From Clostridia bacterium (GTDB taxonomy: Bacteria; Bacillota; Clostridia; Christensenellales; Aristaeellaceae): a stretch of DNA of 60,021 bases. The stretch lies in NCBI GenBank assembly GCA_017545905.1, contig JAFWXL010000071.1, positions 1-60,021 on the forward strand. Reading direction: 5' to 3'. Position 1 is the first letter of the stretch; each line of letters begins with the position of its first letter. Under the pieces are notes generated by a model. It saw nothing but the letters and a program-made list of their open reading frames with translations, was not told the DNA's origin and did no database searches. Below are positions 1-60,021 of the stretch, piece after piece. The position numbers and the translations under genes are program-made.

Positions 1-290
1 CTCCTTGCGATTCCCCACGCTCCGCCTCGCTCAATGCGTCCACTGGACGCGCTCGGCTCCGGTGCTCTACATCCCTCTGGACTCCCATACCCCTTTCTGA
101 AACGCCGGGGAGGTATACGTGCGTTAGAGCATCTAAGATTCATTCTTGACGCACGCGTGCGACGAAGTCGCAGCTGTGCTTTTGCGCTCCGAAACCGGAG
201 CTGTATAAGTGATCTTCTGCTCTTGGAGCAATTGCTTTTCGCAAGCGAGGTTTTGATTTCTTAGTCAGCTAAATCTCCCCATCTCTGCGC
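1..290. other. Non-coding left edge made of small hairpins
   Basis: No convincing gene is seen here; the one open frame (34-264) has no ribosome binding site and no recognisable protein character. The stretch holds a chain of short inverted repeats: GCGTCCA/TGGACGC at 37-51, GCTCCGAAACCGGAGC near 187-202, and GCTTTTCGCAAGC near 233-245. It resembles a structured intergenic repeat of the kind scattered in clostridial genomes. The 28810-28925 region has a similar character. This is inference from base composition and hairpins only. Confidence 0.35.
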
Positions 291-321
291 AAAAGGAGCC
301 GCCAGAAAATGGCGGCTCCTT
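291..321 (-). terminator. Rho-independent terminator of the nucleoside ABC operon
   Basis: A perfect 11-bp stem (AAGGAGCCGCC at 293-303, GGCGGCTCCTT at 311-321) with a 7-nt loop is followed on the minus strand by a short U run (the A's at 291-294). It lies just downstream of the last permease stop codon, so it closes the three-gene transporter operon. Confidence 0.85.
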
Positions 322-335
322 GTCGGATATTCGAT

Positions 336-1256
336 TTACCTGCTGCCCTTGTCGTAGGGAATGCCCTCCGCCTTGGGCGCCTGAGACTTCTTGCTTGTGA
401 AAGCAAGGATGATCATCGAGGCGATGAACGGGATCATATTGTACATATTCTGCGTCCAGCCAAGAGCCGCCATCGCAGGGATGGAGCTGGCAATGTTCGC
501 CAGAGACTTGAACATTGCAAAGAACACGGCAGCGAAGAAGATACGGAACGGCTTCCACTGACCAAAGATCATAACCGCCAGCGCAAGGAAGCCCGCGCCG
601 GAGACGCCGACCTCGAAATTCCAGCTGGAAACCGACGGAATGATGTACGCCATGCCGCCGATGCCGCCCAGCGCACCGGAGATCAGCACGCCGATGTAGC
701 GCATCTTATAGACGTTGATGCCAACGCTGTCTGCCGCCTGCGGATGCTCGCCGCACGCGCGAAGGCGAAGACCAAGGCGCGTTTTATATAGCACGACGTA
801 GGAAAGGATCAGGATCGCAATGCCGATAAACAGGAAGATATTGACCGTCAGCGGGCCAAGCTCATAGACGAACGGGCGGTTGCTGTAATCCAGCTTCGCG
901 GAGGCAGAACCATTAAAACCCTTGGCGATAACCATCGCCAGCGCGGTAGCCAGCATGTTCAGCGCGGTGCCGCCGATGGTCTGGTCAGCGCCGAGGTTAA
1001 TTGATGCAAAGGCCAACAGCGCAGCATAGAGCATGCCCGCAAGCGCCGCAGCCGTGATGGAGCACGCCACGATAGCCAGCGCGCTCGCTCCCTCGGGCAT
1101 GAGCTGAATGGCAATGACGCCAATCAGACCGCCGATGACCATAATGCCTTCCAGCGCGATATTGATGATGCCGCTGCGCTCAGAGAACATGCCGCCAAGC
1201 GCCACCAGCATCAGGACAACCGTGTAGAGCAGCGTGTATTTCATCAGAAGAAACAT
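336..1256 (-). CDS. Nucleoside/simple-sugar ABC transporter permease (NupQ/YufQ-like)
   Basis: A 306-residue, very hydrophobic inner-membrane permease of the BPD_transp_2 family used with BMP-type binding lipoproteins. The N-terminal stretch containing SERSGIINIALEG, followed by GG and further membrane spans, is typical of the second permease of guanosine/nucleoside importers such as Bacillus NupQ. Its ATG overlaps the stop codon of the preceding permease at 1256, so the two are translationally coupled, and a strong terminator follows. The substrate is inferred as nucleoside from family resemblance only; simple sugars or other purine-type compounds remain possible. Confidence 0.85.
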   Translation of the reverse strand: MFLLMKYTLLYTVVLMLVALGGMFSERSGIINIALEGIMVIGGLIGVIAIQLMPEGASALAIVACSITAAALAGMLYAALLAFASINLGADQTIGGTALNMLATALAMVIAKGFNGSASAKLDYSNRPFVYELGPLTVNIFLFIGIAILILSYVVLYKTRLGLRLRACGEHPQAADSVGINVYKMRYIGVLISGALGGIGGMAYIIPSVSSWNFEVGVSGAGFLALAVMIFGQWKPFRIFFAAVFFAMFKSLANIASSIPAMAALGWTQNMYNMIPFIASMIILAFTSKKSQAPKAEGIPYDKGSR

Positions 1257-2395
1257 CAGCGTTCGCCTCCCTTCAGTACGGTCGTTTTACGGGCCTTGCC
1301 AGAAAGCAGAGCGCGAATCTTGCCCTTGAAGAGCATGGAGAACGCGCACAGATAGATAATCAACGCCGTGATGACGTCGGCGATTTCCTTGGTGTAATAC
1401 TGCGTGGAGAGCTTCGTGCCGCCGACAGTGATGTAGGAGATGAACAGCGAGGAGAACACCGTGCCGAGCGGGTTGGAGCAGGCCAGCAGCGCAGCGCTGA
1501 TACCGTTAAATCCGATCGCAGGCAGCGCCGTGGAGACCTGGGGATTCCACTCTGCCACCGTGGACAGATAATACAGACCCGCGCCGATACCAGCCAGCGC
1601 ACCGGCAATCGTCATGGAGAGAATGATGTTGCGCTTGTCGTTGATGCCCGCGTACTGCGCGGCATTCTTGTTGAAGCCGCAGGCCTTGAGCTCGTAGCCG
1701 AACGTCGTCTTATTGAGGATCACATAGACCACAATCGCAAAGAAGACGGCAATGAAAATCGCGATGGTGACAGACTGCAGCTTGCCGAAGTGATCGCTCA
1801 TGCCGCAGCTGGGGATCATCGAGCCCTTGGCAACCTTGCGCAGGCTGAATGTCTTGGTCGTCGCCAGATCATACATCGGGCTCTGGCCCTTGCCGTACAT
1901 GATGTCATTGACCATGTACAGGCCGATCCAGTTGAACATGATCGCAGTGATGACCTCGTTGATGTTGAGATATGCCTTAAAGAATCCCGGAATAGCGCCC
2001 CAGATTGCGCCGAGCACCATCGCCGCAAGCAGGCACAGATACCACGGCAGCTGCAGCACAATCGCGCAGTAGAGCGCGCCGAAGGCGCCCAGCGTATACT
2101 GACCGGCAGCGCCGATATTGAACAGGCCCGTCTTGAATGCAAAGCCGACAGAAAGACCCGTCATGATCAGCGGTGCGGCATTGGCCAGTACCGTGCCCAT
2201 GTTGCGCGGGCTCTTGAGACCGCTCTGCAGGATGACCAGCAGACCGTCGCCAATGGCATGCTCCGCATTGATGATCGCCAGCACAACCGTACCCAGCGCC
2301 AGACCGATGACAATGCAGATCAACGATGCGGCAACCGACAGAAACGCTTCAGAAGAAGCAAGACGGCCGCCCAGAGATGTACTTTTTTTATCCAT
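1256..2395 (-). CDS. Nucleoside/simple-sugar ABC transporter permease (NupP/YufP-like)
   Basis: A 379-residue inner-membrane permease and partner of the following permease in a heteromeric channel. It starts with a short charged cytoplasmic segment and a first membrane span near residues 17-45, then the family-typical GLSVGFAFKTGLFNIGAAGQ stretch around residues 80-100 and several further spans. It sits 16 nt downstream of the ATPase gene in the same operon. Length and motif order fit NupP/YufP of BMP-dependent transporters. The exact nucleoside or sugar imported cannot be read from the sequence. Confidence 0.85.
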   Translation of the reverse strand: MDKKSTSLGGRLASSEAFLSVAASLICIVIGLALGTVVLAIINAEHAIGDGLLVILQSGLKSPRNMGTVLANAAPLIMTGLSVGFAFKTGLFNIGAAGQYTLGAFGALYCAIVLQLPWYLCLLAAMVLGAIWGAIPGFFKAYLNINEVITAIMFNWIGLYMVNDIMYGKGQSPMYDLATTKTFSLRKVAKGSMIPSCGMSDHFGKLQSVTIAIFIAVFFAIVVYVILNKTTFGYELKACGFNKNAAQYAGINDKRNIILSMTIAGALAGIGAGLYYLSTVAEWNPQVSTALPAIGFNGISAALLACSNPLGTVFSSLFISYITVGGTKLSTQYYTKEIADVITALIIYLCAFSMLFKGKIRALLSGKARKTTVLKGGER

Positions 2396-2410
2396 AGCAG
2401 CTATCCCTCC

Positions 2411-3940
2411 TTATCCCTTGCGCTGCGCGCCGGCCATGTACAATCCCAGTTCCTTGGCCGTCGTATGGCGCGGATCAAGCTCGCCGACAATCTCGCCCTC
2501 GTACATGACCAGAATGCGGTCCGGTACCTCGAGCACCTCGTCCAGCTCCAGAGAGACAAGCAGAACAGCCTTTCCGTTGTCGCGCTGCCTGAGCAGCTCC
2601 TTGCGGATATACTCAATCGCACCGACGTCCAGGCCGCGCGTGGGCTGCACAGCGATAAGCAGATCGCTGCCCAGATCGATCTCTCGGGCGATAATCGCCT
2701 TCTGCTGGTTACCGCCGGACATACTGCGCGCCGTTGTGACGGCGCCCTGGCCGCTGCGCACGTCGTACTGCTCAATCAGCCTGTCGGCATATGCCCGGAT
2801 CTCGCCGAATTTCAGGAAGCCGCGATTGGAGAATTGCTTTTCAAAATAGCGCTTGAGCACCAGATTATTCTCCAGCGAATAATCCAGCACCAGACCATGC
2901 TTATGGCGATCCTCCGGAATATGGCTCAGACCGCTGAGATTGCGTTCACGGATGGACATATGCGAGATGTCCTTATCGCCCAGATAAACCTTGCCGCTCT
3001 CCGCCTTCATCAGTCCGGCGAGCGCATAGACCAGTTCGCTCTGTCCGTTGCCGTCGATACCGGCAATGCAGACGATCTCACCGCGGCGGACATTGAAGGA
3101 GACGTTGTTGACCAGCGGCTTGCCGTGCTTCTTGCTCTTGACGGTCAGGTTCTGCACGCTCAGAACGCTCTCGCCGAGCTTCTGGGGTGCCTTTTCCATG
3201 ACCAGCTGCACCTTGCGGCCAACCATCATCTCGCTCATCTCTTCTTTGCTGGTGGTCGCCACATCCACCGTGCCCACATAGCAGCCCTTGCGCAGCACCG
3301 TGCAGCGGTCGGCAACAGCCTTGATCTCATCAAGCTTGTGCGTGATAAAGAGAATAGATTTACCCTCAGCTGCCAGCCCCTTCATAATCTTCATCAGCTC
3401 ATCGATCTCCTGCGGAGTCAGCACCGCGGTAGGCTCGTCAAAGATGAGCACCTCGTTGTCGCGATAGAGCATCTTGAGGATCTCTGTGCGCTGCTGCATG
3501 CCGACGGTGATATCCTCCACCATTGCATCCGGATCAACCTTCAGGCCATAGCGTTCGCTCAGCTCAAGCACCTTGGCGCGAGCCTGTGCCTTCTGCAGGA
3601 AGCCGAATGTCTTACTCGCCGGCTCAACGCCCAGAATGATGTTGTCCAGCACGGAAAAAACCTCAACCAGCTTGAAGTGCTGATGCACCATGCCGATACC
3701 CAGCGCATTGGCGTCGTTGGGATCCTTGATGCGCACAACCTCGCCGTTTTTGCGGATCTCGCCCTTTTCCGGCTGATACAAACCAAAGAGCACACTCATC
3801 AGGGTCGATTTGCCTGCGCCGTTTTCACCCAGCAGCGCATGAATTTCGCCCCTGCGCAGCTGCAGTGTAATATTGTCGTTGGCAATGATGCCCGGAAACT
3901 CCTTGGTGATGTTCAGCATTTCAATGATGTAATCGCTCAA
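2411..3940 (-). CDS. ABC transporter ATP-binding protein, double ATPase (NupO/YufO-like)
   Basis: A fused two-domain ABC ATPase that powers the two downstream permeases. The first domain has Walker A GENGAGKST and Walker B LIFDEPTAVL. The second has a degenerate nucleotide site (GIDGNGQSE) and the signature SGGNQQKA, as is usual in sugar/nucleoside double ATPases. An upstream in-frame ATG at 3979 is unlikely as start because it lies inside a TATAAT box (3978-3983). AAAGGAG is followed 8 nt later by TTG at 3940 (protein beginning with Ser-Asp-Tyr), which I take as start; the ATG at 3946 sits too close to the ribosome binding site. No BMP-type lipoprotein gene is adjacent, which is unusual for this family. 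Confidence 0.85.
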   Translation of the reverse strand: MSDYIIEMLNITKEFPGIIANDNITLQLRRGEIHALLGENGAGKSTLMSVLFGLYQPEKGEIRKNGEVVRIKDPNDANALGIGMVHQHFKLVEVFSVLDNIILGVEPASKTFGFLQKAQARAKVLELSERYGLKVDPDAMVEDITVGMQQRTEILKMLYRDNEVLIFDEPTAVLTPQEIDELMKIMKGLAAEGKSILFITHKLDEIKAVADRCTVLRKGCYVGTVDVATTSKEEMSEMMVGRKVQLVMEKAPQKLGESVLSVQNLTVKSKKHGKPLVNNVSFNVRRGEIVCIAGIDGNGQSELVYALAGLMKAESGKVYLGDKDISHMSIRERNLSGLSHIPEDRHKHGLVLDYSLENNLVLKRYFEKQFSNRGFLKFGEIRAYADRLIEQYDVRSGQGAVTTARSMSGGNQQKAIIAREIDLGSDLLIAVQPTRGLDVGAIEYIRKELLRQRDNGKAVLLVSLELDEVLEVPDRILVMYEGEIVGELDPRHTTAKELGLYMAGAQRKG

Positions 3941-3977
3941 AACCATCACTCCTTTGCTTACAGTTCCTTTGATGTTC

Positions 3978-3983
3978 ATTATA
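3978..3983 (-). promoter_or_regulatory. -10 box of the nucleoside ABC operon
   Basis: The minus strand reads TATAAT here, about 40 nt ahead of the proposed start codon. The -35 at 17-bp spacing is weak (TTTTAA); a TTGACA lies further upstream, at a non-standard distance. The position argues against the upstream ATG as the translation start. Confidence 0.5.
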
Positions 3984-4070
3984 CCGTATTTATGCAGGAT
4001 TTAAAAGCATTAATTTGTTATATCTGTCAAGCCGGACCTGAAATAACAGTCCTTCAGATCCATTCTGATG

Positions 4071-4107
4071 AAAAAAAGGCTCCGGAATTCATGCGAATGC
4101 CGGAACC
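4071..4107 (-). terminator. Terminator after the SGNH gene
   Basis: GGCTCCGG (4078-4085) pairs with CCGGAACC (4100-4107), including wobble pairs, and runs into seven U's on the minus strand (A's at 4071-4077). It separates the SGNH/MBOAT pair from the transporter operon. Confidence 0.75.
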
Positions 4108-4121
4108 ATCTCTTGTTTTTC

Positions 4122-5552
4122 TTAAAATTGTCTATCCATCAGCGCATCGCCTGATGCGCGGTCTATGACGCGGATGCGCACTTCCCTGCCTTCTTGCCAT
4201 ATGTTCTCGCCAAAGAGCGCCTCTGCCCGGGAAACGGCTTCTCCGCCCACATACTCGCGGGTTTCGCCAAGGCCGCGATCCAGTTCCAGAAGATACGCCG
4301 CATCGTCAAAGACTGCATCCTCCAGTCCGGAAAGCGGGAACATGCTGTTGGACCACATGCTGTAGGCGTCTGCATCATACACATGCGCACGATCCGTATT
4401 ATGCAAAAGCGTGAGCAGCTGATCGCTCCAGTAAAGCTCTGCCTGATCACGCACGGCGATCACAGCGCTCACGCTGTCGTCATGGAGCATCATCAGCAGG
4501 TTTTCCAGCTTGTCCTGTTCGCAGATCAATTTCCGCTTTTCAGCCGCATAATCCTTATGCGCCTCATCCCAGTTGGCATAGGCAGCGTCGCCTCGGTGAT
4601 CCTCCAATCCATAGTATTCGGCCAGATACTGGCCGATATAGTCAGTCACCTTCAGAGCGCCGGATGGATTGAGATGGGCTTTGTCATCATAGCAGTCCAC
4701 CGCATAATCCGTCACGCTGTCTATGCGGACGAAATCAATGTAATTCACATCATATTCGTTGGCAATGCTGCCGACGGTGTTGGCGCCCATCTGTGCATTT
4801 TCAGACGCCGGATACGGCAGATGCACCAGCAGCAATCCGATCCCTCTTGCCTGACATTCTTCGATCATCCTGCGCAGGTATTCATAGCCCACGCCGGTTT
4901 CCTCTGCATAGCGGTCATCATCGATGATATTGTAATCCTTTGCCGGCGCGACGCCGATGCGCATCTCTGCGCCTTTCTGAACATTCTGAATTCCAGTGAT
5001 GTCGTACTTTGTCAGTTCACTCCAGCGGCTGTGGTATTTGCCCAGCGTGAAGTAGTATTCCCATTTCATATCCGAATAGCGGTTGCCTTCATCGTCCATC
5101 GCCTCGGGATCATCCATCAGATCTTCAATGGCGCGGATCTTTGTGCGGCTGAGCGGATAGAAATCAAACGCCGTATGCACATCACTGCTGCTGCCCGTTA
5201 CTTTGAGATTCTTGCGTACATCATTAACTGCAGCAACCACAACCTTGGGCTGCGCATAATCCAGCGCATTCATCATCGCCCAATAGCTTACCGGCATCGT
5301 ATTGCCGTAGCAGGAGAGATTAAAGCCCGTAATGCCGTAATCCTCCCACAGCTCCATGGGAAACAGACCGTTGACAAAGCTGCTGTCGCCGAAGAACAGC
5401 ACATCATACTGATGCGGCTCATCAAGAAATGCACCGAACTGATTGGTGCTCGCCTTCCGCTGCATCAGACGCGTAAGGCCTGAGAGCATGCCGGCAAGCA
5501 AAAGCACGAATATGCAGGACTCCAGAATGCGAAGCCATGTTCTCTTCTTCAT
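4122..5552 (-). CDS. SGNH-type membrane-anchored acetyl-transfer/esterase-like protein
   Basis: A 476-residue protein with an N-terminal signal anchor (residues about 8-30). The SGNH hydrolase nucleophile block reads FFGDSSFVNG, and a late KAHLNPSGA holds the Asp/His-type block, so the active site would face outside. Proteins of this AlgX/DltD/PatB-like class act with a membrane-bound MBOAT acyltransferase to put acyl (usually acetyl) groups on exported polysaccharide or wall polymer. It lies 14 nt downstream of such an MBOAT gene, with its own ribosome binding site (GGAAGGAC). The polymer modified is unknown, as no glycan polymerisation genes are near. The assignment to the SGNH fold is fairly firm; the acceptor is inference. 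Confidence 0.7.
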   Translation of the reverse strand: MKKRTWLRILESCIFVLLLAGMLSGLTRLMQRKASTNQFGAFLDEPHQYDVLFFGDSSFVNGLFPMELWEDYGITGFNLSCYGNTMPVSYWAMMNALDYAQPKVVVAAVNDVRKNLKVTGSSSDVHTAFDFYPLSRTKIRAIEDLMDDPEAMDDEGNRYSDMKWEYYFTLGKYHSRWSELTKYDITGIQNVQKGAEMRIGVAPAKDYNIIDDDRYAEETGVGYEYLRRMIEECQARGIGLLLVHLPYPASENAQMGANTVGSIANEYDVNYIDFVRIDSVTDYAVDCYDDKAHLNPSGALKVTDYIGQYLAEYYGLEDHRGDAAYANWDEAHKDYAAEKRKLICEQDKLENLLMMLHDDSVSAVIAVRDQAELYWSDQLLTLLHNTDRAHVYDADAYSMWSNSMFPLSGLEDAVFDDAAYLLELDRGLGETREYVGGEAVSRAEALFGENIWQEGREVRIRVIDRASGDALMDRQF

Positions 5553-5566
5553 CTCGATGTCCTTCC

Positions 5567-7129
5567 TCAGAATTGGTAATAGATAAAGGTGGCCTCGTCA
5601 AAGCCGGAGCCATATATGCCAAAAATCGCCACCGCCGCAACACCAAGCAGGAGCACCAGATAGCGCACAAGCACATTGCGTTCGCTCACCCAGCTGCGCA
5701 CAACCACGCCGCGCTCCTGCACGAGCGACACCGCAAACAGCAGCGCCGTGCACAGCATGAGCAGTTGGAAATCCGCAAGGCCTACGCCCAGCTGCGCAAT
5801 TGTCTCCATGGTCAGCTGAGCGGCACGCCAATCGGTCAGCGTCGTGCCAAGCATTGCAAAGGCGTCTGCGCCGTGTGCGCAGCGGTCAAAATACCAGCCG
5901 ATGTTGACGATCACAAACGTCCGCAGGACGCGGAATACATGAAACGCCTTTGATCCGGCAAGCGCGCTGTGCGCCGCATTCCACGCCTTGTAAACCGGCT
6001 CCATAAGCGCAGAAAACGCAAGGATCACACCGTTATACAGGCCCCAGAGGATATAATTGCTCGTTGCACCATGCCATACGCCCACCAGCAGGAACACGAG
6101 GATATTGCCCAGCGCCGCCGGAAGCGCCCGTGCGAAATCCTGACCGAAGCGGCCCTTTGCCGCCTTGGAGAGCCTTGATACCGGCTTGGTGAGCGCAAAC
6201 GGATAGAACACATAGTCGCGCATCCAGCTGCCCAGAGAGATGTGCCAGCGGCGCCAGAAATCGCCCAGAGACACGGCAAAGTACGGGCGTTTGAAATTGG
6301 GCGCAAGGGTGATGCCCATCTGCTGGGCAATGCCCGTCACCAGATCAATGCCGCCGGAGAAATCACAGTACTGCTGCAGCGAATAAAACAGAACGCCAAG
6401 CACGATCACCGCGCCGCCATATTCGCCCGCCTGTGCGGAAAAGACGCTGTTGACCAGCGGAAGCGCCCTGTCGGCGATCACCATTTTCTTGAACAGACCC
6501 CAGAGAATCAGCAGAAAGCCGCGCTGCAGGTTCTGCCAGTCAAACGCATTCCCCTGGTCAAGCTGCGGCGCCAGCTGGTCGTAGCGTCCGATCGGGCCCT
6601 GAATGAGCTGCGGAAAGAAGGAGACATACAGCGCAAAGCGCGCGGGATTCTTCTGCGGGGCATATTTTCCGTTATAGACGTCCAGCAGATAGCCCATCGA
6701 CTGGAACGTATAGAATGAAATGCCCAGCGGCAGCAGAAGCCCCAGCGGCGAAGCGCCGATCAGCCCCATCACATCGTCCGCGTATTTCATCACGGCCAGC
6801 AATGAAACATTGAGCACAAGCACCAGATACAGCCATACGCGCTGGCGGCTTTTCGTCTGCGCCTTGATGCTGTTTTTTTCTTCTCTGGTGAGCGCCGCCT
6901 TTTCTGCCTTGAGACGGGCCTTGGCTTTGTCTGCAATCCTGCCGATCATCAGCGCGCCAAACCATGTGCTCAGCGTCGTCGCCAGAATAAACGGGAGGCT
7001 TGAAAGCGCGCGGCCTGCATAAAAGCCGCAGCTTGAAAGCAGCAGCACGATCCATCTGAATCGTTTGGGAAAGAGATAATACACGGCTGTACTGACAAAT
7101 CCGTACGCCGCAAGGCTGAACAATGACAT
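5567..7129 (-). CDS. MBOAT family O-acyltransferase (AlgI/DltB-like)
   Basis: A 520-residue polytopic membrane protein. Family hallmarks seen are FFPQLIQGPIGRYDQ in the first half, WRRWHISLGSWMRDYVFYP in the middle, and the putative catalytic His in VGVWHGATSNYILWGLYNG. AlgI/DltB/PatA-type MBOAT proteins move an acyl group from a cytoplasmic donor across the membrane for attachment to an exported polymer. The SGNH gene directly downstream is the expected extracytoplasmic partner. The start ATG has AAAGGAT upstream at good spacing. The cargo is likely acetyl; the polymer (secondary wall polymer, exopolysaccharide or peptidoglycan) cannot be decided here. Confidence 0.88.
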   Translation of the reverse strand: MSLFSLAAYGFVSTAVYYLFPKRFRWIVLLLSSCGFYAGRALSSLPFILATTLSTWFGALMIGRIADKAKARLKAEKAALTREEKNSIKAQTKSRQRVWLYLVLVLNVSLLAVMKYADDVMGLIGASPLGLLLPLGISFYTFQSMGYLLDVYNGKYAPQKNPARFALYVSFFPQLIQGPIGRYDQLAPQLDQGNAFDWQNLQRGFLLILWGLFKKMVIADRALPLVNSVFSAQAGEYGGAVIVLGVLFYSLQQYCDFSGGIDLVTGIAQQMGITLAPNFKRPYFAVSLGDFWRRWHISLGSWMRDYVFYPFALTKPVSRLSKAAKGRFGQDFARALPAALGNILVFLLVGVWHGATSNYILWGLYNGVILAFSALMEPVYKAWNAAHSALAGSKAFHVFRVLRTFVIVNIGWYFDRCAHGADAFAMLGTTLTDWRAAQLTMETIAQLGVGLADFQLLMLCTALLFAVSLVQERGVVVRSWVSERNVLVRYLVLLLGVAAVAIFGIYGSGFDEATFIYYQF

Positions 7130-7186
7130 AACCGTATCCTTTGCAGTGTAAACTGGTCACCATTTTAGCAGATGACACTGGCTTAT

Positions 7187-7543
7187 TCAAGCACTTTCAA
7201 AATGCTTCATCCACTCCGCTTCCCTAAAGCCGACGAGCACCGCATCATCGGCCACCAGCAGCGGCCTTCTGACCAGCATGCCGTCGCCTGAAAGCAGGTC
7301 GAGCATCTCTTCTTCGCTCATCGCCGGCAGGCGGTCCTTGAGCCCCAGCGCCCGATATGCAAGACCGCTGGTATTGAAAAACCGTCTGAGCTCCAGACCG
7401 CTCAGCCTGTACCAGCGCTCAAGCTCACTGCGCGTCGGAGCGTCCTGTTTGATGTCGCGCAGCGTATACCCGACGCCCATCAGGTCCAGATACTTCTTCG
7501 CCTTCTGGCAGGTGCTGCACTTGGGATAGCACACAAAGATCAT
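7187..7543 (-). CDS. Spx/ArsC-family thioredoxin-fold protein
   Basis: A 118-residue protein with the redox motif CSTC near residues 9-12 at the start of a thioredoxin-like fold. It also has RDIKQDAPTRSEL, and a C-terminal RRPLL matching the RRP loop of the Spx/MgsR/YffB/ArsC family. Family members are either arsenate reductases using glutathione/glutaredoxin or Spx-type stress regulators that bind the RNA polymerase alpha subunit. The CxxC and absence of an arsenic gene cluster favour a Spx-like or uncharacterised reductase role. It follows the aldolase gene by 11 nt, so it is probably co-transcribed with the sugar-kinase/aldolase pair. Confidence 0.75.
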   Translation of the reverse strand: MIFVCYPKCSTCQKAKKYLDLMGVGYTLRDIKQDAPTRSELERWYRLSGLELRRFFNTSGLAYRALGLKDRLPAMSEEEMLDLLSGDGMLVRRPLLVADDAVLVGFREAEWMKHFESA

Positions 7544-7554
7544 CTTCTTCCTCC

Positions 7555-8385
7555 TTACGCCCTGCCCGCGCTGCCGAAGAGATCGATTTTGCGCTCGACC
7601 GCCTCGCGCATGTAATCCTTTTTGAGATTGCGCGCCGGCAGGTATTCAAGCCCGCGCCTGACCGCCTCAGCCTGTCCGGCCATGCCCGCCACACACACAT
7701 CGGTAAAGATATTCACCTTGGCGATGCCGTCGGCAATGGACTGCCTGAAATCATTGTCGCTCAGACCAGATCCGCCGTGGAGCACCAGCGGCACGTCCAC
7801 CGCACTGCGGATCTCTCGCAGGCGCTCGAAGGAAAGCTGCGGCGCAGTCTTGTATGCGCCGTGCGCCGTGCCGATGGCAATAGCAAGCGCATCCACACCG
7901 GTATCAGCCAGATACCGCTTTGCTTCTTCAACCGTGGTATAGCGGCTCTTGTCTTCTCCGTTCTGCGCGCTGCCCACATGGCCAATTTCACCCTCGACCG
8001 TCGCGCCGAATGCATGTGCGATCCTGACGATCTCACGCGTTTCCTCGATATTCTGCGCGTACGGCTTCACAGAGCCGTCAAACATGACGCTGGAATAGCC
8101 AAGCTTCAGCGCTTCCATGCAGCGCTCAAATGTGAGGCCATGGTCGTAATGCACCACAACCGGCACAGACGCGCGCTTTGCCGCCTCGATGGTGGACGGC
8201 GCGATGAGCGCCAGCTCGCCGTAGGGCAGCAGGATTTCTGCCGTACCGATGATGACGGGCGAGCGCTTTCTCTCCGCCGCCTCGATCACCGCCTCCAGCA
8301 TATCGGTATCCGTCGTATTGAACAGGCCCACGCCATAGTGATGCTTCTGAGCATCGCAGAGCACTTCATTGAGATTGACGAGCAT
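7555..8385 (-). CDS. Class II (zinc) fructose/tagatose-bisphosphate aldolase family protein
   Basis: About 276 residues. The class II aldolase motifs are complete: HYDHG (metal His and catalytic Asp), EGEIGHVGS, IGTAHG with a metal His, and HGGSGL followed by GIAKVNIFTD for the phosphate site. These enzymes cleave ketose (bis)phosphates into dihydroxyacetone phosphate and an aldehyde. I start at the ATG at 8385 because GGGAGGGG lies 6 nt upstream; the longer frame has no such site. It directly follows a PfkB kinase gene, so the pair probably phosphorylates and then splits one sugar. The choice between fructose, tagatose, inositol-derived or another substrate cannot be made. Confidence 0.85.
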   Translation of the reverse strand: MLVNLNEVLCDAQKHHYGVGLFNTTDTDMLEAVIEAAERKRSPVIIGTAEILLPYGELALIAPSTIEAAKRASVPVVVHYDHGLTFERCMEALKLGYSSVMFDGSVKPYAQNIEETREIVRIAHAFGATVEGEIGHVGSAQNGEDKSRYTTVEEAKRYLADTGVDALAIAIGTAHGAYKTAPQLSFERLREIRSAVDVPLVLHGGSGLSDNDFRQSIADGIAKVNIFTDVCVAGMAGQAEAVRRGLEYLPARNLKKDYMREAVERKIDLFGSAGRA

Positions 8386-8407
8386 CTTTTTCCCCTCCCG
8401 ATGATGT

Positions 8408-9421
8408 TTACAGCCGGTTGGTTTCCCACGTCTGCATAATGTCAACAAGCTCCTGCTGCGGCCTCATGCCGCTGATGGAGTCCGGCGCGCTGAGATTGGC
8501 CGCTGCGGCAGCGGCGGCATAGCGCAGCATCCACTTCGGATCGCGATCATGATAGATGGCATACAGGCAGCCCGCGCAGAATGCGTCGCCCGCGCCCACG
8601 CTGCCCTTGATATATCCCTTTTCCAGCTTCAGCGACGGCTCGATGAACAGTCCTTCTTGAGCGTCCAGACAGAAGCCCGCCTCCGGGCAATGCACAATCA
8701 CGCGCCGCCTGACGCCCTGTCGCAGGATGAACTGCATGGTCTTAATGATGTTCTGCGGAATCAGCGTTCCGTCTTCGCTGCGCGCGCTCAAGCCGGACAC
8801 CGATCCGCTTTCAAATTCATTCATGATCGCATAGTCGCAGTAGCGCAGCGCCGGGATCACCTTTTCCTGAAACATCCCGGCCTCCCCGCTGACCACGTCG
8901 ATGGATGTCTTCACGCCCTGCGCCTGCAGGTCATGCAGAAGATGCGCCATCACCGTGCCATACTGAGGATCGCGCGCATCCATGGCGTCCAGCAGCAGAA
9001 TATAGCCGATATGGAACAAATCGCACTCAAGGCTCGCCTGCGGGATATGCGCCGGCGAAAACTCCGCATTCGCGCCGCGATAATGAAAGAACGTGCGCTG
9101 GCCCGTATCCACAGCGCTCATCGCGTCGGAAAAGCTGGTCTTTTTCTTTGCGGATACCGATACGCCGCTCACGTCGATTCCTTCGCTGCGCATCATGTCT
9201 GTCACATAGCGGCCGGCCTCGTCGTCGCCTACGCGGCCCACTGCATGCAGCCTGATGCCGCCCTGCATGCGCGCAAGATCAATCAGCACATTGGGCACGC
9301 AGCCGCCGACGGCCTGCTGCACATCAAAAATATCCGCCAGATTGCCTGAACGCGGATAGGTGGATACCGTCTTGATATAGTCCGTGAGGATATTGCCGGC
9401 GATGGTGATGCCTTTTTTCAT
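8408..9421 (-). CDS. PfkB family carbohydrate kinase
   Basis: About 337 residues from the ATG at 9421, chosen because it directly begins the conserved MKKGITIAGN strand. The PfkB signature GSVGAGDAFCAGCLYA near the C-terminus contains the catalytic Asp and the anion hole. An N-terminal GGCVPNVLIDLARM block matches the sugar-binding Gly-rich motif. The enzyme should transfer phosphate from ATP to a sugar or sugar phosphate in the cytoplasm. The next gene is a class II aldolase 22 nt away, suggesting a kinase-then-aldolase catabolic step. It lies downstream of the pyruvate:ferredoxin oxidoreductase gene but is separated from it by a terminator. Confidence 0.82.
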   Translation of the reverse strand: MKKGITIAGNILTDYIKTVSTYPRSGNLADIFDVQQAVGGCVPNVLIDLARMQGGIRLHAVGRVGDDEAGRYVTDMMRSEGIDVSGVSVSAKKKTSFSDAMSAVDTGQRTFFHYRGANAEFSPAHIPQASLECDLFHIGYILLLDAMDARDPQYGTVMAHLLHDLQAQGVKTSIDVVSGEAGMFQEKVIPALRYCDYAIMNEFESGSVSGLSARSEDGTLIPQNIIKTMQFILRQGVRRRVIVHCPEAGFCLDAQEGLFIEPSLKLEKGYIKGSVGAGDAFCAGCLYAIYHDRDPKWMLRYAAAAAAANLSAPDSISGMRPQQELVDIMQTWETNRL

Positions 9422-9559
9422 CAGCCTCTTCAGCTCCCTTCCCATGCGGTTCTGCTTCGAAGTCATTCATCGGCCATGTATAATAAATGATTATATCATG
9501 ATCAGCATATCCCTGTAAAGCAACACGCCCTGCATGCACGCGCAAAAGCAAATAGAAAC

Positions 9560-9591
9560 CGCCGGACGAAGGTCACGCCTCTGTCCGGCAG
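9560..9591 (-). terminator. Terminator after pyruvate:ferredoxin oxidoreductase
   Basis: CCGCCGGAC (9559-9567) pairs with GTCCGGCAG (9583-9591), and the minus strand continues into TTTCTATTT. It lies about 20 nt past the stop codon of the oxidoreductase gene. Confidence 0.6.
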
Positions 9592-9609
9592 CCGGGTATA
9601 TCGCTTTGC

Positions 9610-12600
9610 TTACTGCTTCTCCATCGCCTTATATTTTTCGTATCTGGCGGCCGCATCCTCTTTGGCCAGCTTGAAGAGCGTCTGCGCATATTCGGGGAAT
9701 GTTCTCTTCAGAGACGCATAGCGCACCTCGCCGTCGAGGAATTCCTCATAATCCATCGTCGGGCACTTGGAATCGACGGTCATTTTCTGCTCGCTGTTGG
9801 GGTTATAGCGATACAGCATCCAGTAGCCCGCATCGACAGCACGCTTCATCTCGCTCTGCACATTGCGCATGCCCACCTTGATACCGTGCTGCACGCAGGG
9901 CGTATAGGCAACGACAACGGAGGGACCCTTGTGCTCCTGCGCCTCGCGCAGCGCCCGGATAAGCTGATTGGCGTCGGCGCCCATGGCGACCTGCGCCACA
10001 TAGACATTGCCGTAGGTCTGGAAAATCGCGCCGATCTCCTTCTTGCGGCTGCGCTTGCCGGCAGAGGCAAACTGCGCCACAGCGCCCAGCGGCGTCGCCT
10101 TGGAGCTCTGTCCGCCGGTATTGGAATACACCTCGGTATCGATGATGAATACGTTGATATCTTCGCCGCTGGCGATCACATGATCCAGACCGCCAAAGCC
10201 GATATCATAGGCCCAGCCGTCGCCGCCGAACATCCAGAAGCACTTCTTCGCCAGCTGATCCCTGCGCTCAAGAATCTGCACAGCCAGATCGGAACCGTCA
10301 TCTTCCAGCTCGGCAATCAGCTCGTCCGTCGCCCTGCGGGAGCGGTCGAAATCATCAAACGCATCAAGCCATGCGCCGGCTTTTACGCTGCCCGTCTTTG
10401 CAGCGTATTCCTCCACCAGCGCCTTCTGTCTGAGCCTCTGCTGCTTGACGGAGAGGAACATGCCCAGCTCCATCTCGGCATTGTTTTCAAACAGGCTGTT
10501 CGTCCATGCGGGACCGAAGCCGCGCTTGTTTGTCGTGTACGGAATACCCGGCATCGGAGAGCCCCATGCCTGCGAGCAGCCCGTGGCATTGGCCCAGTAT
10601 ACGCTTTCACCGAAGAGCTGGGTGAGCAGCTTGGCATACGGCGTTTCGCCGCAGCCCGCACACGCAGCGGAGAACTCAACCAGCGGCTGGCGGAACTGGC
10701 TGCCCTTGATGGTATACACCGGGAAAACGTCGCCCTTGTCGGAGAGATTCAGGCCGTATTCCCACTGCTTTGCGCCGCTTTCCGTAAAGACGGCGGGCTC
10801 CATGGTCAGCGCCTTTTCCTTTGCCGGGCAGCAGGCCACGCAGCTGGAGCAGCCCGTGCAGTCCAGCGCAGAAATCTGTATCGCAAAGTGCAGCCCCTTG
10901 GCCGCTGCGCCGTTTGCCGGCACGGTTTCAAAGCCTTCCGGCGCGTTCTCCTTTTCCTGCTCATTGAGCAGATACGGGCGGATGACCGCATGCGGGCAGA
11001 CCAGCGCGCAGCGGTTGCACTGAATGCACTTGCTGGCGTCCCACTTGGGCACCATCAGCGCAATGCCGCGCTTTTCAAAGGCAGTCAGGCCCATATCAAT
11101 GCGGCCGTCCTCGTAGCCCCTGAACGCGCTGACGGGCAGATCGTCGCCCTTCTGCGCATTGACCGGCATGAGCAGGTTTTTGACCACGGCCGGCAGTTCT
11201 TCGCCGCCCGCCTTTGCTGCATCCTGTGCCTGTGCCCATGCGGCAGGCACGCTGACCTTCACGATCTGCTCCGCGCCTGCGTCAATCGCCGCCACATTGC
11301 GGCTGACGACGTCGTCGCCCTTGGCAAAGTAAGTCTTGCGCGCGGCGTCCTTGATCATATCCAGCGCCTTTTGGGTGGGAATGACCTGCATGAGCGCAAA
11401 GAACGCCGCCTGAAGCACCGTATTGGTATGGCTGCCCAGGCCGAGCTCAAGCGCAATCCGGTTCGCATCGATCACATAGAACTGAATGCTCTTCTCTGCA
11501 ATCCGGCGGCGGACATGCGCGGGAATATGCTTTTCCAGCTCGTCTTCCTTCCAGCTGCAGTTGAGCAGGAACGTGCCGCCCGGCACGATTTCATCGACGA
11601 TATCGTACTGCGTGATATAGCTCTGATTGTGACAGGCGACGAAGTCGGCCTGCTTGACATAATAGGAGCTGGTGATCGGCCTGTCGCTGAAGCGCAGATG
11701 GGACTTGGTCACGCCGAAGGATTTCTTGGCGTCGTACTCAAAATACGCCTGCGCAAACTTCTCCGTGTTGTCGTTGATGATGCGCACGGTATTGTGGTTC
11801 GCACCGACGGTACCGTCGCCGCCAAGGCCCCAGAACTTGCAGCGCACAACGCCGTCCGTGTTCTCGGCATATGGCCTGAGCGGCAGGGACAGATGGGTCA
11901 CATCGTCGTTGATGCCCACCGTGAAGCTGCGTACCGGCTTGTCAGAGGCGAGATTCTCAAAGACGGCGGCGATCTGCGCGGGATCCGTATCCTTGGAGCT
12001 CAGGCCGTAACGGCCGCCGATCACCCGGATACCCTGCAGCTCGCTGCTCATGATCACGCTGCACACGTCTTCAAACAGCGGCTCGCCCACACTGCCCATC
12101 GCCTTGCAGCGGTCGAGCACGGCGATACGCCTGACAGTCTCCGGCAGCGCAGCAAGAAAATGCTTTGCAGAGAACGGGCGGTACAGATGCACCTGAAGGA
12201 AACCGACCTTCTTCCCCTGCGCAGCCTGTGTCTGCACCACCTCGCGGATCACGCCGCTGGCAGAGCCCATGGCGATGACCACATCTGTCGCATCCTGCGC
12301 GCCAAAGTAATCAAAGAGGTGATACTGACGGCCGGTGATCTTTGCCGTCTCGTCCAGATACTGCTGCACAATATCCGGCAGCCCGGCGTAAAAGCCGTTG
12401 TTGGCCTCGCGCACCTGGAAATAGACGTCGCCATTCTGAACCGTGTTGCGCAGCATTGGATGCTCGGGATTGAGCGCACTGTCGCGGAATGCCCTGAGCG
12501 CATCCTGATCGATCAGGCTGCAGACCTTCTCGACGTCCGGCAGCTCGATCTTATTGATCTCATGCGACGTGCGGAATCCATCAAAGAAATGCATAAACGG

Positions 12601-13095
12601 AATCCGTCCCTTGATCGCAGACAGATGCGCTACAGGCGCAAGATCCGCCACCTCCTGCACGCTGCCGCTGGAAAGCATGGCAAAGCCTGTCTGGCGGCAG
12701 GCCATCACGTCGCTGTGATCGCCAAAGATGCTCATAGCATGCGTGCCGACCGTACGGGACGCCACATGAAGAACTGCGGGCAGGCGCTCGCCCGCAATGC
12801 GGTAAAGCACAGGCACCATCAGCATCAGGCCCTGCGACGAGGTATACGTGGTCGCCAGAGAGCCCGTCTGCAGCGCGCCATGCACAGCGGTGACCGCGCC
12901 CGCCTCGGACTGCATCTCCGTGAGCGTCACCGTCTGACCGAATACGTTCTTTCTGCCCTTTGCCGACCACGCGTCCGTGAGGCCCGCCATAGGCGAAGAG
13001 GGCGTGATCGGGTAGATCGCCGCCACCTCCGTAAAGGGATACGCCATATACGCGGCAGCTTCGTTGCCGTCCATGGTTACATATTTACCTGACAT
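9610..13095 (-). CDS. nifJ: Pyruvate:ferredoxin (flavodoxin) oxidoreductase
   Basis: A 1161-residue single-chain enzyme, the normal length for the homodimeric clostridial type. It oxidatively decarboxylates pyruvate to acetyl-CoA and CO2 and reduces ferredoxin. Domains in order: the N-terminal pyruvate-binding domain with YPITPSSPM, the gamma domain, a ferredoxin-like domain with two 4Fe-4S motifs (CIQCNRCALVCP and CTGCSSCVACCP, about residues 690-760), and the C-terminal thiamine diphosphate domain with GGDGWAYDIGFGG and NTGGQSSKATP. A proximal cluster Cys is visible in AACAGCGETPY. The start ATG has CAGGAGTGAC upstream. It is transcribed alone and is a strong sign of an anaerobic fermenter. 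Confidence 0.96.
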   Translation of the reverse strand: MSGKYVTMDGNEAAAYMAYPFTEVAAIYPITPSSPMAGLTDAWSAKGRKNVFGQTVTLTEMQSEAGAVTAVHGALQTGSLATTYTSSQGLMLMVPVLYRIAGERLPAVLHVASRTVGTHAMSIFGDHSDVMACRQTGFAMLSSGSVQEVADLAPVAHLSAIKGRIPFMHFFDGFRTSHEINKIELPDVEKVCSLIDQDALRAFRDSALNPEHPMLRNTVQNGDVYFQVREANNGFYAGLPDIVQQYLDETAKITGRQYHLFDYFGAQDATDVVIAMGSASGVIREVVQTQAAQGKKVGFLQVHLYRPFSAKHFLAALPETVRRIAVLDRCKAMGSVGEPLFEDVCSVIMSSELQGIRVIGGRYGLSSKDTDPAQIAAVFENLASDKPVRSFTVGINDDVTHLSLPLRPYAENTDGVVRCKFWGLGGDGTVGANHNTVRIINDNTEKFAQAYFEYDAKKSFGVTKSHLRFSDRPITSSYYVKQADFVACHNQSYITQYDIVDEIVPGGTFLLNCSWKEDELEKHIPAHVRRRIAEKSIQFYVIDANRIALELGLGSHTNTVLQAAFFALMQVIPTQKALDMIKDAARKTYFAKGDDVVSRNVAAIDAGAEQIVKVSVPAAWAQAQDAAKAGGEELPAVVKNLLMPVNAQKGDDLPVSAFRGYEDGRIDMGLTAFEKRGIALMVPKWDASKCIQCNRCALVCPHAVIRPYLLNEQEKENAPEGFETVPANGAAAKGLHFAIQISALDCTGCSSCVACCPAKEKALTMEPAVFTESGAKQWEYGLNLSDKGDVFPVYTIKGSQFRQPLVEFSAACAGCGETPYAKLLTQLFGESVYWANATGCSQAWGSPMPGIPYTTNKRGFGPAWTNSLFENNAEMELGMFLSVKQQRLRQKALVEEYAAKTGSVKAGAWLDAFDDFDRSRRATDELIAELEDDGSDLAVQILERRDQLAKKCFWMFGGDGWAYDIGFGGLDHVIASGEDINVFIIDTEVYSNTGGQSSKATPLGAVAQFASAGKRSRKKEIGAIFQTYGNVYVAQVAMGADANQLIRALREAQEHKGPSVVVAYTPCVQHGIKVGMRNVQSEMKRAVDAGYWMLYRYNPNSEQKMTVDSKCPTMDYEEFLDGEVRYASLKRTFPEYAQTLFKLAKEDAAARYEKYKAMEKQ

Positions 13096-13204
13096 AGATT
13101 GTCACTCCTGTGTGTCTTTCTTTTTGGCTGCGCCCCGTGAAACCCGCACAGCCGCACAAGCCTTCCCTGCGATTTGAAGCAGTTAAGCCGCTTTGAGAAT
13201 AGAA

Positions 13205-15721
13205 TCAGTCCTTGCCCTTTGCCGTGTCGATGCCGGCGGCGCCGACCAGTCCCAGACGCTGGGACGCTTCCTCGCGCATCTTGTACTTGAGCACCTTGCC
13301 AGCCGCATTCATCGGGAAGGAATCGACAAACTCAATATAGCGCGGCACCATATGGCGCGCCATGCTGGCGGCGATGTAATCGTGCATTTCCTGCATGGTC
13401 ACATTCTCTCCCTCCTTGAGAATAATACAGGCCATGGCCTCCTCGCCGTAGCGCTTATCCGGCACGCCGATGACCTGCACATCGCGCACAGACGGATGGG
13501 TATAGATGAATTCCTCAATCTCCTTGGGATAGATATTCTCGCCGCCGCGGATGATCATGTCCTTGAGACGGCCTGTGATGCGGAAGGTACCATCTGCACG
13601 CCTGCAGGCGAGGTCGCCGGAATGGAGCCAACCATCCGCGTCGATGGTATCGCGCGTCGCATCCGGCATCTTATAGTAACCCTTCATGATGTTATAACCG
13701 CGGGAACAGAATTCGCCGTTCTCGCCGTCCGGCGCGATCTCGCCCGTTTCCGGATTGATGATCTTCGTTTCAACATGCGGGAAGTTATAGCCGACAGTAT
13801 TTGTGCGCAGATCCAGCGGATCCGTCCATGCGGACATCGTACTGCCCGGCGAGGATTCCGTCTGCCCGTACACACTGACGATACCGGTCATATTCATCTC
13901 ATTGGGATCTGCTGCGCGGCGCATCAGCTCGGGCGGGCAGCCCGCGCCGGCCATGATGCCGGTGCGCATGTAGGAGAAGTTGGTCTTGCGGTAATCCTCA
14001 TGATTGAACATGGCGATGAACATCGTCGGCACGCCGTTGAAGCAGGTGATGCGCTCCTGATTGATGCAGGCCAGCGAGGATTTCGCGGAAAAATATGGCA
14101 TCGGGCAGACCGTCGCGCCATGCGTGAGCGACGCAGTCATAGAAAGCACCATGCCAAAGCAATGGAACATCGGCACCTGAATCATCATGCGGTCCGCGGT
14201 AGACAGGCCCATGCGGTCGCCGATGCACTTGCCGTTGTTGACGACGTTGTAGTGCGTGAGCATGACGCCCTTGGGGAAGCCCGTCGTGCCGGAGGTATAC
14301 TGCATATTGCATACGTCATCCGGACGCACGCGCGCCGCCATGCGGCTGAGTTCCTCGGGCGCAACCAGCTCTGCGCGCTCCATCGCCTCCTCGAATGTGA
14401 GGCAGCCCGGCTGCCTGAAACCGACGGTGATCACATTGCGCAGGAACGGCAGGCGCTTGCAGTGCAGCGGCTTTCCGGGGGTGGAAGCTGCAATCTCCGG
14501 GCAGATCTCATTGATAATCTGCCGATAATTGGAATCCAGACAGGATTCGATCATGATCAGCGTGTGCGTATCCGACTGCCGGAAAAGATAATCCGCCTCA
14601 TGGATCTTATACGCCGTATTGACGGTAACCAGCACAGCGCCAATCTTGGTAGTCGCCCAGAAGGCGATATACCACGCCGGCACATTCGTCGCCCAGATGG
14701 ACACCTTCTTGCCCGCCGTCACGCCCAGAGAGATCAGCGCGCGCGCAAAATTGTCCACATCCTCGCGGAATTCCTCGTACGTGCGCACGTAATCCAGCGT
14801 CGTATACTTGAATGCATACTGATCCGGGAATTCCTCCACCATGCGGTCGAGCACCTGAGAAAACGTGAGGTTGATCAGTTCGTCCTTCTTCCAGACATAC
14901 TGACCGGTTCCGTCATGATTGGGATAGAGTACCTTCTTCTTGCCGCGGGTCTTTTCAAACCGGCTCATGTAATTGACAAAGTGCGGGAAAATGACCTCAT
15001 AATCCGGCAGATCCTCCATCCATACAACCTTCCATTCCAGAGAGATGAAGCCGTCATAATCAATGGAAGAGAGCGCGCGCATCATCTCGGCCACAGGCAT
15101 CGTGCCCTCGCCGATGAGGTTATAGGTGTCCTTGTCATCGGAATCGCGCAGGTGCACATGCTTGACATATGCGCCGAGATTCTTGATCGTCGTATCCGCG
15201 CTCTCGCCGAAATCGCGGTAGGGATGATGCATGTCCCACAGCGCGGCCAGCTGATCGCAAGCAAAGCCGTCCATCAGCGTGCGCAGACGGGCAGTATTGG
15301 CATAGATGCCGCTGGTCTTGATCAGAATGGTGACGCCGGCATCCTCCGCATCGGGAACAAGCTCCGCAAGGCGGCTGCGCACAAGCTCCTCGCGGTCGTG
15401 CAGCGCAACGACTACAACATATGGAACCTGCATATGCCTGGCGATCTGAATCAGCCCGCGCATGGACGGCACGAAATTCTCCTCATCGGAGGACAGATCG
15501 CAGGACGTATCAAAGCACGGAATGGAGAGCTTCTTTTCGCGCAGATGACGGGCAGTTGCCGCCATATTGTACTTGTGAAAGGGGGCGCTGCGCTCCATGA
15601 ACTCCGGGAACTTAGGCAGGTTATAGACCTCAATGCCCTCAAAGTCCATATTCACCGCCACGTCCAGGTATTCTTCCCAGCTCAGATGAGACCAGCCGCG
15701 GGTCGAAAAGGACAGCTTCAT
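13205..15721 (-). CDS. Fusion: sugar isomerase/epimerase-like TIM barrel plus acyl-CoA ligase
   Basis: An 838-residue two-domain protein. Residues about 1-275 form an AP-endonuclease-2/xylose-isomerase-like TIM barrel. Three of the usual metal ligands are visible (WDMHHP near 161-166, KHVHLRD near 185-191, SLEWK near 228), but the first Glu is replaced in ILIKTSG. Residues about 285-835 are a full AMP-forming acyl-CoA synthetase: P-loop YTSGTTGFPKG near 474-484, YGQTE, HSGDL, TGRLKDMIIRGGENIYP, and a C-terminal NAAGKVLKYK with the adenylation Lys. It should activate a carboxylic acid to its CoA thioester. Its ATG overlaps by 1 nt the stop of the LeuA-like gene, behind AGGAGG, so the two are coupled under the same T-box. 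The substrate is unknown; a branched or hydroxylated acid would fit the context. Confidence 0.85.
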   Translation of the reverse strand: MKLSFSTRGWSHLSWEEYLDVAVNMDFEGIEVYNLPKFPEFMERSAPFHKYNMAATARHLREKKLSIPCFDTSCDLSSDEENFVPSMRGLIQIARHMQVPYVVVVALHDREELVRSRLAELVPDAEDAGVTILIKTSGIYANTARLRTLMDGFACDQLAALWDMHHPYRDFGESADTTIKNLGAYVKHVHLRDSDDKDTYNLIGEGTMPVAEMMRALSSIDYDGFISLEWKVVWMEDLPDYEVIFPHFVNYMSRFEKTRGKKKVLYPNHDGTGQYVWKKDELINLTFSQVLDRMVEEFPDQYAFKYTTLDYVRTYEEFREDVDNFARALISLGVTAGKKVSIWATNVPAWYIAFWATTKIGAVLVTVNTAYKIHEADYLFRQSDTHTLIMIESCLDSNYRQIINEICPEIAASTPGKPLHCKRLPFLRNVITVGFRQPGCLTFEEAMERAELVAPEELSRMAARVRPDDVCNMQYTSGTTGFPKGVMLTHYNVVNNGKCIGDRMGLSTADRMMIQVPMFHCFGMVLSMTASLTHGATVCPMPYFSAKSSLACINQERITCFNGVPTMFIAMFNHEDYRKTNFSYMRTGIMAGAGCPPELMRRAADPNEMNMTGIVSVYGQTESSPGSTMSAWTDPLDLRTNTVGYNFPHVETKIINPETGEIAPDGENGEFCSRGYNIMKGYYKMPDATRDTIDADGWLHSGDLACRRADGTFRITGRLKDMIIRGGENIYPKEIEEFIYTHPSVRDVQVIGVPDKRYGEEAMACIILKEGENVTMQEMHDYIAASMARHMVPRYIEFVDSFPMNAAGKVLKYKMREEASQRLGLVGAAGIDTAKGKD

Positions 15722-17133
15722 TACGCCTCAGCCTCCTCATACGTGATCTTGTTGAGCGCATTGATGTACGCCTGAATGCTTGAGCCGACAATATCGGTAG
15801 ACGTTCCTCGGCCGGAATAGAGCTTGCCGTTTGAGCGGAGCTTGACAACCGTCTCGCCCATGGCCTCGCGTCCCTCGGTAACGGAACGGATCTGGAAATC
15901 ATCCAGCTCGTAATGGCAGCCCAGAATGTTTTCAATGGCGAGGAATGCCGCGTCGACCGGGCCGTCGCCAAGGGCCACGCCCTCGAGCTTCTGACCGTTT
16001 TTCTCCATCTGCATATGCGCCATGGAGGAAGAGGTATTGCTGGCCGTGATAGAATAGCTGGCAAGCACATAGGTCGCCGGAACCTGCATGGCGGCAGATG
16101 CAACGATGGTATCCAGTTCGCGGCTGGTGATGACGTCTCTGCGCTGGGCAATCTTCCTGAATGCTTCGTACACATGCGCGCCGTCTTCCTCGCTGAGATC
16201 ATAACCCAGCTTTTCCACAGCCTTGAGTACAGCGGTGATGTTATCGTGCGCAGTCAGGGAGATTTCATCGCCCATCTCCGCCACGCCATTGTCGAAGGGA
16301 GAATTCTTGGAGCGGCGGGTCTCGCACATCCATGCGATCTGCTTGACGATGCGGTTCATCTCCACCGTGCGCACTGGGCAGCATACGCCCCATGTATCGC
16401 CCTTTGCCGCAATCAGGCGAGCCACATTGGACAGGGAGATGCGGTCGATCTGATAAGCCGCCGCCTTGATCTCGCGCACGCCGTGCTTGATTGCAGCAAT
16501 CGCGCAGGCGTCGGCCATGGCCAGCTCATTGAGGCAGGACAGGCCCAGCGTCACGCTCCTGAGCGCCGGCACATGCTCATAGAGATCATCGAGGAACTCG
16601 CCCAGCTCATCCGGCAGGATAGCGCCCGTCGCATCGCAGACAGTCACAGTTTTTGCGCCCGCGCCGATGGCGGCGTCTATCGCCTTATACAGGAATGCCC
16701 TGTCGCTGCGGGTTGCATCGTCGGCAACAAATTCAACATCGGTCGTCTTTCGGCTGCAGGCGCTGATGGTCTCGCAGATTGCGCTCATCATCGCATCCGG
16801 CTTCTTCTTGAACAGGTACTCCATCTGCACCGTGCTGACGGAGGCGCACACCTGAAGACGCGGATGTTTCGCTTCCCTGAGCGCATTCCACGTTGCATCA
16901 ATGCTCTCCTGGCACAGCTGCACAGGCACGGCGATGATGCTGTTTTTTACCGTAGAGGCCACGGACTTGATGCGCAGCGCATCGATCTTCGGCTGCGCAA
17001 TGCCCTCTAGCTCGATCACAGAAACGCCTAGTTTATCCAGCAGCTTCGGAATCTCAATTTTCTCCTTAAAGGACAGCGTAAAATCCTTTCCGTTCTGCTT
17101 CATGGTGACGTCGCTGATTCTGATCTGGTCCAT
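15721..17133 (-). CDS. LeuA-like protein with degenerate active site and LeuA regulatory domain
   Basis: About 470 residues from the ATG at 17133, with AGGTGG 5 nt upstream. The fold matches the 2-isopropylmalate synthase family: a TIM barrel, a linker, and a C-terminal LeuA allosteric-type domain with GDGPVDAAF and GRGTSTDIVGSSIQAYINALN. The catalytic elements are not conserved, however. The usual TLRDGEQ near residues 10-16 is replaced by TMKQNGKD, and the metal-binding HxH of HCHND is replaced by SCLNE near 199-203. A LeuA-like DATRSD block (about 139-144) remains. It may therefore be a non-catalytic leucine sensor, or an enzyme with different chemistry. A T-box leader precedes it and a TIM-barrel/acyl-CoA ligase gene follows with 1-nt overlap. 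Confidence 0.75.
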   Translation of the reverse strand: MDQIRISDVTMKQNGKDFTLSFKEKIEIPKLLDKLGVSVIELEGIAQPKIDALRIKSVASTVKNSIIAVPVQLCQESIDATWNALREAKHPRLQVCASVSTVQMEYLFKKKPDAMMSAICETISACSRKTTDVEFVADDATRSDRAFLYKAIDAAIGAGAKTVTVCDATGAILPDELGEFLDDLYEHVPALRSVTLGLSCLNELAMADACAIAAIKHGVREIKAAAYQIDRISLSNVARLIAAKGDTWGVCCPVRTVEMNRIVKQIAWMCETRRSKNSPFDNGVAEMGDEISLTAHDNITAVLKAVEKLGYDLSEEDGAHVYEAFRKIAQRRDVITSRELDTIVASAAMQVPATYVLASYSITASNTSSSMAHMQMEKNGQKLEGVALGDGPVDAAFLAIENILGCHYELDDFQIRSVTEGREAMGETVVKLRSNGKLYSGRGTSTDIVGSSIQAYINALNKITYEEAEA

Positions 17134-17160
17134 GTGATCCACCTCATTAAAAGTCAAAAT

Positions 17161-17447
17161 AAAAGTCCTTGAAGCGTTATGCCTCAAGGACGAACTAACA
17201 AATTCGCGGTACCACCTTGATTACAGCAGCCTCACGGCATGCTGTCTCTCTCGGGCTCCAACAAGCCCAAAGCCGGTAACGGGGCGGCCGTACTCCACTA
17301 CTCAAATCATCATTCTTCGCAGAGTCAACTCAGGAGTGAGACTGCTTTCTTTCTTCCACACCGGCTTGCACCACCCGCCAGCTCTCTGCAGTATCCGAAA
17401 AGAAGCTTACTTCCGTTATAGTCTTTCAAGTGTTTGTCTGTGAAATT
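17161..17447 (-). promoter_or_regulatory. T-box riboswitch leader (probably leucine-responsive)
   Basis: On the minus strand the leader contains an AGAGAGC/GGTGCAAGCC stem-I region, a GAGTAGTGGAG...CCGTTACCGG stem-III region, and the diagnostic AGGTGGTACCGCGAA T-box (17203-17217). It ends in a terminator hairpin with arms 17165-17175 and 17181-17191 followed by a U-rich tract. Uncharged tRNA binding should open the terminator. A CTC triplet in the probable specifier loop (about 17335) would read Leu, consistent with the LeuA-like gene downstream, but I did not fold it and the specifier call is tentative. Confidence 0.9.
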
Positions 17448-17453
17448 GCAGTC

Positions 17454-17482
17454 AGTATAGCATGAAACTGCAATAAAGTCAA
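17454..17482 (-). promoter_or_regulatory. Sigma-A promoter of the T-box operon
   Basis: The minus strand reads TTGACT (17477-17482), a 17-bp spacer, and TATACT (17454-17459), a near-consensus housekeeping promoter. The predicted start is about 7 nt downstream, at the beginning of the T-box leader. Confidence 0.85.
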
Positions 17483-17524
17483 ATAAAACATCTTCAATTA
17501 AAATCAACTTAACATTATTTCTAT

Positions 17525-20233
17525 TCACGCATCATTTCCGGTTTGCACCGTTTTTTCCCTGACCAGATGCCTGATCACATCCGGCGAAACCTCATACGCG
17601 GGCGCAAAGCGCGGCGAATCCATGTAGCGGTAAATCGCCGAGCGCAGAGCGCGCGCCTCGGGACGGGCAAGAAGATGATGCAGGCCCATCGTGCACAGCA
17701 GCAGCCTGCCCCCGCCGCAGCGGCATTCCAGCAGCTGCGCCATTGGCCTCAGATACGCATAACTGTCCATGAGCGTCACCATCGGGCGCAGCGCACGCAT
17801 CTGCTCAGGCAGAATCACAGCACGCTGCGAGGCAAACGGCCACCACTGCCAGTCGGTATGCGTATCGGTCGGAAAATGCTCAAAGAGCGGATGCGATGCA
17901 TCGATAAGCTGACCCATGCCGCCCGCCTGCGCCGGGAACGTGCCCACAGACCAGAAATCTGTGGAAAACTGTCCCTTGATGGAATGCGGCAGCGCCTCCT
18001 CATCCGAATCCGGCGCAAGCAAGACCATGCCGCCCGTGCGCAGCACGTGAAGCGCGCGCGCATCCAGTGCGCGGCATTCGTGTATGCATTCCGGCCGGCT
18101 GGCAGTCTCCTTCGGATAGACCCAGACGTCGTATTCATTCTCATGGCCGCACAGCGCGATTGTCAGTGTGAGCCTTGCCGCACGGCTGATTCCATCCAGC
18201 GCAATGCGCAGCGTGCCCAGATCCGTCAGCCCGCCGCAGTCAGCCGTCACCGGATCAAGCCTGCCTTGCAGCGAGATTCCTGCTCCGCGCAGCGACCATT
18301 CGGGTGTTCCCTTCAACGGCTGCTTGCCGTAATTGACCATGCGCACGCGCGCCTCAAGCGTCTCTTCTGCCTCAAAGGTGAACCTGGGCAGAAGGATCAC
18401 CGGCAGCACACCCGTGAAGAAGCGCGCAAAGCGCTCCGGCTGCGCAAACGGATACGGCTTGGGCGCAAGATGGCTGTTCAGCATGCCGACCAGTGCCGTG
18501 CCCTGACCGGGAAAGTCCTGAAGGCCCAGCAGCGAAATGCCGCTCAGGCCCTCTGTTCGCAGAGCCGCTTCGATCTCTGCGCGGTAGCACAGGTGCGAGA
18601 GTTCGCCAGCGGCATGCACATATTGCTTCCAAACGGGCAAAAGGCCGCATGCGCCGACCTTTTTGCGGATCAGGCTCAGATTGTCCGGTTTCGTCACACC
18701 TTTGAAATCGTTCAGCTCATCAAAGTCCGGCAAAATCTCATACTGGCCGACCTCAAAGGAAACGACCGGCTGATCGCAGCGTTCGCGGATAGCCTTGATC
18801 GCCGGCGCATAATCCGTGCGCAGATCGGGATAGCGCTCGTTGAGCCAGCCGGTCATTGTCGAGCTCGTCGCGCGCAGGGCGTGTCCCATGTAGGAATCAG
18901 CTGTGTAGAAATCATCCGCCCGGTTTTCACCCTTCTTTCCGTAATGATTGTTGGAGCCAGAGGCATACAGACGCGTATCATCTATCTCACGCGCAAGGGC
19001 AAGCAGCGAATCGGCATACGCCTGTCCGTCATCGCCCATATGCAGCTCGTTGCCGAAGGAAAGCATGACAAAGGACGGATGATTGCAGAGCATACGCAGC
19101 ATACCCTCCAGCTCCGCGCGGTAGTATGCTTGGCTTTCAGGCGAGGAAAACGCATTTCTCGGGTTCCAGTGGGAAAGCTCCGGCTGCATGAGCATGCCCA
19201 TTTCATCCGCAGCGGCAAAAGCAGCCTCCGGCGGACAATGGCTGTGAAAGCGCATGCAATTCACGCCATAGCGCTTGTATACCGAGAGGATCTCCTTCCA
19301 CGCGGCCACATCCATGGGCGGATGGCCCGATTCCGGGAAGACCGCACAGTTGACTTCACAGCGCAGGAAAATGATCCGTCCGTTGAGCGTAAAGCGTCCA
19401 TGCTTCTTTCCGAAATCCCGCACGCCAAAGGTCGCCGTCTTTTCCTGTCCGCCCAGCCATGCAGTGAGCGTGCAGAGATTGCCCTCCCCTTCATCCCAGC
19501 GGCAAACGCCATCCGCAAGCGCAAGACCGCGCAGCCAGACGCTGCCAAGCCCCGCTGCGCCAGAGGCATGAACTGTGACCGGATTTGCTAAAGCGTCGCT
19601 TTTGATATACAGCGTCTGCGCCCATGCAGAATCGGCGGAAATCTCCGCACAGACGTCAAGCGTATCGCCGTGCGGATACATGCGCAGCGCATGGATAAAC
19701 ACCGGCTCCTCAATGCGAAGGCGCAGATAGCCAAGCGCGCCGTTCCAGTTGGTCTGCGTCTCATCCGTCGCTGCAGAGGAAAACACAATGTCGTCGTGCG
19801 GCCAGCCGGGATAGCTGTTGTCACAGGTGAGCGAAAGGACGTCGTCCCCGGTCAGAAGGCCTGTCACCTCAAAGACATGCGGCGCGGATACGGACGGCGG
19901 CAGAAAATGCGCAGCCTTTCGCCCGTTCACATGGAGCGTAAGATGACGGGAACGCCCGCACTCCAGAAAGACCCGCTTGCCCGCCGGCGGCGCAAAAGCC
20001 ATCCTCCGCTCAAACACTGCCGCGCCTTCGTAGGTATGTCTGCGCGTCAGGCGTGTGGCAATCACGTCCGCGCCGGCGAGCGCATCGTTCACATGCTCAT
20101 CCGGATGCCACGGCGCCGCAACAAAATCATGCTGTCCGATGCCGTTTGTATCCAGCGTGCCCGGCAGCGCCGCAGAATACGTCCCATCCGGCATCCTGCA
20201 CTGCCATATGCCGGAAAGATCAATCGTGCGCAT
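17525..20233 (-). CDS. Glycoside hydrolase family 2 protein (beta-galactosidase/glucuronidase-like)
   Basis: 902 residues. The N-terminal part is a GH2 jelly-roll sugar-binding domain and an Ig-like domain, followed by a TIM barrel. The predicted acid/base Glu lies in SFGNELHMG near residue 393 and the nucleophile Glu in VVSFEVGQYE near 494. It should hydrolyse a non-reducing beta-linked sugar. The last 250 residues resemble a glutamine-amidotransferase-like or beta-galactosidase trimerisation fold (RTGGMVLLAPDSDEE, GGGRLLLCTMGLHHLL), an uncommon extension in GH2. No signal peptide is seen, so it acts inside the cell on imported oligosaccharide. It starts 21 nt downstream of the GH35 gene with GGGAGGG before its ATG. 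The exact substrate is open. Confidence 0.85.
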   Translation of the reverse strand: MRTIDLSGIWQCRMPDGTYSAALPGTLDTNGIGQHDFVAAPWHPDEHVNDALAGADVIATRLTRRHTYEGAAVFERRMAFAPPAGKRVFLECGRSRHLTLHVNGRKAAHFLPPSVSAPHVFEVTGLLTGDDVLSLTCDNSYPGWPHDDIVFSSAATDETQTNWNGALGYLRLRIEEPVFIHALRMYPHGDTLDVCAEISADSAWAQTLYIKSDALANPVTVHASGAAGLGSVWLRGLALADGVCRWDEGEGNLCTLTAWLGGQEKTATFGVRDFGKKHGRFTLNGRIIFLRCEVNCAVFPESGHPPMDVAAWKEILSVYKRYGVNCMRFHSHCPPEAAFAAADEMGMLMQPELSHWNPRNAFSSPESQAYYRAELEGMLRMLCNHPSFVMLSFGNELHMGDDGQAYADSLLALAREIDDTRLYASGSNNHYGKKGENRADDFYTADSYMGHALRATSSTMTGWLNERYPDLRTDYAPAIKAIRERCDQPVVSFEVGQYEILPDFDELNDFKGVTKPDNLSLIRKKVGACGLLPVWKQYVHAAGELSHLCYRAEIEAALRTEGLSGISLLGLQDFPGQGTALVGMLNSHLAPKPYPFAQPERFARFFTGVLPVILLPRFTFEAEETLEARVRMVNYGKQPLKGTPEWSLRGAGISLQGRLDPVTADCGGLTDLGTLRIALDGISRAARLTLTIALCGHENEYDVWVYPKETASRPECIHECRALDARALHVLRTGGMVLLAPDSDEEALPHSIKGQFSTDFWSVGTFPAQAGGMGQLIDASHPLFEHFPTDTHTDWQWWPFASQRAVILPEQMRALRPMVTLMDSYAYLRPMAQLLECRCGGGRLLLCTMGLHHLLARPEARALRSAIYRYMDSPRFAPAYEVSPDVIRHLVREKTVQTGNDA

Positions 20234-20253
20234 GGCGCGTCCCTCCCCGTCCG

Positions 20254-22326
20254 TTATGGAACCTCACAGTAGAAATCGTTCCTCCGCTCAGACATGACCA
20301 GATAGCACTCATGCCCGTCAAGCAGAGCGGCAGGCACACGCCAATCAACGCCGGTATAGAAATTATCGGCCGCCAGCTGACCGTCCGCATAGATCTGCGC
20401 TGTATCATATTCGCCTGCAATCGTCACAAAACCCTCATCCGTGCTGACATGCATGCGCTGCCACCAGCGCTTTCTGGGACCGCCGAGCTCCAGTTCGCGC
20501 ACGTGCTCCGGCGCAAATGGCTCGTCTGCCGGCGTAAGGGTCAGCTGTGCCGGATGGTACTCGCGCGCCTCGTCCATGCGCACAAAGCCCCGGCCTGTGA
20601 ATTTCCAGCAGCCAAAGCTGCCGCCTTCGATGGCATGGAGCCTTCCGCTCAGCATATACAGGTTCACGCCGTCGCCGATATAGAGTTCGCCGCCGAGCCT
20701 GCGGGTCAAGCGCGCCTGATCCCAAGTGAGCGTTATCACGCGGGAATCGCCCGCGCTAAGGCCGGAATTAAAGCCCGGCTGCACAGCGATGCGTTTCACA
20801 CTGCCGTCCGGCAGCGCGATCTCATAGTGCGGCTCAATACCATTCACCGCAGCAAAGAAGAAGGTATTGCCCTGACGGCACAGCGGCTGCACCGTCGCAC
20901 AGCGGATCACCGCACCCTTCAGCGCCATGTTCACCGGCATCATGAAGCCGATCTCGCCGCGCACGTCGATATCCGGGAAATCCACGCCGAGCGCATGGAT
21001 CCGTGCACCATGCACATCAGCAAGCTGCATCAGGCGCTGGTGATGATTGACAAAGACAAATCCGCTTTCTCCATCCGTGCGCAGACAGGCGCGAAGATTC
21101 TCCCTGTCCGTGCAGGGCACAAACTGCACGGCGCTCACATGCTCCATCGGCGCGAGTCTTTCGCCGAAATCCTGCGCAAACAGATGCAGCATATTCACAA
21201 GGCCATACTGACCGCGCGCCTCGCCATACTGGCTCAGGCATGTCTGGAAATCGTAATTGAGCACCGGCACATCATTGGGATATCCCGTATCGGTGGATTC
21301 CTGAAAGGTCGACAGTCTGCCGATCTTGTTGGTGCCGCCGTGATACATGTAATAGCCGATAAGGTTATTGCCGCAGCCCAGCTTGACCAGAGAGAGGCAA
21401 TATGCATCCATCGCGCTGACGATGGGCCTTCGGTGATGCGTCACCTGCAGGCCGCTGCCCAGCTCGCAGGTGGCAAAGGGATAGCGCTCATACGGCAGGC
21501 GCCAGCCGCTTTCATCCGTATCGTGCATCAGATCCATACCCACGGCCGTATCGTTTCGGGTCGGATCAAAGCAGAAATGATTGGACGGCGGAAGCTGCTC
21601 AAGCGACGCATCCCACGGCGCATCCACATAGCCGGCAAACACGGGCAGCAGCTCATCCACAGGGATTCTTGCGCCGTATTTGCTGTTCCAGCCGGTAGCC
21701 GTATACAGCGGCGCGTCATAGCCGATTTCAATCGCCATCTGCTTGAGCGCAAGCAGATGCCCGCTGTTGTCCACCAGCTCATTTTCAAGCTGTACGCCGA
21801 TGATCGGCCCGCCGTCGCGATAAAACAGGCCTCTGACCTCATCAAATACGCGCTCATACCAGGCACGGGCCCGGGCCATGTAGCGCGGATCATTGGTGCG
21901 CAGCGGAATCCCGCTATGCTGCAGCCAGTCCGGGAAGCCGCCGTTGCGGCATTCGCCATGCGCCCACGGTCCGATGCGCAGCATGACCTCCAGCCCCTGC
22001 GCAGCGCACTCCATGATAAACGCATGCAGATCCAGATCGCCGGAGAAATCAAATTCCCCTTCGATCTCCTCATGATAAATCCACAGGACATATGTCGCCA
22101 CGATCCCCACGCCGCCTGCTTTCATCTTTGCGAGTTCACGAGGCCAGTTTTCGCGGCTGTCGCGGGAGAAATGATACTCGCCCATAACCGGAATGACCGG
22201 CTTTCCGCCCCTTGTGATATAAAGGCTGTTTACCTCAATGACCTCGCCTGCGGGATTCTTTCCGCCCATGCGGATATGCCCGCGCAGCACCTCAGCGGGC
22301 CGGTACGGCTTGAATCGGATATCCAT
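20254..22326 (-). CDS. Glycoside hydrolase family 35 beta-galactosidase-like
   Basis: About 690 residues from the ATG at 22326, chosen because AGGAG lies 6 nt upstream; the longer frame adds residues with no family similarity. The N-terminal TIM barrel has the GH35 hallmarks VIPVMGEYHFSR and GGPIIGVQLENEL (acid/base Glu near residue 180), with the putative nucleophile Glu in TCELGSGLQ near 287. It probably removes terminal beta-galactose from plant or mucin oligosaccharides in the cytoplasm, as no signal peptide is visible. It is divergent from an AraC regulator and first gene of a two-gene operon with the GH2 gene. Confidence 0.85.
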   Translation of the reverse strand: MDIRFKPYRPAEVLRGHIRMGGKNPAGEVIEVNSLYITRGGKPVIPVMGEYHFSRDSRENWPRELAKMKAGGVGIVATYVLWIYHEEIEGEFDFSGDLDLHAFIMECAAQGLEVMLRIGPWAHGECRNGGFPDWLQHSGIPLRTNDPRYMARARAWYERVFDEVRGLFYRDGGPIIGVQLENELVDNSGHLLALKQMAIEIGYDAPLYTATGWNSKYGARIPVDELLPVFAGYVDAPWDASLEQLPPSNHFCFDPTRNDTAVGMDLMHDTDESGWRLPYERYPFATCELGSGLQVTHHRRPIVSAMDAYCLSLVKLGCGNNLIGYYMYHGGTNKIGRLSTFQESTDTGYPNDVPVLNYDFQTCLSQYGEARGQYGLVNMLHLFAQDFGERLAPMEHVSAVQFVPCTDRENLRACLRTDGESGFVFVNHHQRLMQLADVHGARIHALGVDFPDIDVRGEIGFMMPVNMALKGAVIRCATVQPLCRQGNTFFFAAVNGIEPHYEIALPDGSVKRIAVQPGFNSGLSAGDSRVITLTWDQARLTRRLGGELYIGDGVNLYMLSGRLHAIEGGSFGCWKFTGRGFVRMDEAREYHPAQLTLTPADEPFAPEHVRELELGGPRKRWWQRMHVSTDEGFVTIAGEYDTAQIYADGQLAADNFYTGVDWRVPAALLDGHECYLVMSERRNDFYCEVP

Positions 22327-22507
22327 GTTGTTCTCCTTTGCAACGATACTGGTATAGATAGTTCTTTCATCACGGCTCAAAAACCTGCCTGCGCGCGCAG
22401 GCAAACGGATCACAAAACCATAGACGCGCAGCAATTGCTTATGCTATACTCAGCTTAGACACTGCGCCGCAGGCGTTTACAGCGATTCTCAGGAAGAGGT
22501 CTTGCCA
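22326..22507. promoter_or_regulatory. Divergent promoter region, GH35-GH2 operon versus AraC gene
   Basis: This 180-nt gap holds outward promoters for both directions. On the minus strand TTGAGC and TATACC are 18 bp apart about 30 nt before the GH35 start. On the plus strand a TATACT (about 22444-22449) precedes the AraC gene, with a poor -35. The AraC protein encoded beside it is the obvious candidate to bind here. Confidence 0.45.
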
Positions 22508-23349
22508 TGAAAGTCAACGAAGCCGGCGTTCTGCCCGAATCGAGCGTCTATTTCCATACGCCGGGCCTGACAGCACAGCGCCTCTATTTCACCCTGAGCT
22601 GCACCGGGCGCTATATCTGCTCCGGCAATTATGCCGTCAGCCGCCCGTCCTACGACAGCTTTCTGCTTCTGTATGTCGTGCGCGGCCGGGGATACTGCTA
22701 TCTGAATCAGCAGCGCACAGCGCTCGATGCAGGTTCGCTGGTCATCCTCAATTGCCATGAACCGCACCGCTACGGCACGGATACAAGCTGGGAAATCCTC
22801 TGGGCGCACTTTGACAGACGGCTGGCACAGGATTATTACGATGCGATCGTACGCAGCGGACGGCAGGTGATTCTGCCCAGAAACGGATATCACGCATCGC
22901 GCGGACTGGAAAATATCTTCAGAATGTTCAGCGTCAGCAAGCGCGTCAACGAAGCCGTCATCTCCAAGAACATCGTATCCGTGCTCACGGAGTTCTTGGT
23001 CTTTGAGCAGGCACGCGAGGACAGCCTCGGTCACAGCATGCGCATCGAGGAGACGCTCAGCTATATCAATGACAACATCGACCAGCCGCTCACCCTGGAG
23101 ATGCTTGCCCGCCAGGCGTCGCTGAGCACGTTTTATTTCTCCCGCGTCTTCAAACGCGAAACCGGCTACACGCCGAGGGAATACCTGATCAATACGCGCA
23201 TCAATGCCGCTCGCTTCTATCTGCGCACGACGGATCTCTCGCTCAAGGAGATCACCTACCGCTGCGGCTACGGCAGCGAATCGACATTCTGCACGACATT
23301 CAAGCGCGTTGCCGGCATGACGCCGCTGGAATACAGGAATCAGCCATAG
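22507..23349 (+). CDS. AraC family transcriptional regulator
   Basis: 280 residues. An N-terminal cupin-like sugar-sensing half (LNQQRTALDAGSLVILNCHEPH typical of the AraC ligand barrel) is followed by two C-terminal helix-turn-helix motifs: LTLEMLARQASLSTFYFSRVFKRETG, then LSLKEITYRCGYGSESTFCTTFKRVAG. It is a one-component regulator that probably activates the divergent GH35-GH2 operon, and perhaps the DUF5107 gene, when an inducing sugar is present. The ATG is preceded by AGGAAGAGG at suitable spacing. A clear terminator follows the gene. Confidence 0.92.
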   Translation: MKVNEAGVLPESSVYFHTPGLTAQRLYFTLSCTGRYICSGNYAVSRPSYDSFLLLYVVRGRGYCYLNQQRTALDAGSLVILNCHEPHRYGTDTSWEILWAHFDRRLAQDYYDAIVRSGRQVILPRNGYHASRGLENIFRMFSVSKRVNEAVISKNIVSVLTEFLVFEQAREDSLGHSMRIEETLSYINDNIDQPLTLEMLARQASLSTFYFSRVFKRETGYTPREYLINTRINAARFYLRTTDLSLKEITYRCGYGSESTFCTTFKRVAGMTPLEYRNQP

Positions 23350-23357
23350 TACACCCG

Positions 23358-23389
23358 GACAGAAGCACGCCTGTGCCTCTGTCTTTTTT
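23358..23389 (+). terminator. Terminator after the AraC gene
   Basis: GACAGAAGCAC (23358-23368) pairs with GTGCCTCTGTC (23373-23383) with one mismatch, followed by six T's. It lies about 10 nt past the stop codon. Confidence 0.88.
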
Positions 23390-23553
23390 GCTTGTCTTTC
23401 TACAGTTTAGCACAGATCCCGCCGGAGCACTTTGTCCGTCTTGTCATCTTATTTGGATTTCTTGCTCTGTATGGCGGCAAACCCTTGCATCCTGCGCATA
23501 TTCTGGTATGCTGATTCTATCGGAAAGACCGCTTCAAGCGCAGGAAAAGGAGG

Positions 23554-23660
23554 ATGGCTGTGCTTTTTTCAAGGCATATACCCTGCATGCCCCGTCAGGC
23601 ATGTCTGTTACGCTCCTTGAAGCCGGCGCTGTAATCCGCACTGCGGACCGGCACGCTCTA
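23554..23660 (+). pseudogene. Remnant of the start of an aldose 1-epimerase (mutarotase) gene
   Basis: An ATG at 23554 behind an AGGAAAAGGAGG-type site starts Met-Ala-Val-Leu-Phe. After a frame change within the T run at 23564-23569, the reading continues as FFKAYTLHAPSGMSVTLLEAGAVIRT. This resembles the conserved start of galactose mutarotases (YTL..NGM.V.LTNYGA.I.S). Similarity ends after about 35 residues, and the rest of the enzyme is absent before the next gene. I read this as the decayed 5' end of a galM-like gene left in the glycan locus. Otherwise 23390-23764 contains nothing I can support. Confidence 0.4.
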
Positions 23661-23764
23661 CAGCCGGAAAATCGCTATCAGTTCGATACCGTCGCCCCCG
23701 CGGCAGACAGCTTTTCGCACCAGCACACCGAATGAAATATACCGGACAAACAGGAGGAATCACC

Positions 23765-26700
23765 ATGCAGCACATCACGGGGCAGGCCGAGATCTGGTCG
23801 GAGCAGATCATGCTGCCGACATACGGCACAGGCAAGGCAGACAAGAATCCCATGTTCCTTGAAAAGCGTGTCTATCAGGGATCCAGCGGCAAAGTCTATC
23901 CGCTTCCGGTTGTGGATAAGATTCTTGATGAAAAGGCGGATCAGCCCTACACCGCCGTATGGCTGGAAAACGACTACATCCGCGTAATGGTGCTGCCCGA
24001 GCTGGGCGGTCGTATCCAGCGCGCCTATGACAAGACCAACGGCTATGATTTCGTCTATTACAATGAGGTTATCAAGCCCGCGCTGGTAGGTCTTACCGGC
24101 CCGTGGATCTCCGGCGGCATCGAATTCAACTGGCCGCAGCATCACCGGCCGACCACCTATGGCCCGACCGACTGGCGCATCACCGAAAACGAAGACGGCA
24201 GCAGGTCCGTGGAACTCTCCGAAGTCGATCAGATGTACGGCACCAAGGGCAAGATGACCTTCACTGTTTATCCGGACAAGGCCTATATCGAGATCAAGGG
24301 GCAGCTCTACAACCGCACCAATCTGCCGCAGACCTTCCTGTGGTGGGCCAATCCGGCTGTTGCCGTCAACGAGAATACGCAGAGCGTCTTCCCGCCGGAC
24401 GTATGCGCCGTATTTGACCATGGCAAGCGCGACGTCTCCAGTTTCCCGATTGCCACCGGCGTCTACTACAAGCACGACTACGGCGCAGGCGTGGACATCT
24501 CCCGCTACAAGAATATTCCGGTTCCCACCAGCTACATGTGCGCCCACAGCGACTATAACTTTGTGGGCGGCTACGACTACGGCGTGGACGCCGGCATCCT
24601 GCACATCGCGGATCATCACATTTCCCCCGGCAAGAAACAGTGGACATGGGGCAACGGTGATTTCGGCCGCGCATGGGACCGCAACCTGACTGACGAAAAC
24701 GGCCCGTACATCGAGTTGATGACCGGCATATTCTGCGATAACCAGCCGGATTTCACGTGGCTCAAGCCCTTTGAAGAGAAAACCTTTACGCAGTACTTCA
24801 TGCCCTACAAGGCCGCCGGCTATGTGAAGAACGCAAGCACCGAAGCCGTGCTGAATCTGGAAAAAACGGAAAATACCGCAGCGTTTGTCGTCTATACGAC
24901 GGGCATATACAAGGATGCCCGCGTGGTTCTGAGCGAGGGCGGCAAGGTTATCTACGACAAGACAATGACCCTCAGCCCCACCCAAGTGCTCAAGGACAGC
25001 GTCGAAACCGGTGCGGACGAAACCCGGCTCTGCCTCGCCGTGTATGACTGCCATGGCCGCAAGATGCTCGACTATGCGCCGCAGGAGAAGAAGATCGACG
25101 AGATCCCGGATCCGGCGCCGGCTGCAAAGCTGCCGCACGAGATCATGACAAACGAAGAGCTCTATCTCACCGGCCTGCACATCGAGCAGTACCGTCATGC
25201 GACCTATCTGCCCGATCCGTATTACCTTGAAGCCCTCAAGCGCGACCCCAGCGATATCCGCGTCAACAACGCCTATGGCCAGCTGCTGCTGCGCCGCGGC
25301 CTGTTTATCAAAAGCGAAGCATACTTCCGCAAAGCCATCGAGCGCATGACCGAGCGCAATCCCAATCCCTGCAGCAGCGAAGCGATGATCGGTCTCGGTC
25401 TTTCCCTCTTCTATCAGGGCAGGGATGACGCTGCGTACGATTCCTTCTACAAGGCGACGTGGACGGCCGCCGAGCAGGAAACCGGCTTCTATTACCTCGG
25501 CGCGATCGACTGCCGCAGGGGCGAATACAAGCTGGCGCTTGAGCACATTGACCGCAGCCTCGTGAAAAACTGGCACAACCTCAAGGCGCGCGCGCTGCGC
25601 GGCATGATCCTCGCCGAGCTCGGCTTTGAGCGCACGGCGAAGCGCTGGTATGAAGAGAATCTGGAGCTGGACGCCTTTGATTATGTCTCCCGTATCGAAT
25701 CGGGCGATACCGAGGGCGCGCTTCATCTGATGGCCAACCGCGCAAGCAGCTTCATCGAGTGCGCGATCGACTATGCCGAAGCCGGCTTCTACAAAAAGGC
25801 CGTGGCCGTGCTTGATCTGTGCGGGGCCGGCAGCCCGATGCTCGCCTATCACAAGGCGCTCTATGCCGGCAAGTATGACGAAGCGCTTGCCAAAGAAGCG
25901 CTGGCCGATGCGGCAAGCCGCGACAGCCTCTACTGCTTTCCCAATAAGCTGGAGGACATTCTTGCCCTCGAGTATGCGCTGCACAACAACAAATCCGACG
26001 CCAGAGCGCCCTACTATCTCGGCTGCCTGTGGTATGACAAGCGCCAGTACGGCCGGGCCACGGCGCTTTGGGAGCGCTCCAGCGAGCTGGACGGCGCATT
26101 CCCGACCGTCTGGCGCAATCTGTCCCTTGCCTATTTCAACAAGCAGGGCGACGCCGCGAAGGCCCGCGTCTGCATGGAGCGCGCCTTTGCGCTGGACCAG
26201 AGCGATGCGCGCATCCTACTGGAGCTGGATCAGCTCTACCGCAAGATCAACATGCCCATCGCCGATCGCTTTGCCTTCCTGGACGCGCACAGGGAAACCG
26301 CATTTGTCCGCGATGACCTGACGATCGAGTACTGCACGCTGCTCAACTCCATGGGGCGCTATGAAGAGGCGCTTGAAATCATCGAAAACCGCAAGTTCCA
26401 TCCGTGGGAAGGCGGCGAAGGCAAGGTGACCACGCAGTACGCCGTCGCACTGACACAGCTTGCCCGCAGGGCGCTTGCCGCCGGCGACGCCGCCACGGCA
26501 AAGCAGCTGCTTGAGCGCGCGCTCGTCTTCCCGCACAATCTGGGCGAAGGCAAGCTTGAGGGCGCCAAGGACAACAACATCTACTATTACCTTGGCCTGT
26601 GCGAGCGTATGCTGGGCAACGAAGAAGCTGCAGCTGCGCATCTGACCCGTGCCGCCGCAGGCAGCGAGGAACCGGCCAGCGCCATGTACTACAACGACCA

Positions 26701-27028
26701 GCCTGCCGAGCTGATCCTCTATCAGGGACTGGCCGCGCTGGAGCTGGGCGACCGCGACCACGCCAGCGCACGCTTCCACAAGCTGATCTCCTACGGCGAG
26801 AAGCACTACTATGACAAGGTGAAGATCGATTATTTCGCCGTCTCGCTGCCGGATCTGCAGCTCTTTGACGAGGATCTGACTGTCCGCAACCGCGCTCACT
26901 GCGAATACCTGATCGCGCTGGGCAGCTATGGTCTGGGCGACAAGACCCGCGCTGCCAGATGCTACGCCGCCGCGCAGGCAATCGACTGCGCGCATCAGGG
27001 CGTTATCCTGCACAAGCAGCTGCTCTGA
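23765..27028 (+). CDS. DUF5107 domain protein with TPR repeats
   Basis: 1087 residues from the ATG at 23765, with AGGAGG 7 nt upstream; the upstream in-frame ATG at 23732 has no such site. The first about 330 residues form a mutarotase-like beta-sandwich of the DUF5107 type (PELGGRIQRAYDK, GIEFNWPQHHRPTTYGPTDW, DNQPDFTWLKPFEEKTFTQYFMPYK). A linker and many tetratricopeptide repeats fill residues about 480-1080. No signal peptide is seen. DUF5107 proteins are commonly found next to glycoside hydrolases and sugar uptake genes. An enzymatic role on glycans is suspected but unproven; the TPR part suggests a binding partner. It is transcribed away from the GH genes, after the AraC gene. Confidence 0.85.
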   Translation: MQHITGQAEIWSEQIMLPTYGTGKADKNPMFLEKRVYQGSSGKVYPLPVVDKILDEKADQPYTAVWLENDYIRVMVLPELGGRIQRAYDKTNGYDFVYYNEVIKPALVGLTGPWISGGIEFNWPQHHRPTTYGPTDWRITENEDGSRSVELSEVDQMYGTKGKMTFTVYPDKAYIEIKGQLYNRTNLPQTFLWWANPAVAVNENTQSVFPPDVCAVFDHGKRDVSSFPIATGVYYKHDYGAGVDISRYKNIPVPTSYMCAHSDYNFVGGYDYGVDAGILHIADHHISPGKKQWTWGNGDFGRAWDRNLTDENGPYIELMTGIFCDNQPDFTWLKPFEEKTFTQYFMPYKAAGYVKNASTEAVLNLEKTENTAAFVVYTTGIYKDARVVLSEGGKVIYDKTMTLSPTQVLKDSVETGADETRLCLAVYDCHGRKMLDYAPQEKKIDEIPDPAPAAKLPHEIMTNEELYLTGLHIEQYRHATYLPDPYYLEALKRDPSDIRVNNAYGQLLLRRGLFIKSEAYFRKAIERMTERNPNPCSSEAMIGLGLSLFYQGRDDAAYDSFYKATWTAAEQETGFYYLGAIDCRRGEYKLALEHIDRSLVKNWHNLKARALRGMILAELGFERTAKRWYEENLELDAFDYVSRIESGDTEGALHLMANRASSFIECAIDYAEAGFYKKAVAVLDLCGAGSPMLAYHKALYAGKYDEALAKEALADAASRDSLYCFPNKLEDILALEYALHNNKSDARAPYYLGCLWYDKRQYGRATALWERSSELDGAFPTVWRNLSLAYFNKQGDAAKARVCMERAFALDQSDARILLELDQLYRKINMPIADRFAFLDAHRETAFVRDDLTIEYCTLLNSMGRYEEALEIIENRKFHPWEGGEGKVTTQYAVALTQLARRALAAGDAATAKQLLERALVFPHNLGEGKLEGAKDNNIYYYLGLCERMLGNEEAAAAHLTRAAAGSEEPASAMYYNDQPAELILYQGLAALELGDRDHASARFHKLISYGEKHYYDKVKIDYFAVSLPDLQLFDEDLTVRNRAHCEYLIALGSYGLGDKTRAARCYAAAQAIDCAHQGVILHKQLL

Positions 27029-27044
27029 AATACTTTCTGACAAA

Positions 27045-27074
27045 ACAAGCCCGCCGGGTTTCCGGCGGGCTTGT
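27045..27074. terminator. Bidirectional terminator between convergent genes
   Basis: A perfect 13-bp stem (ACAAGCCCGCCGG, 27045-27057; CCGGCGGGCTTGT, 27062-27074) with a 4-nt loop stands between the DUF5107 gene and the convergent thioesterase gene. It has T's downstream on the plus strand and a TTTTG run on the minus strand. Confidence 0.9.
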
Positions 27075-27107
27075 TTCATATGTATCAGAATATATCAGGC
27101 GGATCCA

Positions 27108-27587
27108 TCAGATACCGTCCAGCTTATCGCGTTTGCGCTGAATGCGGATTCTGCGGCGCTCCTCACCATGGGCCCATGCCAGATGCTCATCCTCCGTCTG
27201 CAGAATCAATCGCGGCACGCGCACCGGATTGTCGTTTTCATCCAGCGCGACCATCATAAAGTGCGCATTGTTGATCCTTTGCCGCTCGCCCAGATGGTTT
27301 TCCACATAGGTATCCACGCATACCTCCATGGATGAAGAACCCACCCATGTCATCTTTCCCTGAATGACGACCAGTTCATTCTGGTATGCGCCATGCAGGA
27401 ACGTCAGGTTATCCACTGAAGCGGTGGTTACATTGCTCATAGAGTGCCTTTTAGCAACGATTCCCGCCACCTCGTCAATCCACTGCATCAGAATGCCGCC
27501 AAAGAGACGATTGGCTCCGTTCAGGTGATTGGGCCGCACGATGTGAACGGTTTCTACCCGGGATTCGTCTACGGTTTTTGCGCTCAT
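27108..27587 (-). CDS. Hotdog-fold acyl-CoA thioesterase
   Basis: 159 residues. It matches YciA/BFIT-type acyl-CoA hydrolases: HIVRPNHLNGANRLFGGILMQWIDEVAG carries the catalytic Asp/Asn region of the hotdog helix, followed by VDNLTFLHGA and the GSSSMEV strand. It hydrolyses acyl-CoA to free acid and CoA in the cytoplasm. It lies about 40 nt downstream of rhaM on the same strand, behind GAAGGGAG, so it is probably the last gene of the rhamnose operon. Whether that linkage is functional or accidental is unclear. Confidence 0.85.
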   Translation of the reverse strand: MSAKTVDESRVETVHIVRPNHLNGANRLFGGILMQWIDEVAGIVAKRHSMSNVTTASVDNLTFLHGAYQNELVVIQGKMTWVGSSSMEVCVDTYVENHLGERQRINNAHFMMVALDENDNPVRVPRLILQTEDEHLAWAHGEERRRIRIQRKRDKLDGI

Positions 27588-27626
27588 GTTTTCTCCCTTC
27601 TCTGTCCGTTATACGCTTTGCCCTGC

Positions 27627-27944
27627 TCAGTCCAGCCTGAACACAGGCTCCAGCTTCGGCTGCGCGCCGGTCACAGGATCCATCTCCAGCTCGAGGATAT
27701 CGGACATGTATGCATTCCATTTATCGACAATCGGGCTTTGCGCCTGCGTGCGCTCAGCGAATTCAATGCCCTGCTCGCACTCGTAATAGCCAAAGAGCTC
27801 CTCGCCATTGGCAAAGATCGTATAATTGCAGATACCGGCGGATTTGAGCAGTTCCTTCATCTCCGGCCAGATCTCGTCGTGGCGGCGGATATACTCCGCC
27901 TTGCAGCCGGGCTTGATGCGGCCTTTCCATGCCATGCGTTCCAT
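27627..27944 (-). CDS. rhaM: L-rhamnose mutarotase
   Basis: 105 residues, the normal length of RhaM. The active-site His lies in YIRRHDEIWPEM (about residues 18-29), and the Tyr/Trp residues of NYTIFANGEELFGYYE and DKWNAYMSDI match the family. It interconverts alpha and beta L-rhamnose so that the isomerase receives the right anomer. It is 17 nt downstream of rhaD with GGGAGGAAG before its ATG. Confidence 0.93.
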   Translation of the reverse strand: MERMAWKGRIKPGCKAEYIRRHDEIWPEMKELLKSAGICNYTIFANGEELFGYYECEQGIEFAERTQAQSPIVDKWNAYMSDILELEMDPVTGAQPKLEPVFRLD

Positions 27945-27961
27945 ATCTCTTCCTCCCTGCC

Positions 27962-28786
27962 TTAGTCGAGGAATTCCTCGCGCAGCTTGACGCCGAATTC
28001 CTTCGCGATCGCGCGCAGCTCATCGTCCTCAATCGTCTGGCGGATACCCTTGCAGCAGGACATGGCCAGCACATAGATCTGCGCAGACTTCTCAATCGTA
28101 TGCATGAGGCCGAACGTGGTATCAAAATCCGGACCGGAAGCAAACAGGCCATGGTGCGCCCAGATCGCCGCCTCGTATTCCTTCATCTTCTCGCACGTCG
28201 CCAGCGCGATCTCTGCGCCGCCCGGCACCATCCACGGCACCACGCCCACGCCGCCCGGGAACACAACCGGGCACTCCGTTGCGCTCTTCCACAGCACGCG
28301 CGAGAACTCGCGGTCTGTAAGCTCGAGCACGTACGTCAACGCGATCGTATTGGCCGGATGCGCATGATAGATCACGCGGCACTTGCCGTCCGTCGCTGCG
28401 ACGCGCACGGAATGATTCATGAAGTGGCTCGGGAATTCGCTGGTCGGGCGGCCGCCATTGCGAAGGCCCCAGACGATGCGGTAGCTGTCGCCAGCTTCGT
28501 TGATCTCCACCACGCACAGGCAGTCCTCAGGATCGAGGATCACGTTGCGGAAATACTTGCCGGAGCCAGTGGAGATGAAGTATTCGCCGGCGAGGTTCTT
28601 GCCGGTCACGCCCATATTCACCCACTCGCGCGGAGTCTCATAGAAGTAAGGGCGCATCTGTGCCACTTCTTCTTTCGTCAGGCGATAGGTCACGTTGCCG
28701 CCGTTGCGCTCATGCCAGCCCTGATGCCAGCCGTCGTTAACCAGCCGGATATACTGCTGCATAATGGAAATATCGAGCATGCTCAT
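27962..28786 (-). CDS. rhaD: Rhamnulose-1-phosphate aldolase
   Basis: 274 residues, typical of RhaD, a zinc class II aldolase of the AraD/FucA fold. The metal-binding HAHPAN (about residues 139-144) and the later AIWAHHGLF His are visible. The N-terminal WHQGWHERNGGNVTYR matches the phosphate-binding GGNxS-type loop. It splits L-rhamnulose 1-phosphate to dihydroxyacetone phosphate and L-lactaldehyde. The ATG follows AAAGGAGG. It is separated from rhaA by a 140-nt hairpin-rich spacer. Confidence 0.95.
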   Translation of the reverse strand: MSMLDISIMQQYIRLVNDGWHQGWHERNGGNVTYRLTKEEVAQMRPYFYETPREWVNMGVTGKNLAGEYFISTGSGKYFRNVILDPEDCLCVVEINEAGDSYRIVWGLRNGGRPTSEFPSHFMNHSVRVAATDGKCRVIYHAHPANTIALTYVLELTDREFSRVLWKSATECPVVFPGGVGVVPWMVPGGAEIALATCEKMKEYEAAIWAHHGLFASGPDFDTTFGLMHTIEKSAQIYVLAMSCCKGIRQTIEDDELRAIAKEFGVKLREEFLD

Positions 28787-28809
28787 CGCTTTTTTCCTCC
28801 TTTATAGGA

Positions 28810-28925
28810 ACGATTTGGGGCCGCTGTCCCCAAACCCCTGCAAGGGACATCGTCCCTTGACCCTCCTTCGCTTCGCGCCTGCTTAAAGCAGCTTTGCTTG
28901 TCTCTCGCTGGCGCGAGAGACAGGA
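28810..28925. repeat. Cluster of hairpins in the rhaA-rhaD spacer
   Basis: Three inverted repeats stand in a row: TTGGGG/CCCCAA (28815-28833), AAGGGAC/GTCCCTT (28842-28858) and TGTCTCTCGC/GCGAGAGACA (28899-28922). No U-tract follows on the minus strand, so a simple terminator is unlikely. The stems may stabilise or process the mRNA, lowering rhaD relative to rhaA, or the segment may be a dispersed intergenic repeat. Confidence 0.6.
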
Positions 28926-28929
28926 CAGA

Positions 28930-30192
28930 TTAAATACGTTTAAGCAGGACGTCCTTTTCGTACTGCTTCACCTTGGGAAGCCATGCGCCGTCTTCCGGCA
29001 CGCCGTTCTCGCGGCAGTACTGAGCCCAGACTTCGCCAAACGGCAGCGTCTTGATTTCTTCCTGCGCGACAAGAAGCGTGGTGAAATCGCCGGTATCCTG
29101 CAGATTCTTCAGATAAGCATGCGGGGTGACCAGCGCCATGAGCAGCGCTTTTTGAATATTGCGGATGCCCACCGTCCATGCGGCGACGCGGTTGATGGAG
29201 GCGTCAAAGTAATCCAGCGCGATATTCACGCTACCCTCAAGGCCGCCGCAGCGCACGATCTCCTTGCAGATTTCCTTGGTTTCATCATCGAGCAGCACGA
29301 CGTGATCGCTGTCCCAGCGGACAGGACGGGTCACATGCAGCGCAATCTCCGGGAAGAACGCCAGCAGTGCCGGAATCTTATCGGAAACCATTTCCGTCGG
29401 ATGGTAGTGGCCGTTGTCCATGAGCGGGATGCACTTATCCATATTCATGGCGGCATAGGCCAGGGAGAATTCGCTGGAGCCCACAGTATACGCTTCCACG
29501 CCGATGCCGAAGACCTTGGACTCGATACAGGGCTTGACCTTGGCAAAATCAAACGGCTCAGAGAGGATCTCGTCGATCGCCTCGCGATAGCGCCTGCGCG
29601 GGCCAAGGCGGTCGCTGGGGATATCCTTGAATCCGTCACCCGTCCAGATATTCATGACGCACGGCTGGCCGAGCTCCTCGGCGAGATACGTGCTGATGCG
29701 GATGGACGCCTTGCCGTGGTCAATCCAGAAGCGGCGGGTTTCCGCATCCGGGGAGGACAGCGTCAGCGGATCACACTTGGGATGAGAAAAGAACGTCGGA
29801 TTGAAGTCCGCACCGATGCCGCGAGACTTGCAATAGTCTACCCACGGCTTGAAGTGCTTGGGCTCGAGCTTGTCACGATCAACCCAGCCGCCGTTTTCTT
29901 CATTGAAGATCGCATAGCTGGCGTGGAGGCTGATCTTCTTCATGCCGGGACACAGCGAGAGCACAACGTCAAAGTCGGCCATCAGCTCCTCGGGCGTGCG
30001 GGCGCGGCCGGGATAATTACCCGTGGTCTGGATGCCGCCGGTCAGCGGCTTGCTGGGATCGGTATCAAAGCCGCGCACGTCGTCGCCCTGCCAGCAATGA
30101 ATGGAGACCGGCACATTCTTAAGACGGGCGATCGCCGCATCGACGTTGACGCCAAGCGCTTCATATTTTGCCTTCGCTTCCGTGTAGCTCAT
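28930..30192 (-). CDS. rhaA: L-rhamnose isomerase
   Basis: 420 residues, the usual length of RhaA. It converts L-rhamnose to L-rhamnulose using Mn2+ in a TIM barrel. Recognisable blocks are VPVSIHCWQGDDVRGF near the N-terminus, KKISLHASYAIF, GIGADFNPTFFSHP, MDNGHYHPTEMVSDK with metal-binding residues, and ALDYFDASINRVAAWTVG near the C-terminus. It starts 1 nt after the rhaB stop codon, behind GGAGG, so kinase and isomerase are tightly coupled. Confidence 0.96.
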   Translation of the reverse strand: MSYTEAKAKYEALGVNVDAAIARLKNVPVSIHCWQGDDVRGFDTDPSKPLTGGIQTTGNYPGRARTPEELMADFDVVLSLCPGMKKISLHASYAIFNEENGGWVDRDKLEPKHFKPWVDYCKSRGIGADFNPTFFSHPKCDPLTLSSPDAETRRFWIDHGKASIRISTYLAEELGQPCVMNIWTGDGFKDIPSDRLGPRRRYREAIDEILSEPFDFAKVKPCIESKVFGIGVEAYTVGSSEFSLAYAAMNMDKCIPLMDNGHYHPTEMVSDKIPALLAFFPEIALHVTRPVRWDSDHVVLLDDETKEICKEIVRCGGLEGSVNIALDYFDASINRVAAWTVGIRNIQKALLMALVTPHAYLKNLQDTGDFTTLLVAQEEIKTLPFGEVWAQYCRENGVPEDGAWLPKVKQYEKDVLLKRI

Positions 30193-30193
30193 A

Positions 30194-31504
30194 TCACTTA
30201 ACCTCCGTTTGAATCTCGGATTGGATTTTCAGATTGCCCAGTGCCGTCGCCTCGATCGGCAGCGCGATGACCTGCTTGCCCGTCGCTGCCTGCGTGAGAT
30301 CGTTGAGGAATGTATTCTTCGCGCCGCCGCCGACGATGCAGAGCTTTTCGTATTGCCTGCCTGTGTTGCGCTCAAGCTCTTCAATCGCCTGCTTGTAGCA
30401 CACGGCAAGGCTGCGATACGCGCAGCGAAAGTAGTCTCCGACAGTAGAAAGCGCGTTGTCTGTCGCCGCGTCGAACGCAGCTTTCATGCTCTTGGGCGCG
30501 AGGAATTCCGGCGCGTTGGCATCGACAAGCGCATCGCAGGCGCTCGCCTGCGCAGCTTTCACGATCTCCGGGAACGGCAGATCCGGGCAGAGCTCCTTGA
30601 GCAGGCAGTTGACCAGCCACATGCCCATGATGTTCTTCTGATAACGGTTATAGCCAACGCCGCCCTCGTTGGAGTAATTCGCCGCCATGGAGCCGCTGTC
30701 GGTGATGGGCTTCGGGGTCTTTACGCCCAGCAGCGACCATGTGCCCGAGGAGATATACGGTTCATTGCCCTCCATGGGAATGCCTTCGACTGCAGAGCCG
30801 GTGTCGTGCGTCGCGCAGAGAACGACGCTCAGATTGCCGCCGACTTGCTCAGCAATCTCCGGCTTCAGAGGACCGAGCACTGTGCCCGGCTGACTGAGCT
30901 TCGGGAAGAGCGCGCGCGGCAGACCAAGCAGGTCTGCGATTTCCATGTCAAATTCACCCGTCTCAGCGCAGATCATGCCCATCGTCGTCGCATTGGTGTA
31001 TTCCCTGGCTTTGACGCCGGTGAGCTTGTACATCAGGTATTCCGGCATCATGAGCATATCGGTAACGCCCTCGAGCCTGCCGCGCATCAGATCGTCATAG
31101 AGCTGATAGATCGTATTGAACGGCTGAAACTGGCAGCCGGTATGCGCATAGAGCGTTTCAAACGGAACAATCCCGTGCACCTTCGGGATAGAAGCTTCCG
31201 TTCTGGCATCGCGATAGGCATAGCAGGGCCAAACTTCCTCTTCGCCCTTCAGGAGCACATAGTCTACGCCCCATGTATCGATGGACATGCTCTTCACATC
31301 CGGATAGGCTTCAAAAGCCTTTTGGATGCCCGTCACAACATGCTCAAACAAGTCCTCGGCGCTCCAGACAAGATGTCCATCCTGCTCCCTGACGCTGTTG
31401 GGAAAGCGGTATACTTCCTCAGTTCGTATTGCCCCGTCCTCCAGCCAGCCAACGATATGTCTGCCGCTGGACGCGCCGATGTCTACCGCAAGATAGCGAT
31501 TCAT
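30194..31504 (-). CDS. rhaB: Rhamnulokinase
   Basis: About 436 residues from the ATG at 31504, chosen because AGGAGG lies 9 nt upstream and the FGGY kinase strand AVDIGASSGRH follows at once. Other motifs: SIDTWGVDY, ATHDTGSAVEG in the second lobe, and CIVGGGAKN near the C-terminus. It phosphorylates L-rhamnulose at C1. It is the first gene of the operon, rhaB-rhaA-rhaD-rhaM. No RhaR/RhaS-type regulator or rhamnose transporter gene is adjacent. Confidence 0.96.
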   Translation of the reverse strand: MNRYLAVDIGASSGRHIVGWLEDGAIRTEEVYRFPNSVREQDGHLVWSAEDLFEHVVTGIQKAFEAYPDVKSMSIDTWGVDYVLLKGEEEVWPCYAYRDARTEASIPKVHGIVPFETLYAHTGCQFQPFNTIYQLYDDLMRGRLEGVTDMLMMPEYLMYKLTGVKAREYTNATTMGMICAETGEFDMEIADLLGLPRALFPKLSQPGTVLGPLKPEIAEQVGGNLSVVLCATHDTGSAVEGIPMEGNEPYISSGTWSLLGVKTPKPITDSGSMAANYSNEGGVGYNRYQKNIMGMWLVNCLLKELCPDLPFPEIVKAAQASACDALVDANAPEFLAPKSMKAAFDAATDNALSTVGDYFRCAYRSLAVCYKQAIEELERNTGRQYEKLCIVGGGAKNTFLNDLTQAATGKQVIALPIEATALGNLKIQSEIQTEVK

Positions 31505-31581
31505 ATGTCTGCACCTCCTGCGCAATCACGCCGGACCGTACCCGGCAGAATCACCCGGTTTTCGTTTTTCCTGCTATGAGC

Positions 31582-31587
31582 ATTATA
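31582..31587 (-). promoter_or_regulatory. -10 box of the rha operon
   Basis: The minus strand reads TGCTATAAT, an extended -10 element, about 80 nt ahead of rhaB. The -35 position (TCGTAT-like) is weak, as expected for an extended -10 or activator-dependent promoter. Confidence 0.6.
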
Positions 31588-31668
31588 GCACAGAAACATA
31601 CGCCATACGAATACCAATCGCAAATCCCCGTGAAAAAACAAAAAAGAATCCACCTCAGTAAGACGATC

Positions 31669-31703
31669 AAAAAAAGAACCAGCGATCCTTCAATCACTGG
31701 TTC
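31669..31703 (-). terminator. Terminator after the PHP gene
   Basis: GAACCAG (31676-31682) pairs with CTGGTTC (31697-31703), with further pairing inside. It is followed on the minus strand by a run of seven U's. It ends the TRAP transporter/PHP operon. Confidence 0.85.
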
Positions 31704-31736
31704 TCCGATCAGATCTCTACACGCTGAGACAGCCGG

Positions 31737-32657
31737 TTACGCATCCAGATAAATCGGATTGCTCCATGCTGTACAGCCGTTTTCATCGATGCATTCCACG
31801 CGGACATAGCGCTCTCCGCCCTTGAGCGGATAATCGATTTCCGTGAGCGGATGCTCACCGGCATAATGCGCCTTGCCGCGCGGCGGATAGGTCACCACGT
31901 GGATCTCACTGCACGCAGTGCATGCCACATGCACCATGCCGTCCTCAATCGTCACGTCATGAAGCTGCGGGCCCATGGTCGAATAGTAATTGCCAGAACG
32001 AAGCGCATCCAGAATCGCACCGCGCTCGAGCTTCGGAGCATTGACCATCACCCAGCCGGCAAAGCGATCAGATCTTGCCGTCTTGCCATGCGTATCATCA
32101 CAGGCAATACCCAGCACATGCCTGCCCTCGCGAAGGAGCATATCCCAGTGGATTTCAGCATGTCCCGCATGGCACAAGCGTTCTGTGCCGGTATTGAAAA
32201 CCTCGATGGCGTCAATTCCCTTGAGCGCACGGATTTCCTCCGGCTCCATTCTGGACCAGACAGGATGCGCCAGCACGACAAACTGCCCCTCGCTTTTCAT
32301 CTCATCCACGAGATCCTGCATGCTCATCGTATCGGGGTTGCCGCGCTCACGGCGGATAAACGCTTCATCCGGCGTGTTTTCCGGAAACAGGCCAACCAGA
32401 TGAATGCACTTCGTCGTTCCGTACGGAATATCGCGCTCCCAGCCGGGAAGCATCAGAAAATCATCCCTCGACAGTTCTGCATGAGTCGGCATGACATTGT
32501 GATCCGTCAGCGCAAGAAAATCATAGCCCTGCGCGCAATAGTCTTCCGCCTGTTTGTCCGGCGCAACAGCGCCGTCAGAAACAGTCGAATGCGCGTGGAT
32601 ATTTCCTCTGAACCACTTTCCCTCTTTGGAAAAAGCCGAACGTTTGATAGGCGTCAC
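31737..32657 (-). CDS. PHP domain metal-dependent phosphoesterase
   Basis: 306 residues. The PHP motifs are NIHAHSTVSDG (about residues 19-29), LTDHN, a later AHPVW, and the distal GIACDDTHG. These provide His/Asp ligands for two or three metals, as in histidinol phosphatase and nucleoside-bisphosphate phosphatase relatives. The C-terminal 80 residues form a beta-rich segment typical of standalone PHP proteins. The GTG start overlaps the TRAP permease stop codon (GTGA), so the two are translationally coupled. A role in releasing phosphate from a compound related to the transported substrate is a guess from position. Confidence 0.82.
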   Translation of the reverse strand: MTPIKRSAFSKEGKWFRGNIHAHSTVSDGAVAPDKQAEDYCAQGYDFLALTDHNVMPTHAELSRDDFLMLPGWERDIPYGTTKCIHLVGLFPENTPDEAFIRRERGNPDTMSMQDLVDEMKSEGQFVVLAHPVWSRMEPEEIRALKGIDAIEVFNTGTERLCHAGHAEIHWDMLLREGRHVLGIACDDTHGKTARSDRFAGWVMVNAPKLERGAILDALRSGNYYSTMGPQLHDVTIEDGMVHVACTACSEIHVVTYPPRGKAHYAGEHPLTEIDYPLKGGERYVRVECIDENGCTAWSNPIYLDA

Positions 32658-34540
32658 CTCGTTTCAGCAGACACTCTCTTTTGCCAGGCAAGCAGGAACG
32701 CGCCGCCGCCCACAGCCAGACCGATTACACTCCAGAGATAGCTGGGGATAACCATCATCACGCCGCCCGCCAGCATCACAAGACGCAGCGTCCAGTTCAC
32801 AGGCGCACGCAGATGACCGACGATGCAGACATCAATAAAGCACACGCCGATTGCCGCAGAAACGACGCTGATAAGAATCTCAAGCACATTGCCCTGCAGC
32901 AGCAGCGCCGGATTGTAGCAGAAAGTGAAAGGAATGATGAACGCCGGAAGGGCGATCATACAGGCTATGACGCCGACCTTGAACCAGTTGGCCTTTGCCA
33001 GACCAGACGCCATAAACACCGCCACGCACACCGGCGGGGTAATCGCAGACAGGCAGGCATAGTACATAACAAACAGATGCGCAACCAGCGGAGAAAGGCC
33101 CAGCGTGATCAGCGGCGGAGCCAGAACAGCCGCGCCCAGAACATACGCCGCCGTGGTCGGCAGGCCCATGCCAAGGATGATGCACACGATCATCGAACAG
33201 ATCAGACACAGGAACATATTGCCCTGACCGATGGAAACGATGACGTCAGACAGCTTGACGCCAAAGCCCGTCAGGTTGATCAGGGAAACCGTGATCTGAG
33301 AACCGGCAAGAATACCGCACATCTCCACGATGCTCTTCATGCCGCCCATAACAGTATGATAGCAGACCTTGCCCGTGTTTCTGGTGACAACCTTGACGTC
33401 CTTCGTGGCGATCGAGAAACGCAGCACATAGACAACCAGCGCGCCGATGGTCGCGTAAAACGCACCGATGAGCACAGTATATCCCATGAACAGGAAGACA
33501 AGGAAGATAGCCAGCGGCACAAGGATCACCAGATACTCGCCCAGCGCGATTTCCGGCTTTTCGTCGCTGCCCTTGATGCCATCACGCACAGACACCATGT
33601 GAATGGAAAGAAACGCACTCAGATAATACAGGCCTGCGGAAACAATCGCAGCCTTGGCGATGCTGATGTAGCTCACGCCGATGAGCTGCGCCATGATGAA
33701 CGCCGCAGCGCCCATGATCGGCGGCATGATCTGTCCGCCGGTGGAGGCAACTGCCTCGATCGTTGCCGACCATTCATTGGAATAGCCGGCCTTTTTCATC
33801 GAAGGAATGGTAAATACGCCGGTCGCCACGACATTGCCGATGGCGCTGCCGGAGATCATGCCGAACAGAGAAGAGGCCACAACCGCAACCTTGCCGGTGC
33901 CGCCGGTGAAGCGGCCGGTGAAGCGCTGGCCCATCTTGATGAAGGTTTCCGCGCCGCCGGTACCGGAAAGAATCGCGCCAAAGATGCCGAACATCGCCAG
34001 CATCGTGGCCGACAGACCCAGCATCGTACCCCAGATACCGCGGGTATTATGATAGAAGGTCTGGAACGTGAGATTGAACGAGAAATTCTGGTGGCCCCAG
34101 ATGCCGGGGAACAGCTCGCCCTGGAACGTATAGAACAGGAACGCAGCGCCAAGCACCGGGAACGTCCAGCCGACGGAGCGGCGGCTCGCCTCAAGAACGA
34201 GCACAACCAGCGCAACAGCAGAGAACGTATCAAACCAGGAAACCCACTTGAGCGGATCATAGAGAATATCGTCTGCGATATAGACAAGATACCAGCAGCT
34301 GGCCAGAGAGATCAGCGCAAAGATGACGTCATACCACGGAACCTTCGTCTCCTCGCGGCCGTCCTTGTGCTTGAAGGCCGGCTTGAGCAGGAAGACCAGC
34401 GTCAGCACAAAGGACAGATGCACGCTGCGCTGAATGATATCGGAATACGGGCCGCGCCACGTGGTATAAAGCTGGAAGATGATCAGCGCAAAGGAAAGAA
34501 CCTTGACCACCTTATCCCAGAAACCAGTCAGTTTCCTCAC
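32654..34540 (-). CDS. TRAP transporter fused permease (small plus large subunit)
   Basis: About 628 residues if started at the GTG at 34540, which has GGAAG 7 nt upstream; a TTG 18 nt earlier is the alternative. Residues about 1-190 are the DctQ-like four-helix part and the rest is the DctM-like channel, with GMISGSAIGNVVATGVFTIP, GGQIMPPIMGAAAFIM and LGMGLPTTAAYVLGA. The 4TM/12TM fusion is typical of TAXI-type TRAP systems, secondary importers driven by Na+ or H+ gradients and a periplasmic-type binding protein. The binding protein gene is directly upstream. The substrate is probably a carboxylate or amino acid; the sequence does not decide. Confidence 0.92.
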   Translation of the reverse strand: MRKLTGFWDKVVKVLSFALIIFQLYTTWRGPYSDIIQRSVHLSFVLTLVFLLKPAFKHKDGREETKVPWYDVIFALISLASCWYLVYIADDILYDPLKWVSWFDTFSAVALVVLVLEASRRSVGWTFPVLGAAFLFYTFQGELFPGIWGHQNFSFNLTFQTFYHNTRGIWGTMLGLSATMLAMFGIFGAILSGTGGAETFIKMGQRFTGRFTGGTGKVAVVASSLFGMISGSAIGNVVATGVFTIPSMKKAGYSNEWSATIEAVASTGGQIMPPIMGAAAFIMAQLIGVSYISIAKAAIVSAGLYYLSAFLSIHMVSVRDGIKGSDEKPEIALGEYLVILVPLAIFLVFLFMGYTVLIGAFYATIGALVVYVLRFSIATKDVKVVTRNTGKVCYHTVMGGMKSIVEMCGILAGSQITVSLINLTGFGVKLSDVIVSIGQGNMFLCLICSMIVCIILGMGLPTTAAYVLGAAVLAPPLITLGLSPLVAHLFVMYYACLSAITPPVCVAVFMASGLAKANWFKVGVIACMIALPAFIIPFTFCYNPALLLQGNVLEILISVVSAAIGVCFIDVCIVGHLRAPVNWTLRLVMLAGGVMMVIPSYLWSVIGLAVGGGAFLLAWQKRVSAETR

Positions 34541-34594
34541 GGAAACACTTCCTTTCAATCAAGAGAATGCGATTCATTTGTCTTAACGCGAATG

Positions 34595-34643
34595 AAAAGG
34601 AAGCGCCGCTTCCGCCATCAGGATCAGGCGTAGGCGGCGCTCC
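34595..34643 (-). terminator. Intercistronic hairpin between TAXI gene and permease
   Basis: GGAAGCGCCGC (34599-34609) pairs with GCGGCGCTCC (34634-34643), and the minus strand continues with four U's. It sits between the binding-protein and permease genes, so it is probably a partial terminator that makes the binding protein more abundant than the permease. Confidence 0.6.
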
Positions 34644-34713
34644 GAAGGGAGATTGGATTCAATTGCTCAGGAAATCATTCCCAAGTGCAGCGTAATCGAT
34701 CCGTGCCGATCGC

Positions 34714-35712
34714 TTACTGAACCGGAACATACTCCGGCGGGATCAGGTTCGCGGGAACCTCATAGCCCTTTTCGACCAGATACTGAACAGTACCGGCGTG
34801 CAGCGGGGTCGCAGCAGCCTGCAGAGTCATCGCCGGAACGTCGTTATTCGCGCCAACCGGATAGGCGTTCTGCCAGATTTCCTTGCCGTCTTCCCACATA
34901 GCCTTGAAGAACTGATAGCCCTGCTCCTGAGTGAAGTCCATAGAGACCTGGATGCCCTGATAGGTAGAGATGCACTGCGCACTGTAATCCGGATTGAACT
35001 CATAGGAGCCCGGAGCAACAACGGCGCTCTTGCAGGCCGGGATAGCCTCAAGGATCTTTGCCATATCTTCGTCAGAGATGTCGAGGATCTTCACCGGGCG
35101 GGAAGCGTTGAGCTGCATAACATAGCTGTCCGGGGTCGGGCCGGTCTTGACGGCGCCGACGATCTGGCGGTTGGCATACGCATCGGCCGCGTCAGCCTGA
35201 CCGGCCTCGAAATAATCCGGCTTGATGCCCAGCGCATCAAACGCAGCATGGATAACAACGGAAGCAGCCGTGCCGGTGCCGCCCGGATTGAACGGCTTGC
35301 CTTCCAGATCCCAGATGCTGTTGATGCCGGAATCTTCGGCCACGCAGATCTGGATCGGGGACTTCTCATAGTACCACAGGATGCGGAAATCCTCGTAGGG
35401 GTTGCCGGCGAAGGTGGTGCCGGTGCCGGTGAAGGACTCATAGTCGGTATTGGAGATGGAGTTGGCGATCTTCACCTCGCCCGCACGCAGGCGCTTGGTG
35501 TTGTCGACGTTGCCGCCGGACTCGGAAACGGTGACGTTATACTCCGGGCAATGGGTATTGAGCACCTTGCCGATAGAAACCACATACGGGAACAGACCGG
35601 AGCTGGACGCAACAGCCGCCATGGTCAGGTACGTGGTCGCGCTGGCGGCCTGCACGAAGCAGCAGGTCAGCATGAGCGCTGCGAGCAGCATTGCGACGAG
35701 ACGTTTTTTCAT
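34714..35712 (-). CDS. TAXI family TRAP transporter solute-binding protein
   Basis: 332 residues with a clear Sec signal peptide (MKKRLVAMLLAALML..., cleavage near ASA-TTYL at about residue 26). TAXI-family features include LTMAAVASSSGLFPYVVSIGKVL, YEKSPIQICVAEDSGINSIWDLEGK and FNPGGTGTAASVV. The mature protein should bind the substrate outside the membrane and deliver it to the fused permease. It is the first gene of the operon and diverges from a LysR regulator. GAAAGGGG precedes the ATG. Confidence 0.93.
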   Translation of the reverse strand: MKKRLVAMLLAALMLTCCFVQAASATTYLTMAAVASSSGLFPYVVSIGKVLNTHCPEYNVTVSESGGNVDNTKRLRAGEVKIANSISNTDYESFTGTGTTFAGNPYEDFRILWYYEKSPIQICVAEDSGINSIWDLEGKPFNPGGTGTAASVVIHAAFDALGIKPDYFEAGQADAADAYANRQIVGAVKTGPTPDSYVMQLNASRPVKILDISDEDMAKILEAIPACKSAVVAPGSYEFNPDYSAQCISTYQGIQVSMDFTQEQGYQFFKAMWEDGKEIWQNAYPVGANNDVPAMTLQAAATPLHAGTVQYLVEKGYEVPANLIPPEYVPVQ

Positions 35713-35940
35713 GACAGAAAACCCCTTTCAATATTTCAATGCCCTTGGGCATTGGTTACAAGTTTTACTTATTTCTCCCCGATTCTTAACCCCGGCTTAA
35801 CAACCGCGTTATATTCCAATATTATACAAAACATCCAATCATTCGCATCTCTTACAGCCCAATTAAAACATGATTCTTGCCAAAAGTCCAATATTGTCGT
35901 AGAATAGATTTATAATCTATTCTTATAGGCGAGTGATTCT
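35713..35940. promoter_or_regulatory. Divergent promoter region with a perfect palindrome (TAXI/LysR)
   Basis: On the minus strand TATAAT (35821-35826) serves the TAXI gene. On the plus strand TATAAT (35911-35916) precedes the LysR gene by about 25 nt. A perfect palindrome, AGAATAGATT-TAT-AATCTATTCT (35901-35923), overlaps the plus-strand -10, an ideal place for LysR self-repression. It fits the T-N11-A class of LysR sites only loosely. Confidence 0.65.
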
Positions 35941-36879
35941 ATGACCTTTAAAACCATCGAATATGTGATTGCCGTCCACGATTCAGGCAGTTTTTCGCGG
36001 GCAGCGCAGAATCTGTTTGTCAGTCAGCCCGCGCTCTCGCAGGCTATTGCCAAAGCCGAGCGCGAACTTGGTGTGGAGTTCTTCGTGCGCGATACCCATT
36101 CCCTGCGCCTGACGGCAGCCGGAGAACTGCTCGTACGCGAGGGACGTGAGCTGCTTGCCAAGCGCAATGAACTTAAAACGCGAATTTCCGGCCTGTCTGC
36201 CGCACGCAATGAAACCATCCGGCTGGGCATCTCTCCCTTTTACAGCAAATACTATCTGCCTGCCGTTCTGCCTTATTTCCGCCGGCACTTTCCCTCCGTA
36301 AGCCTGGAAATTACGGAGGAAATCTCCGTCGTTATGGAGCAGCAGGTCATCGACGGCATGCTTGATTTCTGTTTTGTTCCGCTCTATCCGCAGAATCCGC
36401 GCCTTTCCTACGAGGTCATTCACGTTGAGGAGATCCTTCTGGCCGCACCCAGGGACAGCGCCGTATGCACGTATGCCACACCATCCTCCGGTCTGCCGTA
36501 CATCGATCTCCGATATCTGGCAAACGAACCCTTTATCGGGCTCAAATCAATCCAGAAATTCAACGAGATGTCCGATAATCTCTGCTCGCAGGCCGGATTC
36601 AAGCCGCACATTGTATACGAAACCCTGAACTGGGATACGGTCAGCATGCTTGTTGCCAGCGGCATGGGCGTAGGCTTCGTGCCGGATGTGCTGCTCAATC
36701 ATTCATCCAGTGAAAAGGGGCCGCAATACTATCATCTGCTCGGTCTGGACGCGCTTCGCCCGTATGCTGTCGCCTGCAAACGCGGCAGCACGCTTTCTCC
36801 GCTGGCCATCCAGCTGGTTGAAATCTTCAAAAGTAATATACAGCGCGAAAAGCCTGCCGGCGAAGCATCTTCGCTGTAA
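35941..36879 (+). CDS. LysR family transcriptional regulator
   Basis: 312 residues. The N-terminal winged helix-turn-helix is typical (TIEYVIAVHDSGSFSRAAQNLFVSQPALSQAI, residues about 4-35), followed by a LysR substrate-binding domain. It is divergent from the TAXI-TRAP operon and so is the likely regulator of that uptake system, with the transported compound or a derivative as co-inducer. A palindrome overlaps its own promoter. A bidirectional terminator follows. Confidence 0.93.
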   Translation: MTFKTIEYVIAVHDSGSFSRAAQNLFVSQPALSQAIAKAERELGVEFFVRDTHSLRLTAAGELLVREGRELLAKRNELKTRISGLSAARNETIRLGISPFYSKYYLPAVLPYFRRHFPSVSLEITEEISVVMEQQVIDGMLDFCFVPLYPQNPRLSYEVIHVEEILLAAPRDSAVCTYATPSSGLPYIDLRYLANEPFIGLKSIQKFNEMSDNLCSQAGFKPHIVYETLNWDTVSMLVASGMGVGFVPDVLLNHSSSEKGPQYYHLLGLDALRPYAVACKRGSTLSPLAIQLVEIFKSNIQREKPAGEASSL

Positions 36880-36894
36880 GCAGAATGCACGCAA

Positions 36895-36933
36895 AAACGC
36901 CCTTCCTTCCCATTCAGGGAAAGAAGGGCGTTT
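36895..36933. terminator. Bidirectional terminator between LysR and dynamin genes
   Basis: AAACGCCCTTCCTTCC (36895-36910) pairs with GGAAAGAAGGGCGTTT (36918-36933), with one mismatch, giving a long stem with T's on both strands. It closes the LysR gene and the ten-gene operon that converges on it. Confidence 0.85.
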
Positions 36934-36955
36934 GATGTGTCAGGCAAACGCAGAA

Positions 36956-38977
36956 TCAGCGCCAGAACAGCTGCTGCGCAATCACAGAAAGCTGGTGAAG
37001 CCGTTCATTGATCGCAGCAATCTGATCATTGGTGTGTCGCATCTGATTGTCATAGGCTATTCTGGCTTCCTCAAATTCAACCAGAAAAGCCTCCACCACC
37101 TTCTCAGGCAGCTGGGTCACGGCGTTCAGATAAGCGCTATAGACCTGGTCAAGGCTCTCCTCCATGCTTTTGCCGGCATTTACCCTTGCGCTTTCCAATG
37201 CCTTGCGAACCTTTTCCTTCGCCTCTCTTTTTGTCTTTTCCAGAGAGCGGAACACATTGTAGATCTGCTCCACCACCACGAGGGGCATGACGGCCAGCTC
37301 CAGCACGACCGCAATGGCAGCCTCCGGAATGCTGTCCGTATTGAATACGCCGTCAATTCCATGCAGGGTGTTCCTGAATATGACGCTTCCTGTCACAGCA
37401 ACTTTAGTCCCAGCCTTCAGATGATCCACATCCACGATATCCGAAGTGCTCATCTTCAGGGTATTCACCGCCGCTGCAGATACGTTCAGATGATAACGCT
37501 CATAGCACTCATTCAGCCATGTCCTGTAGGCGGCCAGCTCATAGCCGAGTGACTGCCTGAAATCCTGAATGCTGCGGCCTATGGCTGCCTCCACGCCGGA
37601 CATTGCATGCTGATTAAAACCGCTCAGGCAGATGGAAACCTCCTCTTTGCTGCCGCACAAGTCAATGGCCCGAAGCATCTGCTGCCACTTTCTCTCAATC
37701 GCACCGCCAATCACGCCTTCATGCAGCGCGTCGTGCGCGATTCTTCTCTCCTTCATCTTCTCCTGGAATACCTCAAGCATCTGCCCGCATTCCTCTTTCA
37801 TCTTCTCGGGAGAGGCTTTTTCCAGTTCCTTCTGCACGCTGTCAAGCTGTTCCCGCTTTGCGCCAAGGCTGTCCGTGAGCAGAGTTGTGATCTGCTCCAC
37901 TACCGCGGTCACATTCGCGTGAACAATGCTGTTTCTGCGATCAGCCATTTCCATGAAAATCGTCTCGATGGTATTCTCAAAACGCTTTTGCCACATCCGG
38001 GCCTTCTCATCGGCACTGTCGCCGTCCAGATAAGCATCCAATGCATACACTGCCGAAATACAGTGTACCTCCGGCTCGTCAACGCCAAGCATAGAAAGAT
38101 GATGTGCGACAAAGTCTCTGAGCTCCTCCAGCCCTTTGGACGATCGGATCATATCGCACTTGGTAATCACAAAGATGGAATGCTTCAGCAGATGGGATGC
38201 GTTTTCCTGCAGGAAGCTGCCGAAGGACGCCGTATAGACCCGCTCCGCCGGAAACATGATGATGGCGGCGTCCGCCGCATCGCGCAGCACCTCCTGCGTC
38301 ACGCGCACATGATCAGCCGTTCCATCTGTTCCGGGATTGACGCCGGGCGTATCAATCAGGCAGATGCCCTGATACTTCTCATTCAGCGGCGCCTTGACGT
38401 CTACCCGCGAAATACATCCGCTGAGCCGGTTATCGGTTGTCACTGCGTCGATCAGCCTGTCGGAATCCTCAGGAAGCCGAATGCCTGCATAATCCTCAAA
38501 GGCCTTTCTTCCGCCATCCCTGTGCAGCGCAAACGAATTGCCGTTGCTGCCGTGCGCCGTGACCAGATAGCTGCCGAAGCCGCCGACGGGGCTGCGGACG
38601 CTCCATGTGATATACGTGGGCACTGCGGTCGTAGGCTGCATATCCGTGGCAAGGATTTCCTTCTGGAACAGCGCGTTGATGAACGTGCTCTTGCCGCTGC
38701 TGTATTCGCCGATGATCGCCAGATTCAGCCTGCTGTCGCAATATCGCTCCTCAGCCACATTGAGCTGACGCATAAGCGTTTCTCTCTGTCCGGCGTCCAG
38801 CGACGCGACGATATCCTTGAGTTTTGCCAGCATGTCCTGCATGGTGAGCGCTTCATCAGCCCGGCTCTGACCGGCAGATTTTGCCATATATCCTGTAATG
38901 ACAGTGCCGCAGTAGGTACATTGGCTGCATGCCGTGGGAACATTTCCGCCGCATTTGGGACATCGTTTCACGATCAA
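36956..38977 (-). CDS. Dynamin-family GTPase with N-terminal zinc ribbon
   Basis: 673 residues. Four Cys in CPKCG (6-10) and CTYCG (20-24), with Cys17 between, form a zinc ribbon. The dynamin-type GTPase follows: P-loop GEYSSGKS (90-97), switch Thr near 117, DTPG (209-212) and TKCD (272-275), all intact. The rest is largely helical, with coiled-coil character near 370-420 and a hydrophobic stretch IPEAAIAVVLELAVMPLVVV near 545-565 that may insert into or bind membrane. It is the last gene of the operon. A possible extra -10 (TATAAT, 39063-39068) in the 147-nt spacer upstream could give it separate expression. A membrane-remodelling or defence role is inferred from the family and neighbours. 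Confidence 0.85.
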   Translation of the reverse strand: MIVKRCPKCGGNVPTACSQCTYCGTVITGYMAKSAGQSRADEALTMQDMLAKLKDIVASLDAGQRETLMRQLNVAEERYCDSRLNLAIIGEYSSGKSTFINALFQKEILATDMQPTTAVPTYITWSVRSPVGGFGSYLVTAHGSNGNSFALHRDGGRKAFEDYAGIRLPEDSDRLIDAVTTDNRLSGCISRVDVKAPLNEKYQGICLIDTPGVNPGTDGTADHVRVTQEVLRDAADAAIIMFPAERVYTASFGSFLQENASHLLKHSIFVITKCDMIRSSKGLEELRDFVAHHLSMLGVDEPEVHCISAVYALDAYLDGDSADEKARMWQKRFENTIETIFMEMADRRNSIVHANVTAVVEQITTLLTDSLGAKREQLDSVQKELEKASPEKMKEECGQMLEVFQEKMKERRIAHDALHEGVIGGAIERKWQQMLRAIDLCGSKEEVSICLSGFNQHAMSGVEAAIGRSIQDFRQSLGYELAAYRTWLNECYERYHLNVSAAAVNTLKMSTSDIVDVDHLKAGTKVAVTGSVIFRNTLHGIDGVFNTDSIPEAAIAVVLELAVMPLVVVEQIYNVFRSLEKTKREAKEKVRKALESARVNAGKSMEESLDQVYSAYLNAVTQLPEKVVEAFLVEFEEARIAYDNQMRHTNDQIAAINERLHQLSVIAQQLFWR

Positions 38978-39062
38978 TTCCTCATTTCACTTGTGAATTG
39001 CTGTCTGATCCTTAAAAAATACCGGTGCAAAAGCGTCCGGACGCCTTGCCTTTGATGATCCT

Positions 39063-39068
39063 ATTATA
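39063..39068 (-). promoter_or_regulatory. Possible internal -10 box before the zinc-ribbon dynamin gene
   Basis: The minus strand reads TATAAT in the 147-nt spacer between the HerA-like gene and the zinc-ribbon dynamin gene. No good -35 is found at 16-18 bp, so support is modest. Confidence 0.3.
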
Positions 39069-39123
39069 CAGGAATTGCCGGAAAACAAAGGAAAAAAGGA
39101 AGAATCACCCTGCGAACCGGCAG

Positions 39124-42100
39124 TTATGCCTTGCTGCTGATATACTCCAGATATCGGATATACAGACCCTTTGCAGACGCCTCCCTGCGTCCCCACCTGT
39201 GCAGGCCAAAGGAAACCAGCGTTCTGATCTCGTCCCCGGTCAGCACTGCACGATGTGATATGCTCCTGTGCACGTCATCTGCCCACTGAGAGATGCTCTT
39301 TGCCTGCGCGCCGCCTTTGAGTATCTGTTCCAGATCAAGAATCCGGCAAAGCGCGCTGTATTCCTCATCGCCAGTCAGCACGGAGGCAGCATCCTCCGTC
39401 CATCCGGTCAGGATTCTTCTCGCTTCCCGCTCCTGCGTATTCAGAAAGGCCGAATCGTACTGTTTGAATGCCTCAATCTTCTGCGCATCCAGACTGCTCT
39501 CCCTGCCGGACATGCGATGCATGATCAGCGCTGCCGCAGCCTGACCAAGAAGCCCCCGATGATCGATCTTCATATTGACCGGCGTGAACACGAACGGCCT
39601 TTCGCGGCTCTTATCAAAATAATCAATCTTGCACAGCACGGCGTCCGCCCATCCATTCTGATAGACCGCCGCCACACCCGTACGCAGCTTAGCGATCTCC
39701 TGCTGCTGGGCATCGTTCAAAGAGAGGGAATTGCCTGCAATGAGGCGGTCTTCCCGGTCGGGCAGCATAAAAAACACCTTGGTCTGCGTATTGCGGATGA
39801 CGGACCAGTCCATCACAGAAGGCGACTGATCGGCTATGATAAAGCCTTCGCCGGAAGAACGCATCTCTGCAATGGCGGATGCAAGCATCTCCACCGAGGC
39901 CGCACGCGCACTGCTTCCTTCAGAGGAAGGATTATGCCTGCGCAGCAGGTTATGCGCCTCTTCCAGAACGGTCACATGGCGAAGCGGCGAGTTCATTCTG
40001 CCTTCCGCCATGCGGTATTCGATCAGCCTGGTGGTCAGCACACCCATGAGCAGCGCCTTGGTTTCAGCAGAACCGATCCGGCTGATATCGGCAATCACAT
40101 TGCTGCTGAACAGGTTTTCGTCTCCGATCTCGTCCTGGCTGAAGATCAGACCGTACAGACCGTTCGTCAGGGATTTCACGCGGGTAACCAGCGCGCCGAT
40201 ATAGTTTCCCTTTACCTCATTGGAGTAACTCGACTGATTGATCACCCGCGGAAGCGCCTCCAGCAGATCGCTGAAGGACGGGAACTGCGCCCCTTCCGGC
40301 CGGCCGCCGCCCATGAGATTGAATCCCTTCTCGGTATAAATCAGTTCCACAGCCTCCTTCAGAATGGCTGGCATCGCGGAATACATGGGCCAAGCGGTAT
40401 TGAAGATGTCCAGCAGGCGCTCGATATGCTGGATGGTGGGAATCTCATCCGGGCATGCAAAGGGATTGATCCGCAGGACAGGGCCTCTGGCCGGGTCGAC
40501 GCCATACACGCTGAAGCCCTCCCGGCCGCCAAGCACATGGCGGTATTCGCCCTTAGCCGGCTCGATGATCAGCATCTTGATGCCATGGCGGTCCAGCTCG
40601 TCCAGCAGCTGATAACAGAAATTGGATTTACCCACGCCAGTTGCACCGGAAACGAACAGATGCTTCGTCAGGTCATCCAGATTCAGATTGACCGTCGTGC
40701 GCGTATCCACCTTTCCCATGTGATAAATGCTGCCAATACGGATGGATCTGGCGTTTTTCTTCACTTGCGCTGCGCTTCTGCTCACAACATCCCTTGCAAA
40801 GCGGGCAGCGGTCGAGGCGACCATGCCCGGAATTGTCCGTTCGGGCAGAGCAAAATACCGCGGCATGTCGCTCAGGCCGATCAGCTGCGCAAGGCGCACC
40901 TCGGGGAAGACGTCATTATTGGGAAACCTGAATACCGGATGACGGCCGCTGGCAAGATAATGCCGGATAATGGCGACGTCCGATGTCTGATTCCATTCGC
41001 AGATCGGAGAATGCAGCGTTGCAAGCGCGCCGGATGTGCAGATGGAACGGTACTGATTGGCGGCAGACACGGCCGTTTCGCTGTCTCCGGCGATAAAATA
41101 AGCCGCCGTATGAAAGGCGCCTTCGCGCTGGAAGGTGGCGATCTGCTTGAGCTGCGCATCGAGCATGCTCAGGATATCCGCAATCGCCTTGTTGACCTGC
41201 GTTGCCTGCTGCGTTTCGCCATAGGTGTTGCTGTAATTCGTATTGGCTCCCTGCTGCGTATTCTCTGCGCGGCTCTGGTTATATCCCAGCTGCATGCTTT
41301 CATTCGAGGATTCATCCTCGTGGGTGGAAACGCTGGCTGCCGCCTGATGATCCTGCGCCTTCATACCCAGAATCTGCTCGCCGCTGGAAATCACCTTCGT
41401 CAGCGAGGAACTGTAGAACAGCGACTGCAGCACATTCGCCTCAGGGCCGGCCAGCAGCACCGCGGCGGCCGTTCCGGCCAGATACAGTCCGCTGTTGTGG
41501 CGGGCCCTGTCCTGATCAAGCTCCTGCTGCTGGGATACCGCCGCGCCTCTGGTGGTGCTGTGTCCGCGGGAGATACTGGCATTATGGCCGATGGTCTCCG
41601 TGATCGCCCTGGATATGCTCTCTCCGATCGATTTGGAATTGCTCTGAGAGAGCGTCAACGTGGATTTTTCCAACGATGAGAGCTCCGTATACAGCCGCTG
41701 AAGCTGCTGACGCATGGCCGATAGCTCTTCAGGGAGAATCGACTGCGCAAGCAGCACCATGGAAAACGGACTGTGCTTCATGCCCTCGATCAGCACATCC
41801 AGCTTCTGCAGCTGCTCATCCTGCCGCTTTTCTTCCATCGGAAAGGCTGCAACGGCGGAAACATGGATGGATTCTGCGGGCGGAAGCAGCTCATCCATCA
41901 AAGAACGGATCGCCGCATTATGCAGAATCCTGTACTGGCAGCCCGGAAGAAGGCTGTTCATCGAGCGCAAAAATGTATCGAACACAGGCTGGGGCGCCTG
42001 CTCGCAGGCAACGCCCATGTAAATCTCGGCACGATCCTTTTTGCCATTGATCAGCAGCACGATGCTTTCGCCGTAGTTTTCCACCGCGCCGAACAGCGAC

Positions 42101-42309
42101 TTCAGCTTTTCCGAAACCCGTTCCTGCTGGTCGTAGAGCAGCGTATCCACGTGAATCAGGCGCAGGTTTTCCGCACTGTCAGCAGGTGCAGCGATGCCGA
42201 CAAGCTTTGCCCTGCTCATGCACTGCAGGTATTCCTTGTGAAGAAACAGCTTGGCATGCGCAAGCGCCGAAAGCGTCTTTTCCTGCATGTTGTTTGCATC
42301 CATACTCAT
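39124..42309 (-). CDS. HerA/FtsK-like ATPase (DUF87-type ATP-binding protein)
   Basis: 1061 residues. The C-terminal half is a HerA/VirB4-like motor: Walker A SGATGVGKSN near residue 552, AKGEYRHVLGG, and Walker B VTVLEEAHNLLRR near 780, followed by SAIAEMRSSGEGFIIADQSP, the arginine/sensor region of the HerA-FtsK class. The N-terminal 220 residues form a mixed domain of unknown type. Residues about 215-400 are unusual: Ser/Gln/Asn-rich with a short hydrophobic segment (YLAGTAAAVLLAGPEA). Such motors form hexamers that move DNA or protein, and HerA proteins are known from several defence systems. Its ATG overlaps the upstream gene by 4 nt. The actual cargo here is unknown. Confidence 0.82.
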   Translation of the reverse strand: MSMDANNMQEKTLSALAHAKLFLHKEYLQCMSRAKLVGIAAPADSAENLRLIHVDTLLYDQQERVSEKLKSLFGAVENYGESIVLLINGKKDRAEIYMGVACEQAPQPVFDTFLRSMNSLLPGCQYRILHNAAIRSLMDELLPPAESIHVSAVAAFPMEEKRQDEQLQKLDVLIEGMKHSPFSMVLLAQSILPEELSAMRQQLQRLYTELSSLEKSTLTLSQSNSKSIGESISRAITETIGHNASISRGHSTTRGAAVSQQQELDQDRARHNSGLYLAGTAAAVLLAGPEANVLQSLFYSSSLTKVISSGEQILGMKAQDHQAAASVSTHEDESSNESMQLGYNQSRAENTQQGANTNYSNTYGETQQATQVNKAIADILSMLDAQLKQIATFQREGAFHTAAYFIAGDSETAVSAANQYRSICTSGALATLHSPICEWNQTSDVAIIRHYLASGRHPVFRFPNNDVFPEVRLAQLIGLSDMPRYFALPERTIPGMVASTAARFARDVVSRSAAQVKKNARSIRIGSIYHMGKVDTRTTVNLNLDDLTKHLFVSGATGVGKSNFCYQLLDELDRHGIKMLIIEPAKGEYRHVLGGREGFSVYGVDPARGPVLRINPFACPDEIPTIQHIERLLDIFNTAWPMYSAMPAILKEAVELIYTEKGFNLMGGGRPEGAQFPSFSDLLEALPRVINQSSYSNEVKGNYIGALVTRVKSLTNGLYGLIFSQDEIGDENLFSSNVIADISRIGSAETKALLMGVLTTRLIEYRMAEGRMNSPLRHVTVLEEAHNLLRRHNPSSEGSSARAASVEMLASAIAEMRSSGEGFIIADQSPSVMDWSVIRNTQTKVFFMLPDREDRLIAGNSLSLNDAQQQEIAKLRTGVAAVYQNGWADAVLCKIDYFDKSRERPFVFTPVNMKIDHRGLLGQAAAALIMHRMSGRESSLDAQKIEAFKQYDSAFLNTQEREARRILTGWTEDAASVLTGDEEYSALCRILDLEQILKGGAQAKSISQWADDVHRSISHRAVLTGDEIRTLVSFGLHRWGRREASAKGLYIRYLEYISSKA

Positions 42310-42914
42310 TGCTTATCCTCCCGGCTCAGCAGTGCTTCCCATGCTCTGCGCATCTCAATGACCTTCATTCTCTCAGCTTCGTCCGCCGCTTTCTGAATCT
42401 GGCGGATCAGATCGATGTAATCTTCGATGAGGCTGACCGTTTCCTCCGCGCTCATTTCCGATTTGAGCCGGCTGTCCAGTCTGTCCCGCCTGAACATCAG
42501 GCTCTGCGTCGAAACGGGCACATTCCAGCCTCTGCGCAGCGTGCGCATCTGATCCTGCAGCTGTCCGATGGTAAATCTTTCCCTGTGCGTCAGCCGGATT
42601 TCGACCGGATCAAATCCTCTTTCCGTCAGGGCTGCAGCCTGCCTGTGCACAGCCTCAGAAAAGAGGCTGTAATCCTCGCGATTCCCTTCAAAGACCATGT
42701 CCACATCAATTTCGTTGATTTCTGCAATCAATTCCGGCAGAAAGCCGTTCCACTGCAGGTAGCCGCATGTGAGCGCCTCCAGCCAATGGCTCATCGGCTT
42801 ATGGATGACCATCTTCTGGATCTTGCTGCCCTGTCTGGCAAATCCGGCGTGATTGATCATCAGCCGGGCCGCCTGAGAAAACGGATTGTAGATCAACTGA
42901 ACGTAACACGGCAT
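42306..42914 (-). CDS. Unknown protein of the dynamin/HerA operon (202 aa)
   Basis: I do not recognise a family. From the ATG at 42914, with AAGGTGG 5 nt upstream, the product is about 202 residues, soluble and without signal peptide or membrane span. The first half is mixed alpha/beta; the second half is charged and likely helical, rich in Arg and Glu (DRLDSRLKSEMSAEETVSLI). It overlaps the start of the HerA-like gene by 4 nt, suggesting that the two proteins are made in balance and may form a complex. Nothing catalytic is visible. Confidence 0.7.
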   Translation of the reverse strand: MPCYVQLIYNPFSQAARLMINHAGFARQGSKIQKMVIHKPMSHWLEALTCGYLQWNGFLPELIAEINEIDVDMVFEGNREDYSLFSEAVHRQAAALTERGFDPVEIRLTHRERFTIGQLQDQMRTLRRGWNVPVSTQSLMFRRDRLDSRLKSEMSAEETVSLIEDYIDLIRQIQKAADEAERMKVIEMRRAWEALLSREDKQ

Positions 42915-42995
42915 TGCTTCCACCTTCTATCTTTATGGATCAAAGGGCTGACCCGAAAACGAGGCAGCCCTTATCTGAATCAGCATCAAACGCCG

Positions 42996-45014
42996 TTAAT
43001 TATACTGAGCGGCGATTTGATTGCCCTCCCGGCAGATCTCATCAAGCGTTTTCATCGCATCCTGATTCCGCTTGATGAGCAGATTCTTTTCGCCGACGCC
43101 CTTTTGCGCAACTTCGCACATGGCGCCGATCTCAGCGCGCTTCTTGTCCAGTTCCATCTGGAGCTGCGCTTTGATGCGTTCGCCGGCATTGACAATGATG
43201 TCGTCGCAGGCCCTGATCATGCCGGCAGTCGTGGTCTGCTGAGAGGTAGCGGCTTCGCTGTAAGCCTTGCGGAATCCCGCCATGATATCCGCTTTGAGCT
43301 TCGTCTCCCGCTTTTCATTATTGGTGGCAAGAATCGCGATGATATGCGTGGCGATATCTGCCGCAAGCACAAGCGGAATACTGACCGGAACGCCCATGCC
43401 CAAGGCCACCATGACAGCCGTGTTGACGGCAATATTGCCTGCAATGGCCCTGCCCATCGCGCCGGTTCCATGGGTCAATGCCAGCGATCCGGTGAAGGGA
43501 TCGCCCGTCAGCGCGGTGAAGGCGACGCCCGCAACCACGTCCGTAATCGTCTTCTTGTTCTTTTCCTTCCGATAGTTGCCGGTCAGCTTCGCGTCCACTT
43601 CATCCATCTGAACATAGAAGTCCATCAGCTCGCTGCCGATCGTCTCCAGGCTGCTGGTGATGACGGACTGCAGCATGTTGCTCATCTCCGTCATCATCCA
43701 GTCCTTGTTGGCGCGCGCCATGCGCTGTTCCAGTTCATTCTGGCATTCCTGCTGGATGGCTTCCGCCATCTTTCCATCCCTGCCGGGGATGAACTTGGTC
43801 ATTCCGCGGGGCAGCCTATTCTTGAGCTCATAATCCTCCAGATCCACCTTGTTGGCGAGCTGGGCCACGTGGTTTTCGATGCTGGCCTCCAGCAGCGGGC
43901 GCGCCTTCTGAACGGCGTCCTTGAAATGCGCGACGCTCGCGAGCATATTCTGCTCGGCGATATCCAGCTCCTGATTGGCTGCCGCAATGCGCGTATTGAG
44001 CACGCCGATATCGGTGGTGGCGCTCAGCCTGATCTTATCCGCCATCGACGTCAGTTCTTCGCAGAGGCGCTGCATCGAGTTATTGAGCGTCTGGATCTTC
44101 ATGCGGCCCTTGTTTTCCACCAGATAGCGGGTATAGAACTTTTCAAAGCCGTCGAAGCCGGAGCGCACGACCATGTCACGGTCTCCGGACAGCTTGCCAT
44201 CCAGAGCATCCAGACTGTCGATGAAATGGATGCCCGCGTCGCCGATGTCCGTGTGATTGGCAGCCTGCTGACGGGCAATCTCGCAGAACTCGTCCATCAC
44301 GCTCTGCGGCTTGCGGCGGTTACGGTGCATAACCTCGCCGAACTTGGTATAGACGATGATCAGATCCCGGAAACCGAAATCATTGATGCGGGTCAGCAGA
44401 CGCTTGTCCTCAGCGGTATAGATGTGATTGCTGTCCATCAGATAGATGACGGCGTCGGACTTGGGGAAATAGCGCTCGGTGATATAGTCGTTGCCCCACG
44501 GATCGTTCATGCCGACGGTATCGATGAGCATGATGCCCTCTTTGAGCAGCGGAATATCACATTCCACCACGACGCGCTCGTACTGCATGTTGCTCGTCAG
44601 TTCGCCGGTCATGTTGGCCTTGTTGTCGATGGAACAGTACTTCTTGAACACGTCTGCCGCCGGATCGATCAGAACAAGGGGCTCTGCATTGCCGGAACCT
44701 TCCTTGGGATACAGGGTGATGCGGTACTGCTCGCCGTAGATCAACTCAGTAATGACGCCGGTTTCCGGCAGATCGCCGGTGGGCAGGAAGTTTTCCCGGC
44801 CTGCCAGCGCGTTGATCATGCTGGTTTTGCCGGCATTGAATGCGCCAACAATAAGCACCTTGAAAGCTTCCCTGGTCTTTTTCTTCTGCTCATCCAGAAT
44901 CATCTGGATTTCCGTGTTCTCAGGCGCAATGGTCACTGCACACTGCTTTTCATCCGTCAGCAGACCGTTCACCTTTTCCAGGTTGCTGTTGTGCATTTCC
45001 AGAGTAACGTTCAT
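42996..45014 (-). CDS. Dynamin-like GTPase, membrane-associated
   Basis: 672 residues. The P-loop is GAFNAGKT (57-64), with switch Thr near 86 and DTVG (165-168). The G4 position reads TKFG (223-226) in place of the usual TKxD, so guanine recognition may be altered. Long helices follow. A hydrophobic region at about 500-570 (GRAIAGNIAVNTAVMVALGMG, then IPLVLAADIATHIIAIL) looks like the paddle or membrane-insertion part of bacterial dynamins. AAGGAGAG precedes the ATG. The adjacent upstream gene encodes another related GTPase, and paired dynamins are known to act together in bacteria (for example LeoA with LeoBC). The role here is inferred. Confidence 0.85.
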   Translation of the reverse strand: MNVTLEMHNSNLEKVNGLLTDEKQCAVTIAPENTEIQMILDEQKKKTREAFKVLIVGAFNAGKTSMINALAGRENFLPTGDLPETGVITELIYGEQYRITLYPKEGSGNAEPLVLIDPAADVFKKYCSIDNKANMTGELTSNMQYERVVVECDIPLLKEGIMLIDTVGMNDPWGNDYITERYFPKSDAVIYLMDSNHIYTAEDKRLLTRINDFGFRDLIIVYTKFGEVMHRNRRKPQSVMDEFCEIARQQAANHTDIGDAGIHFIDSLDALDGKLSGDRDMVVRSGFDGFEKFYTRYLVENKGRMKIQTLNNSMQRLCEELTSMADKIRLSATTDIGVLNTRIAAANQELDIAEQNMLASVAHFKDAVQKARPLLEASIENHVAQLANKVDLEDYELKNRLPRGMTKFIPGRDGKMAEAIQQECQNELEQRMARANKDWMMTEMSNMLQSVITSSLETIGSELMDFYVQMDEVDAKLTGNYRKEKNKKTITDVVAGVAFTALTGDPFTGSLALTHGTGAMGRAIAGNIAVNTAVMVALGMGVPVSIPLVLAADIATHIIAILATNNEKRETKLKADIMAGFRKAYSEAATSQQTTTAGMIRACDDIIVNAGERIKAQLQMELDKKRAEIGAMCEVAQKGVGEKNLLIKRNQDAMKTLDEICREGNQIAAQYN

Positions 45015-45052
45015 CTCGACACTCTCCTTTATCTATGGTGTAGTTGACACGC

Positions 45053-46561
45053 TTACTGTGCTTTCAATCTGTCGGCAATCGCCTGAAGCTGAGAAACCCG
45101 CTGCGGCTGGACAGGCGCCCTGTCAAGGGCTGACCGGTCGACCGGCGGCTCATGCATGGCGTCGCTGAGCGCCCTGTATGTCCGCTGGATATCCGGGATC
45201 AGAACCGTCTGCAGCTCTTTCACGCAGGCGGCAGCCCAGTTCTTGATGGCCGCTTCATGCTTCTCCGTCTGCGATGCAGCGTTCCTGAATACATACGCGG
45301 CGCCGCCGGCAATTGCGCTGGCAGAGATCACGCCGATGGTCCAGGGCGTCGGCATCCGGCTGAGCAGTGTGAAGGCACTGACTGCCCCGACGCTGGCAGC
45401 GGACTGAATCATATACGGCAGTTCGTTGCCGGTGCCCTGCTGAAAGCGGATTGCGTGGTTTGCGCCATGCGCAAAATCCACGTTCCTGCCAAGGGACTGC
45501 AGATCCCTTTCGCTGAGCACATTCTGTGCAGCGGCGTCGGATGTAATCGAGAGCAGGCTTTCCTTCATCTGCGCTTCGAGCGTGCGCAGCTGCTCATTGA
45601 CAAGCGCTTCCGCCTGCCCGGCCAGACGCTGCCGGAATGCCTGATCGAATCTGCACTGCCTGCCCTGTGCAGCCATCTGCTGCGCAAAGGCATCAATTTT
45701 CCGGCCGATCGCACGGACCTTTTCCGTCATTTCGTTGCCGGCCGTGGAGCAGCGCAGCTTCATTTCCTGGCAAATCCTGCCGGCTGTAACGGACGCCAGC
45801 CGGGCATTGCGCTGCTGGATTTCCTGCTGTTCCAGAAGAGAGGCGAGATTGCTGTTCTCCTCTTCAATCAGCCTGTGCGTATGCTCAATGAGCAGGCATC
45901 TGCATTGCTCTTTGATCATGTCCTGATGCGCTTTGCGGTGCGCAAGCAGGTCGGCTGTCGCGGGCAGTGCGATACGCATCTGCTCCGACACAGCGTCCCA
46001 GCTGTCCGGACCGGCGAAAATGGGAGCGGCAAGGTTCATGCGCTCGCAGGCCTTCTTCGCATATACCTTCGCCGATTCCATATCCTGCGCCGCGACCCGG
46101 TCGCACTGGGTGGCGATCACATGAACCGGCATACCGCCCAGAGACGCAATGGCCTTTTTGTCCTCGGCAGTCATGAAGTGGGAAAGCGGCGAGAGATAGA
46201 ACACCACGTCCAGTTCGTCTACCCAATGCGCCTCTTTGAGAAGCCTTTCCGCCGAAAACTCGTACATAACGGCATCCGTGCCGCCCCATTCCCTGCTGAA
46301 AACATGCACGCACTCAAAGCGTTCATCGTCCGCCATGCGGTCAAATGCCACACGCAGGGGCAGGCTCTGCGAAGGAAGCAGCGACGGCTCGCACACCTGC
46401 TGTTGGAGAATCCCGTTGAGCAATGTGGTTTTTCCGCAGTTGACAGGACCGACAATGCCCACATGCGTCCCGCTTCGCTGCAAAAGCGCCTCCGCATTCT
46501 TCAGCCTCTTTTGCACATCGTCAGCGCCCAGTTCCTGGGCAATGCTATATAGATCATCCAT
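45053..46561 (-). CDS. Divergent dynamin-like GTPase
   Basis: 502 residues. The P-loop is GPVNCGKT (38-45) and the G4-like TQCD is at 151-154. No DxxG (G3) motif is seen where it should be (residues about 100-125), so hydrolysis may be impaired or the fold divergent. The middle is helical and Gln-rich. The C-terminal part has a hydrophobic stretch (TPWTIGVISASAIAGGAAYVF, about 400-425) likely to touch the membrane. It lies 38 nt upstream of the second dynamin gene, consistent with a heteromeric pair. GTGAGG precedes its ATG. Confidence 0.75.
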   Translation of the reverse strand: MDDLYSIAQELGADDVQKRLKNAEALLQRSGTHVGIVGPVNCGKTTLLNGILQQQVCEPSLLPSQSLPLRVAFDRMADDERFECVHVFSREWGGTDAVMYEFSAERLLKEAHWVDELDVVFYLSPLSHFMTAEDKKAIASLGGMPVHVIATQCDRVAAQDMESAKVYAKKACERMNLAAPIFAGPDSWDAVSEQMRIALPATADLLAHRKAHQDMIKEQCRCLLIEHTHRLIEEENSNLASLLEQQEIQQRNARLASVTAGRICQEMKLRCSTAGNEMTEKVRAIGRKIDAFAQQMAAQGRQCRFDQAFRQRLAGQAEALVNEQLRTLEAQMKESLLSITSDAAAQNVLSERDLQSLGRNVDFAHGANHAIRFQQGTGNELPYMIQSAASVGAVSAFTLLSRMPTPWTIGVISASAIAGGAAYVFRNAASQTEKHEAAIKNWAAACVKELQTVLIPDIQRTYRALSDAMHEPPVDRSALDRAPVQPQRVSQLQAIADRLKAQ

Positions 46562-46642
46562 TTCAAAACCTCACTGTGATTTGTTTGACCGCAGTATACC
46601 AGAATCGGAGCCTTCCGTGTGCAATGCGGTATTTTCAGGGCG

Positions 46643-47368
46643 TCAGGCGGTATTTTTCAGCACGCTCCTGACAGCTTCGTATTTCGAATCCGAAACAGGA
46701 AGCCTTTCTCCGTTGGATAATTCAACCCAATGACTGCGCTTATCCAGATAGCGGATGTGCGCCTTGTTGACGATATAGCTTTGGTGGATCCGGATGAACG
46801 CATCCCCCAGCTGCTGCTCCGTCAGATGCTTCTGTATCTCGGACAGCTTTCTCACCAGCACAATAGCTGGCAGCTTCTCACACTGAATGGATACATTCTT
46901 GAGTTCGGACTGGAAGTACAGGATGCTGTCTGAGCGCAGGATGTACAATCCGTCCCTGTTTTCAATGGCAAAGGAGCCTGCATGCATGCGGATATCCGCC
47001 ATGACTGCCGGAATCAGCTCGCTCAGCGTCCAGGGGCAGCCCGTTCCGTCCGGGCAGCGGAAATAGCCGATCGGCCTGACGGCCAGCAGCGAAGCCAGCT
47101 CGCAATCCACCCTGCTGAAAAACACGATCCGGCAGTCCCGGCTGCCGCTGTAAATCTCCTCAGCCATGCGCTGAGCATCGGGCATATCCAGCGAAATCAG
47201 CGCAAAGCGAACCTGCGGAAAGAACTCAGCGCGCTTTTCTTCGCTGGGGAACCGGCTCATCCAGAGAGTCCGGCAGATCAGATTCGTATGAAATGCGTAT
47301 TCCTCAATGTGCTTTCTGATAAAGCCGCAGACTTCCTGACGCTCCTCATATACGGCGATCAAAAACAT
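46643..47368 (-). CDS. LytTR-type regulator with receiver-like domain lacking the phospho-Asp
   Basis: 241 residues. The C-terminal about 105 residues are a LytTR DNA-binding domain (LYILRSDSILYFQSELKNVSI, FIRIHQSYIVNKAHIRYLDK, ERLPVSDSKY). The N-terminal about 120 residues resemble a response-regulator receiver (FALISLDMPDAQRMAEEI), but the residue four before the conserved Pro, normally the phosphorylated Asp, is Ser. It probably responds to something other than a partner kinase, and no kinase gene is near. It sits in the middle of the operon, with its ATG 2 nt from the upstream stop codon, and is the likely regulator of the cluster. Confidence 0.82.
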   Translation of the reverse strand: MFLIAVYEERQEVCGFIRKHIEEYAFHTNLICRTLWMSRFPSEEKRAEFFPQVRFALISLDMPDAQRMAEEIYSGSRDCRIVFFSRVDCELASLLAVRPIGYFRCPDGTGCPWTLSELIPAVMADIRMHAGSFAIENRDGLYILRSDSILYFQSELKNVSIQCEKLPAIVLVRKLSEIQKHLTEQQLGDAFIRIHQSYIVNKAHIRYLDKRSHWVELSNGERLPVSDSKYEAVRSVLKNTA

Positions 47369-47369
47369 G

Positions 47370-47834
47370 TCATTCTGCCTCCGTCATATACACGTCAGAA
47401 AGGCCCAGCGCATCAATGGCTTCAGACACGATCCGGTTATATTGCGCCAGGGTTTCGGCTTTCAGGCCGCTTCCGGCTGCTTCCTGCAAAAGCCTGTCGC
47501 TGTGCATGCGCACCTGCGTCGCCATGCGCGCATATTCCTGCATAAATGCCGTGCCCTGCGCGTCATGTGCGGGCATGCCTGCTCCCGGAGCGTCCTGCAG
47601 CACCAGATTGTCAAAGCGGCAAAGATGCCTGAACGGGAAGACAAATTCTACCCTGTACGCCGGTTTGCAAAATACGGCGCTCTCCGCGGAAAAATGCTCC
47701 CGATGAAGAAGAAAACGCACATGCAGGGTATTGGCACGGACCGAATAAAACGGAAAACCCATCGTCATTTCCATACCCACTTCGCGCATCACGGGATGAT
47801 CGCGCAGCCGTTTCATCATCAGCTCCGTATTCAT
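47370..47834 (-). CDS. Unknown protein of the dynamin/HerA operon (154 aa)
   Basis: No family recognised. The start is placed at the ATG at 47834, with GGGGAG upstream, because the longer open frame overlaps the preceding gene on the same strand and reads as low-complexity there. The product is about 154 residues, without signal peptide or transmembrane span. It has an aromatic beta-rich middle (VEFVFPFRHLCRFDNLVL) and helical ends. It ends 2 nt from the regulator start, so translation is coupled. Confidence 0.65.
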   Translation of the reverse strand: MNTELMMKRLRDHPVMREVGMEMTMGFPFYSVRANTLHVRFLLHREHFSAESAVFCKPAYRVEFVFPFRHLCRFDNLVLQDAPGAGMPAHDAQGTAFMQEYARMATQVRMHSDRLLQEAAGSGLKAETLAQYNRIVSEAIDALGLSDVYMTEAE

Positions 47835-47838
47835 GGCA

Positions 47839-48447
47839 TTACTCCCCATCGATGACATAGCAGCAGCTGCCGCACGCCGACCATGCCTGTATGAACGCCT
47901 CCAGCGAACAATGCTGCAGGGCGTATTCTCTGCCGAAAGATTGCAGGCAGACCGTGGGCGCATCCGGATCGCGCAGATCCATGCCCCTGACTTCTGCCAT
48001 GTATGCACAGGAAAGCTGTGCATGCGCGGCGTCGCCCGCGAGGCCGGACATGCGGATTGTGCACAGAACGCGGCAGTCCTGCGCAAGCGCCTGCGTGATA
48101 TCGGTCAGGGAAGCGCCCTGCAGCACTTCAACTGACGCCTCCTGCATTTCCAGCAGGTATTCAACGTCCATCACAGACGTGCCGCAGGCCGGCGGAAGCA
48201 GATCTGACAATGCCGGAATCTCCCGGATCAGATCCGCACCGCCAAGCTGCCCGGCAATGCCTTGCTGATCAAAGCCGTGAACCGGCTCCGTGCATGCTGG
48301 AATCTCCATGCTGCCAAACAGCAGGTCGGAGTCATCCTCGTCAAATGCGATCTCCCGGATGGGCTCGCAATGCTCAAGGATGACGCCCGCCTCCAGCTGT
48401 TCCAGCCTGCCGTCGCCGCAAACGCCTTCAAACATTCTTTCCATCAT
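47839..48447 (-). CDS. Unknown acidic protein of the dynamin/HerA operon (202 aa)
   Basis: No family recognised. 202 residues, clearly acidic (for example IAFDEDDSDLLFG), with several Cys, especially near the C-terminus (WSACGSCCYVIDGE). No signal peptide or membrane span. It is packed 3 nt from the 91-residue gene upstream and 4 nt from the 154-residue gene downstream, so it is part of the same operon. It may be an adaptor; there is no direct evidence. Confidence 0.65.
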   Translation of the reverse strand: MMERMFEGVCGDGRLEQLEAGVILEHCEPIREIAFDEDDSDLLFGSMEIPACTEPVHGFDQQGIAGQLGGADLIREIPALSDLLPPACGTSVMDVEYLLEMQEASVEVLQGASLTDITQALAQDCRVLCTIRMSGLAGDAAHAQLSCAYMAEVRGMDLRDPDAPTVCLQSFGREYALQHCSLEAFIQAWSACGSCCYVIDGE

Positions 48448-48449
48448 GA

Positions 48450-48725
48450 TTATCGGATAGGCTCAGAAAGCGCCTTCAGCGCTTCTTCCGGTTCCTTGAT
48501 GATCCAGTCCAGCGTGAGCAGCGCGCCGGTAAAGCGCATGCCCATTTCGCTGACCAGCCTGTTCAGGCTGTAGCCATGATACTGGGTCGCATCCTCACAG
48601 TGACCGTCGCGCAGCCATCTGTCCAGCAGCGGCTGGAGCGCCGGGGTAATCTCCTTGAGATCGTGCTCAATGACAGCAGCTCTCTTTTCGCTGCAGTTCA
48701 GACGTTCCATGATAATCGCCTTCAT
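48450..48725 (-). CDS. Small unknown protein of the dynamin/HerA operon (91 aa)
   Basis: No family recognised. 91 residues, predicted mostly helical and soluble. It begins MKAIIMERLNCSEKRA and contains YSLNRLVSEMGMRFTG. It has a ribosome binding site (GAGGGAATATC) and sits between the zincin gene (14 nt) and the acidic 202-residue gene (2 nt). Its size and position would suit a small adaptor or partner protein. Confidence 0.65.
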   Translation of the reverse strand: MKAIIMERLNCSEKRAAVIEHDLKEITPALQPLLDRWLRDGHCEDATQYHGYSLNRLVSEMGMRFTGALLTLDWIIKEPEEALKALSEPIR

Positions 48726-48739
48726 GATATTCCCTCCGA

Positions 48740-49336
48740 TCAGATGTTCAGCTCACTCAAGACTACATTGGCAAACGCGCGCGCATCCACCTCAACAGGC
48801 TGATTCTTATAGCGCAGGAAACCGATATCCTTGAAGATCGCCCAGTCGCCGGATTCATAGCCCAGCTTTTCAAAGTTGTCTCTCCAGGATTCCACCAGCA
48901 CCTCGTTTTTCTCGACCTGTTCACCGTAGAGATTGTGGAACTGATAGGCGTGGCGGCCCTCGTGGAACACCGTATCCAGCACCTCGCGGTACATGCCGTC
49001 GATGCCCAGCAGGCTGTCAGAAATCACGATCTTGTCGCCGTTGCAGTAACCCAGTACGCCGGGCTCCAGCGTTTCCAGCTCGATGCCAAGGGCAGGCCTG
49101 TGAGCAATCTCGGCGACTTCGTTCTCCAGCTGCTGCAAAGCGTCCACGCGCTCGCTGACATCCAGATTCTTCCAGTTTTCAAACTGAAGCTCCGGAATGT
49201 CCATAAAGACCTCGCGGATTTCGGCTGCCTGTACTTCCATGGAAGGAGCAAACTCTTCCAGCCCCTCGCCTGCGAAATCCGGGATCGGCGTATCCATGTT
49301 CTGCTCCAGTCCTTCAAAGATCAGATTGTGTTCCAT
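48740..49336 (-). CDS. Zincin-like protein with HEGRH motif, first gene of the operon
   Basis: 198 residues from the ATG at 49336, chosen because AGGAGG lies 8 nt upstream. HEGRH at 125-129 is a HExxH zinc site. The later Glu in PVEVDARAFA (about 183) is well placed as third ligand, a pattern seen in small gluzincin-like domains. The first 100 residues are acidic and lack signal peptide or membrane segment, so it works in the cytoplasm. It heads the dynamin/HerA operon. It may be a regulatory protease, an effector or a catalytically inert fold; protease activity is not shown by sequence alone. Confidence 0.75.
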   Translation of the reverse strand: MEHNLIFEGLEQNMDTPIPDFAGEGLEEFAPSMEVQAAEIREVFMDIPELQFENWKNLDVSERVDALQQLENEVAEIAHRPALGIELETLEPGVLGYCNGDKIVISDSLLGIDGMYREVLDTVFHEGRHAYQFHNLYGEQVEKNEVLVESWRDNFEKLGYESGDWAIFKDIGFLRYKNQPVEVDARAFANVVLSELNI

Positions 49337-49522
49337 TGCTCGTACCTCCTTCGTTTGTTTGCATCCATATCGTACCACAAGGCAGTAAGAAAAGATCATT
49401 TCACGCAGAATTACCGGATAAAGCGGTATTTTTGTCGTCTGCGCACATATACAAGCCTTTTGCTCCCAAAATACAGAGGAAAAATAAACCTTCTGTTTTA
49501 TCACAGACAGTATCTACAGAGT

Positions 49523-49560
49523 ATTATAGAGCAATATAGTCAAATAGTCTACACTATATT
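49523..49560 (-). promoter_or_regulatory. Promoter and inverted repeat ahead of the dynamin/HerA operon
   Basis: The minus strand reads TAGACT (49546-49551), a 17-bp spacer, and TATAAT (49523-49528), giving a start about 180 nt before the zincin gene. An 8-bp inverted repeat (AATATAGT 49533-49540, ACTATATT 49553-49560) brackets the -35, and TAGTC occurs twice in direct orientation (49537-49541, 49545-49549). It is a plausible operator, perhaps for the LytTR protein of the operon. Confidence 0.6.
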
Positions 49561-49623
49561 CTGAACAACATCACAAATCCTTGTTATAAATGCCGCGCAA
49601 GAAATCGGCTTTACAACAATAAC

Positions 49624-49690
49624 AGCCGAATCAAGGCAAAGCCAAAGGGCTTGCCGCCTGCTATTCACAGACAACAAGCCCTTTCGGCTT
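49624..49690 (-). terminator. Stem structure after the signal peptidase gene
   Basis: AAAGGGCTTG (49644-49653) pairs with CAAGCCCTTT (49675-49684), and outer arms AGCCGAA (49624-49630) and TTCGGCT (49684-49690) can also pair. The minus strand has no strong U-run after the stem, so the terminator call is moderate. Confidence 0.45.
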
Positions 49691-49847
49691 CGTGATTATT
49701 TTCCGGACATTTCTGTCCAACTTTTCAGGTCAGATTAAACCGGCGCATCTGCTTTTCTTTCTTAAACTCAAGTCAGGAATCGGATTCAACCCCGTACGCC
49801 GTCAGGAAACCAATGAAGCATTCAGGCGTTCCCTGCCTTTCCGGCAT

Positions 49848-51200
49848 TCAGAATCGATTGGAATAATCGTTCTGGCGAGTCTCTCTGTTCTGCCGGGCGC
49901 AGCCATCCTGCCGGGCATAACCATTCTGTCGCGTATAGCTGCCCTGCTGCGCATAACCGCCCTGCTGGGCCTGCTGCGCGTAACCGTTCTGACGGGCGTA
50001 GCCGCCCTGCTGGGCCTGCTGCGCGTAACCGCTCTGACGGGCGTAGCCGCTCTGCTGCGCGTAGCCGCCCTGCTGTGCGTAGCCGCTCTGCTGCGCGTAG
50101 CCGCTCTGCTGAGCCTGCTGCGCGTAGCCGTTCTGCTGCGCGTAGCCGCTCTGACGGGCGTAGCCGCCCTGCTGGGCCTGCTGCGCGTAGCCGTTCTGCT
50201 GCGCGTAGCCGCTCTGACGGGCGTAGCCGCCCTGCTGCGCGTAGCTGCTCTGCTGCGCGTAGCCGCTCTGCTGCGCGTAACCGCTCTGCTGCGCGTAGCC
50301 GCTCTGCTGCGCGTAGCCGCCCTGCTGAGCCTGCTGCGCGTAGCCGCTCTGCTGCGCGTAGCCGCTCTGACGGGCGTAGCCGCCCTGCTGGGTCTGCTGC
50401 GCGTAGCCGCTCTGCTGAGCATAACCGCTCTGACGGGCGTAGCCGCCCTGCTGGGTCTGCTGCGCGTAGCCGCCCCGATAGGGATAGGCATTCTGCTGCG
50501 GATATGCGTTCTGGCGGTAATGGTCATTCTGCGTTGAATATTCATTCCGGCGGTGATAGGCGTCCTTGCCGGAATATGTATTCTGACGGGAAGGCTCATT
50601 CTGCCGGATATGCTCATTCTTCTGGGTGGTCTGAGGCGTCCGGGATCGCTTCTGCGAGTCATGGCCCCGCTTTGCGCTTCGCCTTGCAGCTGCTTTTTGT
50701 TTGCTTTCCAGCGAATCTGTGTAGAACACGAATCCAATCATCAATCCGCATACGAGAATGGCTACATAGATTCCCGGCGGCTGCTGGATGAAGCTGGCGA
50801 CATAGCCCAGATACGGAATGGAAAACATGACTTTTCCGACAATATTGCCAGCGCTGACCAGTCCGGCGTCCACATCCCTATTGGCGTCGCCCTTGGTACG
50901 ATAGCGCACGACAGACGGATTCGTTTCATCCGGAACGATTTCCACAATACGGTGCGTGGCGATCACATTGGGCGAAACGCTGAACGTAATGACGTCATTC
51001 ACACGCAGATCAGCGGCATCCACGCGCCTGACATAGATCAGCGAGCCCGTAGGATGTGTCGGCTCCATCGAGCCGGTCAGCACGCCGTATACCTGTATGC
51101 CGAAAATGCGGATGCCAGTGATCATAAAGGCAAAAACCATCGCCATGATCACCATGCCGGTAGACAGGGTTTTCAAAATCTGTATCGTTTTCTTATTCAC
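49848..51200 (-). CDS. sipW: SipW-type signal peptidase I with long Tyr/Gln/Gly-rich repeat tail
   Basis: 450 residues. Residues 1-165 are a complete ER-type (SipW) signal peptidase: first membrane span at about 13-33, catalytic Ser44 in TGSMEPT, His83 in ATHRIVEI (replacing the Lys of ordinary type I enzymes), GDANRD near 104-109, and a second span at 143-160. These enzymes cut the signal peptides of TasA-like fibre proteins, which are encoded just upstream. Residues 163-450 are unusual: a basic linker (KQKAAARRSAKR), then from about 242 roughly 27 copies of a YAQQSG-like hexapeptide. Two spans and the basic linker place the tail in the cytoplasm. The GTG start overlaps the upstream stop (GTGA). 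Confidence 0.9.
   Translation of the reverse strand: MNKKTIQILKTLSTGMVIMAMVFAFMITGIRIFGIQVYGVLTGSMEPTHPTGSLIYVRRVDAADLRVNDVITFSVSPNVIATHRIVEIVPDETNPSVVRYRTKGDANRDVDAGLVSAGNIVGKVMFSIPYLGYVASFIQQPPGIYVAILVCGLMIGFVFYTDSLESKQKAAARRSAKRGHDSQKRSRTPQTTQKNEHIRQNEPSRQNTYSGKDAYHRRNEYSTQNDHYRQNAYPQQNAYPYRGGYAQQTQQGGYARQSGYAQQSGYAQQTQQGGYARQSGYAQQSGYAQQAQQGGYAQQSGYAQQSGYAQQSGYAQQSSYAQQGGYARQSGYAQQNGYAQQAQQGGYARQSGYAQQNGYAQQAQQSGYAQQSGYAQQGGYAQQSGYARQSGYAQQAQQGGYARQNGYAQQAQQGGYAQQGSYTRQNGYARQDGCARQNRETRQNDYSNRF
49900..50480 (-). repeat. 18-bp tandem repeats inside the signal peptidase tail
   Basis: The coding sequence consists of about 27 imperfect 18-bp units (plus strand CTGCTGCGCGTAGCCGCT-like), some with 9-bp insertions. 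They encode YAQQ/YARQ followed by SG, GG or NG. The repeats keep the frame throughout. Copy number is likely to vary among strains by slippage. Confidence 0.9.
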
Positions 51201-51838
51201 TGCTGCCTCCAGAAAAACGCGCGATTCCTATTCAGCATGACCAGACCCATTCCGCTGAGCATCAGCATAGCTGTCCACACAAGCAGATGCGCATGATCGC
51301 CGGTATTCGGCAGGGGAAGCGGCTCATCGTACTGATTCTGATACACCGCAACGATCTGTGTCACGGGCTGACCGTCGAGCTTCAGTTCCGCAGACATTTC
51401 ATGTATCTCATTGAGAACGAGAGAAATGCTGACGTCGTAAACCGTATCGTCATACGTCACATGCTCGCGTCCATTGTTCAGCTCATACAGGCGGTAACGG
51501 AAGGTCTTGCCGACGTCCTCCGCGCCAAACGTCAATTCTATGACAGCCAGACCATCGTCAGAAGACGTGGCAGCCGCCGTTTCGCCTGTTTCTTCATTGA
51601 TCAGCTGAAAATCGAAGCCGCCGGGGCCGATTCCTGCTTCGCTCAGATTCACCACGGATTTCTGAATCGTAACCGGCACGCAGATATCCTGCGGGGGCAG
51701 ATACTCCACGCGGAAGGAATTATGCAGCTTATTGGATCTGGCCGTGATATATGCCAAGGAGGTATACGTTGCCGTAACGACAGCGATTGCCGCACAAACC
51801 AGCAATGCCAGCTTCATCAGCGTGCCGCATCGTTTCAT
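51197..51838 (-). CDS. Pilin-like LPNTG surface protein with isopeptide-type domain
   Basis: 213 residues. It has an N-terminal signal segment whose SLAYITARSN resembles the cleavage region of the SipW substrates nearby, an FctA/Spy0128-type beta-sandwich, and LPNTG at 176-180 followed by a membrane span and an Arg-containing tail. That makes it a sortase substrate. Lys60, Glu119 and Asn168 (VYQNQY) are placed as in domains that form an intramolecular Lys-Asn isopeptide bond. It is probably a cell-wall anchor or base of the fibre built by the TasA-like proteins. No sortase gene is present in the window. AGGAGGG precedes its ATG. Confidence 0.8.
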   Translation of the reverse strand: MKRCGTLMKLALLVCAAIAVVTATYTSLAYITARSNKLHNSFRVEYLPPQDICVPVTIQKSVVNLSEAGIGPGGFDFQLINEETGETAAATSSDDGLAVIELTFGAEDVGKTFRYRLYELNNGREHVTYDDTVYDVSISLVLNEIHEMSAELKLDGQPVTQIVAVYQNQYDEPLPLPNTGDHAHLLVWTAMLMLSGMGLVMLNRNRAFFWRQQ

Positions 51839-51874
51839 CAGGCAACCCTCCTCTCTTTATCGTATGGCAGATGA

Positions 51875-52501
51875 TCAGAACGGACTGAGCGTATTGAGCG
51901 GCAGCGCCATATCCAGCGCCGCCTCAGCGGTGGCATAACCTTTTTCGGTAAACGGAGCAGGATCGATCGCCAGCACCTGCGTCTGCAGGAAATCGCTGCG
52001 GTAGCGGGCGATCTGCTCACTGGTCATGCTGGCGTCCATGGCGATGGAAATGTCGACCTCGGGCGAGGCGGCGCCCGCCGGCAGCGCCTTTGTATAGGTG
52101 AACACCTTCATTTTATAAGGCAGGCTGCCGATCGTGATATCCTTCCATGCGTGCTCGGCGAATGCATCACCGGCAGCAAAGCGGATATCTAGCTTGGGCC
52201 AGCTCTGCGCATCATACTGAACGGCATAGACAAGGCGGAAGTATACATCCCCCTTGCCGCTGTTCTGCACATGAATGCTGCGCGAAACGCTGCCGCCGGG
52301 GAACAGGCTTTGCGGCTTATCATCGCAGACAAGCTCGACATGCACCTGCGTGCCTGCGCCGCCCTGTTCAGGCATGCCGTTTTGAAGCAGCGCCGTAATC
52401 TCCTGAAACACAGTGTCCAGATCCGGCAGGGCGAATGTCCCCTCAACCAGCATAAAGCTCACAATGACAAAGCACAGTGCAACAAGCAGAGCCTTTTTCA
52501 T
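51875..52501 (-). CDS. Exported protein of the SipW/TasA-like cluster
   Basis: 208 residues from the ATG at 52501, behind AAAGGAG; the longer frame adds an unrelated stretch. The N-terminal MKKALLVALCFVIVSFML is a signal peptide. The mature part begins near LPDLDTVFQE and has a beta-rich domain (SRSIHVQNSGKGDVYFRLVY), like TasA/camelysin-type proteins where 'NSG/NTG' follows the first strands. Weak similarity to the SipW cleavage region (EGTFALPDLDT) suggests it may use that peptidase. It sits between the large TasA-like genes and the LPNTG gene, 36 nt upstream of the latter. Confidence 0.7.
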   Translation of the reverse strand: MKKALLVALCFVIVSFMLVEGTFALPDLDTVFQEITALLQNGMPEQGGAGTQVHVELVCDDKPQSLFPGGSVSRSIHVQNSGKGDVYFRLVYAVQYDAQSWPKLDIRFAAGDAFAEHAWKDITIGSLPYKMKVFTYTKALPAGAASPEVDISIAMDASMTSEQIARYRSDFLQTQVLAIDPAPFTEKGYATAEAALDMALPLNTLSPF

Positions 52502-52529
52502 GATCGCTTCTCCTTTATCAGATAATGAT

Positions 52530-52590
52530 CCCTTGCAGCAATCAAAAGGCACGGTGCCCCATGCCCTTTGATTGCCGCCCTCCCTGAGGG
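52530..52590 (-). repeat. Two intercistronic hairpins
   Basis: GCAATCAAAAGGCA (52534-52547) pairs with TGCCCTTTGATTGC (52561-52574) apart from one mismatch. Overlapping it, CCGCCCTCCC (about 52573-52586) pairs with GGGGAGGACGG. They lie between two cluster genes with no U-run, so they may stabilise or process the message. Confidence 0.5.
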
Positions 52591-52613
52591 GAGGACGGAC
52601 TTGGAAAAGTCAA

Positions 52614-53978
52614 TTAATTGTTGCCAGAGTATCCTTTGATGGTCACACCGTCTGCGATGGTGATATCATCCTGTCCCTTGTAATCCTCGTAGACCACGCC
52701 GTCTTCATAGGTGCCGCCGAGGAAGTTCATGTAGCCCTTACCCGAGCCGTCTTGGTTCCAGATATAGGTGTTGGTCGCACCTTCCTTGGCGCGGAAGGTA
52801 CCGCCGTTGATCGTCAGAGTAGCAATGCCGCCCTGCTGCGGATAGTTGCGGATGAGGTTGCTGCCCAGACCACTGATGGAGAATTCACCGCCATTGATCG
52901 TCAGCTTGGCTTCCTCAACACCTGCTGCGCAGAAGTTGTCGACAACAGCGCAAATAATGTAATTGAGTTTGCCCGCTTCTGCCTTAGTGGATTTATCGGT
53001 CACGTGGTAAGAACCGCCGTCAATGGTCAGTGTGCCCTGGTTGTTGAAGATGCTATTGGAGGCGTTCTTATCACCGCTCGCGTTTGCAGTAACTTCAGCA
53101 GTGTAATTAACCTTGCCGTTGCCGGTCACAGTCAGGCTGCCGCCCTTCTTGATGGAGAAAGCAGAAGTACTGGCAGCGCCGGATTTTTCGGCAGTAATCT
53201 CTTTACCATTCAGATTCAGCTTAGCAACAGTGCCGTCAGCGATCTCAATGGTAGTATCGCTCAAATCAATATCCGCAGTCAGATATACCTCGCCGCCCTT
53301 AGCAAGCTCGGCAGCCAGCTCCGCAGCAGTCGCTACAGCCGTGCCAGCGGGCGCATTGGATTCGCCGCCGGTCAGGCCGCCCCACTGCGTGGTATAGGCG
53401 GTGTAGGCTGCATCAACATCATCAAAGCCCTCGGTCTGGATGGCAAAGCCGTCAACCATGATCTTCACATCGGACAGATCGCCGAGCCGCGCAACCGGCT
53501 GACCATTCTCAATCACAACATACTCATTGCCCTGATAGTCAACATTCGCCGCCAGCTTCACGCTCTCAAGCATGTTTCCGGTCTCGTCGCCAGCATCCAG
53601 CGCTTCAGGATACTTCACCAGATAGCCGGTGTAGCCGTCGTGAGGAGAGGTGACGCCATCGGTGACGGGCGTATAGCCGTCGGCCCAGCCGAGCTCAATG
53701 TACTTCGCCAGATCGCTGGGAACGGAAACGACCATCCACACATACGCAGGCTCAGTCGCATGCTTATTCACGATGCCGGCTTCCTTGTCAACCTCAACGC
53801 CGGGGTAAAGCGGGGAGTCCGGCTCGAATTCTTCTTCGACTTCAATGTCTACATTTCCCATGGTGAAGGTATTCGTCACGGAGTCGCGGTCGGTCAGGTA
53901 AGCCAGCGTGCCGCTGATTGCCGTGGTCATGCTCAGCACCAGTGCAATGACAAGCAGCCATTTGCGGTTCAGTTTCAT
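52614..53978 (-). CDS. SipW-dependent signal peptide protein with beta-helix C-terminus
   Basis: 454 residues. The N-terminus MKLNRKWLLVIALVLSMTTA, then SGTLAYLTDRD, is the SipW-type signal peptide, followed by NTFTMGNVDIEVEE, the usual start of the mature TasA-like domain. Residues about 20-200 are that domain (WMVVSVPSDL, VDGFAIQTEGF). From about 215 a repetitive beta-helix-like region follows, with LTVTGNGKV, LTIDGGSYHV, LTINGGEFSI and LTINGGTFRA. It is probably an extracellular fibre or adhesive protein. It shares almost all of its first 30 codons with the next gene upstream, a sign of duplication. AAGGAGG precedes the ATG. Confidence 0.85.
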   Translation of the reverse strand: MKLNRKWLLVIALVLSMTTAISGTLAYLTDRDSVTNTFTMGNVDIEVEEEFEPDSPLYPGVEVDKEAGIVNKHATEPAYVWMVVSVPSDLAKYIELGWADGYTPVTDGVTSPHDGYTGYLVKYPEALDAGDETGNMLESVKLAANVDYQGNEYVVIENGQPVARLGDLSDVKIMVDGFAIQTEGFDDVDAAYTAYTTQWGGLTGGESNAPAGTAVATAAELAAELAKGGEVYLTADIDLSDTTIEIADGTVAKLNLNGKEITAEKSGAASTSAFSIKKGGSLTVTGNGKVNYTAEVTANASGDKNASNSIFNNQGTLTIDGGSYHVTDKSTKAEAGKLNYIICAVVDNFCAAGVEEAKLTINGGEFSISGLGSNLIRNYPQQGGIATLTINGGTFRAKEGATNTYIWNQDGSGKGYMNFLGGTYEDGVVYEDYKGQDDITIADGVTIKGYSGNN

Positions 53979-54106
53979 GGTTGTTCCTCCTTGATCATAT
54001 TCTACAGAGCAGCTCGTTCAGGCTGTAGAACGCATGTTGATTGCCGGGGCACAGATTTCCGGCAGGAACAGCGTCCGTCATGCAGAATATCGCGCCCTCA
54101 GGGTTT

Positions 54107-54133
54107 CCTGTCCCTTCGCCGCGAAGGGACAGG
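54107..54133. repeat. Perfect 12-bp intercistronic hairpin
   Basis: CCTGTCCCTTCG (54107-54118) and CGAAGGGACAGG (54122-54133) form a perfect stem with a 3-nt loop between the two TasA-like genes. No U-run follows on the minus strand, so stabilisation or processing of the transcript is more likely than termination. Confidence 0.7.
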
Positions 54134-54146
54134 ATGAATGCATCAC

Positions 54147-55385
54147 TTAAAAAGTGTAGGTGTAAACACCGGTGGTAATGTAATGTCCGGTTTCTTTATT
54201 CCTGGTATTGCCATTCTCAGGAGAGGGTTCTTCCGTCTCATAGAGGCGGAGCTCAACGGTAAGCGTGGTGCCCGGCTCAAGCGCACTCACATCAGTGCCA
54301 TCAATCTTTCCCTCAAGAGCGACAGCACCGCAGAGGAATCCGATTCCATCGTTGCCGTATTCGCAGAGTTCTTCGTAGTTTACGGTGATGCTGCCGCCGC
54401 CCATGGCCTCAACCAGACGGATTTTAGTTCCGGCTTCAATGGGCTGATCAGACGCCAGCATCACCCACTTGTCATTATTGAGAGAGCACCACGCATTATA
54501 GTAGCCCGCCAGACCGATTCCGTATGCTGGAATATCTTTATTCGCAGTAACGACAAAGTCTGCGTGCCAATAGCGATATTCGCTGTTCTGAGCTTCCGCG
54601 AGGGACATGGTGGGCTCAAACTGATAGGCGACATCCAGTGGAATTACTCCCACATCAAGACCCATCTTGCTGTCGGTAGTATCAATCGTCAAATTCTTAT
54701 CAAGAACGGTAACGTTGTCATTGATCAGTGTATCATCCGCGCCAAACGTCTTGACACTTGCGAAGGGGATCGGCGCACCCTCCTCGCCCCACTGCGTGTT
54801 GTAGGCATTGTAGGCCTCGGTCACAGTGTTCAGGCCTTCCGTCTGCACAGCATAGCCGTTTACGGTGACCTTCATCTTGCCATCCACGATGCCTTCCAGA
54901 TCGGTGCTCTGGCCGTCCTTCACGACGACGTACTTGCCGCCCTGATAGTCCACCAGTTCGGACAGGGTCACGGACTTCAGAATGTATCCGGTGCTCTCAT
55001 TTACCGCCAGCTGGTTATTGACCAGCATCGTCCAGACAGCCTGACCGTCGACAACCTTGGGGCCCATCGCCTTGTTGGCATAGCTTTCGGTCCAGTTCAG
55101 GGTCACATAATCCTTGAGCCCTTCGGGCACGGACACGGTCATCCACACCCATGCAGGGTTGGAACCAGTATTCTTGATTTCTGCTTCCTTATCAACCGTC
55201 TCGCCGGGCTTGATGGGAGCGCCGCCCTCGGGGAAGTCTTCTTCAACCTCGATGTCCACGCCGCCCATGGTGAACGTATTCTCCACAGTATCGCGGTCGG
55301 TCAGGTAAGCCAGCGTGCCGCTGATCGCCGTGGTCAGGCTCAGCACCAGCGCAATCACAAGCAGCCATTTGCGGTTCAGTTTCAC
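54147..55385 (-). CDS. SipW-dependent TasA-like protein
   Basis: 412 residues with a GTG start behind GAGGAGG. The signal peptide MKLNRKWLLVIALVLSLTTA, with SGTLAYLTDRD, is nearly identical to that of the next gene downstream. The mature part begins NTFTMGGVDIEVEEDF. The TasA-like domain (IKNTGSNPAWVWMTVSVPEGL, VNGYAVQTEGLN) fills about residues 25-215, and a second beta-rich domain of unknown family fills the rest. It should be exported, cut by SipW and assembled on the surface. The C-terminus lacks the beta-helix repeats of its paralogue. Confidence 0.83.
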   Translation of the reverse strand: MKLNRKWLLVIALVLSLTTAISGTLAYLTDRDTVENTFTMGGVDIEVEEDFPEGGAPIKPGETVDKEAEIKNTGSNPAWVWMTVSVPEGLKDYVTLNWTESYANKAMGPKVVDGQAVWTMLVNNQLAVNESTGYILKSVTLSELVDYQGGKYVVVKDGQSTDLEGIVDGKMKVTVNGYAVQTEGLNTVTEAYNAYNTQWGEEGAPIPFASVKTFGADDTLINDNVTVLDKNLTIDTTDSKMGLDVGVIPLDVAYQFEPTMSLAEAQNSEYRYWHADFVVTANKDIPAYGIGLAGYYNAWCSLNNDKWVMLASDQPIEAGTKIRLVEAMGGGSITVNYEELCEYGNDGIGFLCGAVALEGKIDGTDVSALEPGTTLTVELRLYETEEPSPENGNTRNKETGHYITTGVYTYTF

Positions 55386-55450
55386 AGTAATTCCTCCTCA
55401 GTAATTATTCTCTCAAGCGGCCCTGCCGCATCAGTTACGTTGTTCATATG

Positions 55451-56236
55451 TCACGGCTTCACAGAGCCGGTATCCCCTGCCCCGTCGTTCGTCGTTGCGT
55501 CGGCAGTCAACTGTGCATCGAAAGCTGTCCATGCCTCATCGGCGTTGTCGAATCCGATTGTCTGGATGGCATGTCCATCAATATCGATGAAGAAATCTGT
55601 CAGCTGCGACAGGTGGGCGTTGGTGAGATCACCGGGGAACCGGATGGTCTCAAACAGCGGCTCAAGCACCAGATCCTCCGCATCGCCGGGCTTGACAGGC
55701 TTGAAATAGCGGAACTCCAGCGTATAGGTGTTCAGCGTTTCATCCCTCGTCATCGTGCCGGTGCGTATCCATACCGCATTATTGCGTTCCGTGACGAAGG
55801 CACCGGGTACGAAGCCGTCAGCATAGTCCTGAGGATGCTTGTCCTTCAGGTCGGCGAAGATGGCTTCGATCTGCGATGCATTGGAGATCGTCACCATCAT
55901 GCGGACGTAGGATTCTGCACTGCCCGCCCTGATCGTCATGGTCGGGTCCTTGGTGTATTCGCCGCCGGGAACGAGCGGATACTCGTTCATACTCTCGGTG
56001 CGAAGATTGGGCCGGTCGGCTTCATCGGGATCATCCGGATCGTAATCCGGATTAGAAACCGGATTGCCGTCCTTGTCCACCATGGTCTCATCTACGGCAA
56101 TGTCCACATTGCCGACGGTGAAGCGGTTGGTCAGGCCTGCACGGTCTGTCAGGTACGCTACGGTACCGAAAGCTGCGCTGGAGATAACCATCAGCGCACA
56201 CAGCAGCATGATAACAGATTTTTTTCCTATTATCAT
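55451..56236 (-). CDS. SipW-dependent TasA-like protein, first gene of the cluster
   Basis: 261 residues from the ATG at 56236, behind AGAAGGAG; the longer frame has no ribosome binding site. The signal peptide MIIGKKSVIMLLCALMVISS, then FGTVAYLTDRAG, is followed by NRFTVGNVDIAVDE. The mature domain has RAGSAESYVRMMVTISN, as in TasA/CotN family fibre proteins, and ends with IDGHAIQTIGFDNADEAW. It is shorter than the two paralogues downstream and may be the minor or initiating subunit. A good promoter lies about 250 nt upstream. Confidence 0.83.
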   Translation of the reverse strand: MIIGKKSVIMLLCALMVISSAAFGTVAYLTDRAGLTNRFTVGNVDIAVDETMVDKDGNPVSNPDYDPDDPDEADRPNLRTESMNEYPLVPGGEYTKDPTMTIRAGSAESYVRMMVTISNASQIEAIFADLKDKHPQDYADGFVPGAFVTERNNAVWIRTGTMTRDETLNTYTLEFRYFKPVKPGDAEDLVLEPLFETIRFPGDLTNAHLSQLTDFFIDIDGHAIQTIGFDNADEAWTAFDAQLTADATTNDGAGDTGSVKP

Positions 56237-56481
56237 GGCGTCAACTCCTTCTGTAATGATCCCGGCGCCATATCTTGTTTGCCGCGCCGGATGACCTGCA
56301 TCCCATCCGCAAAACATCAGGCGATCTATGCAGAAAAGTTTACCTGATTCCCATTAATTTGCGCATCATCGGCGTTAAGAAATGTGAACTCGGGAAACAT
56401 TTTCCGTCATACAATTCCGCAAAAATTACGATTTTTTCAATAAAAACGCCGAATTTTGCCATATATATCCAGACACCAATG

Positions 56482-56510
56482 ATTATACAACAGCGTTTCA
56501 GAGATGTCTA
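56482..56510 (-). promoter_or_regulatory. Promoter of the SipW fibre cluster
   Basis: The minus strand reads TAGACA (56505-56510), a 17-bp spacer, and TATAAT (56482-56487), close to consensus. The predicted 5' leader to the first TasA-like gene is about 240 nt. I did not recognise a riboswitch in it, including the c-di-GMP class I core. Confidence 0.7.
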
Positions 56511-56756
56511 TAATTTATGACAAATTAAATATTAACTCTTTATTACATTTATTAAATTATCTTATCTATTTTATTAGAATTAATGCGTGATTAGTTAATT
56601 TTTATCTCCCATTTTTGCAATATTCCGTTTAACATTCTTATAAAAAAACCTATTGTCTGCACATATAATTATGAATTTACATCTCGTCAAATTGATCGAA
56701 TACTGACTCAGGTTTCCGGTGCGGGTTTCAGGTTTATCAAGCCGCGCTGTTGTGGC

Positions 56757-57080
56757 TCAAGCGGCCATGCAGCACTGTATGCCTTTGAAATCGACCAGAT
56801 GGAACCGGGAATCGTCCCTTGGCAGAAGCCTCGGATCGCAAACGGAAGCGCTGTCAGCAGAGCAACAGTCAAATCCGATTCCCTTCCGAATCAAATGCCG
56901 TTTGGGCGCGGCGGCGAATATCTGACGTTTGTACAATGTCAGAAGGAAGGCGGCAAGACCAAGAAGGGCGAGAAGCCGCAGATAGTCGTTTTCTGGAATT
57001 TCATTGAACAAGAGGACGAAGAGGCGCACGAAAAGAAGCAGATTCCCTTTCTGCGTTACTGTGACGTCTTCCATATGTAA
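56757..57080 (+). pseudogene. Remnant of an ArdC-type (DUF1738) antirestriction gene
   Basis: The plus strand reads LYAFEIDQMEPGIVPWQKP, then GGEYLTFVQCQKEGGKTKKGEK and PQIVVFWNFIEQEDEE, ending with KKQIPFLRYCDVFHM and a stop at 57080. This follows the ArdC N-terminal ssDNA-binding domain closely (EQL..G..PW.KPW, G.YLTFKQA...GG.V.KGEK, VVFWKF, IPFLRYY.VF). The C-terminal zincin half is missing, the usual Trp-Ser-Gly segment is altered, and no ribosome binding site or start fits. ArdC genes travel on plasmids and integrative elements, so this marks an old insertion scar. Confidence 0.6.
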
Positions 57081-57162
57081 AGATGGTGACAGTGATCCAT
57101 AGCTGTTTCCTCTTCCGGCAGTCCGCAAGCACCATCTTATGGATTCTCAGCTATGGATCACT
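57081..57162. repeat. Interleaved inverted repeats
   Basis: AGTGATCCATAGCTG (57091-57105) and CAGCTATGGATCACT (57148-57162) form a perfect 15-bp inverted repeat. AGATGGTG (57081-57088) and CACCATCT (57130-57137) form a second, 8-bp pair that crosses the first in an a-b-a'-b' order. It directly follows the ArdC remnant, so it may be a leftover end or recombination site of a mobile element. Confidence 0.6.
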
Positions 57163-57203
57163 ATTTCTTTGGGTTGTTGCACTTGCATTGTAAATTAAAA
57201 TGT

Positions 57204-57236
57204 AAAAAGGCCTTCAGGTTTTATCACCCAAAGGCC
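57204..57236 (-). terminator. Terminator of the pst-phoU operon
   Basis: The minus strand forms GGCCTTTGGGT (about 57226-57236) with ACCTGAAGGCC (57209-57219), with two mismatches, then five U's. It lies about 125 nt past the phoU stop codon. Confidence 0.6.
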
Positions 57237-57362
57237 ATTCCCGCAATCAAGCATTTGTATTTCACAATTGCTTCATCCAGTTCTTTCTCCGCAGCACAAA
57301 CACAGATATACCAAATCAAACACATTCCTCTAAAGAGAGCATGCATGCTTTTTCTGATGTGT

Positions 57363-58004
57363 TCAATCTTCATGCCTGCCCGTAAACGCATACACTGTCC
57401 ACTCTGCGATATTCGTCGCATGATCGCCGATACGTTCAAAATACTTGGCTGCCATCAGCAGGTCCGCCGCCGCTTCACTGAAATCGGAATTCTGCCGGAT
57501 CGCTTCGATCATCTCGCTTTTCACGGTCACAAACAGATCGTCCACCACGTCGTCCTGCCGGATGACCGCGCGCGCTTTTTCTTCGTCCTGCTCCACGTAG
57601 GCTTCGACGCTGCTGATCAGCATCGAGCTCGTCTGCACGGCCATCTCACGAAGGCTGTTGCTGTTCATCTGCGGCAGATCGCGCAGCATGATCGCCAGCT
57701 CGCTGATGTCCGCCGCATGGTCGCCGATGCGCTCCATGTCGGTGATCAGCTTGAACGCCGTGGAGATCTTTCTCAGATCGCGGGCAACCGGCTGCTGGCG
57801 CAGCAGCAGTTTCATGCACATCTCTTCAATCAAACGTTCCTGTGCGTCGATATCCTCGTCGTAGGCGATGATATCCTTCGCCTTTTGAATGTCCCTGTTT
57901 TCCAGCGCCGTGATCGCGCCGCTGATGGCGCTTTCGATCATCGCGCCCATGTCGATGAGCGCGCCATGCAGGTTTTTGAGTTCTTCGTCATATCGTGAAC
58001 GCAT
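57363..58004 (-). CDS. phoU: Phosphate signalling/transport accessory protein PhoU
   Basis: 213 residues, the usual PhoU length. It has two related three-helix bundles, each with an acidic metal-binding motif (ITDMERIGDHAADI near residues 89-102, and KYFERIGDHATNIAEW near the C-terminus). PhoU restrains the Pst transporter and the PhoR kinase when phosphate is plentiful. It is the last gene of the operon, 12 nt after pstB, with GGAGG before its ATG. Confidence 0.95.
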   Translation of the reverse strand: MRSRYDEELKNLHGALIDMGAMIESAISGAITALENRDIQKAKDIIAYDEDIDAQERLIEEMCMKLLLRQQPVARDLRKISTAFKLITDMERIGDHAADISELAIMLRDLPQMNSNSLREMAVQTSSMLISSVEAYVEQDEEKARAVIRQDDVVDDLFVTVKSEMIEAIRQNSDFSEAAADLLMAAKYFERIGDHATNIAEWTVYAFTGRHED

Positions 58005-58016
58005 GGTTTTTCCTCC

Positions 58017-58775
58017 TTAGCCGAATCTGCCGGTGATATAGTCTTCCGTCCGCTTATCTGCGGGCGAGGAGAAGATCTGCTCCGTTTCGCCGCTTTCGAT
58101 CACCTCGCCCAGCAGGAAAAACACCGTTCTGTCGCTGATGCGCGCGGCCTGCTGCATGTTGTGCGTGACGATGATGATCGTGTACTGATCCTTGAGCGTG
58201 AGCGCCAGTTCTTCGATGTGCGAGGTGGAGATCGGATCGAGCGCGCTGGTCGGCTCGTCCATCAGGATAGTTTCCGGCTGCGCCGCCAGCGCGCGGGCGA
58301 TGCACAGGCGCTGCTGCTGGCCGCCGGAAAGACCGAGCGCACTTTTCTTGAGCCTGTCCTTGACCTCGTCCCAGATCGCTGCGTCCTTGAGGCTTTTCTC
58401 TACCAGCGCATCGAGCTGCGCCTTGCTTTTGACGCCGTGCGTTCTGGGGCCGTAGGCCACGTTATCATAGATGCTCATCGGGAACGGATTGGGCTTTTGA
58501 AAGACCATGCCCACACGCTTGCGCAGGTGATTGACGTCAATCTTTCCATAGATGTCCTCGCCGTCCATGCGGATGTCGCCGTCGATGCGGCAGCCCTCCA
58601 CCAGATCGTTCATCCGGTTCAGACTGCGCAGAAACGTGGACTTGCCGCAGCCGCTGGGCCCGATCAGCGCCGTGATCTGATTCCTTGGAATATCCAGATG
58701 GATATTTTTCAGCGCGTGGAAGCTGCCATAATGCAGGTTCATGCCGCGCACTTCAAATGCATTGGGGGAATTCAT
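58017..58775 (-). CDS. pstB: Phosphate ABC transporter ATP-binding protein PstB
   Basis: 252 residues. Walker [10 protein letters not shown] near residues 37-45, [14 protein letters not shown] typical of PstB, signature [15 protein letters not shown], and Walker [13 protein letters not shown] are all present. It powers phosphate import through PstA and PstC at the inner membrane. It sits 4 nt after pstA. Confidence 0.97.
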
Positions 58776-58779
58776 CGCT

Positions 58780-59649
58780 TTATCCTCTTCCTTTCACCAT
58801 GAGCTTTGCGGCCTTCGCGCTGAGCAGATTGATCAGCAGCACCAGCGCAAGCAGCACCACGCTGGTCGCATAGGCTTCGTTCAGATACAGTCCTTCACTG
58901 GCCTGCTTGTACATGTGCAGCGCCAGTGTCGTGCCGGAATCCATGAGCCCGGCAACCTTGGCGACCGTGCCGCTGGTGTACATCAGCGCCGCCGTTTCGC
59001 CGACGATGCGCCCGATGGCGAGAATCACGCCGGAGAGAATGCCCGGCATCGCCGAGGGCAGAACGACGGAAAACACCGTGCGCAGCTTTCCCGCGCCGAG
59101 ACCAAAGCTGCCCTCTCGGTACATATCCGGCACGGCGCTGAGCGCCTCCTGCGTGGTGCGCATAATCAGCGGCAGAATCATGATCGCCAGCGTCAGCGCG
59201 CCGGAGAGCATGGAATAACCGAGTTGAAGCGCGCTATTGAACATCAGCATACCGAACAGACCGTACACGATGGAAGGGATACCAGAGAGCGTCTGCGTCG
59301 TCATCTGAACGAGCCGGGTCAGCCTGCTGCCGCGCCTGGCGTATTCCGTCAGATAAATCGCCGCACCGACGCCGAAGGGAACGGCGAGCAGCAGCGAGAC
59401 CACCGTCATCGTGCAGGTGTTGATGATCGCCGGGAGCATCGACTGATTGTCGGAGGTATACTGCAAGGCAAAAAGGGACGGCCTCAGATTCGGCACGCCG
59501 CGCACGACGATATATGCAACCAGAAAACCGAGCACCAGCACCGTGACCGCAGCCGCGGCATGCACGACAAAATTCAGCAGCCGGCTTCCAACGTGATAAC
59601 GGCGAAGAAATACTGAAATCATGCGTTTATGTTTACAAAGAATTTTCAT
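58780..59649 (-). CDS. pstA: Phosphate ABC transporter permease PstA
   Basis: 289 residues with about six membrane spans, typical of PstA. The permease-ATPase coupling loop region ([33 protein letters not shown]) and [14 protein letters not shown] match the family. Its ATG overlaps the pstC stop codon (ATGA). Confidence 0.95.
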
Positions 59650-60021
59650 CTGCGCTCACCCCTTTGAATCAGCGTCAGCGCCATGTTGATGATCAGGATG
59701 AACACAAAGAGCACCACGCCCGTGGCGATCAGCGCTTCTCTGTGCAGCCCCGTGGCATAGCCCATCTCGATGACGATATTGCCGGTGAGCGTGCGGATGC
59801 CCTGAAAGACGCCCTTGGGCATGCGCGCCTGATTGCCTGCGACCATGATGACCGCCATCGTCTCGCCCATCGCGCGTCCAAGGCCCAGCACGATTCCGGC
59901 GAGAATGCCGCTTTTCGCCGCAGGCATCACGGCGAAGAACACGCTGCGCTCATGCGTCGCGCCAAGCGCCAGCGCGCCCTCGTAATAGCTGCGCGGCACG
60001 GCGCGCAGCGCAGGCTCGATC
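59646..60021 (-). CDS. pstC: Phosphate ABC transporter permease PstC (5' end outside the window)
   Basis: Only the C-terminal part (about 125 residues) is inside the window. The frame runs to the right edge: IEPALRAVPRSYYEGALALGAT reaches the edge, so the GTG at 59999 is internal and not the start. The PstC coupling loop and RAMGETMAVIMVAGN are seen. The remainder of pstC and probably pstS lie beyond the window. Confidence 0.92.
   Translation of the reverse strand, partial: IEPALRAVPRSYYEGALALGATHERSVFFAVMPAAKSGILAGIVLGLGRAMGETMAVIMVAGNQARMPKGVFQGIRTLTGNIVIEMGYATGLHREALIATGVVLFVFILIINMALTLIQRGERR

What the first reader, a model, noticed from the sequence alone, without database searches (positions are those of the whole stretch)
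36956..49336. Ten-gene operon joining three dynamin-like GTPases, a HerA-like motor, a LytTR regulator and a zincin
Ten genes on the minus strand sit with short gaps or overlaps, behind one visible promoter and ahead of one terminator. Three encode dynamin-like GTPases, one a HerA/FtsK-like ATPase, one a LytTR regulator, one a HExxH protein and four are unknown. Dynamin pairs (Eleos/LeoA-LeoBC) and HerA motors (HerA-SIR2, HerA-DUF4297, Ago-HerA) are known from separate anti-phage systems. A system with both, plus its own regulator, is not one I recognise. It may act in defence, envelope repair or contact-dependent processes; the function is inference.
Basis: partly seen in the sequence, partly recalled or inferred. 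Interest (0 to 1): 0.87.

Follow-up and report, generated by a model that had tools for sequence, protein, structure and literature searches.

The report
Dynamin–HerA operon with toxin–immunity pair
A ten-gene bacterial operon combines membrane-remodelling GTPases and a pump-like ATPase with a protease and its probable antidote; relatives of the same core in many bacteria carry swappable toxin and antidote genes, which suggests an undescribed way for bacteria to deploy toxins.

Summary
The ten close-packed minus-strand genes are real; promoter- and terminator-like sites are not above chance. GTPases g7 and g10 are clear dynamin relatives, g6 a degenerate one. The full order recurs in Clostridia L062 and L063 (L065 cut at a contig end), so it is a genuine system, though absent from the family sample.

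Following HerA (g9) outwards explains it. Of 61 relatives with at least 5 kb before HerA, 56 carry dynamin-like GTPases. The next gene (65 scanned) is usually a colicin-type, WHH or LHH nuclease. The one after (61 scanned) is SMI1/KNR4-type in 34 and mostly a class-specific small protein in the rest. Effector classes change 23 times on the HerA tree. The window's HExxH protein (g1) and 91-aa partner (g2) have relatives in that toxin/immunity position in three loci, doubtfully in two more. g8 is a detached N-terminal domain of the second dynamin; g3 probably has a papain/C39 fold without conserved catalytic residues.

Best reading: a polymorphic toxin–immunity system with a dynamin–HerA core that deploys the toxin at or through the membrane. 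Export is inferred; an intracellular suicide system is the main rival. Ten full-text searches turned up no description; bioRxiv was not searchable.

The parts
48740..49336 (-). g1: zincin-like metallopeptidase (HExxH...E), predicted effector
   Evidence: HExxH and a later glutamate invariant in 11 of 11 rows; relatives lie after HerA in L069, L070 (with g2 in between), L115, L130 and L134; 30% identical to the L134 protein, E 3e-15; weak Pfam DUF3920 E 0.0031, below cut-off
48450..48725 (-). g2: 91-aa partner of the zincin, predicted immunity protein
   Evidence: phmmer relatives beside a zincin gene in 7 of 80 loci; alignment with these and two doubtful ones, L130 and L134, whose partners stay single in clustering; no Pfam family over cut-off
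47839..48447 (-). g3: probable papain/C39-like fold, catalytic residues not conserved
   Evidence: AlphaFold2 model, mean pLDDT 63.4, good about residues 90-202; best PDB match C39-like peptidase 3erv E 1.4e-3, then papain-fold enzymes, none at E 0.001 or better; hhalign to C39-like proteins of relatives 71%, E 3.7e-5; alignment
47370..47834 (-). g4: unknown 154-aa protein, conserved with g3 and g5
   Evidence: homologues in L062-L065; weak profile match to the gene in a like position in L067, L068, L070 (20.9%)
46643..47368 (-). g5: LytTR transcription factor
   Evidence: PF04397 E 1.5e-15; phmmer homologues in 8 of 80 loci
45053..46561 (-). g6: degenerate dynamin-like GTPase
   Evidence: P-loop at residue 38, no DxxG; hhalign to g7 and g10 families 98.9% and 99.3%
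42996..45014 (-). g7: dynamin-like GTPase with C-terminal hydrophobic stretch
   Evidence: PF00350 E 7.4e-20; hydrophobic stretch at residue 534, G4 motif not clear; PADLOC LeoBC E 7.2e-13 over residues 20-621
42306..42923 (-). g8: free-standing copy of the N-terminal domain of the second dynamin of relatives
   Evidence: hhalign 98.6%, E 4.9e-16
39124..42309 (-). g9: HerA/FtsK-superfamily ATPase with a Ser/Gln/Asn/Thr-rich central insert
   Evidence: PF01935 E 8.1e-13; Walker A at 555, Walker B at 781, S+Q+N+T 38% in residues 200-400 against 24% overall, no hydrophobic segment over 1.3; NCBIfam ser_rich_anae_1 and CedD below cut-off
36956..38977 (-). g10: dynamin-like GTPase with N-terminal CxxC pairs
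   Evidence: PF00350 E 3.3e-22; P-loop, DTPG and TKCD motifs and a C-terminal hydrophobic stretch at 554; PADLOC LeoA E 1.3e-17
49523..49551 (-). possible promoter, not above chance
   Evidence: 10 of 12 consensus match; 7 such sites found, 7.8 expected

Best explanation
It is a polymorphic toxin–immunity system with a dynamin–HerA core. Shown by sequence: a HerA-type ATPase and dynamin-like GTPases form a recurring core; next to the core of the wider family sits an exchangeable effector gene followed by a class-specific partner. Inferred: in the window the effector is the metallopeptidase g1, and g2 protects the producer. The HerA ATPase assembles as a ring at the membrane; dynamin-like GTPases, with the adaptor domain g8 and their hydrophobic stretches, remodel or gate the membrane so that the effector is pumped out, packed into vesicles or passed to a neighbour at contact. 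LytTR g5 switches the operon on; g3 and g4 are accessory proteins of this LytTR-type branch, g3 possibly a peptidase-like scaffold without activity. Not shown: export, toxicity, immunity, order of events.
For: Full ten-gene order in L062 and L063, and in L065 with g10 cut at the contig end; L064 lacks g6 and has three zincins. GTPase with HerA in 56 of 61 loci that have at least 5 kb upstream; the other five are L083, L097, L110, L112, L139. First gene after HerA, 65 scanned: Colicin-DNase 33, WHH 32 (overlapping models), LHH 11, Endonuclea_NS_2 4, GH-E 1, papain-fold toxin 1. Second gene, 61 scanned: SMI1_KNR4 34, DUF6985 11, DUF7832 5, YezG 2, SUFU 1. Effector class and partner family match: WHE 11 of 11 in one cluster, RRxDF 5 of 5 in another (with two unclassified), WHH and LHH 33 of 33 in the SUKH cluster (with one unclassified); purity 0.784, 0 of 2000 shuffles as high, ten unclassified left out. 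23 effector-class changes among 64 labelled rows and six classes on the HerA tree, five being the least possible; shuffled labels need 37.6 on average, so classes are partly inherited and often swapped; regex labels alone give 18. A short N-terminal motif in 12 of 69 first genes with WHE, WHH, LHH, zincin or unclassified C-termini, 0.025 in shuffles, none in second genes (pattern chosen after seeing the sequences). Zincin with g2-like neighbour after HerA in L069, L070 and L115. 74 distant genes of the same loci show no toxin or immunity family among the 25 of 129 families listed. Plasmid copies annotated dynamin, dynamin, ATP-binding or DUF87 protein and HNH-type nuclease, followed by SMI1/KNR4 (two) or a DUF6985 protein. 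LeoABC dynamins raise vesicle-associated toxin release (PMC4159319, abstract and passages).
Against: No channel, pilus or sheath part was noticed in the loci, and no WXG, LXG, PAAR or RHS family among the 23 found in 65 effectors; g1-g4 and g8 have no strong hydrophobic segment, nor has g9; no signal-peptide predictor was run. Orphan immunity arrays, typical of contact systems (recalled), are rare: SUKH_5 in 2 of 78 further downstream genes, 25 of 45 families listed. WYL regulators, often linked to defence (recalled), lie upstream in 23 of 80 loci. In the window the pair heads the operon and is not after HerA. g2 resembles the L130 and L134 partners only 17-22% and these two stay single in clustering; L137's zincin-motif protein has a different 69-aa neighbour. 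DUF6985 and DUF7832 are not named immunity families. No activity data.
Confidence: 0.55

Rival explanations
1. Intracellular anti-phage or stress-triggered suicide system: HerA and dynamins sense infection or membrane damage and release the nuclease or peptidase from its partner, which works as an antitoxin; no export.
For: A WYL-type regulator on the same strand within 1.6 kb upstream of the first GTPase in 23 of 80 loci (27 with one anywhere), WYL by Pfam in 3 of 3 scanned; PADLOC matches of g7 and g10 to LeoA/LeoBC (best E 1.3e-17) and of g9 to HerA and mad8; copies on conjugative plasmids, with an Abi-family gene about 7 kb from HerA in L141; no secretion signal noticed; repeated pairs rare.
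Against: Effector swapping with class-matched partners, many of SUKH type, is the mark of toxins aimed at non-kin (recalled); no partner gene of the HerA defence systems among the ten proteins. Flanks of some loci (L111, L132) look like housekeeping genes, by eye only.
Confidence: 0.28
2. Plasmid- or island-borne addiction or bacteriocin module: the toxin is released by lysis or leakage and the dynamin–HerA part serves DNA transfer or partition.
For: Plasmid copies (39 plasmid records with a match at 1e-40, only 8 covering 80% of the query); colicin-type nucleases; HerA relatives include DNA translocases such as CedD.
Against: None of six flanking window proteins scanned is a mobility protein; the three plasmid stretches show no relaxase or partition gene annotated inside the core. 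A wider search for such genes was not made.
Confidence: 0.1
3. Membrane-repair or housekeeping machinery that merely neighbours toxin genes.
For: Bacterial dynamins can act in membrane repair (recalled); HerA relatives in the family sample lie in other contexts.
Against: Nuclease and partner directly follow HerA in the broad loci and were not listed among distant control genes; sporadic distribution (14 of 200 family genomes, own included, hold any HerA relative at 1e-30).
Confidence: 0.05

Closest known systems
[quoted passage not shown] 2012, PMC3482391; passages only)
   Same: Exchangeable toxins (colicin-DNase, WHH, LHH, papain-fold) followed by SUKH-type immunity proteins
   Different: The first 300,000 characters held of that paper have no 'dynamin'; a dynamin core is not among the trafficking modes in the passages seen
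Type VII secretion system b (EssC/YukA)
   Same: An FtsK/HerA-superfamily ATPase goes with toxin–immunity genes
   Different: One Walker A site in g9; no WXG100 or LXG family in the proteins scanned; dynamins instead
Eleos / LeoA-LeoBC dynamins
   Same: Several dynamin-like GTPases, related by profile (E down to 1.3e-17); LeoABC raises vesicle-associated toxin release (PMC4159319)
   Different: Here with HerA and an effector–partner pair and further genes; no Leo match for the second GTPase of L111 at E 0.001
HerA-SIR2 / HerA-DUF4297 and MADS (mad8) defence
   Same: HerA-type ATPase, moderate profile matches
   Different: No SIR2 or DUF4297 match among the ten proteins; dynamins and toxin-type pairs instead

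Membership tests
Polymorphic toxin system | variable toxin domain with conserved remaining system | tested here: met
   several effector families beside one core; 23 class changes on the tree under my labels. Tested on relatives, not on the window alone
Polymorphic toxin system | adjacent cognate immunity gene | tested here: met
   SUKH in 34 of 61 second genes and class-specific pairing. For the window's own pair only by position and conservation
Polymorphic toxin system | constant N-terminal trafficking region on the toxin | tested here: inconclusive
   short motif in 12 of 69 first genes, found post hoc; g1 of the window was not scored
Polymorphic toxin system | secretion and killing of non-kin | not testable with these tools
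   needs experiment
Type VII secretion system b | WXG100/LXG substrates | tested here: not met
   no such Pfam match in the ten window proteins, in 65 effectors or in four core proteins of L111
Eleos (LeoA-LeoBC) | dynamin pair of the Leo families | tested here: inconclusive
   g7 matches LeoA and LeoBC over most of its length (E 2.7e-13, 7.2e-13), g10 LeoA E 1.3e-17; no curated cut-off is given, and eight further genes accompany them
HerA-associated defence systems | HerA with SIR2 or DUF4297 partner | tested here: not met
   no such match among the ten proteins in Pfam, NCBIfam or PADLOC
Zincin metallopeptidase | HExxH plus third ligand | tested here: met
   H125, E126, H129 and E182 invariant in 11 rows; fold not modelled, so E182 as ligand is inferred

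The most novel reading that the evidence does not exclude
A new toxin-deployment machine: dynamin-like GTPases and a HerA motor form a membrane device that moves cytosolic toxins (nucleases, peptidases) out of the cell, in vesicles or into neighbours, without any known secretion channel, across Gram-positive and Gram-negative bacteria.
Probability: 0.35. Interest if true: 0.93.

Novelty: new variant of a known kind. Interest (0 to 1): 0.8.

Why it matters
If true, it adds dynamins to the small set of machines that deploy toxins and gives a function to a recurring pairing of dynamin-like GTPases with HerA ATPases. It also turns an old question, what bacterial dynamins are for, into one that can be tested by gene removal in dairy Lactococcus. 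If the suicide reading is right instead, it is a new dynamin-based defence family with exchangeable effectors.

Tried and rejected
Family-wide conservation: 200 same-family genomes, own genome included, were searched with g9, g7 and g10. Matches in 14, 7 and 6 of 200, own included; the fetched neighbourhoods (13 and 7 stretches, several on short contigs) did not hold the cluster. A scan of genome contigs with g7 found no relative.

g3 and g4 as a second effector–immunity pair: considered, then dropped. Catalytic residues are not conserved in g3, and genes of similar size sit between the LytTR gene and g8 in L067, L068 and L070. Those do not match g3 by profile (2.3%) nor the C39-like proteins (0.1%), and match g4 only weakly (20.9%), so this is a positional argument only. 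g4 against the partner of the C39-like proteins: no match (0.7%).

Orphan immunity arrays: looked for, rare. Promoter and terminator: not above chance. Solved structures for g1, g2 and C39-like families: no convincing match. Second AlphaFold2 job (g2 family) was interrupted and not repeated.

Limits of the labels: effector classes come from my regular expressions (WHH, LHH, WHE, RRxDF, HExxH), not from Pfam; the RRxDF class, called REase in the scripts, gave no Pfam match in the one member scanned alone (L122). L061-L066, L068-L070, L022, L115 and the window were labelled by hand for the tree; L062-L064 carry both zincin and C39-like genes and were labelled zincin. The 80 loci are the best of at least 532 related stretches and were picked by likeness to HerA, not at random. 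Genes in relatives are mechanical ORF tilings, not gene calls. Left out before counts: L110 (no HerA over 700 aa) and, L083, L093, L114, L115 (first ORF outside 140-450 aa or none).
Full report
Observation. The ten genes lie on the minus strand of 36956-49336 with gaps from -4 to 146 nt. Pfam confirms LytTR in g5, Dynamin_N in g7 and g10 and the HerA central domain in g9. g6 falls below cut-offs but joins g7 and g10 in profile comparison; it keeps a P-loop and has no DxxG. g7 has a P-loop and DTVG; its G4 motif is not clear. The promoter- and terminator-like sites are not clearly more numerous than in shuffles, so 'one promoter, one terminator' is not established. G+C of the cluster (0.559) is close to that of the window (0.564).

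Conservation. In 200 genomes of the same family, own genome included, g9 relatives occur in 14, g7 relatives in 7 and g10 relatives in 6. None of the neighbourhoods fetched holds the cluster at phmmer E 0.01; several are short contigs. One of those loci, L022, carries a parallel operon: a protein that looks like g8, a Ser-rich HerA and a C39-like peptidase after it (Peptidase_C39_2 E 0.01, below cut-off). An alignment of g9 with L022 and L023 was used to scan the genome collection (84,980 species by its description): at least 532 related stretches, the best 80 kept. Among these, L062 (Lachnospiraceae MAG) and L063 (Lachnoclostridium sp. An196) have all ten genes in the same order; L065 has them with g10 cut by the contig end; L064 lacks g6 and has three zincins; L061 has g5-g10 and a g3-like gene by alignment (18% identity). 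L066-L070 hold variants with another order.

The wider family. Most of the other loci are simpler: GTPase, GTPase, small protein, HerA, then two small genes. With iterated profiles, 61 loci have at least 5 kb before HerA; 56 have a GTPase-profile hit, 51 have two or more such ORFs, 45 have the small protein before HerA; the five without a GTPase are L083, L097, L110, L112 and L139 (itself printed 58 because its second profile also catches the adaptor domain). The second GTPase starts with a domain homologous to g8 (98.6%, E 4.9e-16, nine sequences). Record titles suggest Bacillota, Pseudomonadota, Fusobacteriota, Spirochaetota, Bacteroidota and single MAGs of Eggerthellaceae and Methanosarcina (phyla from my reading of the titles, binning not checked).

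Toxin and immunity. Of 69 broad loci, 65 have a 140-450 aa gene right after HerA and 61 a further 80-190 aa gene. Pfam at E 0.01 on the 65: Colicin-DNase 33, WHH 32, LHH 11, Endonuclea_NS_2 4, GH-E 1, papain-fold Gln_amidase 1, putative metallopeptidase DUF6782 1; most of the rest of the 23 families look like chance. On the 61: SMI1_KNR4 34, SUKH_6 33, SUKH_5 30, DUF6985 11, DUF7832 5, YezG-like 2, SUFU 1. As a control, 74 genes more than 4.5 kb beyond HerA in the same loci gave no toxin or immunity family among the 25 listed of 129 families; the other 104 were not shown. Grouping the second genes by similarity gives 11 clusters: one holds all 33 partners of WHH and LHH nucleases (plus one unclassified), one all 11 partners of the WHE class, one all 5 partners of the RRxDF class (plus two unclassified); 0 of 2000 shuffles are as pure. 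The partners of the two zincins in that set (L130, L134) stay single. On a HerA tree of 82 rows, effector class changes 23 times among 64 labelled rows and six classes (least possible five); shuffled labels need 32 or more, mean 37.6, so classes are partly inherited and often swapped. With regex labels only, 52 rows and five classes give 18 changes (shuffles 23 or more). Zincins appear in several separate places, and the window's HerA lies in a supported group with L061-L065. A motif near the N-terminus is shared by 12 of 69 first genes whose C-termini are WHE (6), LHH (2), WHH (1), zincin (1) or unclassified (2); shuffles give 0.025 and the second genes none. The pattern was chosen after seeing the sequences, and most of the twelve lie in one part of the tree.

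Named examples. Lactococcus cremoris plasmid pF27B (typed conjugative): WYL regulator, two dynamin family proteins, two hypothetical proteins, ATP-binding protein, HNH endonuclease, small protein; Pfam: WYL, WHH/Colicin-DNase, DUF6985. E. coli plasmid pTW10590_133 (typed conjugative): two dynamin family proteins, hypothetical, ATP-binding protein, HNH/ENDO VII nuclease, SMI1/KNR4; Pfam: LHH and SUKH. Treponema saccharophilum plasmid pTS2: WYL, two dynamins, hypothetical, DUF87, HNH, SMI1/KNR4. Overall 39 of 72,556 plasmid records matched one HerA query at 1e-40, 8 of them over at least 80% of it; 1 of 50,697 phage records matched.

The window's own pair. g1 and its relatives share HExxH and a later glutamate in 11 of 11 rows. 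In L069, L070 and L115 a g1-like and a g2-like gene lie after HerA, where other loci keep toxin and partner; in L069 and L070, which belong to the wider LytTR-type group, g2 comes first. L130 and L134 have a g1-like gene there with a neighbour that resembles g2 only by alignment (17-22%). L137 has a zincin motif with a different 69-aa neighbour. Hence g1 as effector and g2 as its immunity protein are inferences from position and pairing. In the window the pair heads the operon, as in L062-L065.

g3 and g4. An AlphaFold2 model of g3 is good mainly for residues 90-202 (mean pLDDT 63.4). Its best PDB match is a C39-like peptidase (3erv, E 1.4e-3), followed by papain-fold enzymes; none is at or below E 0.001. 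Cys and His of the C39-like proteins of relatives are not conserved in g3. g4 remains unknown. Genes of like size between the LytTR gene and g8 in L067, L068, L070 suggest that g3 and g4 are fixed parts of the LytTR branch, but sequence profiles do not show it.

Mechanism. Two readings fit. In the first, HerA is a pump and the dynamins remodel the membrane to release the effector; LeoABC dynamins that raise vesicle-borne toxin release are a precedent (PMC4159319, abstract and passages). Hydrophobic stretches near the C-termini of g7 and g10, and in HerA and the small protein of L111, fit a membrane site; g9 itself has no segment over 1.3. In the second, the core senses infection and frees an intracellular toxin; a WYL regulator within 1.6 kb upstream of the first GTPase in 23 of 80 loci (3 of 3 scanned confirmed by Pfam) and the lack of noticed secretion signals speak for it. 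Swapping of effectors with matching partners favours the first, but export is not shown.

Literature. Ten full-text searches of open PMC papers: dynamin + HerA + polymorphic toxin, 0 papers; dynamin + HerA + antiphage, 2 papers seen as listing only; polymorphic toxin + HerA, 20 (passages seen in PMC3482391, PMC12839542 and PMC7159879); dynamin + polymorphic toxin, 2, unrelated by title; a six-term search, 93 papers with four terms, 20 listed; dynamin + DUF87, 0; a loose search, 3,666 papers, 20 listed; LeoA + dynamin + enterotoxin, 5 (passages seen in PMC4159319); dynamin + SUKH, 0; dynamin + immunity protein + HNH, 0. Subscription papers and bioRxiv were not searchable, so novelty is provisional.

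Noticed in passing
window 49848-51200 (-): Signal-peptidase-like protein (Peptidase_S26 E 1.7e-4, just under cut-off) whose C-terminal part is a Gly-Tyr-Ala-Gln-Gln repeat array of 18-base units with a 216-base higher-order copy.
   Followed up: partly
window 51197-51838 (-): FctA-like isopeptide domain protein (E 5.1e-5) with an LPNTG end by eye, next to the signal peptidase; looks like a surface-fibre gene set.
   Followed up: partly
L022 3545-16654: Parallel operon with a kinase-like protein (by eye), an Hsp70/actin-like protein (by eye; no Pfam or NCBIfam match), a g8-like protein, Ser-rich HerA and a C39-like peptidase, so the dynamins may be replaceable by another NTPase.
   Followed up: partly
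L097 7246-9939: g8-like domain joined to many Sel1 repeats in place of a dynamin, beside HerA and a WHH-type gene.
   Followed up: no
L025, L031: Other HerA relatives in the family sit with kinase-, PP2C- or radical-SAM-like genes (by eye), a different conflict-like context.
   Followed up: no
L054 8409-14316: Three tandem dynamin-like genes; no HerA relative found in the 19.9-kb stretch of this same-family genome.
   Followed up: no
L026 9976-12954: Same-genus genome holds a HerA relative in two overlapping frames without partners found in the stretch; possibly a decayed copy or an assembly error.
   Followed up: no
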